Source: Lewinellaceae bacterium
Lineage (GTDB): Bacteria > Bacteroidota > Bacteroidia > Chitinophagales > Saprospiraceae
Reading direction: 5' to 3'
DNA length: 38,754 bases
Assembly (NCBI GenBank): GCA_029976695.1
Contig: JARQTN010000250.1
Location: 1 to 38,754 of the forward strand
A program made the translations under genes and the position numbers. The notes beneath the pieces are model-generated. The model made no database searches, was not told where the DNA came from, and saw nothing but the letters and a program-made list of their open reading frames with translations. Below, piece after piece: positions 1 through 38,754 of the stretch; positions within the stretch are counted from its first letter, which is position 1; each line of letters begins with the position of its first letter.

Positions 1-3
1 TAG

Positions 4-75
4 TAGCCCCGCCAGGAATCGAACCTGGATCTAGAGTTTAGGAAACTCCTATTCTATCCGTTGAACTACAGGGCC
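4..75 (-). tRNA. tRNA-Arg (anticodon CCT)
   Basis: Read on the minus strand this folds into a complete cloverleaf of 72 nt. The acceptor arm is GGCCCTG pairing with CGGGGCT, with a G-U at the first pair and another at the sixth. The anticodon stem is GGAGT/ACTCT around the loop TTCCTAA, giving anticodon CCT, which reads the arginine codon AGG. The T arm is CCAGG/CCTGG with loop TTCGATT. The discriminator base is A. The next three genomic bases are CTA, so the 3' CCA is not encoded and must be added by a nucleotidyltransferase. Confidence 0.95.
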
Positions 76-183
76 TGATTTCAAATTTCAGGGTGCAAAC
101 CTCCTTAATTTCCAAATAAAATCCAAGTACCAGGGGATCAAATTTCAAAGCTTTCGGGGTGACAGCGTGCGCGCCGTGTACGT

Positions 184-2466
184 TTATGCAATCACTTTCT
201 CGCCCGAGTCATGCACAAACAATACATTGCCGACCTGGTCATACCCGAGGAAGGTCTCATTTCCGCTGTGTTTCAATACCGCAAGCTTGAAACCGATGAT
301 GGTGAGGTCCGCATCTTTTGACTCCTCGTTGATCACATCCTTCTTTGTGCGGCCTTCCGGTTGTGCGATCAGGCGGATGTTGTTCCGCGAGATGGGCATC
401 CGGCCTTCGTCGATCAGGGCATACAGCCTTTCCTTCTCCTCCTTTATCTGGGCCTCTGGGATAATCGCGAAGATCTTGATCTCCGCCCCCTTCCATTCCC
501 GATGACCCAGGATGATATACGCCAGCAGGATCATCAGGTTGGCATTGTGGAAATCGCGTGACGTGATCCAGACGTGGATCTGTTTTTTCAGACCGAAGCC
601 TTTTTCACAGGTGCCCAGCATGATCAGGTCAAATTCCACCGCATCGATCAGAGCGAAGTTATCCACCAGGTGGTTGAGATCCCCTTCTGGTGAATGTTTT
701 GAAAACTCGAAGAGCAGCAGATTATTCTCGGTCCCTGCGATTCCGGGCAGCTGGATCGCCTGCGCGATACTTGATGTATAGGACGGGCTGATGAGGGTAT
801 CCACGAAAATACGGCTCTGGTTCACGTCCGCCAGGTTGATCAGCCGCTGATGGATCTGCTTTGCCTCGTCATTGGTCTTCGTAGACAAATATCCAGGGAT
901 GACATGGATATATGTACCAAACCCGTATTTCTGGCTGATATAACTGAGCAGCTCAAAAGCCCCCAATCGCTCGAAAGTGTGTGATGAAAAGGCGATGACA
1001 GAAGGACGCCACTGGCTGCTCTTTTCCTTGTTGGCTTTTTGAAGGAATACCTGTGTCCGCCGGTTGAACTGGAAGATGGCTCCCTGGAAGATGATCGAAA
1101 GGCTCCGCTTGTCCGGATTGCTGGAAGCGATGACCTGGTACAGGATGGAGATGAGGACAAGGGCAAGCAACGCATACCCGGGCTGCATCAGGAACATCAG
1201 GGCAAAACAGGCAATCGCCCCAAAGAGGGATAAATACCAACGGGACTTGAACTTCGGCCTGTAGGATGGATTTGCAGCAAAATGATTCAGGAAAGAGATC
1301 AGGCATAATGACCCGTAGGTCACCATGAAGAACATCGAGATCACTTTAGCCACACTGTCAAGTGCACCTGCAAGGATGAAGACAGCCGCAATTAAAATCG
1401 TGATGACCGAAGCATTGTACGGTTCATCATTCGGTTGCTTTCCCCTTGAGAGCCAGTAGTTCATTCCGCCGAGGGGAAGCACCTGGTCACGCGCTATCGC
1501 CTGCAGGGTTCTTGGTGCAACCATGATCGATCCCAGTGCAGATGAAATCGTGGCTGCAGCAAGCCCGACCGGGATGATCCAGTTCCCCTGCCACGCGATA
1601 TCCGCCATGACAAGGTCTGTTGTATCCACCAGGTTTTCCGGGCTCGCTGACGTAGTCAGTTTATAAGCAATGAATACGTAGACGACCATTCCAATCAGGG
1701 TGGCTGAGAGCGTGCCAAGCGGGATGGCTTTTGCAGGGTTACGCAGGTCACCTGAAAGGCCGACACCAGCGGTCATGCCGGTGAATGCCGGAAAAATGAT
1801 GGCAAAGACAGTAAAAAAGCCCAGGGGAATGAGGCTGGAAGCGGTATTGCCCATGTTTCCGATATGGAGCATTGGGTCAAATGAATGTGTCTCACCGTAT
1901 TCCGTGGTACCCAAAAAAAATGCGATCAGGGATAATGTCAGTGTGGCGACAACAACGTAGAGCGCCTTTACACCAAGGGAAGCTCCCTTTGTGAGCATGA
2001 TATATGTCAGGATCAGGAGTGCCGGCACTCCAATTGTCTGCTTCTTGCTCAGGATCATTTCCAGTGTCGGATGGATTTGATAATGCTCACTGAGATATGA
2101 AAACAGGGATGTAAACGCCTCGGAAAAAGCCATGATGTAAAATGCGACACTGATCGCCTGGGAAAAGTAAAGTGCAATGCCGATGGTGGACCCGATCACC
2201 AGCCCGAAGGATCTTGAAATAATGAAATACTCCCCTCCTCCTTCAACTTTCTGGTTTGTGGCTATCTCGGCGATCGCCATAGCGGTTGGGATCGTCACGG
2301 CATGCCCGATCAGGATGATCGCAATCGTCCCGAGAAACCCGACATTCCCCACTGCAAAACCAAAACGCAGGAACATGATCGCACCCAGGATCGTCGAAAT
2401 CGCAGTAAAGAAAACCGGCGCTGTCCCAAACTTTTTTACCGCAGACTCCATGTGATCGTGATTCAT
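184..2466 (-). CDS. SLC12-like cation-chloride cotransporter / amino acid permease (APC superfamily)
   Basis: This is an inner-membrane secondary transporter. The first 450 residues or so form about 12 hydrophobic helices and begin with a KKFGTAPVFFTA...GAIMFLRFG stretch typical of prokaryotic relatives of the eukaryotic NKCC/KCC cotransporters. The remaining 300 residues are a soluble cytoplasmic domain containing RTQVFLQKANKE and WRPSVIAF, as in the SLC12 C-terminal domain, so the protein is more than a plain amino acid permease. The substrate is probably chloride with Na+ or K+, but an amino acid is not excluded. The start at the first Met gives an 8-nt gap to the upstream lectin gene; Met6 is an alternative. 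The two genes are probably co-transcribed. Confidence 0.85.
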   Translation of the reverse strand: MNHDHMESAVKKFGTAPVFFTAISTILGAIMFLRFGFAVGNVGFLGTIAIILIGHAVTIPTAMAIAEIATNQKVEGGGEYFIISRSFGLVIGSTIGIALYFSQAISVAFYIMAFSEAFTSLFSYLSEHYQIHPTLEMILSKKQTIGVPALLILTYIMLTKGASLGVKALYVVVATLTLSLIAFFLGTTEYGETHSFDPMLHIGNMGNTASSLIPLGFFTVFAIIFPAFTGMTAGVGLSGDLRNPAKAIPLGTLSATLIGMVVYVFIAYKLTTSASPENLVDTTDLVMADIAWQGNWIIPVGLAAATISSALGSIMVAPRTLQAIARDQVLPLGGMNYWLSRGKQPNDEPYNASVITILIAAVFILAGALDSVAKVISMFFMVTYGSLCLISFLNHFAANPSYRPKFKSRWYLSLFGAIACFALMFLMQPGYALLALVLISILYQVIASSNPDKRSLSIIFQGAIFQFNRRTQVFLQKANKEKSSQWRPSVIAFSSHTFERLGAFELLSYISQKYGFGTYIHVIPGYLSTKTNDEAKQIHQRLINLADVNQSRIFVDTLISPSYTSSIAQAIQLPGIAGTENNLLLFEFSKHSPEGDLNHLVDNFALIDAVEFDLIMLGTCEKGFGLKKQIHVWITSRDFHNANLMILLAYIILGHREWKGAEIKIFAIIPEAQIKEEKERLYALIDEGRMPISRNNIRLIAQPEGRTKKDVINEESKDADLTIIGFKLAVLKHSGNETFLGYDQVGNVLFVHDSGEKVIA

Positions 2467-2474
2467 TTGATATG

Positions 2475-3560
2475 CTACTCCCCTGCTGCCCCTCCGTACT
2501 GGATGACGATCGACTCTGTCTGCTTGAGGTCACCTTCCAGCTGAACCCGCTGGGTTGTATGCCCGTCGAAGATATTGATTGCAACCGTGTTTGGCGGGAT
2601 CTGGCCCGTATTATTTGCATACAAGACCAGTTTTTGCTGAAACCCGGTAAGTGTCGCCGTGATCTCCTTTTTCTCCGCCTGGAGTTCGTATTCGGAAAGC
2701 AGCCATTCTTCACCCCATTTCAGCGAAACCACATCCCCGTCTATCGTATTGTGGTCCCAGACCTGGATGCGTACTTTCCTGTTCTTCACAATGATCTGTG
2801 CCTTTTCGCTGATGACAATAGAATCCGGCACATCTTCTGGCGGGGGCGGATATTGTTTTACGTTCCATTGGAGCAAATCATGGTTTGCATAGGCCTCTGA
2901 AGTTGCTGATGTAAATCCAAGCCATGCGTAGCCGTTTTGCGACCTGATCTTCTCTGCAATGTCGATTTTTACCGAAAGGACAGGAAAAAGGTAACTGTCT
3001 AGGAATACACGCAGGAAACCATCCTGGTAGGCAATCCTTGTAAAATGTGGTTTCCCGTCCGTAATTTCAGGGATTTCGTGCACAGTGGCATACCTCCTGT
3101 AGCCCCCGCGGGAGTCATCCAGAAATGAAAGATTGATGTGGTTGCGGCTGCCTTCCTGGTCATTCTTCAGGTCAAACTCGATAGCCAGCACATACGGGAT
3201 TTTCTTATAGCCGATATTGTCCCCTTCACCCCCAAGGACATCTTCACCCTGGCTTTGCATGACAAAAGCAAAACCATCCCCGCCTCCAAAGGCAGGATCC
3301 GTATCTGTGATCAGGAATGTAAATTCTGTCTCAAAGCCATGATCGAGATAAATCTTCTGTCGCGTAAACCAGCAGGCCCCGATCCGGTGGTTCTCAGCAG
3401 GTGTGAGCCGAAGCCGGTCAGCGAGCAAAACCGTATTGCCGACGGTGTTCAGGTCATCCTCATGCGCCTTGAAATCGTTGATCTCAAAAAGATAACCCTG
3501 GGCCCCGATCACAACTGGAAAGGCAAGCGTAAAAAAGAGATATCCGATCATCCACCTCAT
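2475..3560 (-). CDS. Secreted L-type (legume-like) lectin domain protein
   Basis: This is an exported carbohydrate-binding protein. From the Met at 3560 it starts with a short hydrophobic signal peptide ending near VVIGAQG. I prefer this Met because it sits directly before the signal peptide; an in-frame extension to 3629 would bury the signal. Residues 25-230 look like an L-type lectin beta-sandwich: NTVLLADRLRLTP, an EFTF strand, GGGDGFAFVMQ and a later GYAWLGFTSATSEAYANHDLLQW stretch. The last 120 residues (from about EDVPDSIVIS) form a separate beta-rich C-terminal domain of unknown role. A TAnnTTTG match at 3565-3572 (minus strand) lies directly against the start codon and may mean a leaderless message. 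The 3' end is 8 nt from the cotransporter gene. Confidence 0.75.
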   Translation of the reverse strand: MRWMIGYLFFTLAFPVVIGAQGYLFEINDFKAHEDDLNTVGNTVLLADRLRLTPAENHRIGACWFTRQKIYLDHGFETEFTFLITDTDPAFGGGDGFAFVMQSQGEDVLGGEGDNIGYKKIPYVLAIEFDLKNDQEGSRNHINLSFLDDSRGGYRRYATVHEIPEITDGKPHFTRIAYQDGFLRVFLDSYLFPVLSVKIDIAEKIRSQNGYAWLGFTSATSEAYANHDLLQWNVKQYPPPPEDVPDSIVISEKAQIIVKNRKVRIQVWDHNTIDGDVVSLKWGEEWLLSEYELQAEKKEITATLTGFQQKLVLYANNTGQIPPNTVAINIFDGHTTQRVQLEGDLKQTESIVIQYGGAAGE

Positions 3561-3641
3561 GAGACAAATGTAATACAAATTAGAATCATTTATGATATGA
3601 CAGAACAGCCAAACAATATCCGGCCTCACTGGTTTTTAGCT

Positions 3642-3668
3642 AGTATCCGGACGAAATATTCGGATACT
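3642..3668. promoter_or_regulatory. Perfect inverted repeat in the lectin / metalloprotease divergent region
   Basis: AGTATCCG at 3642-3649 and CGGATACT at 3661-3668 are perfect 8-bp arms separated by 11 nt. The repeat lies between the divergent lectin (start 3560) and metalloprotease (start 3720) genes. The right arm runs into ATACTTTG, one base short of a Bacteroidota TAnnTTTG -7 element pointing to the metalloprotease. A regulator-binding site is a reasonable reading, but nothing here identifies the regulator. Confidence 0.4.
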
Positions 3669-3719
3669 TTGAGTCAGAATATTAGCTTCGCGAATCCATA
3701 ATTCAAATCGTTCCATCAT

Positions 3720-6179
3720 ATGAAAAAGATCTACCTGCTGCTGATCCTTGCGATGTGCATGGGTTTCTCCGGAAATGCTTTTGCCCAGAGCAAAAAGAAA
3801 AAGAAAAATGAAGCTGCCGAAGCGTTGGCTGAAACCCCGAAGGAGGAGAAAAAGAAGAAAGAAAAAGAACCAAAAATCAAAAAATTCGAGGATATCGTAA
3901 ATGAAGGTGCCAGGACAGATGAAGGCCTCTTTACTGTCCACAAGGTCGATGACAAATTTTATTTTGAGATCCCTGATTCGATCCTCGATCGGGAGATCCT
4001 TATCGTCAGCAGAATCTCGGGACACGTCAAAGGACTCAACTTCGGCGGTGCAGGCATGAAGTCACGCCCACAGCAAGTCATCCGCTGGCAACGACATGAC
4101 GATAACCTGCTGCTCAGATCCGTCTCGTACAACAGCGTCGCCTCAGAAGATGATCCCGTATACAGGTCATTGCGCAACAATAATTTTGAACCTATCATCG
4201 AAAAATTCGAGATCAAGGCGTACAATAAGGATACTACTGGCGTCCTTATCGAAGTCAATTCGCTCTTTACAGAAGATGTGGAAATGATCGGTGCCTTGCG
4301 GCAAAGTGAACGCAAACGCTTTCAGATCAACGGCATGGACAAATCCAGGAACCTCATATCATGGATGAAAAGTTTTCCGGAGAATGTGGAAGTCCGCCAT
4401 GTACTCACCTACAAGGGGAAGGCACTCCCCGATAACCAGGCAACCGGGACACTCTCCATCGAAATGAACCAGTCTTTCATCCTGTTACCGGAAATCCCCT
4501 GGCATAAGAGACTTTATGATGCCCGTGTGGGTTATTTTTCCATCAGCCAAACGGATTATTCAGCTGATGAGCAAAAGGCTGCAAGCAGACGCTACATCAC
4601 GCGGTGGAAACTGGAACCGAAGGACTGGGATGCCTATGCACGGGGTGAACTCGTCGAACCTGTAAAGCCAATCGTCTACTATATCGACCCGGCCACCCCT
4701 GTAAAATGGCGGAAGTACATCATGCAGGGGGTCAATGACTGGCAGACGGCTTTTGAGGCAGCGGGCTTCAAAAATGCGATTATGGCAAAAGAAGCACCCA
4801 CCCCTGAAGAAGATCCCGACTGGAGCCCGGAAGATGTCCGTTACTCCGTTATCCGGTATATCACCACAGACATTCAGAACGCCCAGGGACCGCATGTGCA
4901 CGATCCGCGCACCGGTGAGATCCTGGAGTCTGATATCCTCTGGTACCATAATATCCTGAACCTGCTCAGGAACTGGTATTTTATCCAGACAGCTGCTGCA
5001 AACCCTGATGCAAGAGGTGTGAAGATCAAGGATGAAATCATGGGCCAACTCGTACGCTTTGTCGCAGCACATGAGGTCGGCCACACACTTGGATTGCCAC
5101 ACAACATGGGTTCCAGCAGCAATTATCCAGTGGATTCCCTCCGTTCACCATCATTCACCTCTACACATGGCACGGCGCCCTCGATCATGGATTATGCACG
5201 GTTCAACTATGTCGCCCAACCAGGAGACGGCGTGACCAGCTTTTATCCCGAGATCGGGAAATATGATGTCTGGTCGATCATGTACGGCTATAAACTCATT
5301 CCCGGCGTGACGGACCCGGAAGACGAACACAAGATCCTGCATGAATGGATCCTTGAACGTGCAGACGACCCGGAATACCGTTTTGGCCGACAGCGCGGCA
5401 ATCCATTGGATCCTTCCGCACAGACTGAAGACCTTGGGGATGACGGCATCTATGCAAGTGAATTAGGTATTGCCAACCTCAAACGGATCGTACCCGAACT
5501 GATCAGATGGACCGGGGAAGAAGGTGCGGATTTTGATGATCTAGAAGAGCTTTACGGCCAGGTTCTTGGTCAGTTGAGGCGCTATGCTGGCCATGTTGCA
5601 ACCATCGTAGGCGGGGTATATGAAACCTTCAGGACGTTCGACCAGGAGAAAGCTGTGTACACGCCCGTGCAGCGGGAATACCAGCAGGATGCAGTCCGGT
5701 TTCTCAATGCCCAGATTTTCAATACACCGGGTTGGTTGATCCGAAAAGACATTATTTCACGGATTGAATACGCAGGCACGATGGACAGGATCAGGGGACT
5801 GCAGGTGTCTACGCTCAACAGGCTTTTTGATGAAGACAGGCTGAACCGCCTGATGGAAGAAGAAGCGCTGTCCGGTGATCTGGCGTATACCCTTGGGAGC
5901 CTTTTTAACGATGTAGAGAATGGGATTTTCAGCGAATTGAAATCCGGCAATGAGATCGACCCCTTCAGGAGGAATCTGCAACGTGCATATGTGAGCAAAA
6001 TGAAGGAATTGATGGAACTCAAGGATGCCAAATACGACCAGAGCGATATCAAAGCATATGCTCGTGCTTCCCTTCTCTCTGTTAAGGAAAAGATTGGCAG
6101 CCGTGAAAATATCCATCTCACAGATCTGAAAGAACGGATCAATATGATTCTCGAACCAGTTCCGAGCAGTGCAAAATAA
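3720..6179 (+). CDS. Secreted zinc-dependent metalloprotease (DUF5117/DUF5118/DUF4953 type)
   Basis: The 819-residue protein begins with a Sec signal peptide (MKKIYLLLILAMCMG...NAFAQ), then a very Lys/Glu-rich stretch (residues 24-56) before the folded part. The zinc site is the extended metzincin-like motif HEVGHTLGLPHN, with His451, Glu452, His455 and His461. Layout and length match a family common in Bacteroidota, with DUF5118 and DUF5117 regions before the catalytic domain and a helical DUF4953-like C-terminal part. It probably hydrolyses peptides outside the inner membrane; the substrate is unknown. There is no T9SS sorting domain, so a periplasmic or outer-membrane location is likely. 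It is a single gene, closed by the terminator at 6210-6249. Confidence 0.88.
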   Translation: MKKIYLLLILAMCMGFSGNAFAQSKKKKKNEAAEALAETPKEEKKKKEKEPKIKKFEDIVNEGARTDEGLFTVHKVDDKFYFEIPDSILDREILIVSRISGHVKGLNFGGAGMKSRPQQVIRWQRHDDNLLLRSVSYNSVASEDDPVYRSLRNNNFEPIIEKFEIKAYNKDTTGVLIEVNSLFTEDVEMIGALRQSERKRFQINGMDKSRNLISWMKSFPENVEVRHVLTYKGKALPDNQATGTLSIEMNQSFILLPEIPWHKRLYDARVGYFSISQTDYSADEQKAASRRYITRWKLEPKDWDAYARGELVEPVKPIVYYIDPATPVKWRKYIMQGVNDWQTAFEAAGFKNAIMAKEAPTPEEDPDWSPEDVRYSVIRYITTDIQNAQGPHVHDPRTGEILESDILWYHNILNLLRNWYFIQTAAANPDARGVKIKDEIMGQLVRFVAAHEVGHTLGLPHNMGSSSNYPVDSLRSPSFTSTHGTAPSIMDYARFNYVAQPGDGVTSFYPEIGKYDVWSIMYGYKLIPGVTDPEDEHKILHEWILERADDPEYRFGRQRGNPLDPSAQTEDLGDDGIYASELGIANLKRIVPELIRWTGEEGADFDDLEELYGQVLGQLRRYAGHVATIVGGVYETFRTFDQEKAVYTPVQREYQQDAVRFLNAQIFNTPGWLIRKDIISRIEYAGTMDRIRGLQVSTLNRLFDEDRLNRLMEEEALSGDLAYTLGSLFNDVENGIFSELKSGNEIDPFRRNLQRAYVSKMKELMELKDAKYDQSDIKAYARASLLSVKEKIGSRENIHLTDLKERINMILEPVPSSAK

Positions 6180-6209
6180 ATGAGACCAAGGCTTCTAATG
6201 CCTTTGGAT

Positions 6210-6249
6210 AAAGAAAGGTGAATACCGGGTCTGGCATTCACCTTTCTTT
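6210..6249 (+). terminator. Rho-independent terminator of the metalloprotease gene
   Basis: A perfect 14-bp stem (AAAGAAAGGTGAAT with ATTCACCTTTCTTT) closes a 12-nt loop 30 nt after the stop codon. The 3' arm ends in a T-rich stretch. Confidence 0.85.
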
Positions 6250-6527
6250 TATTACGGTTTGCTTCAGATGAAGCACAAGGTGTCTAAAAAGGGATCTGAA
6301 TGATTCCGTTTGTAGCAACGAACTCCAATCGCGAGAGGCATGAAATGAACAGGATGAAAACCGACCAGCAAGGAGAACAGATCGATCGTGCCAGTATCCA
6401 ATTCTTCAAATATTGGCACATGCCGCCTTGATCAAATGAACATGTACACAAGGATCAGGCAGATGACTGCGAGACTGTACAATAACCTATTGTCTGCAGA
6501 ATTGGTTACTCTGTAAAATAAAAATAC
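6250..6527. other. Non-coding stretch with one hairpin
   Basis: I find no convincing gene between the metalloprotease terminator and the next gene. The only structure is an imperfect hairpin at 6388-6419: GTGCCAGTAT pairs with ATATTGGCAC (9 of 10 pairs) around a 12-nt loop. It has no T tract, so it does not look like a terminator. A 28-codon ORF at 6345-6431 is too short to support. Confidence 0.5.
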
Positions 6528-6902
6528 CTAAAAGGAGATGGATTTGTGCATTCTCTGCACATACGTCGTGACCTCGAGAAGGTATTTACCACTGGTAAAC
6601 TGTGAGTAGTTGATCTCAAGGATTGCATCAACAGGAAGTGCAGTCACGTCTTTCTGGAAAACAAGATTCCCTTCCGGACTTGCGAGGGAAATTTCCTTGA
6701 CATTGTACTTGATCCGCTCAAGATCAATAAACAGAGTCTGCTCTTCGGCATCGACAAACAATGCATCAGCCGGAATTTCAAACTGGCTCATCGCCACAAT
6801 GGAGGATGAAAGCAACTGGTTATTGACCTGTGGCATGTTGTGCTGGCTGAAAGCAGCAATGGAAAAACAAACGAAAAACAAGAAAAATATTGACCTAAGC
6901 AT
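6528..6902 (-). CDS. Small secreted protein resembling a stand-alone T9SS sorting domain
   Basis: This 124-residue protein has a clear signal peptide (MLRSIFFLFFVCFSIAAFSQ). The second half (residues about 65-124) alternates hydrophobic and polar residues like the beta-sandwich of Bacteroidota C-terminal sorting domains: a VKEISLASPEGNLVF strand, then SGKYLLEVTT and a final short strand. Unlike normal T9SS cargo there is almost nothing before this domain except 40 residues, so the protein may be a secreted beta-sandwich of the DUF3244 kind rather than exported cargo. No function can be assigned. It stands alone, downstream of a good TAnnTTTG element. Confidence 0.65.
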   Translation of the reverse strand: MLRSIFFLFFVCFSIAAFSQHNMPQVNNQLLSSSIVAMSQFEIPADALFVDAEEQTLFIDLERIKYNVKEISLASPEGNLVFQKDVTALPVDAILEINYSQFTSGKYLLEVTTYVQRMHKSISF

Positions 6903-6932
6903 TATAACAAATAGTTATTTCGAGAACGCTCC

Positions 6933-6940
6933 CAAAGTTA
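6933..6940 (-). promoter_or_regulatory. Bacteroidota -7 element for the small secreted protein
   Basis: On the minus strand the sequence is TAACTTTG, an exact match to the TAnnTTTG -7 consensus. It lies 30 nt upstream of the start codon at 6902, which implies a short leader. No good TTTG -33 element is present at the expected spacing. Confidence 0.4.
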
Positions 6941-7050
6941 ACACATATTTCCAAAATAAAAAGCAAGGCAAAATCTTTAACATTACCCAACTATTACAAC
7001 AATAAAAACAGGTTAAAATTGTTTTGATCCAGGATATTTTTTTTCATCGA

Positions 7051-7731
7051 TCAGGCCTCTTTTGACTTTCTTTCCTTGTTCCGTTTAGGTTTCCCGATGT
7101 ACTTCTTCCGGTACCTCCGAATGATATCCTGCACGCTTTTGTAGGACTTGATCTTCAACCTGCGGAAAGCGATCGGGTCCACCCAGGCCGCATCATCAAT
7201 AGACTCTGCATACTGGAGGTAAAGATCGTCCGGATTGGGCGTATGCATCGCGTACCAGTTCACCTTTTTCATCACTCTTTTCGAGTTTGTCCGGAAACAA
7301 TGGTAGGTAGTGCCAATGCGCCCCTCGACTTCAAGCGAATGAAATCCCACTTCCTCCTCCACTTCCCTGAGTGCTGTCTGCCTGAGGGTCTCCCCCGGGT
7401 CGCGTTTTCCTTTGGGCAGATCCCAGTAACCAAGCCTGTGGATCATCAGGATCTTCCCGTCATCCCTCCTGACCACGCCACCACCGGCTTTGATATAGGT
7501 ATACAGGCTTTTCAAATCCCTGAACAGGCGGTCAACATCCTCATAGTGAATGACAACCCCTTCATGCTTGACGGATTTCTCGAGCAGGTCGATGTAGTTG
7601 AAAAGCATTTTTTTCTGCCCCCTGTATTTCGCATGGATCAGTGTTTTCGAAAGGTATTTCTTGAGTTTTGGGTGGTCTGAGGGCAGCAACCAGAGCGGAG
7701 ATTCATTGATATAGATTTTGTACTTTAGCAT
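7051..7731 (-). CDS. NUDIX hydrolase
   Basis: The Nudix box is complete: Gly108, Glu114, then Arg122-Glu123 and Glu125-Glu126-Glu127 ending in Val-Gly-Phe (GX5EX7REUXEEXGU), preceded by GYWDLPKGKRDPGE. The fold spans residues 82-200. An 80-residue N-terminal extension and a very basic tail (RRYRKKYIGKPKRNKERKSK) flank it. Such enzymes cleave nucleoside diphosphates linked to another group; the substrate cannot be read from the sequence. The basic tail could mean RNA or polyphosphate binding. Only 24 nt separate its start from the divergent pyrE start, so the two promoters must overlap or reach into the coding sequences. Confidence 0.88.
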   Translation of the reverse strand: MLKYKIYINESPLWLLPSDHPKLKKYLSKTLIHAKYRGQKKMLFNYIDLLEKSVKHEGVVIHYEDVDRLFRDLKSLYTYIKAGGGVVRRDDGKILMIHRLGYWDLPKGKRDPGETLRQTALREVEEEVGFHSLEVEGRIGTTYHCFRTNSKRVMKKVNWYAMHTPNPDDLYLQYAESIDDAAWVDPIAFRRLKIKSYKSVQDIIRRYRKKYIGKPKRNKERKSKEA

Positions 7732-7755
7732 ACTTTTGAGTCAAGAATTTTCCTC

Positions 7756-8397
7756 ATGAAAATACAGGAAGAAGCAGCACAAAAATTGCTTCAAATTAAG
7801 GCAATAAAATTGAGTCCTCAAAATCCCTTTACATGGGCATCTGGCATCCTCTCGCCCATTTACTGCGATAACAGAATCGTACTTTCATACCCTGAGATCA
7901 GGGACTGGTTTACCGCACAACTTGTTTCGCTTAGCCGCTCATTTGAACCTTTTGACATGATTGCCGGTGTCGCCACGGCGGGAATTCCCTGGGGTGCACT
8001 TGTGGCTGACAGGCTCAAGGCCCCTTTCATCTATGTCCGTTCAAAAGCGAAAGGACATGGCCGCAAGAACCTGATCGAGGGGCATTACTCCGGTAAACAG
8101 AAAGTCCTCGTCGTTGAGGATTTGGTATCCACTGGAGGAAGCAGCCTGCAGGCAGTAGATGCCTTGCTGGAAGAAAAACTTGAGGTCGTGGGTGTCATTG
8201 CAAATTTTCAATACGGGCTGGATGAGAGCAAAGTGCGTTTTGAGCAGGCCGGCATCCAACTTAACACCCTGAGCAACTACGCTGCCTTGCTCGATGCAGC
8301 AGAGTCTTCCGGGTATATCGACCAGGAAGATTTGCCAGCCCTGAGGTCTTGGCGCGAAAAACCTAAAGCATGGAAACCTTTCTCCCCACACCTTTAA
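7756..8397 (+). CDS. pyrE: Orotate phosphoribosyltransferase
   Basis: This enzyme makes orotidine 5'-phosphate from orotate and PRPP in de novo pyrimidine synthesis, in the cytoplasm. The PRPP-binding motif VLVVEDLVSTGGSS is at residues 117-130. The catalytic loop region YVRSKAKGHGRKNLIEG and the substrate region FTWASGILSPIYCDNR are intact. The length (213 residues) is normal. It is the first gene of a three-gene operon; the next gene begins 13 nt after its stop. Confidence 0.95.
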   Translation: MKIQEEAAQKLLQIKAIKLSPQNPFTWASGILSPIYCDNRIVLSYPEIRDWFTAQLVSLSRSFEPFDMIAGVATAGIPWGALVADRLKAPFIYVRSKAKGHGRKNLIEGHYSGKQKVLVVEDLVSTGGSSLQAVDALLEEKLEVVGVIANFQYGLDESKVRFEQAGIQLNTLSNYAALLDAAESSGYIDQEDLPALRSWREKPKAWKPFSPHL

Positions 8398-8410
8398 GAA
8401 AACCGATCCA

Positions 8411-9490
8411 ATGGCAATAATCACAAAACGATCCAAGGATTTTCTGAAAAAATACCTGGACAACGCGAGTCCGACAGGTTTCGAAAAGTCGGGACAGGAA
8501 CTCTGGCTTTCATACTTAAAACCATTTATTGATGAATGGGAGTCGGACACCTATGGTACCGTCTATGCTGTCATCAATCCCGGTCAACCGTACAAAGTGG
8601 TCATCGAAAGCCATGCAGATGAAATCTCCTGGTTCGTCAATTATATCACGGACAAGGGTTTTATCCATGTTGTCAGGAACGGGGGATCAGACCAGGTGAT
8701 AGCCGCATCGCGCAAGGTCCATATCCACACGAAGAAAGGCATTGTCAAGGGCGTCTTCGGGTGGCCGGCAATACATACAAGGAAAGGGAAAGACCTGAAC
8801 CTGTCCCCGAAACTCGAAAACATTTTCATTGACATCGGAGCCAAGGACCGCAAGGAGGCGGAGAAAATGGGCGTGCACATCGGATGCGTCATTACCTATG
8901 AAGAATCGTTTGACGAACTGAGCCACAAGCATTTTATCGGGAGGGCCCTGGACAACCGCATCGGGGGGTTCTGCGTGGCTGAGGTAGCCCGATTACTCAA
9001 GAAGAACAAAGTCAAACTCCCCTATTCCCTGTATATCGTCAATGCCGTGCAGGAGGAGATCGGGCTCAGGGGTGCACAAATGATTGCTGACACGATCAAA
9101 CCCAATGTAGCGATCATCACCGATGTGACCCATGACACCCATACCCCGCTGATCAATTCAAAGATCCATGGTGATGTCAAATTGGGTGACGGGCCATGCC
9201 TGGCATACGCCCCGTCCGTACACCATAAATTGCTTGACCTGATCATCGAAACGGCAGAAAAGAACAAAATCCCCTTCCAGCGATCTGCCAATTCGCGGAG
9301 CACGGGGACAGATACAGATGCGTTTGCCTATTCCAATGGGGGTGTCGCCAGTGCACTCATATCGCTGCCCCTTCGCTATATGCATACGACCGTCGAAATG
9401 GCCCACTTCAATGATGTGGAGAATGTGATCAGACTGATTTACGAAACACTGAAAAAGATCGAGGAAGGACAATCCTTCAAATACCTGTAA
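8411..9490 (+). CDS. M42 family metallopeptidase (glutamyl-aminopeptidase-like)
   Basis: This is a cytoplasmic di-metal aminopeptidase of the CelM/FrvX family, removing N-terminal residues from peptides. The metal and catalytic residues of the family are visible: His68 in ESHADE, Asp181 in RALDNRIGG, Glu215-Glu216 in QEEIGLRG, Asp238 in TDVTHDTH and His325 in YMHTTVE. The length (359 residues) fits. It sits between pyrE and a UbiA-like gene with gaps of 13 and 9 nt, so it is probably co-transcribed, although no functional link to pyrimidine synthesis is evident. Confidence 0.92.
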   Translation: MAIITKRSKDFLKKYLDNASPTGFEKSGQELWLSYLKPFIDEWESDTYGTVYAVINPGQPYKVVIESHADEISWFVNYITDKGFIHVVRNGGSDQVIAASRKVHIHTKKGIVKGVFGWPAIHTRKGKDLNLSPKLENIFIDIGAKDRKEAEKMGVHIGCVITYEESFDELSHKHFIGRALDNRIGGFCVAEVARLLKKNKVKLPYSLYIVNAVQEEIGLRGAQMIADTIKPNVAIITDVTHDTHTPLINSKIHGDVKLGDGPCLAYAPSVHHKLLDLIIETAEKNKIPFQRSANSRSTGTDTDAFAYSNGGVASALISLPLRYMHTTVEMAHFNDVENVIRLIYETLKKIEEGQSFKYL

Positions 9491-9499
9491 AGTTGATTT

Positions 9500-10363
9500 G
9501 TGCACCTCGTTCATAAAATTGCTGACCTCATTTTGTACAGCAGTGTGTTTGTTGCCCTCTGTGCTGTCGCCCTTGTCACGCTATCCGGCAAACTCATCGG
9601 GGTCGACCCTGAAATAACCATCTACACCAGGTTTACGTTTTTCTCGGTGATCATGCTTTATAGCATCCACCGGATCATGGGCATCAAAAAAGTTGAAGCC
9701 TTTGAACATGAGGGACGTTTTGCCGTGATTAAAAAATACAGGTACCATATCCTGGTTTACGGCATTGCCGGGCTGGCGGGTGCACTCTACTATTTCCTCC
9801 GCTTTGACCTTCAATTGCAAAAACTGGTCATCTTGCCAGCGGGCCTTTCCCTGCTGTATGTGATCCCGTTCCTACCTGGACACAACAGGCTGCGCGACGT
9901 CCACCTCGTCAAGATCTTTACCATTGCCGTGACCTGGGCATGGGTCACAGCTTTTATCCCACTGCATATCGCGTTTGATGAATTCAGATGGCCGATCGTT
10001 TTTGCATTCCTGGAGCGTGCCTTGTTTGTTTTTGCGATCACAATCCCCTTCGATATCCGCGACCTTGAAGTAGATGCGCATACCGGAGTGAGAACCCTCC
10101 CCATCCTGCTGGGCACCAAAAAGAGCAAGATCCTTGCGATCGGCTGCCTGGCCTTACACCTGATCATTGTGCTTTCACTTTCCTGGATGGGCTTTTATAC
10201 CGGCCATATCATCATCCCCTACCTCCTCTTCTTCCTTGTTACGGCGGTACTGATCAACAAATCAGCACATGGGTTGTCCGATTATTACTACAGCGGGCTT
10301 CTCGACGGCACGATGATCCTCCAATGGCTCCTGGTCAGCGCCTACCTCTATCTCTTTAGCTAA
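9500..10363 (+). CDS. UbiA-superfamily-like integral membrane protein
   Basis: The 287-residue protein has about eight or nine membrane helices. The segment FDIRDLEVDAHTGVRTLP (Asp185, Asp188, Asp192) matches the second Asp-rich motif of UbiA prenyltransferases. The first motif (NxxxD) is absent where it should be: the first loop reads LYSIHRIMG. Either this branch uses other residues or it is no longer a prenyltransferase. The start is a GTG at 9500, 9 nt after the peptidase stop; no ATG fits better without cutting the first helix. Substrate unknown. Confidence 0.7.
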   Translation: MHLVHKIADLILYSSVFVALCAVALVTLSGKLIGVDPEITIYTRFTFFSVIMLYSIHRIMGIKKVEAFEHEGRFAVIKKYRYHILVYGIAGLAGALYYFLRFDLQLQKLVILPAGLSLLYVIPFLPGHNRLRDVHLVKIFTIAVTWAWVTAFIPLHIAFDEFRWPIVFAFLERALFVFAITIPFDIRDLEVDAHTGVRTLPILLGTKKSKILAIGCLALHLIIVLSLSWMGFYTGHIIIPYLLFFLVTAVLINKSAHGLSDYYYSGLLDGTMILQWLLVSAYLYLFS

Positions 10364-10449
10364 AAAGGGCAAGATGGCCTGAAAGGTCTTCAAGCACCTG
10401 TCCCGGATACCCGAAAACCTATCGATTGGAATTTGGCTAATTGGAATTC

Positions 10450-10487
10450 TTTTGGAAATTGTTTTTTGGAAATAGTTTTTTGGAAAT
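10450..10487. repeat. Three copies of a 14-bp tandem repeat
   Basis: TTTTGGAAAT begins at 10450, 10464 and 10478, an exact 14-bp period, in the 154-bp region between the convergent UbiA-like and trmD genes. Less exact copies (TTGGAAT) precede it at 10426 and 10441. It may be strand slippage or part of a small dispersed repeat family. Confidence 0.6.
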
Positions 10488-10517
10488 TTTATCCTTTAAC
10501 CTGGATCAAATTCCCCA

Positions 10518-11201
10518 TCAATCTTCCTCCATCAAATCCGGCCTCCGCTCCCTGGTACGCTCCAGTGATTGGGCATGCCGCCATTTGTCAATTTCGGCAA
10601 AGTGGCCGCTCAGCAGGATGGCCGGTACTTCCAGGCCTTCGAATTCGGCTGGTCGGGTATAGACAGGCGGGGCAAGCAAATTGTCCTGAAAGGAATCTGA
10701 AAGGGCAGAACTCTCGTCATTCAATACCCCGGGGATCAGCCGTCCCACCGCATCAACAAGTACCGCTGCTGCAAGCTCCCCGCCCGAGAGGACATAATCC
10801 CCGATAGAGATTTCCCTGGTCACGTATTTTTGCCGTATGCGCTCATCAATGCCCTTGTAATGCCCGCAGATCAGGAGCAGGTTTTTCCCCAGTGAGAGCT
10901 GGTTTGCCATCGACTGATTCAGCAATTCACCATCGGGGGTCAGGTAGATGACTTCATCATACGCCCGTTTGGCGGAGAGTTCCCGAATTGCCTGTGCCAG
11001 GGGTTCAGGCTTGAGGACCATGCCTGCGCCTCCACCGTATTGATAGTCATCGATTTGTTTGTATTTCCCGATGCCATACTGGCGCAGATCGATCACATTG
11101 ACATGCAGCAAACCCTTTTCAGATGCCCGCTTCAGGATAGAATGGCTGAAAGGGCTTGCAAGCAGGTCAGGAACCACCGCGATGATATCAATCCGCATCA
11201 T
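10518..11201 (-). CDS. trmD: tRNA (guanine37-N1)-methyltransferase
   Basis: TrmD methylates G37 of tRNAs next to the anticodon, using S-adenosylmethionine. The SPOUT trefoil-knot motifs are present: [28 protein letters not shown] and the SAM-binding [14 protein letters not shown] followed by LIPGVL. The length (227 residues) is normal. It is the last gene of a minus-strand run with cdaA, an M20 dipeptidase and an FKBP isomerase, 39 nt after the isomerase, instead of sitting with rpsP, rimM and rplS. Either of the two adjacent Met codons could start it. Confidence 0.96.
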
Positions 11202-11240
11202 ATACCCCGAAGATTGGATTGTTCAGAAATGAAGCAGTAC

Positions 11241-11915
11241 TCACAGGATCTCGAGCAATTCAATTTCAAAAATGAGGGTGGTATATGGCTTGATTTTACC
11301 GCTCCCTCTTGCCCCATAGGCCAGATCAGCGGGAATATAGACCTTCCATTTGGACCCCACCTGCATCATCTGCAGGATCTCTGTCCATCCTTTGATCACG
11401 CCACTCACACCAAATGTCGCTGGCTCACCCCGGTCCACAGAGCTGTCAAAAACTTCACCCGAGATCAGCGTGCCATGATAGTGTACCTTGACCCTGTCCT
11501 TCAATCCCGGTTTTGGTGCATCTTCCGGACCGGGCACAAGGACTTCGTATTGCAGCCCGTTGTCCAGGACGACTATCCCTTCCTTTTGCGCATTATCGGA
11601 AAGGAAAGCCTCCCCTTCTGCGATCTGCTTTTCAAATTGTGCCCGGCGTTGCATCTCCCCGTAAGCATTCAGGTATTCCTGCGCCTGGGTCGTGGTGAGC
11701 AGGAGACCTTCTTCTTCCATCTGGTGCCTGAACCCTTCCATAAAAGCTTCATACCGGATGTCACCGACCTGTGCTTTCACGCTCTGTGCGACCATCATCC
11801 CGACACAGTATGAGACAGTGTCCATGTCTGTTTGCAGTGATTGTGCTTCCATTTGCAGGGCACTTCCTGAACACAGGAGGCACACCAGAAAAATGAGCAA
11901 ATTCTGTTTCATCAT
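11241..11915 (-). CDS. Exported FKBP-type peptidyl-prolyl isomerase
   Basis: This is a Mip/FkpA-like protein-folding enzyme of the periplasm. A signal peptide (KQNLLIFLVCLLCSGSAL...) is followed by an FKBP-N dimerisation region (residues about 30-115) and a C-terminal FKBP domain. The domain contains VKVHYHGTLISGEVFDSS, GVIKGWTE and IPADLAYG, with the usual FEIELL ending. Its ATG overlaps the stop codon of the upstream dipeptidase gene (ATGA), which suggests translational coupling. The Cys in the signal peptide (CSGS) is not a convincing lipobox. Confidence 0.92.
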   Translation of the reverse strand: MMKQNLLIFLVCLLCSGSALQMEAQSLQTDMDTVSYCVGMMVAQSVKAQVGDIRYEAFMEGFRHQMEEEGLLLTTTQAQEYLNAYGEMQRRAQFEKQIAEGEAFLSDNAQKEGIVVLDNGLQYEVLVPGPEDAPKPGLKDRVKVHYHGTLISGEVFDSSVDRGEPATFGVSGVIKGWTEILQMMQVGSKWKVYIPADLAYGARGSGKIKPYTTLIFEIELLEIL

Positions 11916-13291
11916 GATATTTGCTTTAACCTCGCGTAATGTGCAAAAAAATGCGGAATCGTCTCGATCCCCTTATAATAATTGAACAAGCCATAGGATT
12001 CGTTTGGCGAGTGAATCGCATCTGAATCCAGCCCGAATCCAAGCAACACGGTTTTCACACCCAGGATACGCTCAAAAAGTGCCACGATCGGTATCGACCC
12101 ACCACTTCGTTGCGGGATCGGATCCTTGCCAAATGTTTCTTTCATGGCCATCGCGGCCGCCCTGTACTCATCTGTATCCGTGGGCGTGACAGCCGGCTGT
12201 CCGCCGTGGTGCGGCGTCACTTTCACTTGCACTGAGGGTGGCGCAAGGGATTCAAAATGCTTGACAAACAACTCCGTGATCTTGTCCGGCTCCTGGTGTG
12301 GGACCAGGCGCATGGAGATCTTTGCGGCGGCTTTGGCAGGCAAGACGGTTTTTGCGCCTTCGCCGATATAGCCACCCCAGATCCCGTTCACATCCAGCGT
12401 TGGCCGGATACTCGTTCGCTCAAGCGTCGTATATCCCTGTTCGCCATGCACAGCATTGATCCCCAGCTCATCCTTGTAGACTTCAAGGTCAAAGGGTGCC
12501 TCATTCATCCTTTCACGCTCTGCCTCCGTGATCACCGCCACATCATCATAAAACCCGGGAATCGTGATCCTTCCCTGATCGTCATGCAGGGAGGCAATCA
12601 TCGCGCAAAGTACATTTGCCGGATTTGCGACGGCCCCTCCATACACACCCGAATGCAGGTCCTTGTTCGGGCCTGTCACTTCCACCTCTACATAGCTCAG
12701 TCCGCGCAGCCCGACTGTGATGGAGGGTACATCATTGGATATAATGCTTGTATCGGACACCAGGATCACATCAGAGTCAAGCCTGTCCTTATGGTCTTCC
12801 AGGAATTTGCCCAGGTGCTCTGAACCAACCTCTTCCTCACCTTCAAACATGAACTTGACATTGCACGCGAGCTGGTTGGTTTTATGCATGGATTCAAACG
12901 CTTTCACATGCATGTACAACTGGCCTTTATCGTCACATGCTCCCCGGGCATAGATCTTTCCATTCTTGATGACGGGCTCGAATGGCGGAGAATCCCAGAG
13001 TTCAAGCGGGTCTGGAGGCTGTACATCATAATGCCCGTATACCAGGACGGTGGGCAAGCCGGGATCCATGATCTTCTCCCCATACACAATTGGATGGCCT
13101 TCTGTCGGAATAATCTCTACTCCGTCAATTCCGGCTTCCGTCATCTTGTTGCTCAACCACTGAGCTGCATTGCTGACCTCCTCCTTATAGGCAGGATCCG
13201 CGCTGATCGAGGGAATCTTCAAGAAAGAGAAGAGCTCCTCCAGAAATCGATCCCTGTTTGATTCTTGATATGCATTTACTGTTTCCATCAA
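11912..13291 (-). CDS. M20 family dipeptidase
   Basis: This is a cytoplasmic di-zinc peptidase that splits dipeptides. Metal ligands and catalytic residues appear as His87 in VYGHYDVQ with Asp89, Asp120 in RGACDDKG, and Glu152-Glu153 in FEGEEEVGSEH. A dimerisation domain is inserted after residue 200, and the C-terminal part carries PQRSGGSIPIV and GLDSDAIHSPNE. The length (459 residues) is typical. It lies 32 nt after cdaA and overlaps the FKBP gene by 4 nt. Confidence 0.92.
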   Translation of the reverse strand: MMETVNAYQESNRDRFLEELFSFLKIPSISADPAYKEEVSNAAQWLSNKMTEAGIDGVEIIPTEGHPIVYGEKIMDPGLPTVLVYGHYDVQPPDPLELWDSPPFEPVIKNGKIYARGACDDKGQLYMHVKAFESMHKTNQLACNVKFMFEGEEEVGSEHLGKFLEDHKDRLDSDVILVSDTSIISNDVPSITVGLRGLSYVEVEVTGPNKDLHSGVYGGAVANPANVLCAMIASLHDDQGRITIPGFYDDVAVITEAERERMNEAPFDLEVYKDELGINAVHGEQGYTTLERTSIRPTLDVNGIWGGYIGEGAKTVLPAKAAAKISMRLVPHQEPDKITELFVKHFESLAPPSVQVKVTPHHGGQPAVTPTDTDEYRAAAMAMKETFGKDPIPQRSGGSIPIVALFERILGVKTVLLGFGLDSDAIHSPNESYGLFNYYKGIETIPHFFAHYARLKQIS

Positions 13292-13323
13292 TGAAGCTGA
13301 TTTTATATGTGATCAATGTGCTT

Positions 13324-14121
13324 TTATTTCCATTTAATCCTGAGAAAGTTGCGCAGTGTTTCCATATCAATATTGAAATGCAGGTTCCCTTCTGAAGCAA
13401 ACGAGATGTTTCCCGTTTCTTCTGAGACCACGATCGCCCCTACTTCAAATTGTTCCGTCACACCGACAGCTGCCCTGTGCCTCAACCCGGCCTGTTTCGG
13501 CAAGGTGGCATTTTCCGAGACGGGCAGGATACAGCTCGCGGCAAAGATCTTGTCCCCGAGCAAGACCACTGCTCCATCATGCAACGGGCTTTCTTTCTGG
13601 AAGATACTCTCAATCAGTCCAGCACTCAGGTTTGCATTGATCACCTTGCCCGTCCGCACAAATGGCTGTGATTCCGAGACATGGCCGAAAACGATCAGTG
13701 CCCCGACCTTGTTCCTGCTCATCGAATCGATCGCAGGAAGCAACTTGAAATACCTGTTTGTGGCAGGCTTCGCACCATGTACGCCAGACGTAAACAACCG
13801 TTCAAAGAGATTACTTCTCTGCTTGAGTGTCGTATTGCCCAGGTCAAGCAGGAACCGCCTGATTTCCGGCTGGAAAATGATGATCAGCAGGATCACCCCG
13901 ACACTCACGAACTGTGAAAGGAAGGTCGAAAGGAGTTGCATTTCAAGCGCACTTACGAGCCACCAGGCAATATACAATAGCATCAGGCCGATAAAAATAT
14001 TGAACGCCACGCTGCCTTTCAGCAATAAATAGATCCGGTAGATGAGGTAAGATACAATGAGAATATCCAGGATATCCCAAATTTTAATATCCAAAAATCG
14101 AATATCGAACAGGTATTCCAT
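13324..14121 (-). CDS. cdaA: Diadenylate cyclase (c-di-AMP synthase)
   Basis: CdaA makes cyclic di-AMP from two ATP, a second messenger controlling potassium and osmotic balance and cell-wall state. From the Met at 14121 the 265-residue protein has three N-terminal membrane helices and a cytoplasmic DAC domain. The catalytic DGA (residues 182-184, in PLHDGAVV) and RHR (214-216, in GLRHRAAVG) motifs are intact. I chose this Met because the 19 residues before it are not membrane-like and reach into the divergent promoter region. The usual partner gene ybbR is not adjacent; instead a dipeptidase follows after 32 nt. The c-di-AMP link to K+/Cl- transport makes the cotransporter at 184-2466 a notable but distant neighbour. 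Confidence 0.93.
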   Translation of the reverse strand: MEYLFDIRFLDIKIWDILDILIVSYLIYRIYLLLKGSVAFNIFIGLMLLYIAWWLVSALEMQLLSTFLSQFVSVGVILLIIIFQPEIRRFLLDLGNTTLKQRSNLFERLFTSGVHGAKPATNRYFKLLPAIDSMSRNKVGALIVFGHVSESQPFVRTGKVINANLSAGLIESIFQKESPLHDGAVVLLGDKIFAASCILPVSENATLPKQAGLRHRAAVGVTEQFEVGAIVVSEETGNISFASEGNLHFNIDMETLRNFLRIKWK

Positions 14122-14139
14122 GGATGGCGAATTTAACCA

Positions 14140-14171
14140 AAAAATACCTATCGAACCTTTTTGGTATTTTT
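14140..14171. promoter_or_regulatory. Inverted repeat between cdaA and the divergent exported-protein gene
   Basis: AAAAATACC (14140-14148) and GGTATTTTT (14163-14171) are perfect 9-bp arms around a 14-nt spacer, 18 nt upstream of the cdaA start. It could be an operator for cdaA or a weak transcript hairpin. Confidence 0.35.
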
Positions 14172-14232
14172 GAATCACAGGTCTGAAAATTGCGTTGAAA
14201 GATTTGTGAACAGGGTATCAATTCCATTCATC

Positions 14233-15546
14233 ATGCAGCGATTAAAATTATTCATCCCCTTGTTAATCAGCCTTTTCTGCTTTGTGCATCCGGGGACTGC
14301 CCAGCAAGTGATCACAAATTCGAAAGGCGAAAAGATCGTCGTCTTCCCGGACGGCAGCTGGAGGCATTTTGTCCCGGCAGATTCCGTCCTGATCCGGGAA
14401 AACCTGAGGAGTGCGAGTCCGTTCAACCAGCCGGAAAAACAACATGACGACCTGGCTGAACCAATGGATCCAACGCTTGGCAAATCAGTTGAAGCACACC
14501 TGGCGATTGAATTTGCCAATGAACTCCAGGCGGAAGCTGACAGGGCAAGGATCGCCCTGATCGATGCGACAAACAATAAATTCAATACCGAAGCCAAACT
14601 GGAGCAGGCGAGGAAAAACAAGGGCCTTATTGATGCGGACATTCTTGCGAGGCTCGAAGAAGACTACGAACGTGCAACGGACGTGGTGCGGTTGGCAAAA
14701 AAATACCACAAAGAAATAGCGAAATTCACCGAGCAGGCATTGGCGATTACACATATTGATGCGCCAAAAAGACAGAAGAAGCTTTCCAGGCTCATGGCAA
14801 AACACTCTTCCTTTGTCTCCTCCTCGGAATGGATTCCTGAGGAAAATCGGGGAACATCCACCCCTGCCCTGCCTGTCATTTCCGAATCCAGGGATACCGA
14901 AACAGGACCTGCCAGAACAGCAGACAAGGCAAAATCCAGGGCCGTCAGGAAGGGCACCAGGCAGGAAGCGCCAGACAGGCCCGCAGTCCCCACCGACAAA
15001 AACCTCACCTGGTCTGTAGCTGAAGAGCCACCATACAAGCGTGCGCCAGTGAAATGCCGGGTCAATGCACAAATCGTCGATGAAGCAACGGGACAAAAGA
15101 GGCTGGTCCTGGAAGAACAGGGGCTGTTCACGTTTACGGACGAGGAACTGAGGCCTTACTTCAGGGATGAAAGCCTGGTAGATTGCCGGGCGTACATCAG
15201 CTCGATAGAAGGATACAGATACCTTACCGTCCGGTTTATCATTGCAAGTCCCAACGCAAGGAAGAATTTTGGAATGCTCCAGCAGCAGGCCCTGTTGAGG
15301 TTCAAACTCCTCGATGGTTCGTATGTCAATTTCTACAATATCCAGGCAAGCAAAGGTACGATTGACCGGTACAGCGGAAATACCATTTTCACTGGCAATT
15401 ATGCCCTCGGGAGAAATGCAGAAAAACAGCTTCTGAAATCCGAACTCGACAAAATGAGGGTTGTCTGGTCCACGGGGTATGAGGATTATGACATCCACGA
15501 AGTTGATTTCTTCCTGGACCAGATCAAATGCCTCAATGATTATTAG
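14233..15546 (+). CDS. Exported coiled-coil protein of unknown function
   Basis: From the Met at 14233 the protein has a signal peptide (MQRLKLFIPLLISLFCF...GTAQQ). A short motif with VFPDGSWRHFVP follows, which I have seen at the N-terminus of many Bacteroidota exported proteins. Residues about 80-180 are rich in Ala, Glu and Lys and should form coiled coil. A charged linker and a 190-residue C-terminal domain rich in beta strands (from about APVKCRVNAQIVDEATG) follow. I do not recognise a catalytic motif. miaE follows after 17 nt, probably in the same transcript. The ORF runs upstream to 14161, but that would place 24 residues before the signal peptide. Confidence 0.7.
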   Translation: MQRLKLFIPLLISLFCFVHPGTAQQVITNSKGEKIVVFPDGSWRHFVPADSVLIRENLRSASPFNQPEKQHDDLAEPMDPTLGKSVEAHLAIEFANELQAEADRARIALIDATNNKFNTEAKLEQARKNKGLIDADILARLEEDYERATDVVRLAKKYHKEIAKFTEQALAITHIDAPKRQKKLSRLMAKHSSFVSSSEWIPEENRGTSTPALPVISESRDTETGPARTADKAKSRAVRKGTRQEAPDRPAVPTDKNLTWSVAEEPPYKRAPVKCRVNAQIVDEATGQKRLVLEEQGLFTFTDEELRPYFRDESLVDCRAYISSIEGYRYLTVRFIIASPNARKNFGMLQQQALLRFKLLDGSYVNFYNIQASKGTIDRYSGNTIFTGNYALGRNAEKQLLKSELDKMRVVWSTGYEDYDIHEVDFFLDQIKCLNDY

Positions 15547-15563
15547 GAAAAAAGATCAAAGTT

Positions 15564-16145
15564 ATGCTTGGACTTAAACTGCCGACCGATCCGAGATGGG
15601 TGAACCTGGCGGAAAAAAGCCTTGAGGACATCCTCACGGACCACGCCTATTGTGAACAAAAGGCTGCCACTTCTTGTATCTCACTGATTCAGCAATACCC
15701 GGAAAAAATTGAAATGGTCCATGCCCTGGCTCCGATCGTCACGGAGGAATGGGGGCATTTCAGGCAGGTGCTCCGCGAACTTGAGAAACGCGCACTCAAG
15801 TTAGGGAGGCAAAGAAAGGATGAATATGTCAATGCACTGCTCAAGTTCCAGAAAAAAGGCGGGTCAAGGGAAGAACAACTCGTGGAAAGACTGCTAGTAT
15901 GTGCATTGATAGAAGCACGCAGCTGCGAACGGTTCAGACTCCTTTCACTGCATATTGCCGAAGATGAACTGAAGGATTTCTACCACAAGTTCATGGTTTC
16001 CGAGGCGGGTCATTACCGTCTGTTCATCGACCTGGCAAAAAAATACGGAGATCCCGAAGCAGTAAAGAAAAGATGGCAGGAATACCTTGACTATGAAAAG
16101 GGGATCATGGAGGATCTGGAACTGCGCGGAGACCGCATGCACTAG
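15564..16145 (+). CDS. miaE: tRNA-(2-methylthio-N6-isopentenyl-A37) hydroxylase
   Basis: MiaE is an O2-dependent non-haem di-iron enzyme that hydroxylates the isopentenyl group on A37 of tRNAs. The ferritin-like ligand set is visible: Glu31, Glu62 with His65 (EEWGH), Glu117 (ALIEARS) and Glu147 with His150 (SEAGH). The length (193 residues) is normal. It shows that the organism meets oxygen, which bears on how the sulfur island at 22-34 kb is used. Confidence 0.9.
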   Translation: MLGLKLPTDPRWVNLAEKSLEDILTDHAYCEQKAATSCISLIQQYPEKIEMVHALAPIVTEEWGHFRQVLRELEKRALKLGRQRKDEYVNALLKFQKKGGSREEQLVERLLVCALIEARSCERFRLLSLHIAEDELKDFYHKFMVSEAGHYRLFIDLAKKYGDPEAVKKRWQEYLDYEKGIMEDLELRGDRMH

Positions 16146-16167
16146 TCACCTGCAGGGCACCACAAAA

Positions 16168-16205
16168 AGGAAATGCCACCTGGGTATACCAAAGTGGCAT
16201 TTCCT
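16168..16205. terminator. Terminator hairpin between miaE and the T9SS protein gene
   Basis: AGGAAATGCCAC (16168-16179) and GTGGCATTTCCT (16194-16205) form a perfect 12-bp stem with a 14-nt loop. The T run follows the stem on the minus strand (CCTTTTTG), so it mainly ends the minus-strand T9SS gene. The stem could also slow transcripts leaving miaE. Confidence 0.8.
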
Positions 16206-16287
16206 CTAAAGATTCCGTGCGCTACCAGGAGCAGTTTTTCCTCAAGTCACGGAAACTGCCATTTCTATATCCTCAACAATTTTGCCC

Positions 16288-19200
16288 CTACTCTACCATC
16301 AGTTTCTTGATTGCGACTTTGTCCTCACTTTTGACAGAAATAAGATACAAACCTGCATCCCATCCTGATACATCAATAGCCAGGTTTCCGGCAACAGAAC
16401 GCTCAATTATCTCAGTCTGGCCAACTCTCCGGCCAATCGCATCACATACTTCTATCGTCATATCTGTTCCCATTTCAAACGTCCATGAGATCCTTGCCAA
16501 TCCCCTTGCCGGATTTGGTGATACCGCAATCGCACGTGAAAACTCCAGATCTTCAATCCCGGTTGAGAAAGAAACTTCTATCCCGGAGGAGGTAAAGACA
16601 CATCCATTCGCATCTGTTACAATGACAGAATACACTCCAGGTTCCACAGCCTCAAGGTCCTCGCTGGTCTCCCCGTTGCTCCAGGTATAGGTGTACGGAG
16701 GCACTCCTCCGATCACTTCGATATCGATATTGCCATCATTTGCTGATGATGCAGAAGCATGCACGATTGAAATTGAGTTGATCTGTATGATCGGCGGTTC
16801 ATTGACCTGCAGATCTTCGCTTACAGCAACACATCCGTTTGCATCCGAAACGGTCACGGCATATGTTCCGGCAACAACATTTTCAATGCCCGGGTCCTGT
16901 GTCCCGGTGCTCCACATATAGGTATACGGGGTTGTACCGCCAGAAACATCAGTTGTAATGATACCGGATTCATCACCGAAGCAGAGGAGCTCAAACACAT
17001 TTGTTTCCACCACAACAGGAGAAGGTTCATCAATTACAAAATTGTCGATTTCGTACTGGCAACCATTGGCATCTGTCACCATGACCCCATATGTCCCGGG
17101 AGGTAATTGTTCGATCGTACCGGCTGTCGCACCATTCGTCCAGGCATAGCTGTACGGTGGAGTACCGCCACTTGTTTCCAGGGTGATCTGTCCATCCTGG
17201 TCGCCGAAACAAAGGATGTCCTGAACCACTGCATCGACTACAACCGGTTCAGGTTCCTCAATGACATAATTGACCATATCAACCTGGCAACCATTGGCAT
17301 CCGTCACCAAGACCCCATATGTTCCGGGAACCAATTGCGCAATTGCCTCGGATGTCGCACCATTTGTCCACAAATAGCTATACGGTGGGGTCCCGCCATT
17401 CGCCTCAACCGAGATCTGCCCGTCCTGCCCCCCGAAACAACCAACCATGATAAGCTCAGTGGCCTGGAGTTCAAGTGGCTGTGGTTCAAAGATCTCGATC
17501 GAATAGCTGACAGAATTTCCTTCCGAATCGGTGATCAGCACTTCATAAATACCAGCTGGAAGCCCGGAGATGTTTTGATCTGCACTTTCAAATCCATTCG
17601 GGCCTGACCATTGGTAAGTATATCCTCCCGTCCCGCCGACAACGTTGAGATCAACAGATCCGTCAGCACCTCCAAAACAGATATTATCTGTCGCGTTGTG
17701 ATTTACGAGAATTGCAGTCACATCTGCCTGTACGGTTACTTCCTGGCATACTGTTTCGGAAGCACAACCGTTCATTACTGTGAGGCAGACAGTGTATATC
17801 CCGTCTGCTGCATAGATATGTGCAGGGTTCTCTTCAACAGAAGAGTTGCCATCCCCGAAATCCCAGCTCCAGTTGTTCACATTACCTGTCGAGAGATCTT
17901 CAAAGAATGCGGACAATTCCGTCACCTGGAAATTGAAGGCCGGCACTACATCGACACTCTGGTCAATGACCAGGATGTTCTCCATCGTTGCACAACCGTT
18001 ATCAGGGTTTGAAAGTGAAAAGCTGTAGACGCCTCCCTGTGTGACAGTGATCTGGGTGACATCACTCGCAATGATATTTCCAGACTGGTCCATCCAGATC
18101 ATGACCAGGTCTGGTTGCGATGCATTGAAGGAAGCCTCTATCGTGACTTCACTATTGCTGCAATCCAGGTCCCCACTTGCTGAAAGATCAACGGCAGGAA
18201 TGTCCTGGTCAGAGATGACAAGGATTGAATTGTCAGCTGTACAGCCTGTGACCAAATCCGTGATCTCAACAAAATACTCACCGGGAGCATCAACCGAAAT
18301 CTCGCTGAGATCATTGAAAGTCAAAATGTTCCCCGAAGAAGTAGTCCAGTTGTATTCGATATCTCCGGTTTGCCCGTTCACCTGAGCTTCCAACTGGAGT
18401 ACAGGTTCTGTGCACGTCAGGATATTGTCTGAGATCACCTCAACTGTCGGGGCTTCAAGGTATTCAATTGTCGCGGTCAATGCTGTAGAACACCCGTTTT
18501 GATCTGCCAGGTCGATCGTATATGTTCCGGCCAGGAGGTTATCAACAAAATTATCCGTTGTCGTGAATGTACCGGAAGGACCATCAATGGTGGCAGTCAC
18601 AATGCCTGTTCCGCCAGACGTGAGAAATTCGATAACCCCGTTTACCTGGTTGCACGCTTCTGCAGAGACGCTCAGTAATGAAGCCTCAAGCAAGGGTGGC
18701 TCTGTCACCTCGTACACTTCCGAGTACTGACACCCGTTTGCATCTGTCAGATCCAGCGTGTAGGAGCCGGCAGGCAACTGTGCGATCTGACCCGTTCCGT
18801 TACCACTGAATCCAGGGTCATTTGAACTTGACCAGTCATATTGATACCCGGGTGTCCCGCCGGAAACGCTGACTTCGATTTGTCCGGAAGCATCGCCAAA
18901 GCAACCATTATTTTCAAGCAGGGTATTTGTGATCAGCACATCTTCGAGCGGCCCTCCGATGACAATATCCTCGAGCACACTCCGCTTTCCATTGCCTTCC
19001 GTGACAGTAACTGCATAGGTTCCACCACCCACACCCTGCAAGTCGGCATCGCTGGATCCGTTGCTCCATTGGTACTGTAGAGGGGTCAAACCTCCGGAGA
19101 CCGCAAGCGTGGCGGTCCCGTCACCGTAACAGATTGCTTCGGTCGTCGCATCCAGGCTTACATCCAGTGCGCAACTTTGAAGCCATGTCGCATGGGAAGC

Positions 19201-19695
19201 TGTCGTTACCTGGCCAGATTCATATACGGTGTAATCGGAAGGACAGATGGTAAAGATCGTCGGATAGTAACCGATCTGGTATGCATTGCTCACCGCACCT
19301 GACTGAAGGTCAATGATCGGGTACGGTGTTCCGTCTATCCAGTTCCCCTGGGAACTTCCCGTGTTGCCCAACAGATCATCCATATTCGTTGACAGATCCG
19401 CTTCGATGAAGAATACCATAAACTGGTCCGTTCCGTTTGGGCCATATTGGTTATACAGGTTCTCAAGTGCACCGCTGTTATGATAGCTCCAGCAAGGGCT
19501 GCACCACGTCGCCGAGAAATCAAGTACCACGACTTTACCCTGTGCAAGATAGTCGTACAGGTGGTGTGTATTGCCATTGATGTCGGTGAGCGTAAAATCG
19601 GGGGCAATTGAACCATCCGGTATCTGCCCATTGGAATGTAAAAAAGAGAGCAGCATCACTGCACTCGTCAGTAGTAGAGTTTTGAATCGCATCAT
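16288..19695 (-). CDS. T9SS-exported thioredoxin/SprB-repeat/PKD protein
   Basis: About 1135 residues. A signal peptide (MMRFKTLLLTSAVMLL...) is followed by a TlpA/AhpC-like thioredoxin domain (residues about 25-190) with an intact WCSPC redox motif (Cys65, Cys68). Then come about ten modules of 55-80 residues. Most are SprB-type repeats (pattern CFGDxDG...GGTPPYSYxWTNG...GTYxVxVTDANGC), some divergent or Ig-like, and one is a PKD domain (WSWDFGDGNSS). The last 80 residues, starting at VSPNPARG and ending KKLMVE, are a type A T9SS sorting domain, so it should be released or attached at the cell surface. SprB repeats are known from gliding adhesins. I set the start at the first of two adjacent Met codons before the signal; the ORF runs 13 codons further upstream. 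It has no close operon partner. Confidence 0.88.
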   Translation of the reverse strand: MMRFKTLLLTSAVMLLSFLHSNGQIPDGSIAPDFTLTDINGNTHHLYDYLAQGKVVVLDFSATWCSPCWSYHNSGALENLYNQYGPNGTDQFMVFFIEADLSTNMDDLLGNTGSSQGNWIDGTPYPIIDLQSGAVSNAYQIGYYPTIFTICPSDYTVYESGQVTTASHATWLQSCALDVSLDATTEAICYGDGTATLAVSGGLTPLQYQWSNGSSDADLQGVGGGTYAVTVTEGNGKRSVLEDIVIGGPLEDVLITNTLLENNGCFGDASGQIEVSVSGGTPGYQYDWSSSNDPGFSGNGTGQIAQLPAGSYTLDLTDANGCQYSEVYEVTEPPLLEASLLSVSAEACNQVNGVIEFLTSGGTGIVTATIDGPSGTFTTTDNFVDNLLAGTYTIDLADQNGCSTALTATIEYLEAPTVEVISDNILTCTEPVLQLEAQVNGQTGDIEYNWTTSSGNILTFNDLSEISVDAPGEYFVEITDLVTGCTADNSILVISDQDIPAVDLSASGDLDCSNSEVTIEASFNASQPDLVMIWMDQSGNIIASDVTQITVTQGGVYSFSLSNPDNGCATMENILVIDQSVDVVPAFNFQVTELSAFFEDLSTGNVNNWSWDFGDGNSSVEENPAHIYAADGIYTVCLTVMNGCASETVCQEVTVQADVTAILVNHNATDNICFGGADGSVDLNVVGGTGGYTYQWSGPNGFESADQNISGLPAGIYEVLITDSEGNSVSYSIEIFEPQPLELQATELIMVGCFGGQDGQISVEANGGTPPYSYLWTNGATSEAIAQLVPGTYGVLVTDANGCQVDMVNYVIEEPEPVVVDAVVQDILCFGDQDGQITLETSGGTPPYSYAWTNGATAGTIEQLPPGTYGVMVTDANGCQYEIDNFVIDEPSPVVVETNVFELLCFGDESGIITTDVSGGTTPYTYMWSTGTQDPGIENVVAGTYAVTVSDANGCVAVSEDLQVNEPPIIQINSISIVHASASSANDGNIDIEVIGGVPPYTYTWSNGETSEDLEAVEPGVYSVIVTDANGCVFTSSGIEVSFSTGIEDLEFSRAIAVSPNPARGLARISWTFEMGTDMTIEVCDAIGRRVGQTEIIERSVAGNLAIDVSGWDAGLYLISVKSEDKVAIKKLMVE
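17056..17329. repeat. Near-identical DNA repeat inside adjacent SprB modules
   Basis: 46-bp segments at 17056-17101 and 17284-17329 match at 43 of 46 positions, 228 bp (76 codons) apart. They encode the same part of neighbouring SprB repeats and point to recent duplication or gene conversion within the gene. Confidence 0.8.
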
Positions 19696-19902
19696 TTGAA
19701 AATTAGACCAACTAATCGCGACGAATTTAAACATATAATTATTGATATTTCAAAAAATGCAATTGAAACTTCAATGGAAGGCTTGTATCGATGGAATCAT
19801 GTCTCATATGGAAGAAAAAGCTATTAATTCAGCGGGATTATTCACCTTTGCGCCGCAACCAAAAAGGGTCAGTTTTGTTTGCACACAGGTAAATCTTGGA
19901 AA

Positions 19903-22386
19903 ATGAAACTCAAATACACTTTTATTGCTGTTTTCATGGCTGTTTTTTTCCATACCGCGGCAAGCCAGAATCCATATGCCGGAAAACGAGGCGGGGGGCC
20001 TTCCATTGTGGGCCATATCAGCGCTACATTGATCGACAGCCTGACAAATGAGCCCATTGAATTTGTTTCCGCTGCACTGATCGGGAGCGACAGCAGCGTG
20101 ATAAATGGTGCTATCTCTGATGAAAATGGACATATCAGGATCGAGAATATCAAGACAGGCAAGTATGCAGTCCGCTTCAGTTTCCTGGGGTATCAGACCA
20201 AACAGGTCTCCGGAATCGAACTTACCCTGCGCAAACCCGACGAAAATTTAGGTACCATTTCGCTGTCTGCCAATTCGATGGTCCTTCAGGAAGTCGAAGT
20301 GGTCGAGGAGGCTGCCCTTGTGGAAAACAAGATCGACCGCATCGTATACAACGCCGAAAAAGATATATCTACAAACGGGGATGCGTCTGATGTTTTGCGG
20401 AAAGTTCCAATGCTTTCCGTAGACCTTGAGGGAAATGTTGAAATGCGGGGTTCACGCAATGTGACCATACTCGTCAACGGAAGGCCCAGCGGGATGTTTT
20501 CTTCCAGTGTAGCCGATGCATTGAAGATGATCCCGGCAGAGCAAATCAAATCAGTAGAAGTGATCACCAGCCCCTCGGCAAAATATGACGGAGAAGGCAC
20601 TGCAGGCATCATCAACATCATCACAAAAAAGAAATCGGCACAGGGCACGAGCGGATCTGTCAACCTCACGGCCGGGAACATGTTTAACCGCGGAGTGGGC
20701 AGCCTGAGCATGGCCCGTGGAAGGCTCGGATTCAATATGAGCGGCTCAGCAGTATATTCAATTCCACAAACAGGGGAAAGCAATTTCCTCAGGACGGAAG
20801 AAAAGGACGGCTACACGAGCGTCTTTGAGCGCAACGGGGACAATACTTCGGCGAGGCTTGGATTCAATGGGAACGCAGGTTTGTACTATGACCTGAATGC
20901 ATTCAATGCCATCAGCTCTTCTTTTCAGCTAAGGGGATTTACCTTCGACAGGGATGTTTCACTTGCATCCTCCTTTATTGATCCCGGACTTGGAATAGAA
21001 CAAATCTATACGCGAAATTCAGACGGAAAAACCGGCAGGTCAGGATGGGAATGGACAACGGACTATGTGAAAAAATTTGACCAGAAAGGGAAAGAGCTCA
21101 CTTTCGCCTTCCAGGTAAATGGAAATAACAGTGATAATGACATCACTTACATCCAAACAAGTGATGACCCGAACTTGAGGGAGGAGGAAATCACCTTCAA
21201 CAAAGGCAGAAACCTCGAGACCACTTTCCAGGTCGACTACACACACCCCTTCTCACAAAAGCTGACGCTTGAAACCGGTGTGAAATCCGTACTGAGAAAA
21301 ATCAGAAGCGACTATTCATTTGAGTGGCGGAACCCGATTTCCGGCGAATTTGAAATCGAGCCTTCTCAAACAGACATCTTTAATTATCACCAGGATGTAT
21401 ATGCCGGCTATGGTTCAGTCAGGGTCAATTTCAACAAGTCATTGGGCCTTGTCGCCGGGGCCAGATACGAATACACTGATATATCGGGTGATTTCAGGGA
21501 TTTCGATAGCCCATTCAGCAACGCGTATGGCAACCTGCTTCCCAGCATCATCATTTCCCAGAAGATCAAACAATTCAATACACTCAAGGTATCCTACAAC
21601 CAACGGATCCAGCGGCCGGGGCTTCAGTTCGTGAATCCATTTATTGACAACGATGATGACAGGAACCTTTCATTCGGAAATCCTGAATTGTCCCCTGAAA
21701 TTTCGCACCAGTTTGAAATCGGGTATACGACCTTTTCCAAGGGAAATGTGATCAATACGGCAGTGTATTACAGGCGGACAAACGATGTCATTGAAAGTAT
21801 CCTGGATATCAACCCGGAAGGTGTCTCGGTCACGACATTCAGTAATCTGGGCGTGCGGAACAGCTTTGGTGTGAACCTCTTCGGTTCTTACTCCGTAAAG
21901 AAATTCCTCGTGCTGCGCGGCGGCTTCGACGCATACACCTTCAATATCTCAGGCACCTTCAACGGACAGGAACTATCCAACACGGGAATCAATTACAGCG
22001 CCCGGCTGATGGGTACGCTCAACTTGCCGAAAGACTGGAAGTTTGAAGTCTTCGGCTTTTTCAACTCGCCCCGTGTGACTGTACAGGGGAAAGTGCCCTC
22101 ATTCTCCATGCTGAACATGGGTGTCCGAAAGGAAATCCTGAAAAAACGGGGAAGCATCGGGATCACGGTCACCAATCCGTTTAACCGCTACCTGACATTC
22201 AGGACCGAACTGGAAGGCCCCGATTTTTTCCAGTCCAGCGAATTTCTGCGGCCGTTCCGTTCAATCGGTATCAATTTGCAGTACAGGTTTGGAAAACTTG
22301 ATTTCAAGGACCGGACAAGGAGATCAAAAATCAACAACACGGATGTGAAACAAGGTGACAACAGCCAGGGACAAATGCAGCAGTAA
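19903..22386 (+). CDS. TonB-dependent-receptor-like outer-membrane beta-barrel protein
   Basis: From the Met at 19903, 827 residues. A signal peptide (MKLKYTFIAVFMAVFFH...) leads into a carboxypeptidase-D-like regulatory domain (VVGHISATLIDSLTNEPIEFVSAAL to about residue 115). A plug domain follows with KVPMLSVDLEGNVEMRGSRNVTILVNGRP and GTAGIINIITKK, then a long barrel of the OMP_b-brl_3 type. These proteins take up ligands through the outer membrane with TonB/ExbBD energy; the ligand is unknown. There is no SusD partner, which argues against a glycan-uptake pair. I preferred this Met to the one at 19879 because it directly precedes the signal peptide. Confidence 0.85.
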   Translation: MKLKYTFIAVFMAVFFHTAASQNPYAGKRGGGPSIVGHISATLIDSLTNEPIEFVSAALIGSDSSVINGAISDENGHIRIENIKTGKYAVRFSFLGYQTKQVSGIELTLRKPDENLGTISLSANSMVLQEVEVVEEAALVENKIDRIVYNAEKDISTNGDASDVLRKVPMLSVDLEGNVEMRGSRNVTILVNGRPSGMFSSSVADALKMIPAEQIKSVEVITSPSAKYDGEGTAGIINIITKKKSAQGTSGSVNLTAGNMFNRGVGSLSMARGRLGFNMSGSAVYSIPQTGESNFLRTEEKDGYTSVFERNGDNTSARLGFNGNAGLYYDLNAFNAISSSFQLRGFTFDRDVSLASSFIDPGLGIEQIYTRNSDGKTGRSGWEWTTDYVKKFDQKGKELTFAFQVNGNNSDNDITYIQTSDDPNLREEEITFNKGRNLETTFQVDYTHPFSQKLTLETGVKSVLRKIRSDYSFEWRNPISGEFEIEPSQTDIFNYHQDVYAGYGSVRVNFNKSLGLVAGARYEYTDISGDFRDFDSPFSNAYGNLLPSIIISQKIKQFNTLKVSYNQRIQRPGLQFVNPFIDNDDDRNLSFGNPELSPEISHQFEIGYTTFSKGNVINTAVYYRRTNDVIESILDINPEGVSVTTFSNLGVRNSFGVNLFGSYSVKKFLVLRGGFDAYTFNISGTFNGQELSNTGINYSARLMGTLNLPKDWKFEVFGFFNSPRVTVQGKVPSFSMLNMGVRKEILKKRGSIGITVTNPFNRYLTFRTELEGPDFFQSSEFLRPFRSIGINLQYRFGKLDFKDRTRRSKINNTDVKQGDNSQGQMQQ

Positions 22387-22397
22387 TGATCACAAAA

Positions 22398-22432
22398 AGA
22401 ACCCCGCGCGTAAGGACAACACGCAGGGTTCT
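22398..22432. terminator. Bidirectional terminator between convergent genes
   Basis: AGAACCC pairs with GGGTTCT, and after a C-A mismatch GCG pairs with CGC, around a small loop. There is an A run on the left and a T run on the right, so it can stop both the TonB-receptor-like gene and the minus-strand rhodanese gene. Confidence 0.8.
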
Positions 22433-22464
22433 TTGCATTTTCAATTCGCTTTTGGGATCCGGGA

Positions 22465-23316
22465 TTACTGGAGTTTTGCTTTCCTGGCCATCCATTCATT
22501 ATATGATCCGTCAAACACTTTTACATTGCGGAATCCGAGAATATTCCGAAAAGCGACAAAAGCGGCGCATGCCCGGATACCTTCAATACAGTAAAAAGCA
22601 ATTTCCATGTCCCTTTCCAGGCCATGTGCATCCGCAATAGCCTGCAGCTCCTGGGCCGATTTGAAAGCCCCGTTAGAATCCATCAAATCCTTGTAGTTGA
22701 TATGGATGGCACCCGGTATATGCCCTGTACTTTTTTCATTTCCTTCATATTCGGCTTTTGTCCGAACATCTACGAGTGCAAAATCATCAGCACCAAGCCT
22801 TTGATCAATTTCTTCCATGGAAATATAGATTGAAGGCATGACTCCTGGTGTCATGTGCCCCTCTTTGACTTCAGCCACTTCGGAAGTCATCGGCACACCA
22901 TCAATCTGCCACAATGCATTATCCTTGTGCAGGATCTTCACATCGCTTTTGGCAATATATTTCAGGATCCAGTAAACGCGGCTTGCATACTTCTGAGAGC
23001 CCTCGTCATACACGACTACGGTGGCATCCTTGTCGATTCCATGGGCCGCAAAAATATCCGCTAAATCGACCCATGACTTGATCACGCCATAGACGTCTCC
23101 ATTTTCATAAAGGTCTTCATGGTTCAGGTACACGGCCCCTTCAATGTGGCTGGCTAGATAATTACTTTCCGTGAGGCTGGCATCGATGATGACGAGCTTT
23201 TCATCGGATTCCATCATCTGGACCAGTTGTTCAGGTGTGATGACATCAAGTTGCGCTTGCATGGCATTAAAGGAAACAAGCGCCAGGAAGAATGCAAAGA
23301 ATTTAAAATTTCTCAT
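22465..23316 (-). CDS. Exported tandem-rhodanese sulfurtransferase, active loop CIEGIR
   Basis: This is a TST/MST-type enzyme that moves sulfane sulfur, here outside the inner membrane, since residues 1-21 are a signal peptide (MRNFKFFAFFLALVSF..). The N-terminal rhodanese domain (25-140) has Asp104 where a catalytic Cys would be (VVVYDEGSQKYASR), as usual for the structural half of this family. The C-terminal domain (160-283) carries Cys243 in FYCIEGIRAC, with another Cys at 250. It is a paralogue of the gene at 30529-31377 (shared YDEGSQKY, RVYWILKYI, AFVAFR, NVKVFDG) but its active loop is acidic, not basic. It lies 164 nt after the Cys-tailed lipoprotein genes, so it may have its own promoter. 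Confidence 0.88.
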   Translation of the reverse strand: MRNFKFFAFFLALVSFNAMQAQLDVITPEQLVQMMESDEKLVIIDASLTESNYLASHIEGAVYLNHEDLYENGDVYGVIKSWVDLADIFAAHGIDKDATVVVYDEGSQKYASRVYWILKYIAKSDVKILHKDNALWQIDGVPMTSEVAEVKEGHMTPGVMPSIYISMEEIDQRLGADDFALVDVRTKAEYEGNEKSTGHIPGAIHINYKDLMDSNGAFKSAQELQAIADAHGLERDMEIAFYCIEGIRACAAFVAFRNILGFRNVKVFDGSYNEWMARKAKLQ

Positions 23317-23422
23317 GGCAAGTTGTTTTTACATGAAGAATCTGGAAGGGATTTTTAGATACCTCTGACTGCCCTCCATTTGTGAAAAAATACGTCCAAT
23401 TACCTTGAAAAAAGATAATGTT

Positions 23423-23442
23423 GATCATGAGCAGCCATGATC
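23423..23442. promoter_or_regulatory. Inverted repeat upstream of the CIEGIR rhodanese gene
   Basis: GATCATG (23423-23429) and CATGATC (23436-23442) are perfect 7-bp arms with a 6-nt spacer. It sits 39 nt after the stop of the upstream lipoprotein gene and 107 nt before the rhodanese start. A T run lies 9 nt beyond it on the minus strand, so it may be an operator or an attenuating hairpin. Confidence 0.4.
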
Positions 23443-23480
23443 GTCATCAACCCGGGCCATGCCGTGTGTTGCCGGACACA

Positions 23481-24080
23481 TCAGCAACCCTCTTCCTCTT
23501 CGACAACGGGTTTTTTCTTCTGAACCTGCACCGTTTTCTTGGGGACGGGCGGAGGCGGTGGTGGTGGAGGTGGCTTGAATGTCAATCGCTCCCTGGCACC
23601 GGAAAAAACAGCCCCATAGTCGATGGAGGGATCCATCGAAACATCCATGAGCATTCCAACCGAAGGGTCAAAAGTACCCTGGACGATCCTGACATCAGGG
23701 ACATCATTCCATTTCAATACAAACCAGGCATCAATTGATGTTTGAAGTTGATCACTGTATACCAGGTATGTTGCTCTTCCATGGTTGGGAAGTTTCCCTT
23801 GCCTCAGTTTCCCGATCTGTGCTGCAGGGATGTTTACCGCACCTGGTTCGTGCACACTGGCAAAGGCAGTTGCATCCCTGACATCCAGAAAAACAACACC
23901 GGAGGTATCCTGATCATAGAGCGCATAAGCCTGCTCAACTGGAATGAGGACCTCCCCTCCCAGGTATTCTCCAAGGATGGCCTCCATGTCAACCTGGCGG
24001 TGGCTCTGGGTATACTGGCAAGAGAATGCCAATAAGGCGATTACAAAAAATATCAGTGCTCTAACAACCTTCTTCTTCAT
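23481..24080 (-). CDS. Lipoprotein with a Cys-less rhodanese domain and C-terminal EEEEGC tail
   Basis: From the Met at 24080 (199 residues) there is a lipoprotein signal with lipid Cys21 (ALLAFSC) and no surface-export signal after it, so it probably faces the periplasm. Residues about 45-140 are a rhodanese domain (VVFLDVRDATAF, HEPGAVNIP). The active-site position reads YSDQLQTS (residues 108-115), with no cysteine. After the domain come nine prolines (170-178), then PKKTVQVQKKK and the terminus EEEEGC, so the only other Cys is the last residue. The start lies inside the upstream gene: the 20 nt that encode DEEEGC-stop there encode MKKKVV here in another frame. A longer start at 24107 is possible but hides the signal peptide. 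I infer a carrier of sulfane sulfur on the terminal Cys. Confidence 0.8.
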   Translation of the reverse strand: MKKKVVRALIFFVIALLAFSCQYTQSHRQVDMEAILGEYLGGEVLIPVEQAYALYDQDTSGVVFLDVRDATAFASVHEPGAVNIPAAQIGKLRQGKLPNHGRATYLVYSDQLQTSIDAWFVLKWNDVPDVRIVQGTFDPSVGMLMDVSMDPSIDYGAVFSGARERLTFKPPPPPPPPPVPKKTVQVQKKKPVVEEEEGC

Positions 24081-24672
24081 CTTGCTGGATTTTCTTTTTT
24101 GGTGCAACCTTGACTGTTTTCTTCCGGACCGGTGCCGGTTGTGTGTAGGGTTCCGGTGTTATCGGCTTGCTCAACCCCACAAAGTACATTGCTGCCGCCT
24201 CGCGAAATTGCTGTTGATGCAATGCGGCATCATCCAGGACGACATCCTTGTCCGGTTCCGTAAAGATGGTCCGGACAAAACCCTCGATGCCTCCATCGAG
24301 GATAAACGGATCGCATATCCCATTTCCCTGAAGATAAGCTGAAGCGAATCGTGCGTCAATGCCCTTATCATCTGCCAGGACAACACCCTGTTTTCCCCTG
24401 AACATTTTTTCAATCTCCATTTTCCGGTCGGGCCATGTCTCCAGTGGCATGTTGACAGACCCCGGCAGAGAGAATGACTGAAAGGCCTTTTCTGACCTGA
24501 TGTCCACCAGGATCAGGGATGGATCTTCATTGATCATTTGATCTGCAAGATCATCCGGTGACAGGTACGCAATGTAATGGTTCAGTGGCTGTTGCTCCTG
24601 GCCGTTTTGCATCCCACAACCCGCTATCAGCACGATCATCACCCAGATTCCAATAATTGCTTTCATTTTCAC
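24061..24672 (-). CDS. Lipoprotein with a Cys-less rhodanese domain and C-terminal EEEGC tail
   Basis: 203 residues. The lipoprotein signal ends in LIAGC (lipid Cys19) and the next residues (GMQNG) carry no surface-export signal. The rhodanese domain (about 35-135) has SLILVDIRSEKAF and SLPGSVNMP, but the active loop reads VLADDKGIDAR (98-108) with Asp instead of Cys. A helix and a Pro-rich linker lead to VRKKTVKVAPKKK and the terminus DEEEGC (Cys203). Another Cys is at 120. The tail is nearly the same as in the next gene although the rest is diverged, so the tail is the conserved functional part. It starts 10 nt after the NrfD-like gene, in the same operon as the molybdoenzyme. Confidence 0.82.
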   Translation of the reverse strand: MKMKAIIGIWVMIVLIAGCGMQNGQEQQPLNHYIAYLSPDDLADQMINEDPSLILVDIRSEKAFQSFSLPGSVNMPLETWPDRKMEIEKMFRGKQGVVLADDKGIDARFASAYLQGNGICDPFILDGGIEGFVRTIFTEPDKDVVLDDAALHQQQFREAAAMYFVGLSKPITPEPYTQPAPVRKKTVKVAPKKKIQQDEEEGC

Positions 24673-24682
24673 TTTTTCTGAA

Positions 24683-25624
24683 TTAGTAAATATAGCCTGT
24701 CATTTCACCTCCCTCGACGATCAGATACCGCAACAGGAATCCACCTGCGAGGATCAGGATAGCAGGCAAGGCTGCGGGGATCTTTCGTCCGCGAAGCTTT
24801 GCAATTTCCAGCACCATCGGCAGGAGCAGCCCAAGAAAAACCACGCCCCCCCAGAAAGGAAATGCAAATTCTCCATTCAGGAAGAGGTCTGCTGCAGCAA
24901 GCTGAACTTCAGGACCTGCCAGAAAGCCCATGAAAAGATGCGTGATCAGGAAGAGCTCGATTGCGATAAGGAGCAGGTCGATCCGGCCAAACAAATGAGA
25001 TTCATGGACGCTTTTTGACATCCACATGATTACCGCGGCACCCGTAGAGAGACCGGAAACGAGGAAAAGCGGCCCCAGGATTGCGGTATTCCACAATGGC
25101 CTGGCATTGAATGCCGACAGGAGAATGCCGGTATAGATCCCCAACAATGCGGAAAGGATGATCATGATCCAGGCAATTTTGCGTCTTTGCCTGATGATCC
25201 AGGCTTCGAATTTTTCAAGAACCGGCAGGCGCCAGCTCCAGCCTGGCAGCAACTCTTTCAGGTAACTGGCTGCCCAAAGGAATGACAATGGTGTAATCCC
25301 CATCAAAACCCAGGCCCCCCATGACATGGGAGATTCAATCCTGAAGGTCACATACAGCCTCCAGAAATTCCATTGGTTCTTCAGGTCGATAAAAAGAGCA
25401 AACAACCCGATCACAAGCAGGAATGGCACCAGGAATGTGGACCATTTCACGGCCGTGGGAAGCTCATGGTCCCGCCGCATAATGGTGTAGAGGGATGCAA
25501 AAAACATAATCCCGGCTGCCAGTCCACCCAGAAACAGGTAGACCGGAATCGGCCAGTGCCAAATATCAAGTGTCGGATCAATATGCGGAATGTTTCTTCC
25601 CGAGGTGATGATTTCTTCTTCCAT
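24683..25624 (-). CDS. nrfD: NrfD/PsrC-type quinone-reactive membrane subunit
   Basis: 313 residues with about eight or nine hydrophobic helices. The opening DIWHWPIPVYLFLGGLAAG is typical of PsrC/NrfD subunits, which exchange electrons between the quinone pool and the iron-sulfur subunit of CISM complexes. The length matches PsrC. It lies 5 nt after the ferredoxin subunit gene and 10 nt before the lipoprotein gene, so it is the third gene of a five-gene operon. It anchors the molybdoenzyme to the outer face of the inner membrane. Confidence 0.9.
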   Translation of the reverse strand: MEEEIITSGRNIPHIDPTLDIWHWPIPVYLFLGGLAAGIMFFASLYTIMRRDHELPTAVKWSTFLVPFLLVIGLFALFIDLKNQWNFWRLYVTFRIESPMSWGAWVLMGITPLSFLWAASYLKELLPGWSWRLPVLEKFEAWIIRQRRKIAWIMIILSALLGIYTGILLSAFNARPLWNTAILGPLFLVSGLSTGAAVIMWMSKSVHESHLFGRIDLLLIAIELFLITHLFMGFLAGPEVQLAAADLFLNGEFAFPFWGGVVFLGLLLPMVLEIAKLRGRKIPAALPAILILAGGFLLRYLIVEGGEMTGYIY

Positions 25625-25629
25625 GTTGC

Positions 25630-26163
25630 TTAGATTAAATAGTATACATGCGGTTTTGTACCGGCTTCCGGAGACAGTACTTTAAACTTCCTGGTACGCA
25701 GCTGTTTTGAAATTTCACTTGATGGATCATCCAGGTCCCCAAAGTACATGCATTTCGTTGGGCAAACGGCCACGCAAGCCGGTTGTTTTCCTTCCCGCAC
25801 CCGGTGAATGCAGAAAGTGCATTTGTCCACATGGCCTTCGGGATGGGAATACCGGGCATCGTAGGGACAGGATTCGATACAAGCCCCGCAGCCGATACAT
25901 TTGGCTGCTTCCACCAGTACCACGCCTCCTTCAGCAATGTAACTTGCACCCGTCGGGCAACAGCGCACACAGGGGGCGTTTTCGCAGTGGTTGCAGCGTT
26001 CCGACCTGATTTCCATCTCAAGTTTCGGATAGGTGCCTACAGTTTTCTCGGTGATCCAGTCCCGGCAATATCCATGTGGCACATCATTTTCTATTTGGCA
26101 TGCGACGACACAGTCAGCGCACCCCACGCATTTTTTTGTATCGATCGCCATTGCATATCTCAT
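25630..26163 (-). CDS. Four-cluster ferredoxin subunit of the molybdoenzyme (PsrB/PhsB-like)
   Basis: 177 residues with sixteen cysteines in four [4Fe-4S] patterns: CVGCADCVVAC (Cys12, 15, 18, 22), CNHCENAPCVRCCP, CIGCGACIESCP and CTFC...CVAVCP. This is the electron-transfer subunit linking the catalytic subunit with the NrfD-like anchor. There is no Tat signal, so it is carried out with the catalytic subunit. It lies 11 nt after that gene. All cluster ligands appear intact. Confidence 0.93.
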   Translation of the reverse strand: MRYAMAIDTKKCVGCADCVVACQIENDVPHGYCRDWITEKTVGTYPKLEMEIRSERCNHCENAPCVRCCPTGASYIAEGGVVLVEAAKCIGCGACIESCPYDARYSHPEGHVDKCTFCIHRVREGKQPACVAVCPTKCMYFGDLDDPSSEISKQLRTRKFKVLSPEAGTKPHVYYLI

Positions 26164-26174
26164 AACTCTTCGAT

Positions 26175-28388
26175 TTAGCTGATTTGTTCTTTGATGAATG
26201 TCACAAAATTGCCCCGCATGCCAGTGCCGCCCATGATCGGGTCATCCATGACATTGGTGATCATTTGCGTGTCACTGACACCCTTGCCGTATGCTTGTGT
26301 CAGTTTTTTCGTCACATGGCCAAATCCATGCACCATGTATACCGAGTCCCACCGGATCCGCTCAGTGATCCGGACTTTGATGGGGAGGTCCGAAACGATC
26401 CCGTCCTGGTTTTTCAGCCAGACCTCCTGGCCATTTTCCAAAGACCACTTGCTGGCTACCTTTGGATGCACCCAGACGAAGTTTTCATCCATCAGGTCCG
26501 CGAGGTACGGGTTGTTTGATGTGCGGCTGAAGGTATGCATCGGTGCGCGTCCGTAGTTCAGTCGATAAAACCCTTCCGGGGGTGTCGGGTGAGCGGTATA
26601 ATTTGGTATCGGATCAAACCCGGCCTCTTTCAGTTGCGCTGAGTACAGCTCCACCTTTCCACTCGGCGTATTGAACCAGGGAACCTCATTGTCCGGCTGG
26701 TAGAGCGGGCCTGACTTGCGCGGGAACTTCTTGATCCCCAGCTTTTTCATTTCATCCAGCGAGCTGCCCAGCTGCTCGAGCTGCCATTCCAGCACTTCAG
26801 TAAAATCAGCATACTGGAAATAGTCCTCCAGGCCGAGTCGTTTTCCCAGCTCTTTTGTCATCCACCATGCGGGTTTTGTTTCCCCTAACGGTTCCGCAGC
26901 AGGCATGCGCAAAGCGATATATGGCTCACGGTGCGGGGAAGTACGCAACTCATCATATCTCTCCAGGTAGGTACATTCGGGTAAAATGACATCTGCATAC
27001 CCTGTTATTTCCATTGGCATCGTATCCACCACAACAATGAATTTTGCTTTTTGGGCTGCCTCCTCAAACCGGCCCACATCCGGTATCGTATAAGGCAGGT
27101 TTGTGCCGGCGACGATCCATCCATGAATGGCATATGGCGATTCTTCATCGATCGTCGCATCCAGGAATGTGTTGGCAATGGAAAGGGCAGCAAACGGGTA
27201 TTTCCCGTCCAGGATCTCACGCCAACCCCATTTGGGTTTTGGATATGGTGGATGTGGAAAATCAGGCACTTTCACTTTTTCGGGAAAATAGAAACCTCCC
27301 CTCCTGCCCCAATTTCCAAGAAGGGCATTCAGAATGGCAATCGCCCGGGACCGCTGTGTATCATCACCATACCAGGTCACATGTCGTCCCGGGTGGATAA
27401 TCGCCGCCGGAGAAGCGGCCGCCATCAGCCTGGCCGTCTTGCGGATCAGGTCAGGCTTGATGGTCGTAATCCCGTATGCCCACTCCGGTGTCATTTGCCT
27501 GACATGGTGGGCCAGCTGGTCAAAACCAATCGTATTTTTTTGTACAAAGTCAACATCATACAACTTCTCCTCGATCAGGACATTGATCCATGCGAGGAGC
27601 AGGGCAATATCGGTTGCCGGCTTGATCGGCAGCCAGTACTTTGACTTTCCTGCCGCAATGGAATAGCGCGGATCAACGGTGATGATATCGCCGCCCTTGT
27701 CGATCATGTCCGCCATTTCCTGCACCTGGCCATTGTGCATATTCTCACCGAGGTGCGAGCCGATCAGGACCAGGCACTTTGTATCCCGGATGTCGAGTGG
27801 CTCGGGAGAACCCATCACTTGTCCGAATGTCAGTTTGAACCCGACTTCACGGGGTCCGCGGCATTGCGCGTAGGACGGTGCCGAAGCGTTGACAGAACCC
27901 ATGGCCTTTAGCAAATGGGAGAAATGATGGCCGGCAGAACCGTGATTAAACAAGGCGATGGACTCCGGGCCATATGTTGCAGATAACTCCTGCAACCGCT
28001 TTGCCACGAGGTCCAGGGCTTCATCCCAGGAAGCTTTTCTGAATGTTTGCTTGCCATCCTCCTCGACACGAATGAGTGGTGTCATCAGCCTGTCCGGATC
28101 TTCGTACATCCCTAATCCGCCTGTCCCCCTTGGACACAAACGACCATTGCAATGTGGGTCGTCGTCATGACCGATGATTTTTTGAATGCGCCCCTCCGCG
28201 TCCACATGGGACCAGGCAGCGCATTTCCAAAAGCATACCTCGCAATAGGTCGGGTAACGTTTCATTTCTGAAACAACCGGGTTGTCAAATAAGGATTTAC
28301 CGAATAAACCGGGAATTGTCCGTGAACCCAGGGTGATCCCTCCGATCCCTAAAGCGGAGATCCTGATAAAATCCCTGCGCGACTGCAT
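26175..28388 (-). CDS. Tat-exported molybdopterin oxidoreductase (polysulfide/thiosulfate reductase-like catalytic subunit)
   Basis: 737 residues. A twin-arginine signal (SRRDFIRIS) sends it to the periplasm. The N-terminal [4Fe-4S] ligands are Cys49, Cys52, Cys56 and Cys85 (CEVCFWKC ... CPRG). Cys176 in SYAQCRGP is the best candidate for the molybdenum ligand, as in PsrA/PhsA-type enzymes. The molybdopterin-binding domain is complete to the C-terminus. The family includes polysulfide, thiosulfate, tetrathionate and arsenate enzymes; the rhodanese neighbours favour a sulfur substrate. Sequence alone does not show whether it reduces or oxidises. It is the first gene of the operon with the ferredoxin, NrfD-like and two Cys-tailed lipoprotein genes. 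TAAAGTTG at 28417-28424 (minus) is a one-mismatch -7 element. Confidence 0.88.
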   Translation of the reverse strand: MQSRRDFIRISALGIGGITLGSRTIPGLFGKSLFDNPVVSEMKRYPTYCEVCFWKCAAWSHVDAEGRIQKIIGHDDDPHCNGRLCPRGTGGLGMYEDPDRLMTPLIRVEEDGKQTFRKASWDEALDLVAKRLQELSATYGPESIALFNHGSAGHHFSHLLKAMGSVNASAPSYAQCRGPREVGFKLTFGQVMGSPEPLDIRDTKCLVLIGSHLGENMHNGQVQEMADMIDKGGDIITVDPRYSIAAGKSKYWLPIKPATDIALLLAWINVLIEEKLYDVDFVQKNTIGFDQLAHHVRQMTPEWAYGITTIKPDLIRKTARLMAAASPAAIIHPGRHVTWYGDDTQRSRAIAILNALLGNWGRRGGFYFPEKVKVPDFPHPPYPKPKWGWREILDGKYPFAALSIANTFLDATIDEESPYAIHGWIVAGTNLPYTIPDVGRFEEAAQKAKFIVVVDTMPMEITGYADVILPECTYLERYDELRTSPHREPYIALRMPAAEPLGETKPAWWMTKELGKRLGLEDYFQYADFTEVLEWQLEQLGSSLDEMKKLGIKKFPRKSGPLYQPDNEVPWFNTPSGKVELYSAQLKEAGFDPIPNYTAHPTPPEGFYRLNYGRAPMHTFSRTSNNPYLADLMDENFVWVHPKVASKWSLENGQEVWLKNQDGIVSDLPIKVRITERIRWDSVYMVHGFGHVTKKLTQAYGKGVSDTQMITNVMDDPIMGGTGMRGNFVTFIKEQIS

Positions 28389-28481
28389 ATTCTCGTGCGT
28401 TTTGTGAATAATTGTCCAACTTTACAGAGGTCTAAGTAAGCATATCCGGGACGCTCTAAAGGTGATCTTGGTCAACCCGAC

Positions 28482-28501
28482 ATATGATATTAGCTTCATA
28501 T
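28482..28501. promoter_or_regulatory. Inverted repeat ATATGA-N8-TCATAT between the divergent sulfur genes
   Basis: Perfect 6-bp arms at 28482-28487 and 28496-28501, 43 nt before the cytochrome start and 93 nt before the molybdoenzyme start. The same ACATATGAT stretch and a TCATTT arm at the same spacing occur at 33593-33614, next to a promoter of the other sulfur operon. I read it as a shared operator. Confidence 0.45.
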
Positions 28502-28544
28502 ATTGTGGTTTTTTTTTGTTATTCACTGATGCAGATCATTTTTT

Positions 28545-30479
28545 ATGGATCTCAACCGTAAAAAAGCAGGGGGATCAACCTCTCAAATGTGGCGAATAAA
28601 ACTGGGCATGATATCCATGATGATCCTGGTCTATGCGCTCGGTTGCTTACAAAATGATGATGCCGTTCAGAATGAACCTGCTCACAGAGCGCTCCCCGAA
28701 CTCCTGGGAACCGATGAAACATGTGTCAAGTGCCATGGAAATGTGTCCGGATTCGCACCCGGACACCTCCCGGGAGCAATCGGATGCGCTTCATGCCACC
28801 TGGGTGATCCGAAGGCTGAATCGAAAGAGGAAGCACATAAATCCATGGTCCTGATACCAGGCAACCTCGAGAATGCCTCAGCTACCTGCGGCAATGCTTC
28901 CTGCCATCCGGATATTGTGGACCGGGTGTCAAAGTCGCTGATGACCACGATGGCCGGCGTGGTATCCACAAACCGCCATGTTTTCGATCCCGGGGCTCCT
29001 TCCCTCTCCAACCCGCATATTGAAACGATACGGGATGATCATCCGGCCGACACACACTTGCGGCAACTCTGTGCTTCCTGCCACCTGGGCAGGGAAAAAA
29101 CATCCTTCGGACCCATTGATGAAACCTCCCGGGGAGGAGGGTGCACCGCATGCCACCTGAATTACGCAGACACAGCACTCACAGACCTGAAAGCGTATGT
29201 GGCAGGCGACAAAGAAGGGAAACTCCTGTATACACACCCCGGCCTGACCGTTGAAGTAACCAATGATCATTGCTTTGGTTGCCACAGCCGCTCAGGGAGG
29301 ATTTCCACCAGCTATGAGGGGTGGCATGAAACAACACTCCATGAACTCACCGGACTGACGGACAGTACTTTCAGGGAATTGCAGGATGGGAGGATCTTTC
29401 AAAAATATGCTGCCGATATCCACCATGAACGTGGACTCGAATGCATCGATTGCCATCTTGTCACAGAATTGATGGGGGACGGAAATACATATCGCCACAA
29501 GTCTGAAGCGCTGAAAGTGCAATGTGCGGATTGTCACTTTTCCGGATCCAAAGAGACGATCCCATTCGATGCCCTCAGCGACGAAGAAAAAAAGATCCTG
29601 AATATCCGGGGGAAAGAACCTGGTGCATACCTCCCGGCAGGGAGATCCGGCGAGGCACTGCTCAATTCGTCCGTGTTGCCTGATGGGAGGGCTCTCCTTT
29701 TTGGAAAGAACAGCAGGGACACATTTGAGTTGAGGCCTCCTGCAGATGTATGCCAGAAAGATGCTGTACACTCAAGGCTGACCTGTGAATCCTGCCATAC
29801 CGGTTGGGCCCCGCAATGCCTGGGCTGTCATACCAGCTATGATCCGCTGATCACGGGATATGACCTCCTTGACCAGAAAAAAGTGACCGGAAAATGGAAT
29901 GAATCCATCGGCGTATTTCTTGCTGAGGCTCCTCCCCTTGGGATTGTGATGGAAAAACATGAAGGGATGGAAGTGGAAAAGATCAAGACTTTTATCGCAG
30001 GCATGATCATGACCATAGACCCGTCCGGGTTCCCGGGACACGGTGAGGACACCACCATGTTCAGGCGTCTTTTTGCACCGGTTTCCGCGCATACCACCCA
30101 GGCAGGCGGAAGATCATGCGCATCCTGCCATCTTGACCCGCTTGCACTTGGCTACGGCAGGGGGACCCTGGAATACCAAACGGAAAGCGGGCAGGGAAAA
30201 TGGGTCTTCGAATCGGAATATGTGGCAAACGATCAAGACGGGCTGCCCGAGGACGCCTGGATACCTTTTCTGGGTACCCGCGAAGGGATGACAAGTTCGA
30301 GATCTGTAGCCCGTCCGTTCACAGTTGAAGAACAACAGCGAATCCTGCTTGTCGGTGCATGCCTGACCTGTCATGAGGAAAAAAGTACTGTCATGGAAAG
30401 CAGCCTGGAGGGTTTTGAGGGGGTTTTGGAGAGGAGGAGTTCAGTGTGTATCCTGCCCGGATCCTATAAAAAGAGATAA
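28545..30479 (+). CDS. Exported multihaem cytochrome c (11 CxxCH plus one CX4CH), probable lipoprotein
   Basis: 644 residues. A hydrophobic segment ends in VYALGC (Cys34), a weak lipobox. Haem-attachment motifs begin at Cys60, 81, 176, 200, 243, 300, 327, 414, 425, 525 and 606 (all CxxCH). CGNASCH at 115-121 is a CX4CH site of the kind known in some cytochromes c3. Many other His residues could serve as distal ligands. A region from 335 to 400 has no haem site. It is divergent from the molybdoenzyme operon and ends next to a rhodanese gene, so it probably carries electrons to or from the sulfur enzyme or has its own sulfur-compound activity. A later start at Met15 (28587) would give a more usual signal peptide. 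Confidence 0.85.
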   Translation: MDLNRKKAGGSTSQMWRIKLGMISMMILVYALGCLQNDDAVQNEPAHRALPELLGTDETCVKCHGNVSGFAPGHLPGAIGCASCHLGDPKAESKEEAHKSMVLIPGNLENASATCGNASCHPDIVDRVSKSLMTTMAGVVSTNRHVFDPGAPSLSNPHIETIRDDHPADTHLRQLCASCHLGREKTSFGPIDETSRGGGCTACHLNYADTALTDLKAYVAGDKEGKLLYTHPGLTVEVTNDHCFGCHSRSGRISTSYEGWHETTLHELTGLTDSTFRELQDGRIFQKYAADIHHERGLECIDCHLVTELMGDGNTYRHKSEALKVQCADCHFSGSKETIPFDALSDEEKKILNIRGKEPGAYLPAGRSGEALLNSSVLPDGRALLFGKNSRDTFELRPPADVCQKDAVHSRLTCESCHTGWAPQCLGCHTSYDPLITGYDLLDQKKVTGKWNESIGVFLAEAPPLGIVMEKHEGMEVEKIKTFIAGMIMTIDPSGFPGHGEDTTMFRRLFAPVSAHTTQAGGRSCASCHLDPLALGYGRGTLEYQTESGQGKWVFESEYVANDQDGLPEDAWIPFLGTREGMTSSRSVARPFTVEEQQRILLVGACLTCHEEKSTVMESSLEGFEGVLERRSSVCILPGSYKKR

Positions 30480-30480
30480 T

Positions 30481-30506
30481 CCTGCCGGCACCGTGGTGCC
30501 AGCAGG
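30481..30506. terminator. Hairpin between the convergent cytochrome and rhodanese genes
   Basis: CCTGC and GCAGG plus GGCAC and GTGCC pair, with one C-A mismatch, to a GC-rich stem starting 1 nt after the cytochrome stop codon. No T run follows on either side, so it may end transcription weakly or protect the message end. Confidence 0.5.
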
Positions 30507-30528
30507 ACATCTTGCCACAAAACGCTCA

Positions 30529-31377
30529 TTATTGTACGACTGAATGATTGGCAACCCATTCATTGTAGGCACCGTCAAACACTTTTACATTGGTGTACCC
30601 GAGGATATCCCTGAATGCAACAAATGCCACTGTGGCACGGACACTTGTCTTGCAGTAAAAGATAATCCCCTTGTCATTTGTCAGGCCATTTTCCTGGGCA
30701 ATCTTTTCAAGTTCTGCTTTGGATTTGAATGCCCCGGTATCAGTAAGCAAGTCCTCATAGTTCAGGTTGATGGCACCAGGAATATGTCCTTCACTGCTTT
30801 TCACACCGCTGTATTCATCAGCAGTGCGGACATCTACCAGCGCATAATCCTGCAAATCCTTTTTGGACATCACTTCGTCAAGGGAAGCAAAGACTTCCTC
30901 ATTGACCTTCGGTGTGAAAACCGCTGATTTGGGCTTCGGCACTTCTGCTGTCAGCATAATCCGGGCAGGCCTCCATGTTGCCAGGTCCTTATGGAGAATG
31001 TATACATTATCCTTTCCGATGTATTTCAGGATCCAGTAGACCCGTGAGGAATACTTCTGGGATCCTTCGTCATAGACCACAACTTTATTGTCATCACCCA
31101 CGCCCATGCTTCCAAAAATTTCGGCAAGCTCGGCCGGTGGTTTGATGAGGCCTTTCACATCACCATCCCTGTACAGGCTGTTGTGGTCAACATGCACAGC
31201 CCCTTTTACATGATTTGTTGAATAAGTGCTTGCTTTGCTCGCGTCGAGGATCACCATGTCCTTGTCGCTCTTCATCATCGCCGAAAAATCCTTCGGTGTG
31301 ATCAGGTCCATCTGGGCGGCTAATCCGCCGATCAGGAAGAAAGCAAAAAGAAATGAGAAATATTGCTTGATTTTCAT
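30529..31377 (-). CDS. Exported tandem-rhodanese sulfurtransferase, active loop CKTSVR
   Basis: From the Met at 31377 (282 residues), residues 1-22 are a signal peptide (MKIKQYFSFLFAFFLIGGLA). The ORF extends 17 codons upstream, but that would bury the signal and overlap the porin gene. The N-terminal rhodanese half is inactive (Asp103 in VVVYDEGSQKYSSR). The C-terminal half has Cys242 in FYCKTSVRA. The basic loop resembles thiosulfate-type rhodaneses (CRKGVT) more than mercaptopyruvate-type ones (CGSGVT). It is a paralogue of the 22465-23316 gene. It follows the porin gene by 13 nt, last in a three-gene operon. It probably passes sulfane sulfur within the periplasm, as Sud does in Wolinella. 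Confidence 0.88.
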   Translation of the reverse strand: MKIKQYFSFLFAFFLIGGLAAQMDLITPKDFSAMMKSDKDMVILDASKASTYSTNHVKGAVHVDHNSLYRDGDVKGLIKPPAELAEIFGSMGVGDDNKVVVYDEGSQKYSSRVYWILKYIGKDNVYILHKDLATWRPARIMLTAEVPKPKSAVFTPKVNEEVFASLDEVMSKKDLQDYALVDVRTADEYSGVKSSEGHIPGAINLNYEDLLTDTGAFKSKAELEKIAQENGLTNDKGIIFYCKTSVRATVAFVAFRDILGYTNVKVFDGAYNEWVANHSVVQ

Positions 31378-31390
31378 GATTCTAAAAATT

Positions 31391-32503
31391 TTAAAAAACA
31401 ACCTGGAATTGCACGAGCAGTGCGTCATTGTCCTCTTCCACCGTCCAGTCTTCCTCGGCCCGGTACAGGTAATTGATCTGCACCCTCGTCCATTCGTTAA
31501 AGAAATAGTTCACACCATACGTGATGGTATTGTGGATTGCGACATCGCTGTTGAATTCAAGTTCACCAGAAGCCATATTCAGGTCAGGATCAAATGTTTC
31601 AAATTTGATCACCGGCTGGATATTCCACTTGGTCTTGTACATGGCTTGCACCATGAAGCCGTTCTTTGACTTGCTTCCGTTTACAATGGTGGGTTCCTCG
31701 CCGCAGCCGCCGCCGACCGTGTATGACCCCTTGTCCTGTCCCTGGATGAATTCACCCTGTACCAGGAAGTCTTTGTACTTGAGTTCGAGATCCACGCCAA
31801 AACGACTGCGTTCATCCTGTTGTTCTGCGGATTCACTCAGCGGTTTGTGCAGTCCATGGCGATAGCTTGCCCCGACCGTGATGAAATCAAACGGATGTAC
31901 GGTGATTCTCCCAACGATGTCTTTAGCCTTGTTGTCATCCAGCCTGTTCATTCCGGTACCATTCATGATCGCAATGTTGTACCCGAAGAAGTTCTCCACT
32001 TCGCTGCCGAAGATTTTCAGCTTGCCCGTCGTACCCGAGAACATGATCCCGATGTCACGAAAAGGACCTGCGAGGTTACCCACAACTTCCGACCGGTCAA
32101 TCGTATGCAGCTTGTGGCATGGTGTGGATAGCTCAAGTCCGAAAGGAGATTTGAATTGCCCCACACTTGCTTTGAAATACGGTGCAAAACGGTTGTAGCT
32201 GACAAATACATCGAGAAGAGCAGGCCCGCCAAGTGTGGGGCTGAATTCAAACAATGCATAGTAGGAAAAATCGTAAGGGATATTTCCCATGACACCGAGC
32301 CGCGCGCGGTTAAAGTAAAAGCTGGTCTGATCCAGCGATTCTCCATAGAGATCATTGCCCAGGAATGAATATTCAGCCTGTGGCTGGATATAGCCGATCA
32401 CCTGAACACCATCTTCCGAGGTCGATTCCATGCATCCCTGTCCTTGTAGCATAAACGGGAACATAAGAAGAGAAAGCGCAATTAATAACATCTGCTTTTT
32501 CAT
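31391..32503 (-). CDS. OprP/OprO-like outer-membrane porin
   Basis: 370 residues with a signal peptide (MKKQMLLIALSLLMFPFML..) and a beta-barrel pattern ending in Phe (LLVQFQVVF). FYFNRARLGVMGNI, YYALFEF and ASVGQFKSPFGLE are typical of the phosphate-selective porin O/P family. Such channels favour anions. Lying between two rhodanese genes (gaps of 13 and 47 nt), it may admit thiosulfate or polysulfide rather than phosphate. That is inference from position. Confidence 0.82.
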   Translation of the reverse strand: MKKQMLLIALSLLMFPFMLQGQGCMESTSEDGVQVIGYIQPQAEYSFLGNDLYGESLDQTSFYFNRARLGVMGNIPYDFSYYALFEFSPTLGGPALLDVFVSYNRFAPYFKASVGQFKSPFGLELSTPCHKLHTIDRSEVVGNLAGPFRDIGIMFSGTTGKLKIFGSEVENFFGYNIAIMNGTGMNRLDDNKAKDIVGRITVHPFDFITVGASYRHGLHKPLSESAEQQDERSRFGVDLELKYKDFLVQGEFIQGQDKGSYTVGGGCGEEPTIVNGSKSKNGFMVQAMYKTKWNIQPVIKFETFDPDLNMASGELEFNSDVAIHNTITYGVNYFFNEWTRVQINYLYRAEEDWTVEEDNDALLVQFQVVF

Positions 32504-32550
32504 GGCAATAATTTTAAGTCTTGATTGAATTTGGTGAACGATAGATATCG

Positions 32551-33564
32551 TTATTCACCAGGGGCGTAGAAGTTTCCTTCTGAATCCCAGTAACCAAAAT
32601 TCATCTCACTTGCAGAACCTGCACCTTTCCATGATTTACCAGCAGCGCTTCCGTTTTGCAGTTGTGTATGTACAATACCGTTTGCACCAAAGAGCAAGCT
32701 TTTCGTATCATATCCAAGGACATCAAACCACATGTTGGAGATTGCTGAAGTCTGTCCAGTATAGCAGTAGTTTACGATCGTTGCATCCGGGTTGAAGTAT
32801 TTTAGCCCACCGAGCGAGATCTGCTCATCGAGGCGGTATGCATCTTTCACGTGGCCATAAGCGCTCCATGAACTTTCACTCCATTTGTTATTGACGAAGT
32901 AGTTACTTGAATTGTCGAGCAACGCATCTTTCTTGATGCCCCAGTCTGTCTTGGTAAGCATATACTCGACACGTGCGCGTAGAATGTCTGCCCCATCCGA
33001 AAAACCGGTCCGGATTTCGGGAGCCTCAAAATTACCATTTGGCAATGGATCACCGCTTGTCACCCAGTTCGTGTGCGTATAATCCCCGGCATTGGCATTC
33101 CATTTGCCGGCGAAGTTGCTGTTCCAGCCACTCATCCCCCATTTCAGGCTTTGGGCATTGTAGCCAACAAGACGAAGTGCACCAACCGCACGACCTGCCG
33201 TCTGGCCTGTATAGCAAACAACCAGGATGGGATCGCCATTCGCCTGTTCGGCAGTTGTCAGGATATTACCTAATGTCGTATTTACAGCATTTTTGATGTG
33301 TCCTGCATTAAAATCCTCTTGTGAACGGATATCAATAACAAAGTAATCAGCAACGGAATAGTCGTTTTCATCCACTGTCAGTTTACTTCCAGGCACGACC
33401 CAGCCGGAAAGGTAATCCCCAAAGTCAAGGTTATTCTGGGCCATATAGGAAACCAGTGTGTCAAACTCGGATACTTGCGGGCCTACTGCATCATCCTTAC
33501 AGCTTGAAAAAATAAATAACGTCCCGATTGAAAGGATCGCAAAAAATTGAAAGAACTTTTTCAT
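32551..33564 (-). CDS. Surface lipoprotein with two CYTGQT rhodanese domains
   Basis: 337 residues. The lipoprotein signal ends FIFSSC (Cys22) and the next residues are KDD, matching the Lys-acidic-acidic form of the Bacteroidota surface lipoprotein export signal. Two rhodanese domains follow, each with a Cys: VVCYTGQTAGRA (Cys117) and NYCYTGQTSAIS (Cys267). Both halves keep the same active loop, unlike the TST-type neighbours whose first half is dead. The region between the domains is rich in Trp, Asn and Gly. The TGQT loop differs from the classical CRKGVT and CGSGVT loops. It is the first gene of an operon with the porin and the CKTSVR rhodanese, and probably handles sulfane sulfur at the cell surface. 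Confidence 0.85.
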   Translation of the reverse strand: MKKFFQFFAILSIGTLFIFSSCKDDAVGPQVSEFDTLVSYMAQNNLDFGDYLSGWVVPGSKLTVDENDYSVADYFVIDIRSQEDFNAGHIKNAVNTTLGNILTTAEQANGDPILVVCYTGQTAGRAVGALRLVGYNAQSLKWGMSGWNSNFAGKWNANAGDYTHTNWVTSGDPLPNGNFEAPEIRTGFSDGADILRARVEYMLTKTDWGIKKDALLDNSSNYFVNNKWSESSWSAYGHVKDAYRLDEQISLGGLKYFNPDATIVNYCYTGQTSAISNMWFDVLGYDTKSLLFGANGIVHTQLQNGSAAGKSWKGAGSASEMNFGYWDSEGNFYAPGE

Positions 33565-33596
33565 GGCAAAATGTTTAAGTGATTAAATATGAACAT

Positions 33597-33612
33597 ATGA
33601 TGATTTCATCAT
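33597..33612. promoter_or_regulatory. Palindrome downstream of the rhodanese-porin operon promoter
   Basis: ATGATGA and TCATCAT are perfect 7-bp arms around 2 nt. The site also reads ATATGA-N8-TCATTT (33595-33614), close to the repeat at 28482-28501. It lies 9 nt downstream of the -7 element on the minus strand, near +1, where a bound repressor would block transcription. Confidence 0.5.
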
Positions 33613-33621
33613 TTGATGGGA

Positions 33622-33654
33622 CAAACCTAAATGCGGATTTGCATAATTCTGAAA
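33622..33654 (-). promoter_or_regulatory. Bacteroidota-type promoter of the rhodanese-porin-rhodanese operon
   Basis: On the minus strand, TAGGTTTG (33629-33622) matches the TAnnTTTG -7 element exactly. TTTC (33654-33651), one base from the TTTG -33 element, lies 21 nt upstream, a normal distance. The implied leader is about 55 nt. Confidence 0.55.
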
Positions 33655-33903
33655 ATCCTGATCAAGAAAGAATATGATTGTAATCACGTACGAACAGTCA
33701 TTCGTAATACTTGAAAACAAGATATGCTCAAGCCGATCTGACCATTGTAATCAATGGATTTTCAGGGGGTTCACACGTGATATTTAGACTTCATTTAAAG
33801 TGACAATCTGGAAGTCTTTTACTACCTTTCAATGCGAACCAGAACAGCCCATGGATCGTACCTGATGGTGTAAAAGTTTGATGAAATCAATCATATTTGG
33901 CAA

Positions 33904-33923
33904 TTCCCGGTGAATTCCGGGAA
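33904..33923. promoter_or_regulatory. Hairpin just upstream of the xylulokinase-like gene
   Basis: TTCCCGG and CCGGGAA are perfect 7-bp arms around a 6-nt loop, ending 29 nt before the ATG. It could be an operator for a sugar-responsive regulator or a leader hairpin; there is no regulator gene nearby. Confidence 0.4.
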
Positions 33924-33952
33924 AAGTTTCATCAAAAAATCCAATCTGAAAC

Positions 33953-35440
33953 ATGAAAAGCGGAAGATATGCAATCGGCTTTGACATCGGGAGCTCCTCC
34001 GTCAAAGCAGCCCTCGTTGACCTTGAATCAGGCAAAGCGATCCAGGTTGTACAGTCTCCTGCCCAGGAAATGCGGATAGACTCTCCCCACCCCGACTGGG
34101 CAGAACAGGATCCACAGACCTGGTGGGAACATGTTTGCCTGGCATCAAAAAAATTGATCCGGCAAACCGGTATCCAACCGGGTCAGGTGAAAAGTGTGGG
34201 CATCAGCTATCAGATGCACGGCCTGGTTGCTGTGGACCGTGAAATGCACCCGGTCCGGCCCGCGATCATCTGGTGTGACAGCCGGGCCATCAAGGCCGGG
34301 CAAGACATTTCCAGGAAGGTCGGGCATGGGAGGTGCCATGCCCACTTGCTCAACAGTCCGGGTAATTTCACCGCGGCAAAATTGCTCTGGGTCAGGCAGC
34401 ACGAGCCTGAACTGTTCCGCAGGATCCATAAAATCATGCTACCCGGAGATTACATTGCGTTGCGTTTCACCGGAAAGGTTTCCTCCACGATCCAGGGGAT
34501 GTCGGAGGGCATCTTCTGGGATTTCAAGTCCAACGGTATTGCCGACTTCCTGATCGAGGCAAACGACCTCTCCCCTGACCTGATCCCGGAAATTGGACAA
34601 TCCATTTCCCATCAGGGTGAAATTACCGCTGAAGCCGCCCTGGAAACAGGGTTGACCGAAGGCACCCCTGTCAGCTATCGCGCCGGTGACCAGCCGAACA
34701 ATGCCATGTCGCTCAATGTCCTGCATCCGGGAGAAATCGCCGCTACAGGCGGCACTTCAGGAGTCGTATACGGGGTTGTGGACAAGCTGATCGCGGATGA
34801 GGCCGACCGGGTAAACAGCTTTGCCCACGTGAATCACCGTGCAGATGCACCGAGGATTGGTGTCCTGCTGTGCATTAACGGGACAGGAAGCGCCTACCGT
34901 TTCATCCGGCAGCTGGTCAGCGAGAACACGAGCTACAGCGACCTCGAGGCAATGGCATCCCGGGTGCCTGCCGGATCTGCTGGTTTGAGGGCATATCCAT
35001 TTGGCAACGGGGCTGAGCGGATGCTGTTCAACCAGAACCCGGGGGCGACATTTGAAAACATCCATTTCAATATCCACGACAAGGCCCACTTCATCCGGAG
35101 CACCCTCGAAGGCATTGCCTTTGCCTTTGCACACGGCATAGAAATGATGCAAGAGCTTGGCCTTTCCGTTCATTCGATGAAAGCTGGAAATGACAACCTA
35201 TTCCAGTCTGCGATCTTCAGCCAGACACTGGCCAACCTGATCTCCGGAGAGATCCAGCTGCTGGACACGACAGGGGCAATCGGAGCGGCCAAGGCCTCGG
35301 CAGTCGGCACCGGCTATTTCTCAACCCTTGAAGAGGCGATGGGCCAGCAGCATGTCGTAAGGACATTTGCACCCGACGCAAACCAGCAAAAACACCGGTC
35401 TTTGTTCCATACCTGGTCCAAGCATATGCACAGCAACTGA
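33953..35440 (+). CDS. xylB: FGGY family carbohydrate kinase, probable xylulokinase
   Basis: 495 residues. The ATP-binding fold starts with GFDIGSSSVKAALVD (Asp11). SYQMHGLVAVD (Met88-His89) and WCDSRA are the substrate motifs seen in xylulokinases, and Asp246 in YRAGDQPNN is the likely catalytic base. ATISGIP-like signatures of other FGGY members are not evident. It would phosphorylate D-xylulose to xylulose 5-phosphate for the pentose phosphate pathway. The gene stands alone, with no xylose isomerase, transporter or regulator beside it, so the exact sugar is less certain. Confidence 0.8.
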   Translation: MKSGRYAIGFDIGSSSVKAALVDLESGKAIQVVQSPAQEMRIDSPHPDWAEQDPQTWWEHVCLASKKLIRQTGIQPGQVKSVGISYQMHGLVAVDREMHPVRPAIIWCDSRAIKAGQDISRKVGHGRCHAHLLNSPGNFTAAKLLWVRQHEPELFRRIHKIMLPGDYIALRFTGKVSSTIQGMSEGIFWDFKSNGIADFLIEANDLSPDLIPEIGQSISHQGEITAEAALETGLTEGTPVSYRAGDQPNNAMSLNVLHPGEIAATGGTSGVVYGVVDKLIADEADRVNSFAHVNHRADAPRIGVLLCINGTGSAYRFIRQLVSENTSYSDLEAMASRVPAGSAGLRAYPFGNGAERMLFNQNPGATFENIHFNIHDKAHFIRSTLEGIAFAFAHGIEMMQELGLSVHSMKAGNDNLFQSAIFSQTLANLISGEIQLLDTTGAIGAAKASAVGTGYFSTLEEAMGQQHVVRTFAPDANQQKHRSLFHTWSKHMHSN

Positions 35441-35533
35441 AAACGGGGTCTAGGAGTCAGGATTTGGAAAAGCCGGCTATTCGTGGAACAAGATTTTGAC
35501 CTTCGGCTGATTTTTGGATGCCGGAAAAAATAA

Positions 35534-35566
35534 TTTCACGTCTGTCGTTGAATCTTTTTAACTTTG
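35534..35566 (+). promoter_or_regulatory. Promoter and AT-rich leader of the RRM protein gene
   Basis: TAACTTTG (35559-35566) is an exact TAnnTTTG match, with TTTC (35534-35537) 21 nt upstream, the same spacing and variant as at 33622-33654. The leader down to the ATG at 35700 would be about 130 nt, T-rich and with long runs of T just before the gene. Long leaders like this are common on cold-inducible RNA-binding protein genes. Confidence 0.45.
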
Positions 35567-35699
35567 TCAACGTTTTAGGTATGTTGTTTGACGTAACAGC
35601 ATGTTTTTTAAGAGTACTCAATTTGTATGCAAAGGGAATTTATGTTTATCACTTGCTACAGTTTAGTTTCTCGTATTTTTTTACTTTAATTTTTTTGTT

Positions 35700-36026
35700 A
35701 TGAACATTTTTGTAGCAAGGTTAAACTATGATACACGCGAAGATGACTTGCGTGATGCCTTCGAAGCCCACGGTGAGGTGGACTCCGTAAAAATTATCAT
35801 GGACAAATTCACCGGTCGCTCTAAAGGTTTTGGTTTTGTTGAAATGCCAAATGATGACGAAGCCCGGGAAGCGATCTCTCAACTGAACGACAGTGAAATG
35901 GATGGTCGCAACATCGTTGTAAAGCAAGCACAGCCACGTGAAAAGCGGAATGACCGCAGAGGTGGCGGTGGCGGCTACGGCGGCGGTGGTGGTTACGGCG
36001 GTGGCCGGAATCAGCGCAGATACTGA
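35700..36026 (+). CDS. RRM-domain RNA-binding protein with Gly-rich tail
   Basis: 108 residues: one RNA-recognition motif (1-80) with RNP2 NIFVARLNY and RNP1 KGFGFVEM (42-49), then a short basic stretch and a Gly/Tyr-rich tail (GGGGGYGGGGGYGGG) ending in NQRRY. Such small RRM proteins in Bacteroidota and cyanobacteria are linked to cold response and post-transcriptional control; no cold-shock domain is present. A strong terminator follows 17 nt after the stop. Confidence 0.92.
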   Translation: MNIFVARLNYDTREDDLRDAFEAHGEVDSVKIIMDKFTGRSKGFGFVEMPNDDEAREAISQLNDSEMDGRNIVVKQAQPREKRNDRRGGGGGYGGGGGYGGGRNQRRY

Positions 36027-36043
36027 TCAAAGTATATTTGATA

Positions 36044-36074
36044 AAAAAAGCAGGTCCGAAAGGCCTGCTTTTTT
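36044..36074. terminator. Bidirectional terminator between the RRM and typA genes
   Basis: AAAAAAGCAGG and CCTGCTTTTTT form a perfect 11-bp stem, extended inward by CC/GG and a GAAA tetraloop with one bulged T. A and T runs flank both sides, so it can end both convergent transcripts. Confidence 0.88.
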
Positions 36075-36098
36075 ATTTTCACGCTGTGAGTACTCCCC

Positions 36099-37868
36099 CT
36101 ATGAGTAACTGATCTTCCGCATGCGCAAGTTTTGAGGAGTGATCTCCAAATATTCATCCTCCCGGATGTATTCCATGGCTTCTTCCAGTGAAAAGGTAAT
36201 CTTCGGTGCGATCCTGACCGCCGCATCAGAACCCGAGGCACGCATATTGGTCAGTTTTTTGCCCTTGATCACATTGATCTCGAGGTCATTTTCGCGTGTG
36301 TGCTCACCAATGACCTGCCCTTTGTATACTTTCTCACCCGGCGCAATGAAAAACCTGCCCCTGTCCTGCAACCGGTCAATTGCATAAGCAAGCGCCTGCC
36401 CTTCTTCCATGGACACAAGCGATCCTTTTGTCCGGTCATTGATTTCCCCTTTGTGTGGTTCATAGGCCTGAAACCTGTGGTTCATGATCGCCTCGCCGGC
36501 TGTGGAGGTCAGAAGCTGGTTGCGCAGGCCGATGAGCCCACGAGACGGGATCTCGAATTCAAGGTGCTGGAGATCTCCCTTCGGCTCCATCACTGACAGA
36601 ACACCTTTCCGCTGTGTAATCAGTTCGATGGCCTTGCCTGAGTGTGCTTCAGGCAGATCGATCACCAGCATTTCCACGGGTTCACACTGTACGCCATCAA
36701 TATCCTTGATGATGACTTCGGGCTTGCCGACCTGGAGTTCATACCCTTCCCTCCGCATGGTCTCGACCAGGATGGACAGGTGCAACACGCCCCTTCCATA
36801 CACATTGAATTTATCCTCACTGTCCGTTTCCTCTACGCGCAGGGCAAGGTTCTTTTCCGTTTCCTTGAACAGCCTGTCCCGCAGGTGACGGGAAGTCACG
36901 AATTTTCCTTCCTTGCCGAAAAACGGAGAGTTATTGATGGTAAAGAGCATACTCATTGTGGGCTCATCCACCTCGATCCGTGGAAGCGCCTCGGGGTTTT
37001 CGGCATCCGTCAGCGTGTCGCCGATCTCAAAGTCGTCCAGTCCGACAATGGCACAAAGGTCCCCGCTGCGCACTTTCGGTACCTTCACCCGGCCAAGGCC
37101 TTCAAATACAAACAACTCCTTGATCCGGACCTTCTTGAATGTGCCGTCCCGCTTGCTGATCAGGTAGTCCTTTTTCTCCTCCAGGTCTCCCCTGAACACC
37201 CTGCCGATGCCGATCCGGCCAATGAAACTGGAATAGTCCATGCTGGTCACCTGCATTTGGGCAGGCCCCTCGCGGTAAGGTGCCGGCGGGATCTGGTCCA
37301 GGACACAATTGAGCAGTGGCGTGATATCCGTCGTCACTTTTTTCCAGTCATAACTCATCCAGCCCTCTTTCGAGGACCCGAAAATCGTCTCGAAATCGAG
37401 CTGATCCTCGGTTGCATTCAGATTGAACATCAGGTCGAATACATCCCCCTGCACTTCTTCGGGCTTGCAGTTGAGTTTGTCTACCTTATTGATCACGACA
37501 ATCGGTTTCAGCCCCAGATCGATCGCCTTACTGAGCACGAAACGTGTCTGGGGCATGGGCCCCTCGAATGCGTCAACAAGCAACAGGACGCCATCCGCCA
37601 TTTTCAGCACCCGTTCTACTTCACCTCCGAAATCTGCGTGACCCGGTGTATCGATGATATTTATCTTGATGCCCTTATATTGGACTGAGACATTCTTGGA
37701 AAGAATGGTAATGCCGCGCTCCCGTTCGAGATCGTTATTGTCCAGGATGAGTTCCCCGTGGTCCTGCCTGTCATCCAGTGCCTTGCATTGATGGATGATC
37801 TTGTCCACAAGGGTGGTCTTCCCATGGTCAACGTGGGCGATAATTGCAATATTTCTGATTTCTTCCAT
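36099..37868 (-). CDS. typA: Ribosome-associated GTPase TypA/BipA
   Basis: 589 residues, an EF-G-like translational GTPase that helps large-subunit assembly, especially in stress or cold. G motifs are intact: [10 protein letters not shown] (P-loop, 11-20), [15 protein letters not shown] and NKVDK. Domain II and the BipA-specific C-terminal region with [22 protein letters not shown] and an [17 protein letters not shown] stretch follow. It lies next to an RRM gene that may also be cold-related, in convergent orientation. Confidence 0.95.
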
Positions 37869-37885
37869 ATTGAGATTTGAGGGCG

Positions 37886-37893
37886 CAAAGCTA
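37886..37893 (-). promoter_or_regulatory. Bacteroidota -7 element for typA
   Basis: TAGCTTTG on the minus strand is an exact TAnnTTTG match 17 nt upstream of the typA start codon. I see no TTTG at the -33 position. Confidence 0.4.
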
Positions 37894-37949
37894 AAAAAAG
37901 AATAGCGGGATAATTCCTAAATTTATTTGACTTGAAAAACATATTCGAG

Positions 37950-38648
37950 ATGAATCAGGTAATGACACACATCGGTTTGGCCTTTTTGTTCTTCTTGTCG
38001 TCCATGCCCGGCAATCTGGCCCAATCGCCAGCTGAGATGCCCGGGGCGAAACCTGTCAATCCATATGCATTCGACGACATTGGAGGTTCTCCCTACCTCC
38101 TGGATACATTTTCGCTTGCAACCATTTATGGATCAAACTTGACGGTCTACGAAAACATACTTATGAATTATAATGGAAAAACGCAGCTTCTGGAAGTAAA
38201 ACTTGGCAACCAGACTTATGAGCTGGACCCGATGAAATACCTGAGGGCGGAAATTGTTACAGGCCGGGTGGATGCAAATGGGAGACCTGAAAAAATGATC
38301 CTTCAAAGAGGTGTGCACAAGCGATTTGAAAACGGCTTCGTCCGGGTTGTTTACCGCGGCCGGCGCATGATCCTTGCTGACCAGTTCAAGGCCAAGGCGG
38401 AGGATACCCCTACAATACAAATGGAAAAAAGGAAAGAATTCACAAGGTTCTGGCGGAACCACGAGTATTACCTGAAACACCATACCGAGATCCATCCGGT
38501 CGTGCTTGATGAGAAGTCGATCGGCAAAATTCTGGGACACAGGGATGAAATGGCAGCATTTATCCGGGAGAAAGGCCTTGACATTACCAGGGAGAGCGAT
38601 TTATCCATTCTCCTGAAATGGTATGAGGACAAGGGGTTTGTGCGTTAG
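37950..38648 (+). CDS. Exported protein of unknown function
   Basis: From the ATG at 37950 (232 residues) the protein has a signal peptide (MTHIGLAFLFFLSSMPG...). The body alternates short strands and has YRGRRMILADQF, then a helical, charged C-terminal half (FTRFWRNHEYYLKHH...KWYEDKGFV). I recognise no catalytic motif or domain. The ORF also reads from a TTG at 37932, but the ATG is more likely. Divergent from typA with 81 nt between them. Confidence 0.65.
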   Translation: MNQVMTHIGLAFLFFLSSMPGNLAQSPAEMPGAKPVNPYAFDDIGGSPYLLDTFSLATIYGSNLTVYENILMNYNGKTQLLEVKLGNQTYELDPMKYLRAEIVTGRVDANGRPEKMILQRGVHKRFENGFVRVVYRGRRMILADQFKAKAEDTPTIQMEKRKEFTRFWRNHEYYLKHHTEIHPVVLDEKSIGKILGHRDEMAAFIREKGLDITRESDLSILLKWYEDKGFVR

Positions 38649-38754
38649 GCCTCAAATGATGTGTTTTGGATTCCGGGATTTATTTTGGTTTTTTTATCCA
38701 AACTGGGGTTTTGGCTAATTGGGGACCGAGTGATCTGTCGCTCCTCCGGAGCTT

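Follow-up and report, generated by a model that had tools for sequence, protein, structure and literature searches.

The window analysed here is a stretch of 38,754 nucleotides (contig JARQTN010000250.1, positions 1 to 38,754) from the draft genome of a Lewinellaceae bacterium (G000; 4.12 Mb in 263 contigs, 97% complete). On its minus strand, it holds an operon with the order MoA, 4Fe-4S subunit, NrfD subunit, A, B, and two-domain rhodanese, where A and B are the two proteins under study:

26175..28388, minus strand: molybdopterin oxidoreductase (MoA), with an RRDF twin-arginine-like start
25630..26163, minus strand: 4Fe-4S electron-transfer subunit of the PsrB/PhsB type (Pfam, NCBIfam)
24683..25624, minus strand: NrfD/PsrC-like membrane subunit (Pfam NrfD, 1.4e-49)
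24061..24672, minus strand: protein A, GTG start, 203 aa, ending RKKTVKVAPKKKIQQDEEEGC; lipoprotein with a Cys-less rhodanese domain, a Pro/Lys linker and the tail KKTVKVAPKKKIQQDEEEGC (ORF, Pfam, AlphaFold2 model)
24274..24558, minus strand: rhodanese domain of A, residues 39-133 (Pfam)
24064..24174, minus strand: C-terminal arm of A, about residues 166-203, terminal Cys codon at 24064-24066
23481..24080, minus strand: protein B, ATG start, 199 aa, ending PKKTVQVQKKKPVVEEEEGC; lipoprotein with a Cys-less rhodanese domain, a polyproline linker and the tail KKTVQVQKKKPVVEEEEGC (ORF, Pfam, AlphaFold2 model)
23670..23912, minus strand: rhodanese domain of B, residues 57-137 (Pfam)
23484..23582, minus strand: C-terminal arm of B, residues 167-199, terminal Cys codon at 23484-23486
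22465..23316, minus strand: rhodanese of two domains, the second of which has a Cys in its active loop (FYCIEGIRA); without a Cys tail

By its Molybdopterin, Fer4, and NrfD subunits (Pfam), the operon encodes an enzyme of the Psr/Phs type (MoABC). The top NCBIfam match of MoA is the thiosulfate reductase PhsA (NF012032), with 479 bits, which is below the equivalog cut-off of 694. The listed ORF of protein B begins at an upstream TTG (24107), and the ATG start was taken instead. The two-domain rhodanese that closes the operon is a possible sulfur donor.

Proteins A and B are known to Pfam and NCBIfam merely as weak rhodanese matches. Rhodanese (PF00581) is found in A with 46.5 bits (E 5.2e-12) and in B with 28.2 bits (E 2.7e-06), the cut-off being 22.2, and at E ≤ 0.1 Pfam yields no other family, including SoxY and DsrC. 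As the initial annotation had pointed out, and as the sequence confirms, the active loops (ADDKG in A and YSDQLQ in B) contain no cysteine, so that neither protein ranks as a rhodanese sulfurtransferase enzyme. The tails also read as described there, with a proline-rich linker, a KKTV-x-V stretch, a Lys triplet, and a DEEEGC (A) or EEEEGC (B) end where Cys is the last residue, and they are indeed more alike than the proteins as a whole, with eight of the final 12 residues identical versus 42 of 185 (23%) over the entire alignment. In the 4.12 Mb draft genome, EEEGC followed by a stop is found at two sites only, those of A and B, which speaks against a chance match. The codons of the DEEEGC end of A and those of the first residues of B (MKKKVV), read in different frames, have 20 bases in common (24061-24080). 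A search of plasmid records with B returned no match.

In the AlphaFold2 models of A and B, the folded part is rhodanese-like, with Foldseek matches largely to rhodanese-domain structures, and the arms start past the last helix and hold no secondary structure. Their pLDDT of about 60-80 is moderate, as expected for flexible parts.

For comparison with other genomes, the MoA proteins of three genomes were aligned and used as the query, and the best 80 of at least 565 matches in a one-genome-per-species collection were taken, which biases this named set towards close relatives. Together with L034 and the window, and leaving out L033 (which repeats L110), these make up 82 loci. The record titles of the 80 are nearly all from Bacteroidota, the others being a few MAGs labelled as Chlorobiota or Gracilibacteria in their titles, and named strains belong to Lutibacter, Winogradskyella, Yeosuana, Maribellus, Carboxylicivirga, Marinifilum, and Flavivirga. 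Protein A is present in all 73 loci that remain after setting aside nine where the contig stops within 2.2 kb of MoA. Wherever the genes were read, MoA is followed by the Fe-S and NrfD subunits, two successive YeeE halves, A, and usually B. The distance from MoA to A is sufficient for two YeeE halves in 69 of the 73 loci and insufficient in the other four.

Within this set of the best 80 of 565 matches plus two, a (G/E)GC stretch lies near the C-terminus of every A homologue (73/73), mostly with nothing beyond the cysteine, which is the last residue in 70 and the last but one in three. Among the 64 B proteins found in the same set, one (L086) leaves its contig, and Cys is the last or last but one residue in 61 of the 63 complete ones; the B proteins of L048 and L079 are truncated, with the tail absent in every frame. 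The contig of L094 stops before B, and eight loci (L064, L066, L096, L102, L104, L109, L111, and L117) have no B-like match despite having room for it, while their A keeps a GGC or GGCS end. Only 13 of 1058 other ORFs of at least 150 codons in these loci end in Cys, ten of which are rhodaneses ending in GGC.

The catalytic column of the rhodanese domain is occupied in A (n = 73) by 68 Ser, two Ala, one Asp, and two Cys, and in B (n = 61) by 47 Gly, seven Ala, four Ser, two Asp, and one Cys. The cysteine has thus been replaced in 71/73 A and 60/61 B, and is kept in L084, L090, and L083. Conservation was measured on alignments from which near-copies and L034 had been excluded. Residues P51, D57, R59, G128, G202, and C203 are invariant in 66 A proteins (mean column identity of 34%), and D66, R68, G198, and C199 in 55 B proteins (30%), so that, besides the terminal Gly-Cys, the D and R of the rhodanese core are the only residues invariant in both sets. 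Taken together, these counts of catalytic columns and termini make the loss of the pocket cysteine and the presence of the terminal one near-universal in the A/B subfamily. The description of A and B as lipoproteins fits the window, where lipobox-like stretches (LIAGC and LAFSC) are recognised by eye, but does not extend to most relatives: a simple pattern detects a lipobox in 2/73 A and 3/61 B, and most of these proteins seem, as judged by eye, to be anchored by a hydrophobic stretch at the N-terminus. Through such a signal or anchor, A and B should face the periplasm.

A Gly-Gly-Cys end is not exclusive to the proteins that lost the pocket cysteine. In the set of the best 80 of 565 molybdoenzyme loci plus two, the ten GGC-ended rhodaneses mentioned above hold a cysteine in the active loop, so the idea that the arm is found only where the active Cys was lost has to be discarded. 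Six of them are single-domain rhodaneses with a YC(K/R)KGKR loop, which adjoin a cytochrome b-like gene:

L046, 4525-5079
L052, 1316-1870
L055, 3071-3667
L059, 3432-3959
L071, 1208-1795
L075, 4117-4647

Those in L046, L055, L059, and L075 are located downstream of a gene with eight CXXCH motifs as well as of the cytochrome b-like gene. The initial interpretation is supported in part: the proposal that the arm cysteine carries sulfur in place of the rhodanese one fits the comparative tests, but these ten proteins argue against viewing the arm simply as a replacement for that residue.

A profile of A was also run (E ≤ 1e-12) on 296 genomes across Bacteroidota that were not selected for a molybdoenzyme, giving 56 matches in 52 genomes. 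The 50 further proteins considered below, some of which are near-copies, do not include the window (L126), L138 (the same place as L177, and counted as L177), L170 (a frameshifted copy whose tail is visible in another frame), and L172-L175 (generic rhodaneses where both the YeeE match and the tail are absent). Each of the 50 either shares its frame with a YeeE half or has one with the same orientation within the fetched stretch, and all 50 bear a cysteine within the last three residues, which is the final one in 45. The end is Gly-Cys in 48, the other two ending in FQC and GGLCS, and the catalytic-column Cys is absent in 48 and kept in L142 and L145. The tail is not an artefact of the search profile, as a profile trimmed before the tail recovers 50/50 within the fetched loci.

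In 24 of these 50 proteins, the YeeE half, the rhodanese, and the arm follow each other in a single open frame, and the three fusions inspected with Pfam (L179, which is the L152 gene, L066, and L129) each contain Sulf_transp and Rhodanese domains. The split YeeE halves of these operons match Sulf_transp (PF04143) too, with GC.SG in 121/121 matches and C[PS]GT in 120/120. The fusions of L179, L180, and L182 are preceded by two genes, one encoding eight CXXCH motifs and the other cytochrome b-like; in L179, the former is an octaheme cytochrome of the tetrathionate reductase family (TIGR04315, 568.8 bits, cut-off 375) and the latter a cytochrome b561. L181 shows the MoABC arrangement with a single arm protein, and in L066 the fusion (4136-5335, minus strand; YeeE half and Cys-less rhodanese in one frame, ending in KKVKGGCS) shares the locus with a separate MoABC operon that has its own armed A. 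The arm is not found on every rhodanese next to YeeE, for L178, a locus fetched separately and outside the 56 profile matches, combines YeeE-like matches with active, tail-less rhodaneses. The initial annotation had proposed the dead rhodanese domain as a possible docking module for the molybdoenzyme or other rhodaneses; MoABC does lie beside A and B, but this choice of partners proved too narrow, because the split YeeE/YedE, often in one frame with the arm protein, is the constant neighbour in the phylum-wide set and an octaheme enzyme can take the place of the molybdoenzyme. The location of armed Cys-less rhodaneses beside sulfur-respiration and sulfur-uptake genes in many Bacteroidota points to a novel type of arm for carrying sulfur.

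The window belongs, with L039, L045, and L110, to one clade (SH-aLRT 99) where the gap between NrfD and A has no room for YeeE and the tails of both A and B end in EEEGC. The EEEE stretch is confined to these four loci on A, and to the same clade and L116 on B, the B of L116 ending in EEEEGC despite a longer spacing. This distribution excludes EEEE as part of the motif, which, to judge from the sequences compared, is (G/E)GC-COOH. The Cys end is far more general than stated in the initial annotation, whereas EEEEGC followed by a stop, which a sample of 395 Bacteroidota genomes contains solely in that of the window, is a local spelling. Since the Glu-rich tail and the missing operon YeeE share a single clade, they count as one event rather than as a statistical association, and the most general partner is missing precisely in the clade of the window, whose genome has its YeeE/YedE matches on a different contig. 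An adjustment of the Glu tails to the loss of YeeE, based on this one event, is a lead.

The tails of A and B resemble each other within each genome. Over 61 A-B pairs, the nine residues preceding the last three agree at 6.92 of nine positions within a genome versus 3.14 between genomes, a value that none of 20,000 permutations reached (p ≤ 5e-5, in a test that takes no account of relatedness), while the domain identity of A and B is 27% within and 24% between genomes. The tail of A is closer to that of its own B than to that of the A from the nearest genome with less than 70% domain identity in 47 of the 61 cases, farther in five, and tied in nine. Gene conversion has been mostly rejected as the origin of this match, at least as a recent event, because 305 of the 604 shared tail residues are encoded by differing codons; codon agreement is slightly above that of shuffles (299 versus 274, sd 7.6). 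Selection at the protein level, fitting both tails to one shared partner, would be the simplest reading of this co-variation.

Several known systems offer parallels. The sequence matches include the structure 1qxn, 'sulfide dehydrogenase' (E 7.6e-05), which we take to be Sud of Wolinella, a rhodanese feeding polysulfide reductase. Like A and B, Sud is tied to a Psr-type enzyme; it works, however, through the Cys in its rhodanese loop, whereas A and B lack this Cys and have a Cys-tipped arm. DsrC is also a sulfur carrier with a C-terminal Cys arm, but it is cytoplasmic and has a fold other than the rhodanese one, and A and B have no DsrC match in Pfam. There is also a likeness to SoxY, where the cysteine of a GGCGG end is described as binding the sulfur substrate (PMC6067878). 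Both cases involve periplasmic sulfur chemistry and a C-terminal cysteine flanked by glycine (PMC6067878), and the gene slot of the armed rhodaneses resembles that of the divergent SoxY genes reported for lucinid symbionts, which lie near YeeE/D and dsrAB, with dmsAB farther upstream, and also adjoin otr, encoding an octaheme tetrathionate reductase (PMC11237559). Contrary to SoxY, A and B have a rhodanese fold and no SoxY match, the cysteine is usually the final residue and is borne by both proteins, and they are membrane-tethered or fused to a YeeE half.

On the transporter side, the operon YeeE halves match Sulf_transp and keep the Cys motifs, as do YedE1E2/PmpAB and SoxT/TsuA. The transport of zero-valent sulfur is ascribed to YedE1E2 (PMC10812762), and for the YeeE-like SoxT, a passage of sulfur from the SoxY Cys along its own cysteines is called conceivable in a paper that also states that sulfane sulfur reaches the cytoplasm 'by unknown means' (PMC11582611). 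The known YeeE partner, YeeD, is presented as a TusA-like protein on the cytoplasmic side (PMC11073785), unlike the partner found here, which is an arm-bearing rhodanese that probably faces the periplasm. In view of the parallels with SoxY, SoxT, and YedE1E2, and of the SoxY slot in lucinid symbionts, A and B are taken as sulfane-sulfur carriers with the mode of action of SoxY, although they are not SoxY proteins. Arm-bearing sulfur carriers are already known, and what appears new is a terminal-Cys arm on a Cys-less rhodanese, a combination absent from the titles and abstract openings listed by full-text searches of the open-access literature (which leaves most subscription papers outside).

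With a probability of about 0.7, A and B are membrane-tethered, periplasmic, SoxY-like carriers of sulfane sulfur built on a rhodanese fold, with PhsA/Psr-like or octaheme enzymes and, in most cases, YeeE as their partners. According to this model, the active-site loop would have lost its sulfur-binding cysteine, and the cysteine at the tip of the flexible arm, (G/E)GC-COOH, would carry the sulfur instead, holding it as a persulfide or S-thiosulfonate in the manner of the GGCGG arm of SoxY. By swinging, the arm would connect the redox enzyme with further rhodaneses of the periplasm and with the outer opening of YeeE; in the clade of the window, which has no operon YeeE, its partners would be the molybdoenzyme and the adjacent active rhodaneses. 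A wider proposal, to which we give somewhat better than even odds, is that these proteins form a phylum-wide class of carriers where the rhodanese cysteine has been relocated from the pocket to the end of a swinging arm. As the equivalent of SoxY in Bacteroidota, such carriers would pass sulfane sulfur between periplasmic respiration enzymes and the YeeE1E2 import channel, would sometimes be fused to the latter, and would have paired arms that co-evolve to fit one docking site.

The terminal cysteine could instead bridge proteins or bind a metal. A disulfide between the ends of A and B, or between either of them and a partner, acting as a tether or redox latch, would agree with tandem genes that have matching tails and a cysteine at the equivalent place, but is quite unlikely, as A keeps its end in the eight loci that lack B, and the YeeE fusions, which have no need of a tether to YeeE, bear one arm per chain. 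The co-variation of the tails within genomes, as though to fit one partner, together with the coincidence of the acidic EEEE tail and the absence of the operon YeeE in one clade, would also be expected if the tail were mainly a docking peptide for a shared partner, its cysteine being structural or a metal ligand and sulfur being bound elsewhere. Candidate sites for such binding exist in A, as one to three further cysteines are present in the body of 48/73 proteins, and in 18/61 B, but the other 43 B have none, and Gly-Cys is invariant even though the charged part of the tail shifts from Lys-rich to Glu-rich, which makes the docking peptide unlikely as the main function.

Finally, the ends of these proteins may be likened to those of thiocarboxylate carriers, which end in GG, and the occurrence of GGC, GGCG, GGCS, GGCA, GGCT, and GGLCS ends could point to a C-terminal processing signal that is trimmed or activated in a similar way. 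This explanation is very improbable: many tails end in EGC, RMGC, or FQC, with no GG, and A and B are probably periplasmic, a compartment for which we know of no ATP-driven activation.

If the SoxY-like carrier model is correct, a Cys-tipped arm fused to a YeeE half would directly answer how sulfane sulfur is presented at the outer face of the transporter, the solution of SoxY would have evolved twice, the second time on an unrelated fold, and a Cys-less rhodanese with a (G/E)GC end would serve as a marker of sulfur metabolism in Bacteroidota.

Other genes of the window deserve mention. Two further rhodanese proteins flank a porin O/P gene on the minus strand (30529-31428, 31391-32503, and 32551-33564), which brings the rhodanese proteins around one molybdoenzyme, including A, B, and the product of 22465-23316, to at least five. 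A cytochrome c is encoded on the plus strand (28545-30479), with ExtM of the selenite/tellurite reduction operon as its top NCBIfam match (232.7 bits, cut-off 800), and an ExtM-like gene (250.2 bits) is also located upstream of the MoABC operon in L181. Farther away, on the minus strand, 16288-19734 encodes a large protein that combines SprB repeats, a redoxin domain, and a Por secretion tail.
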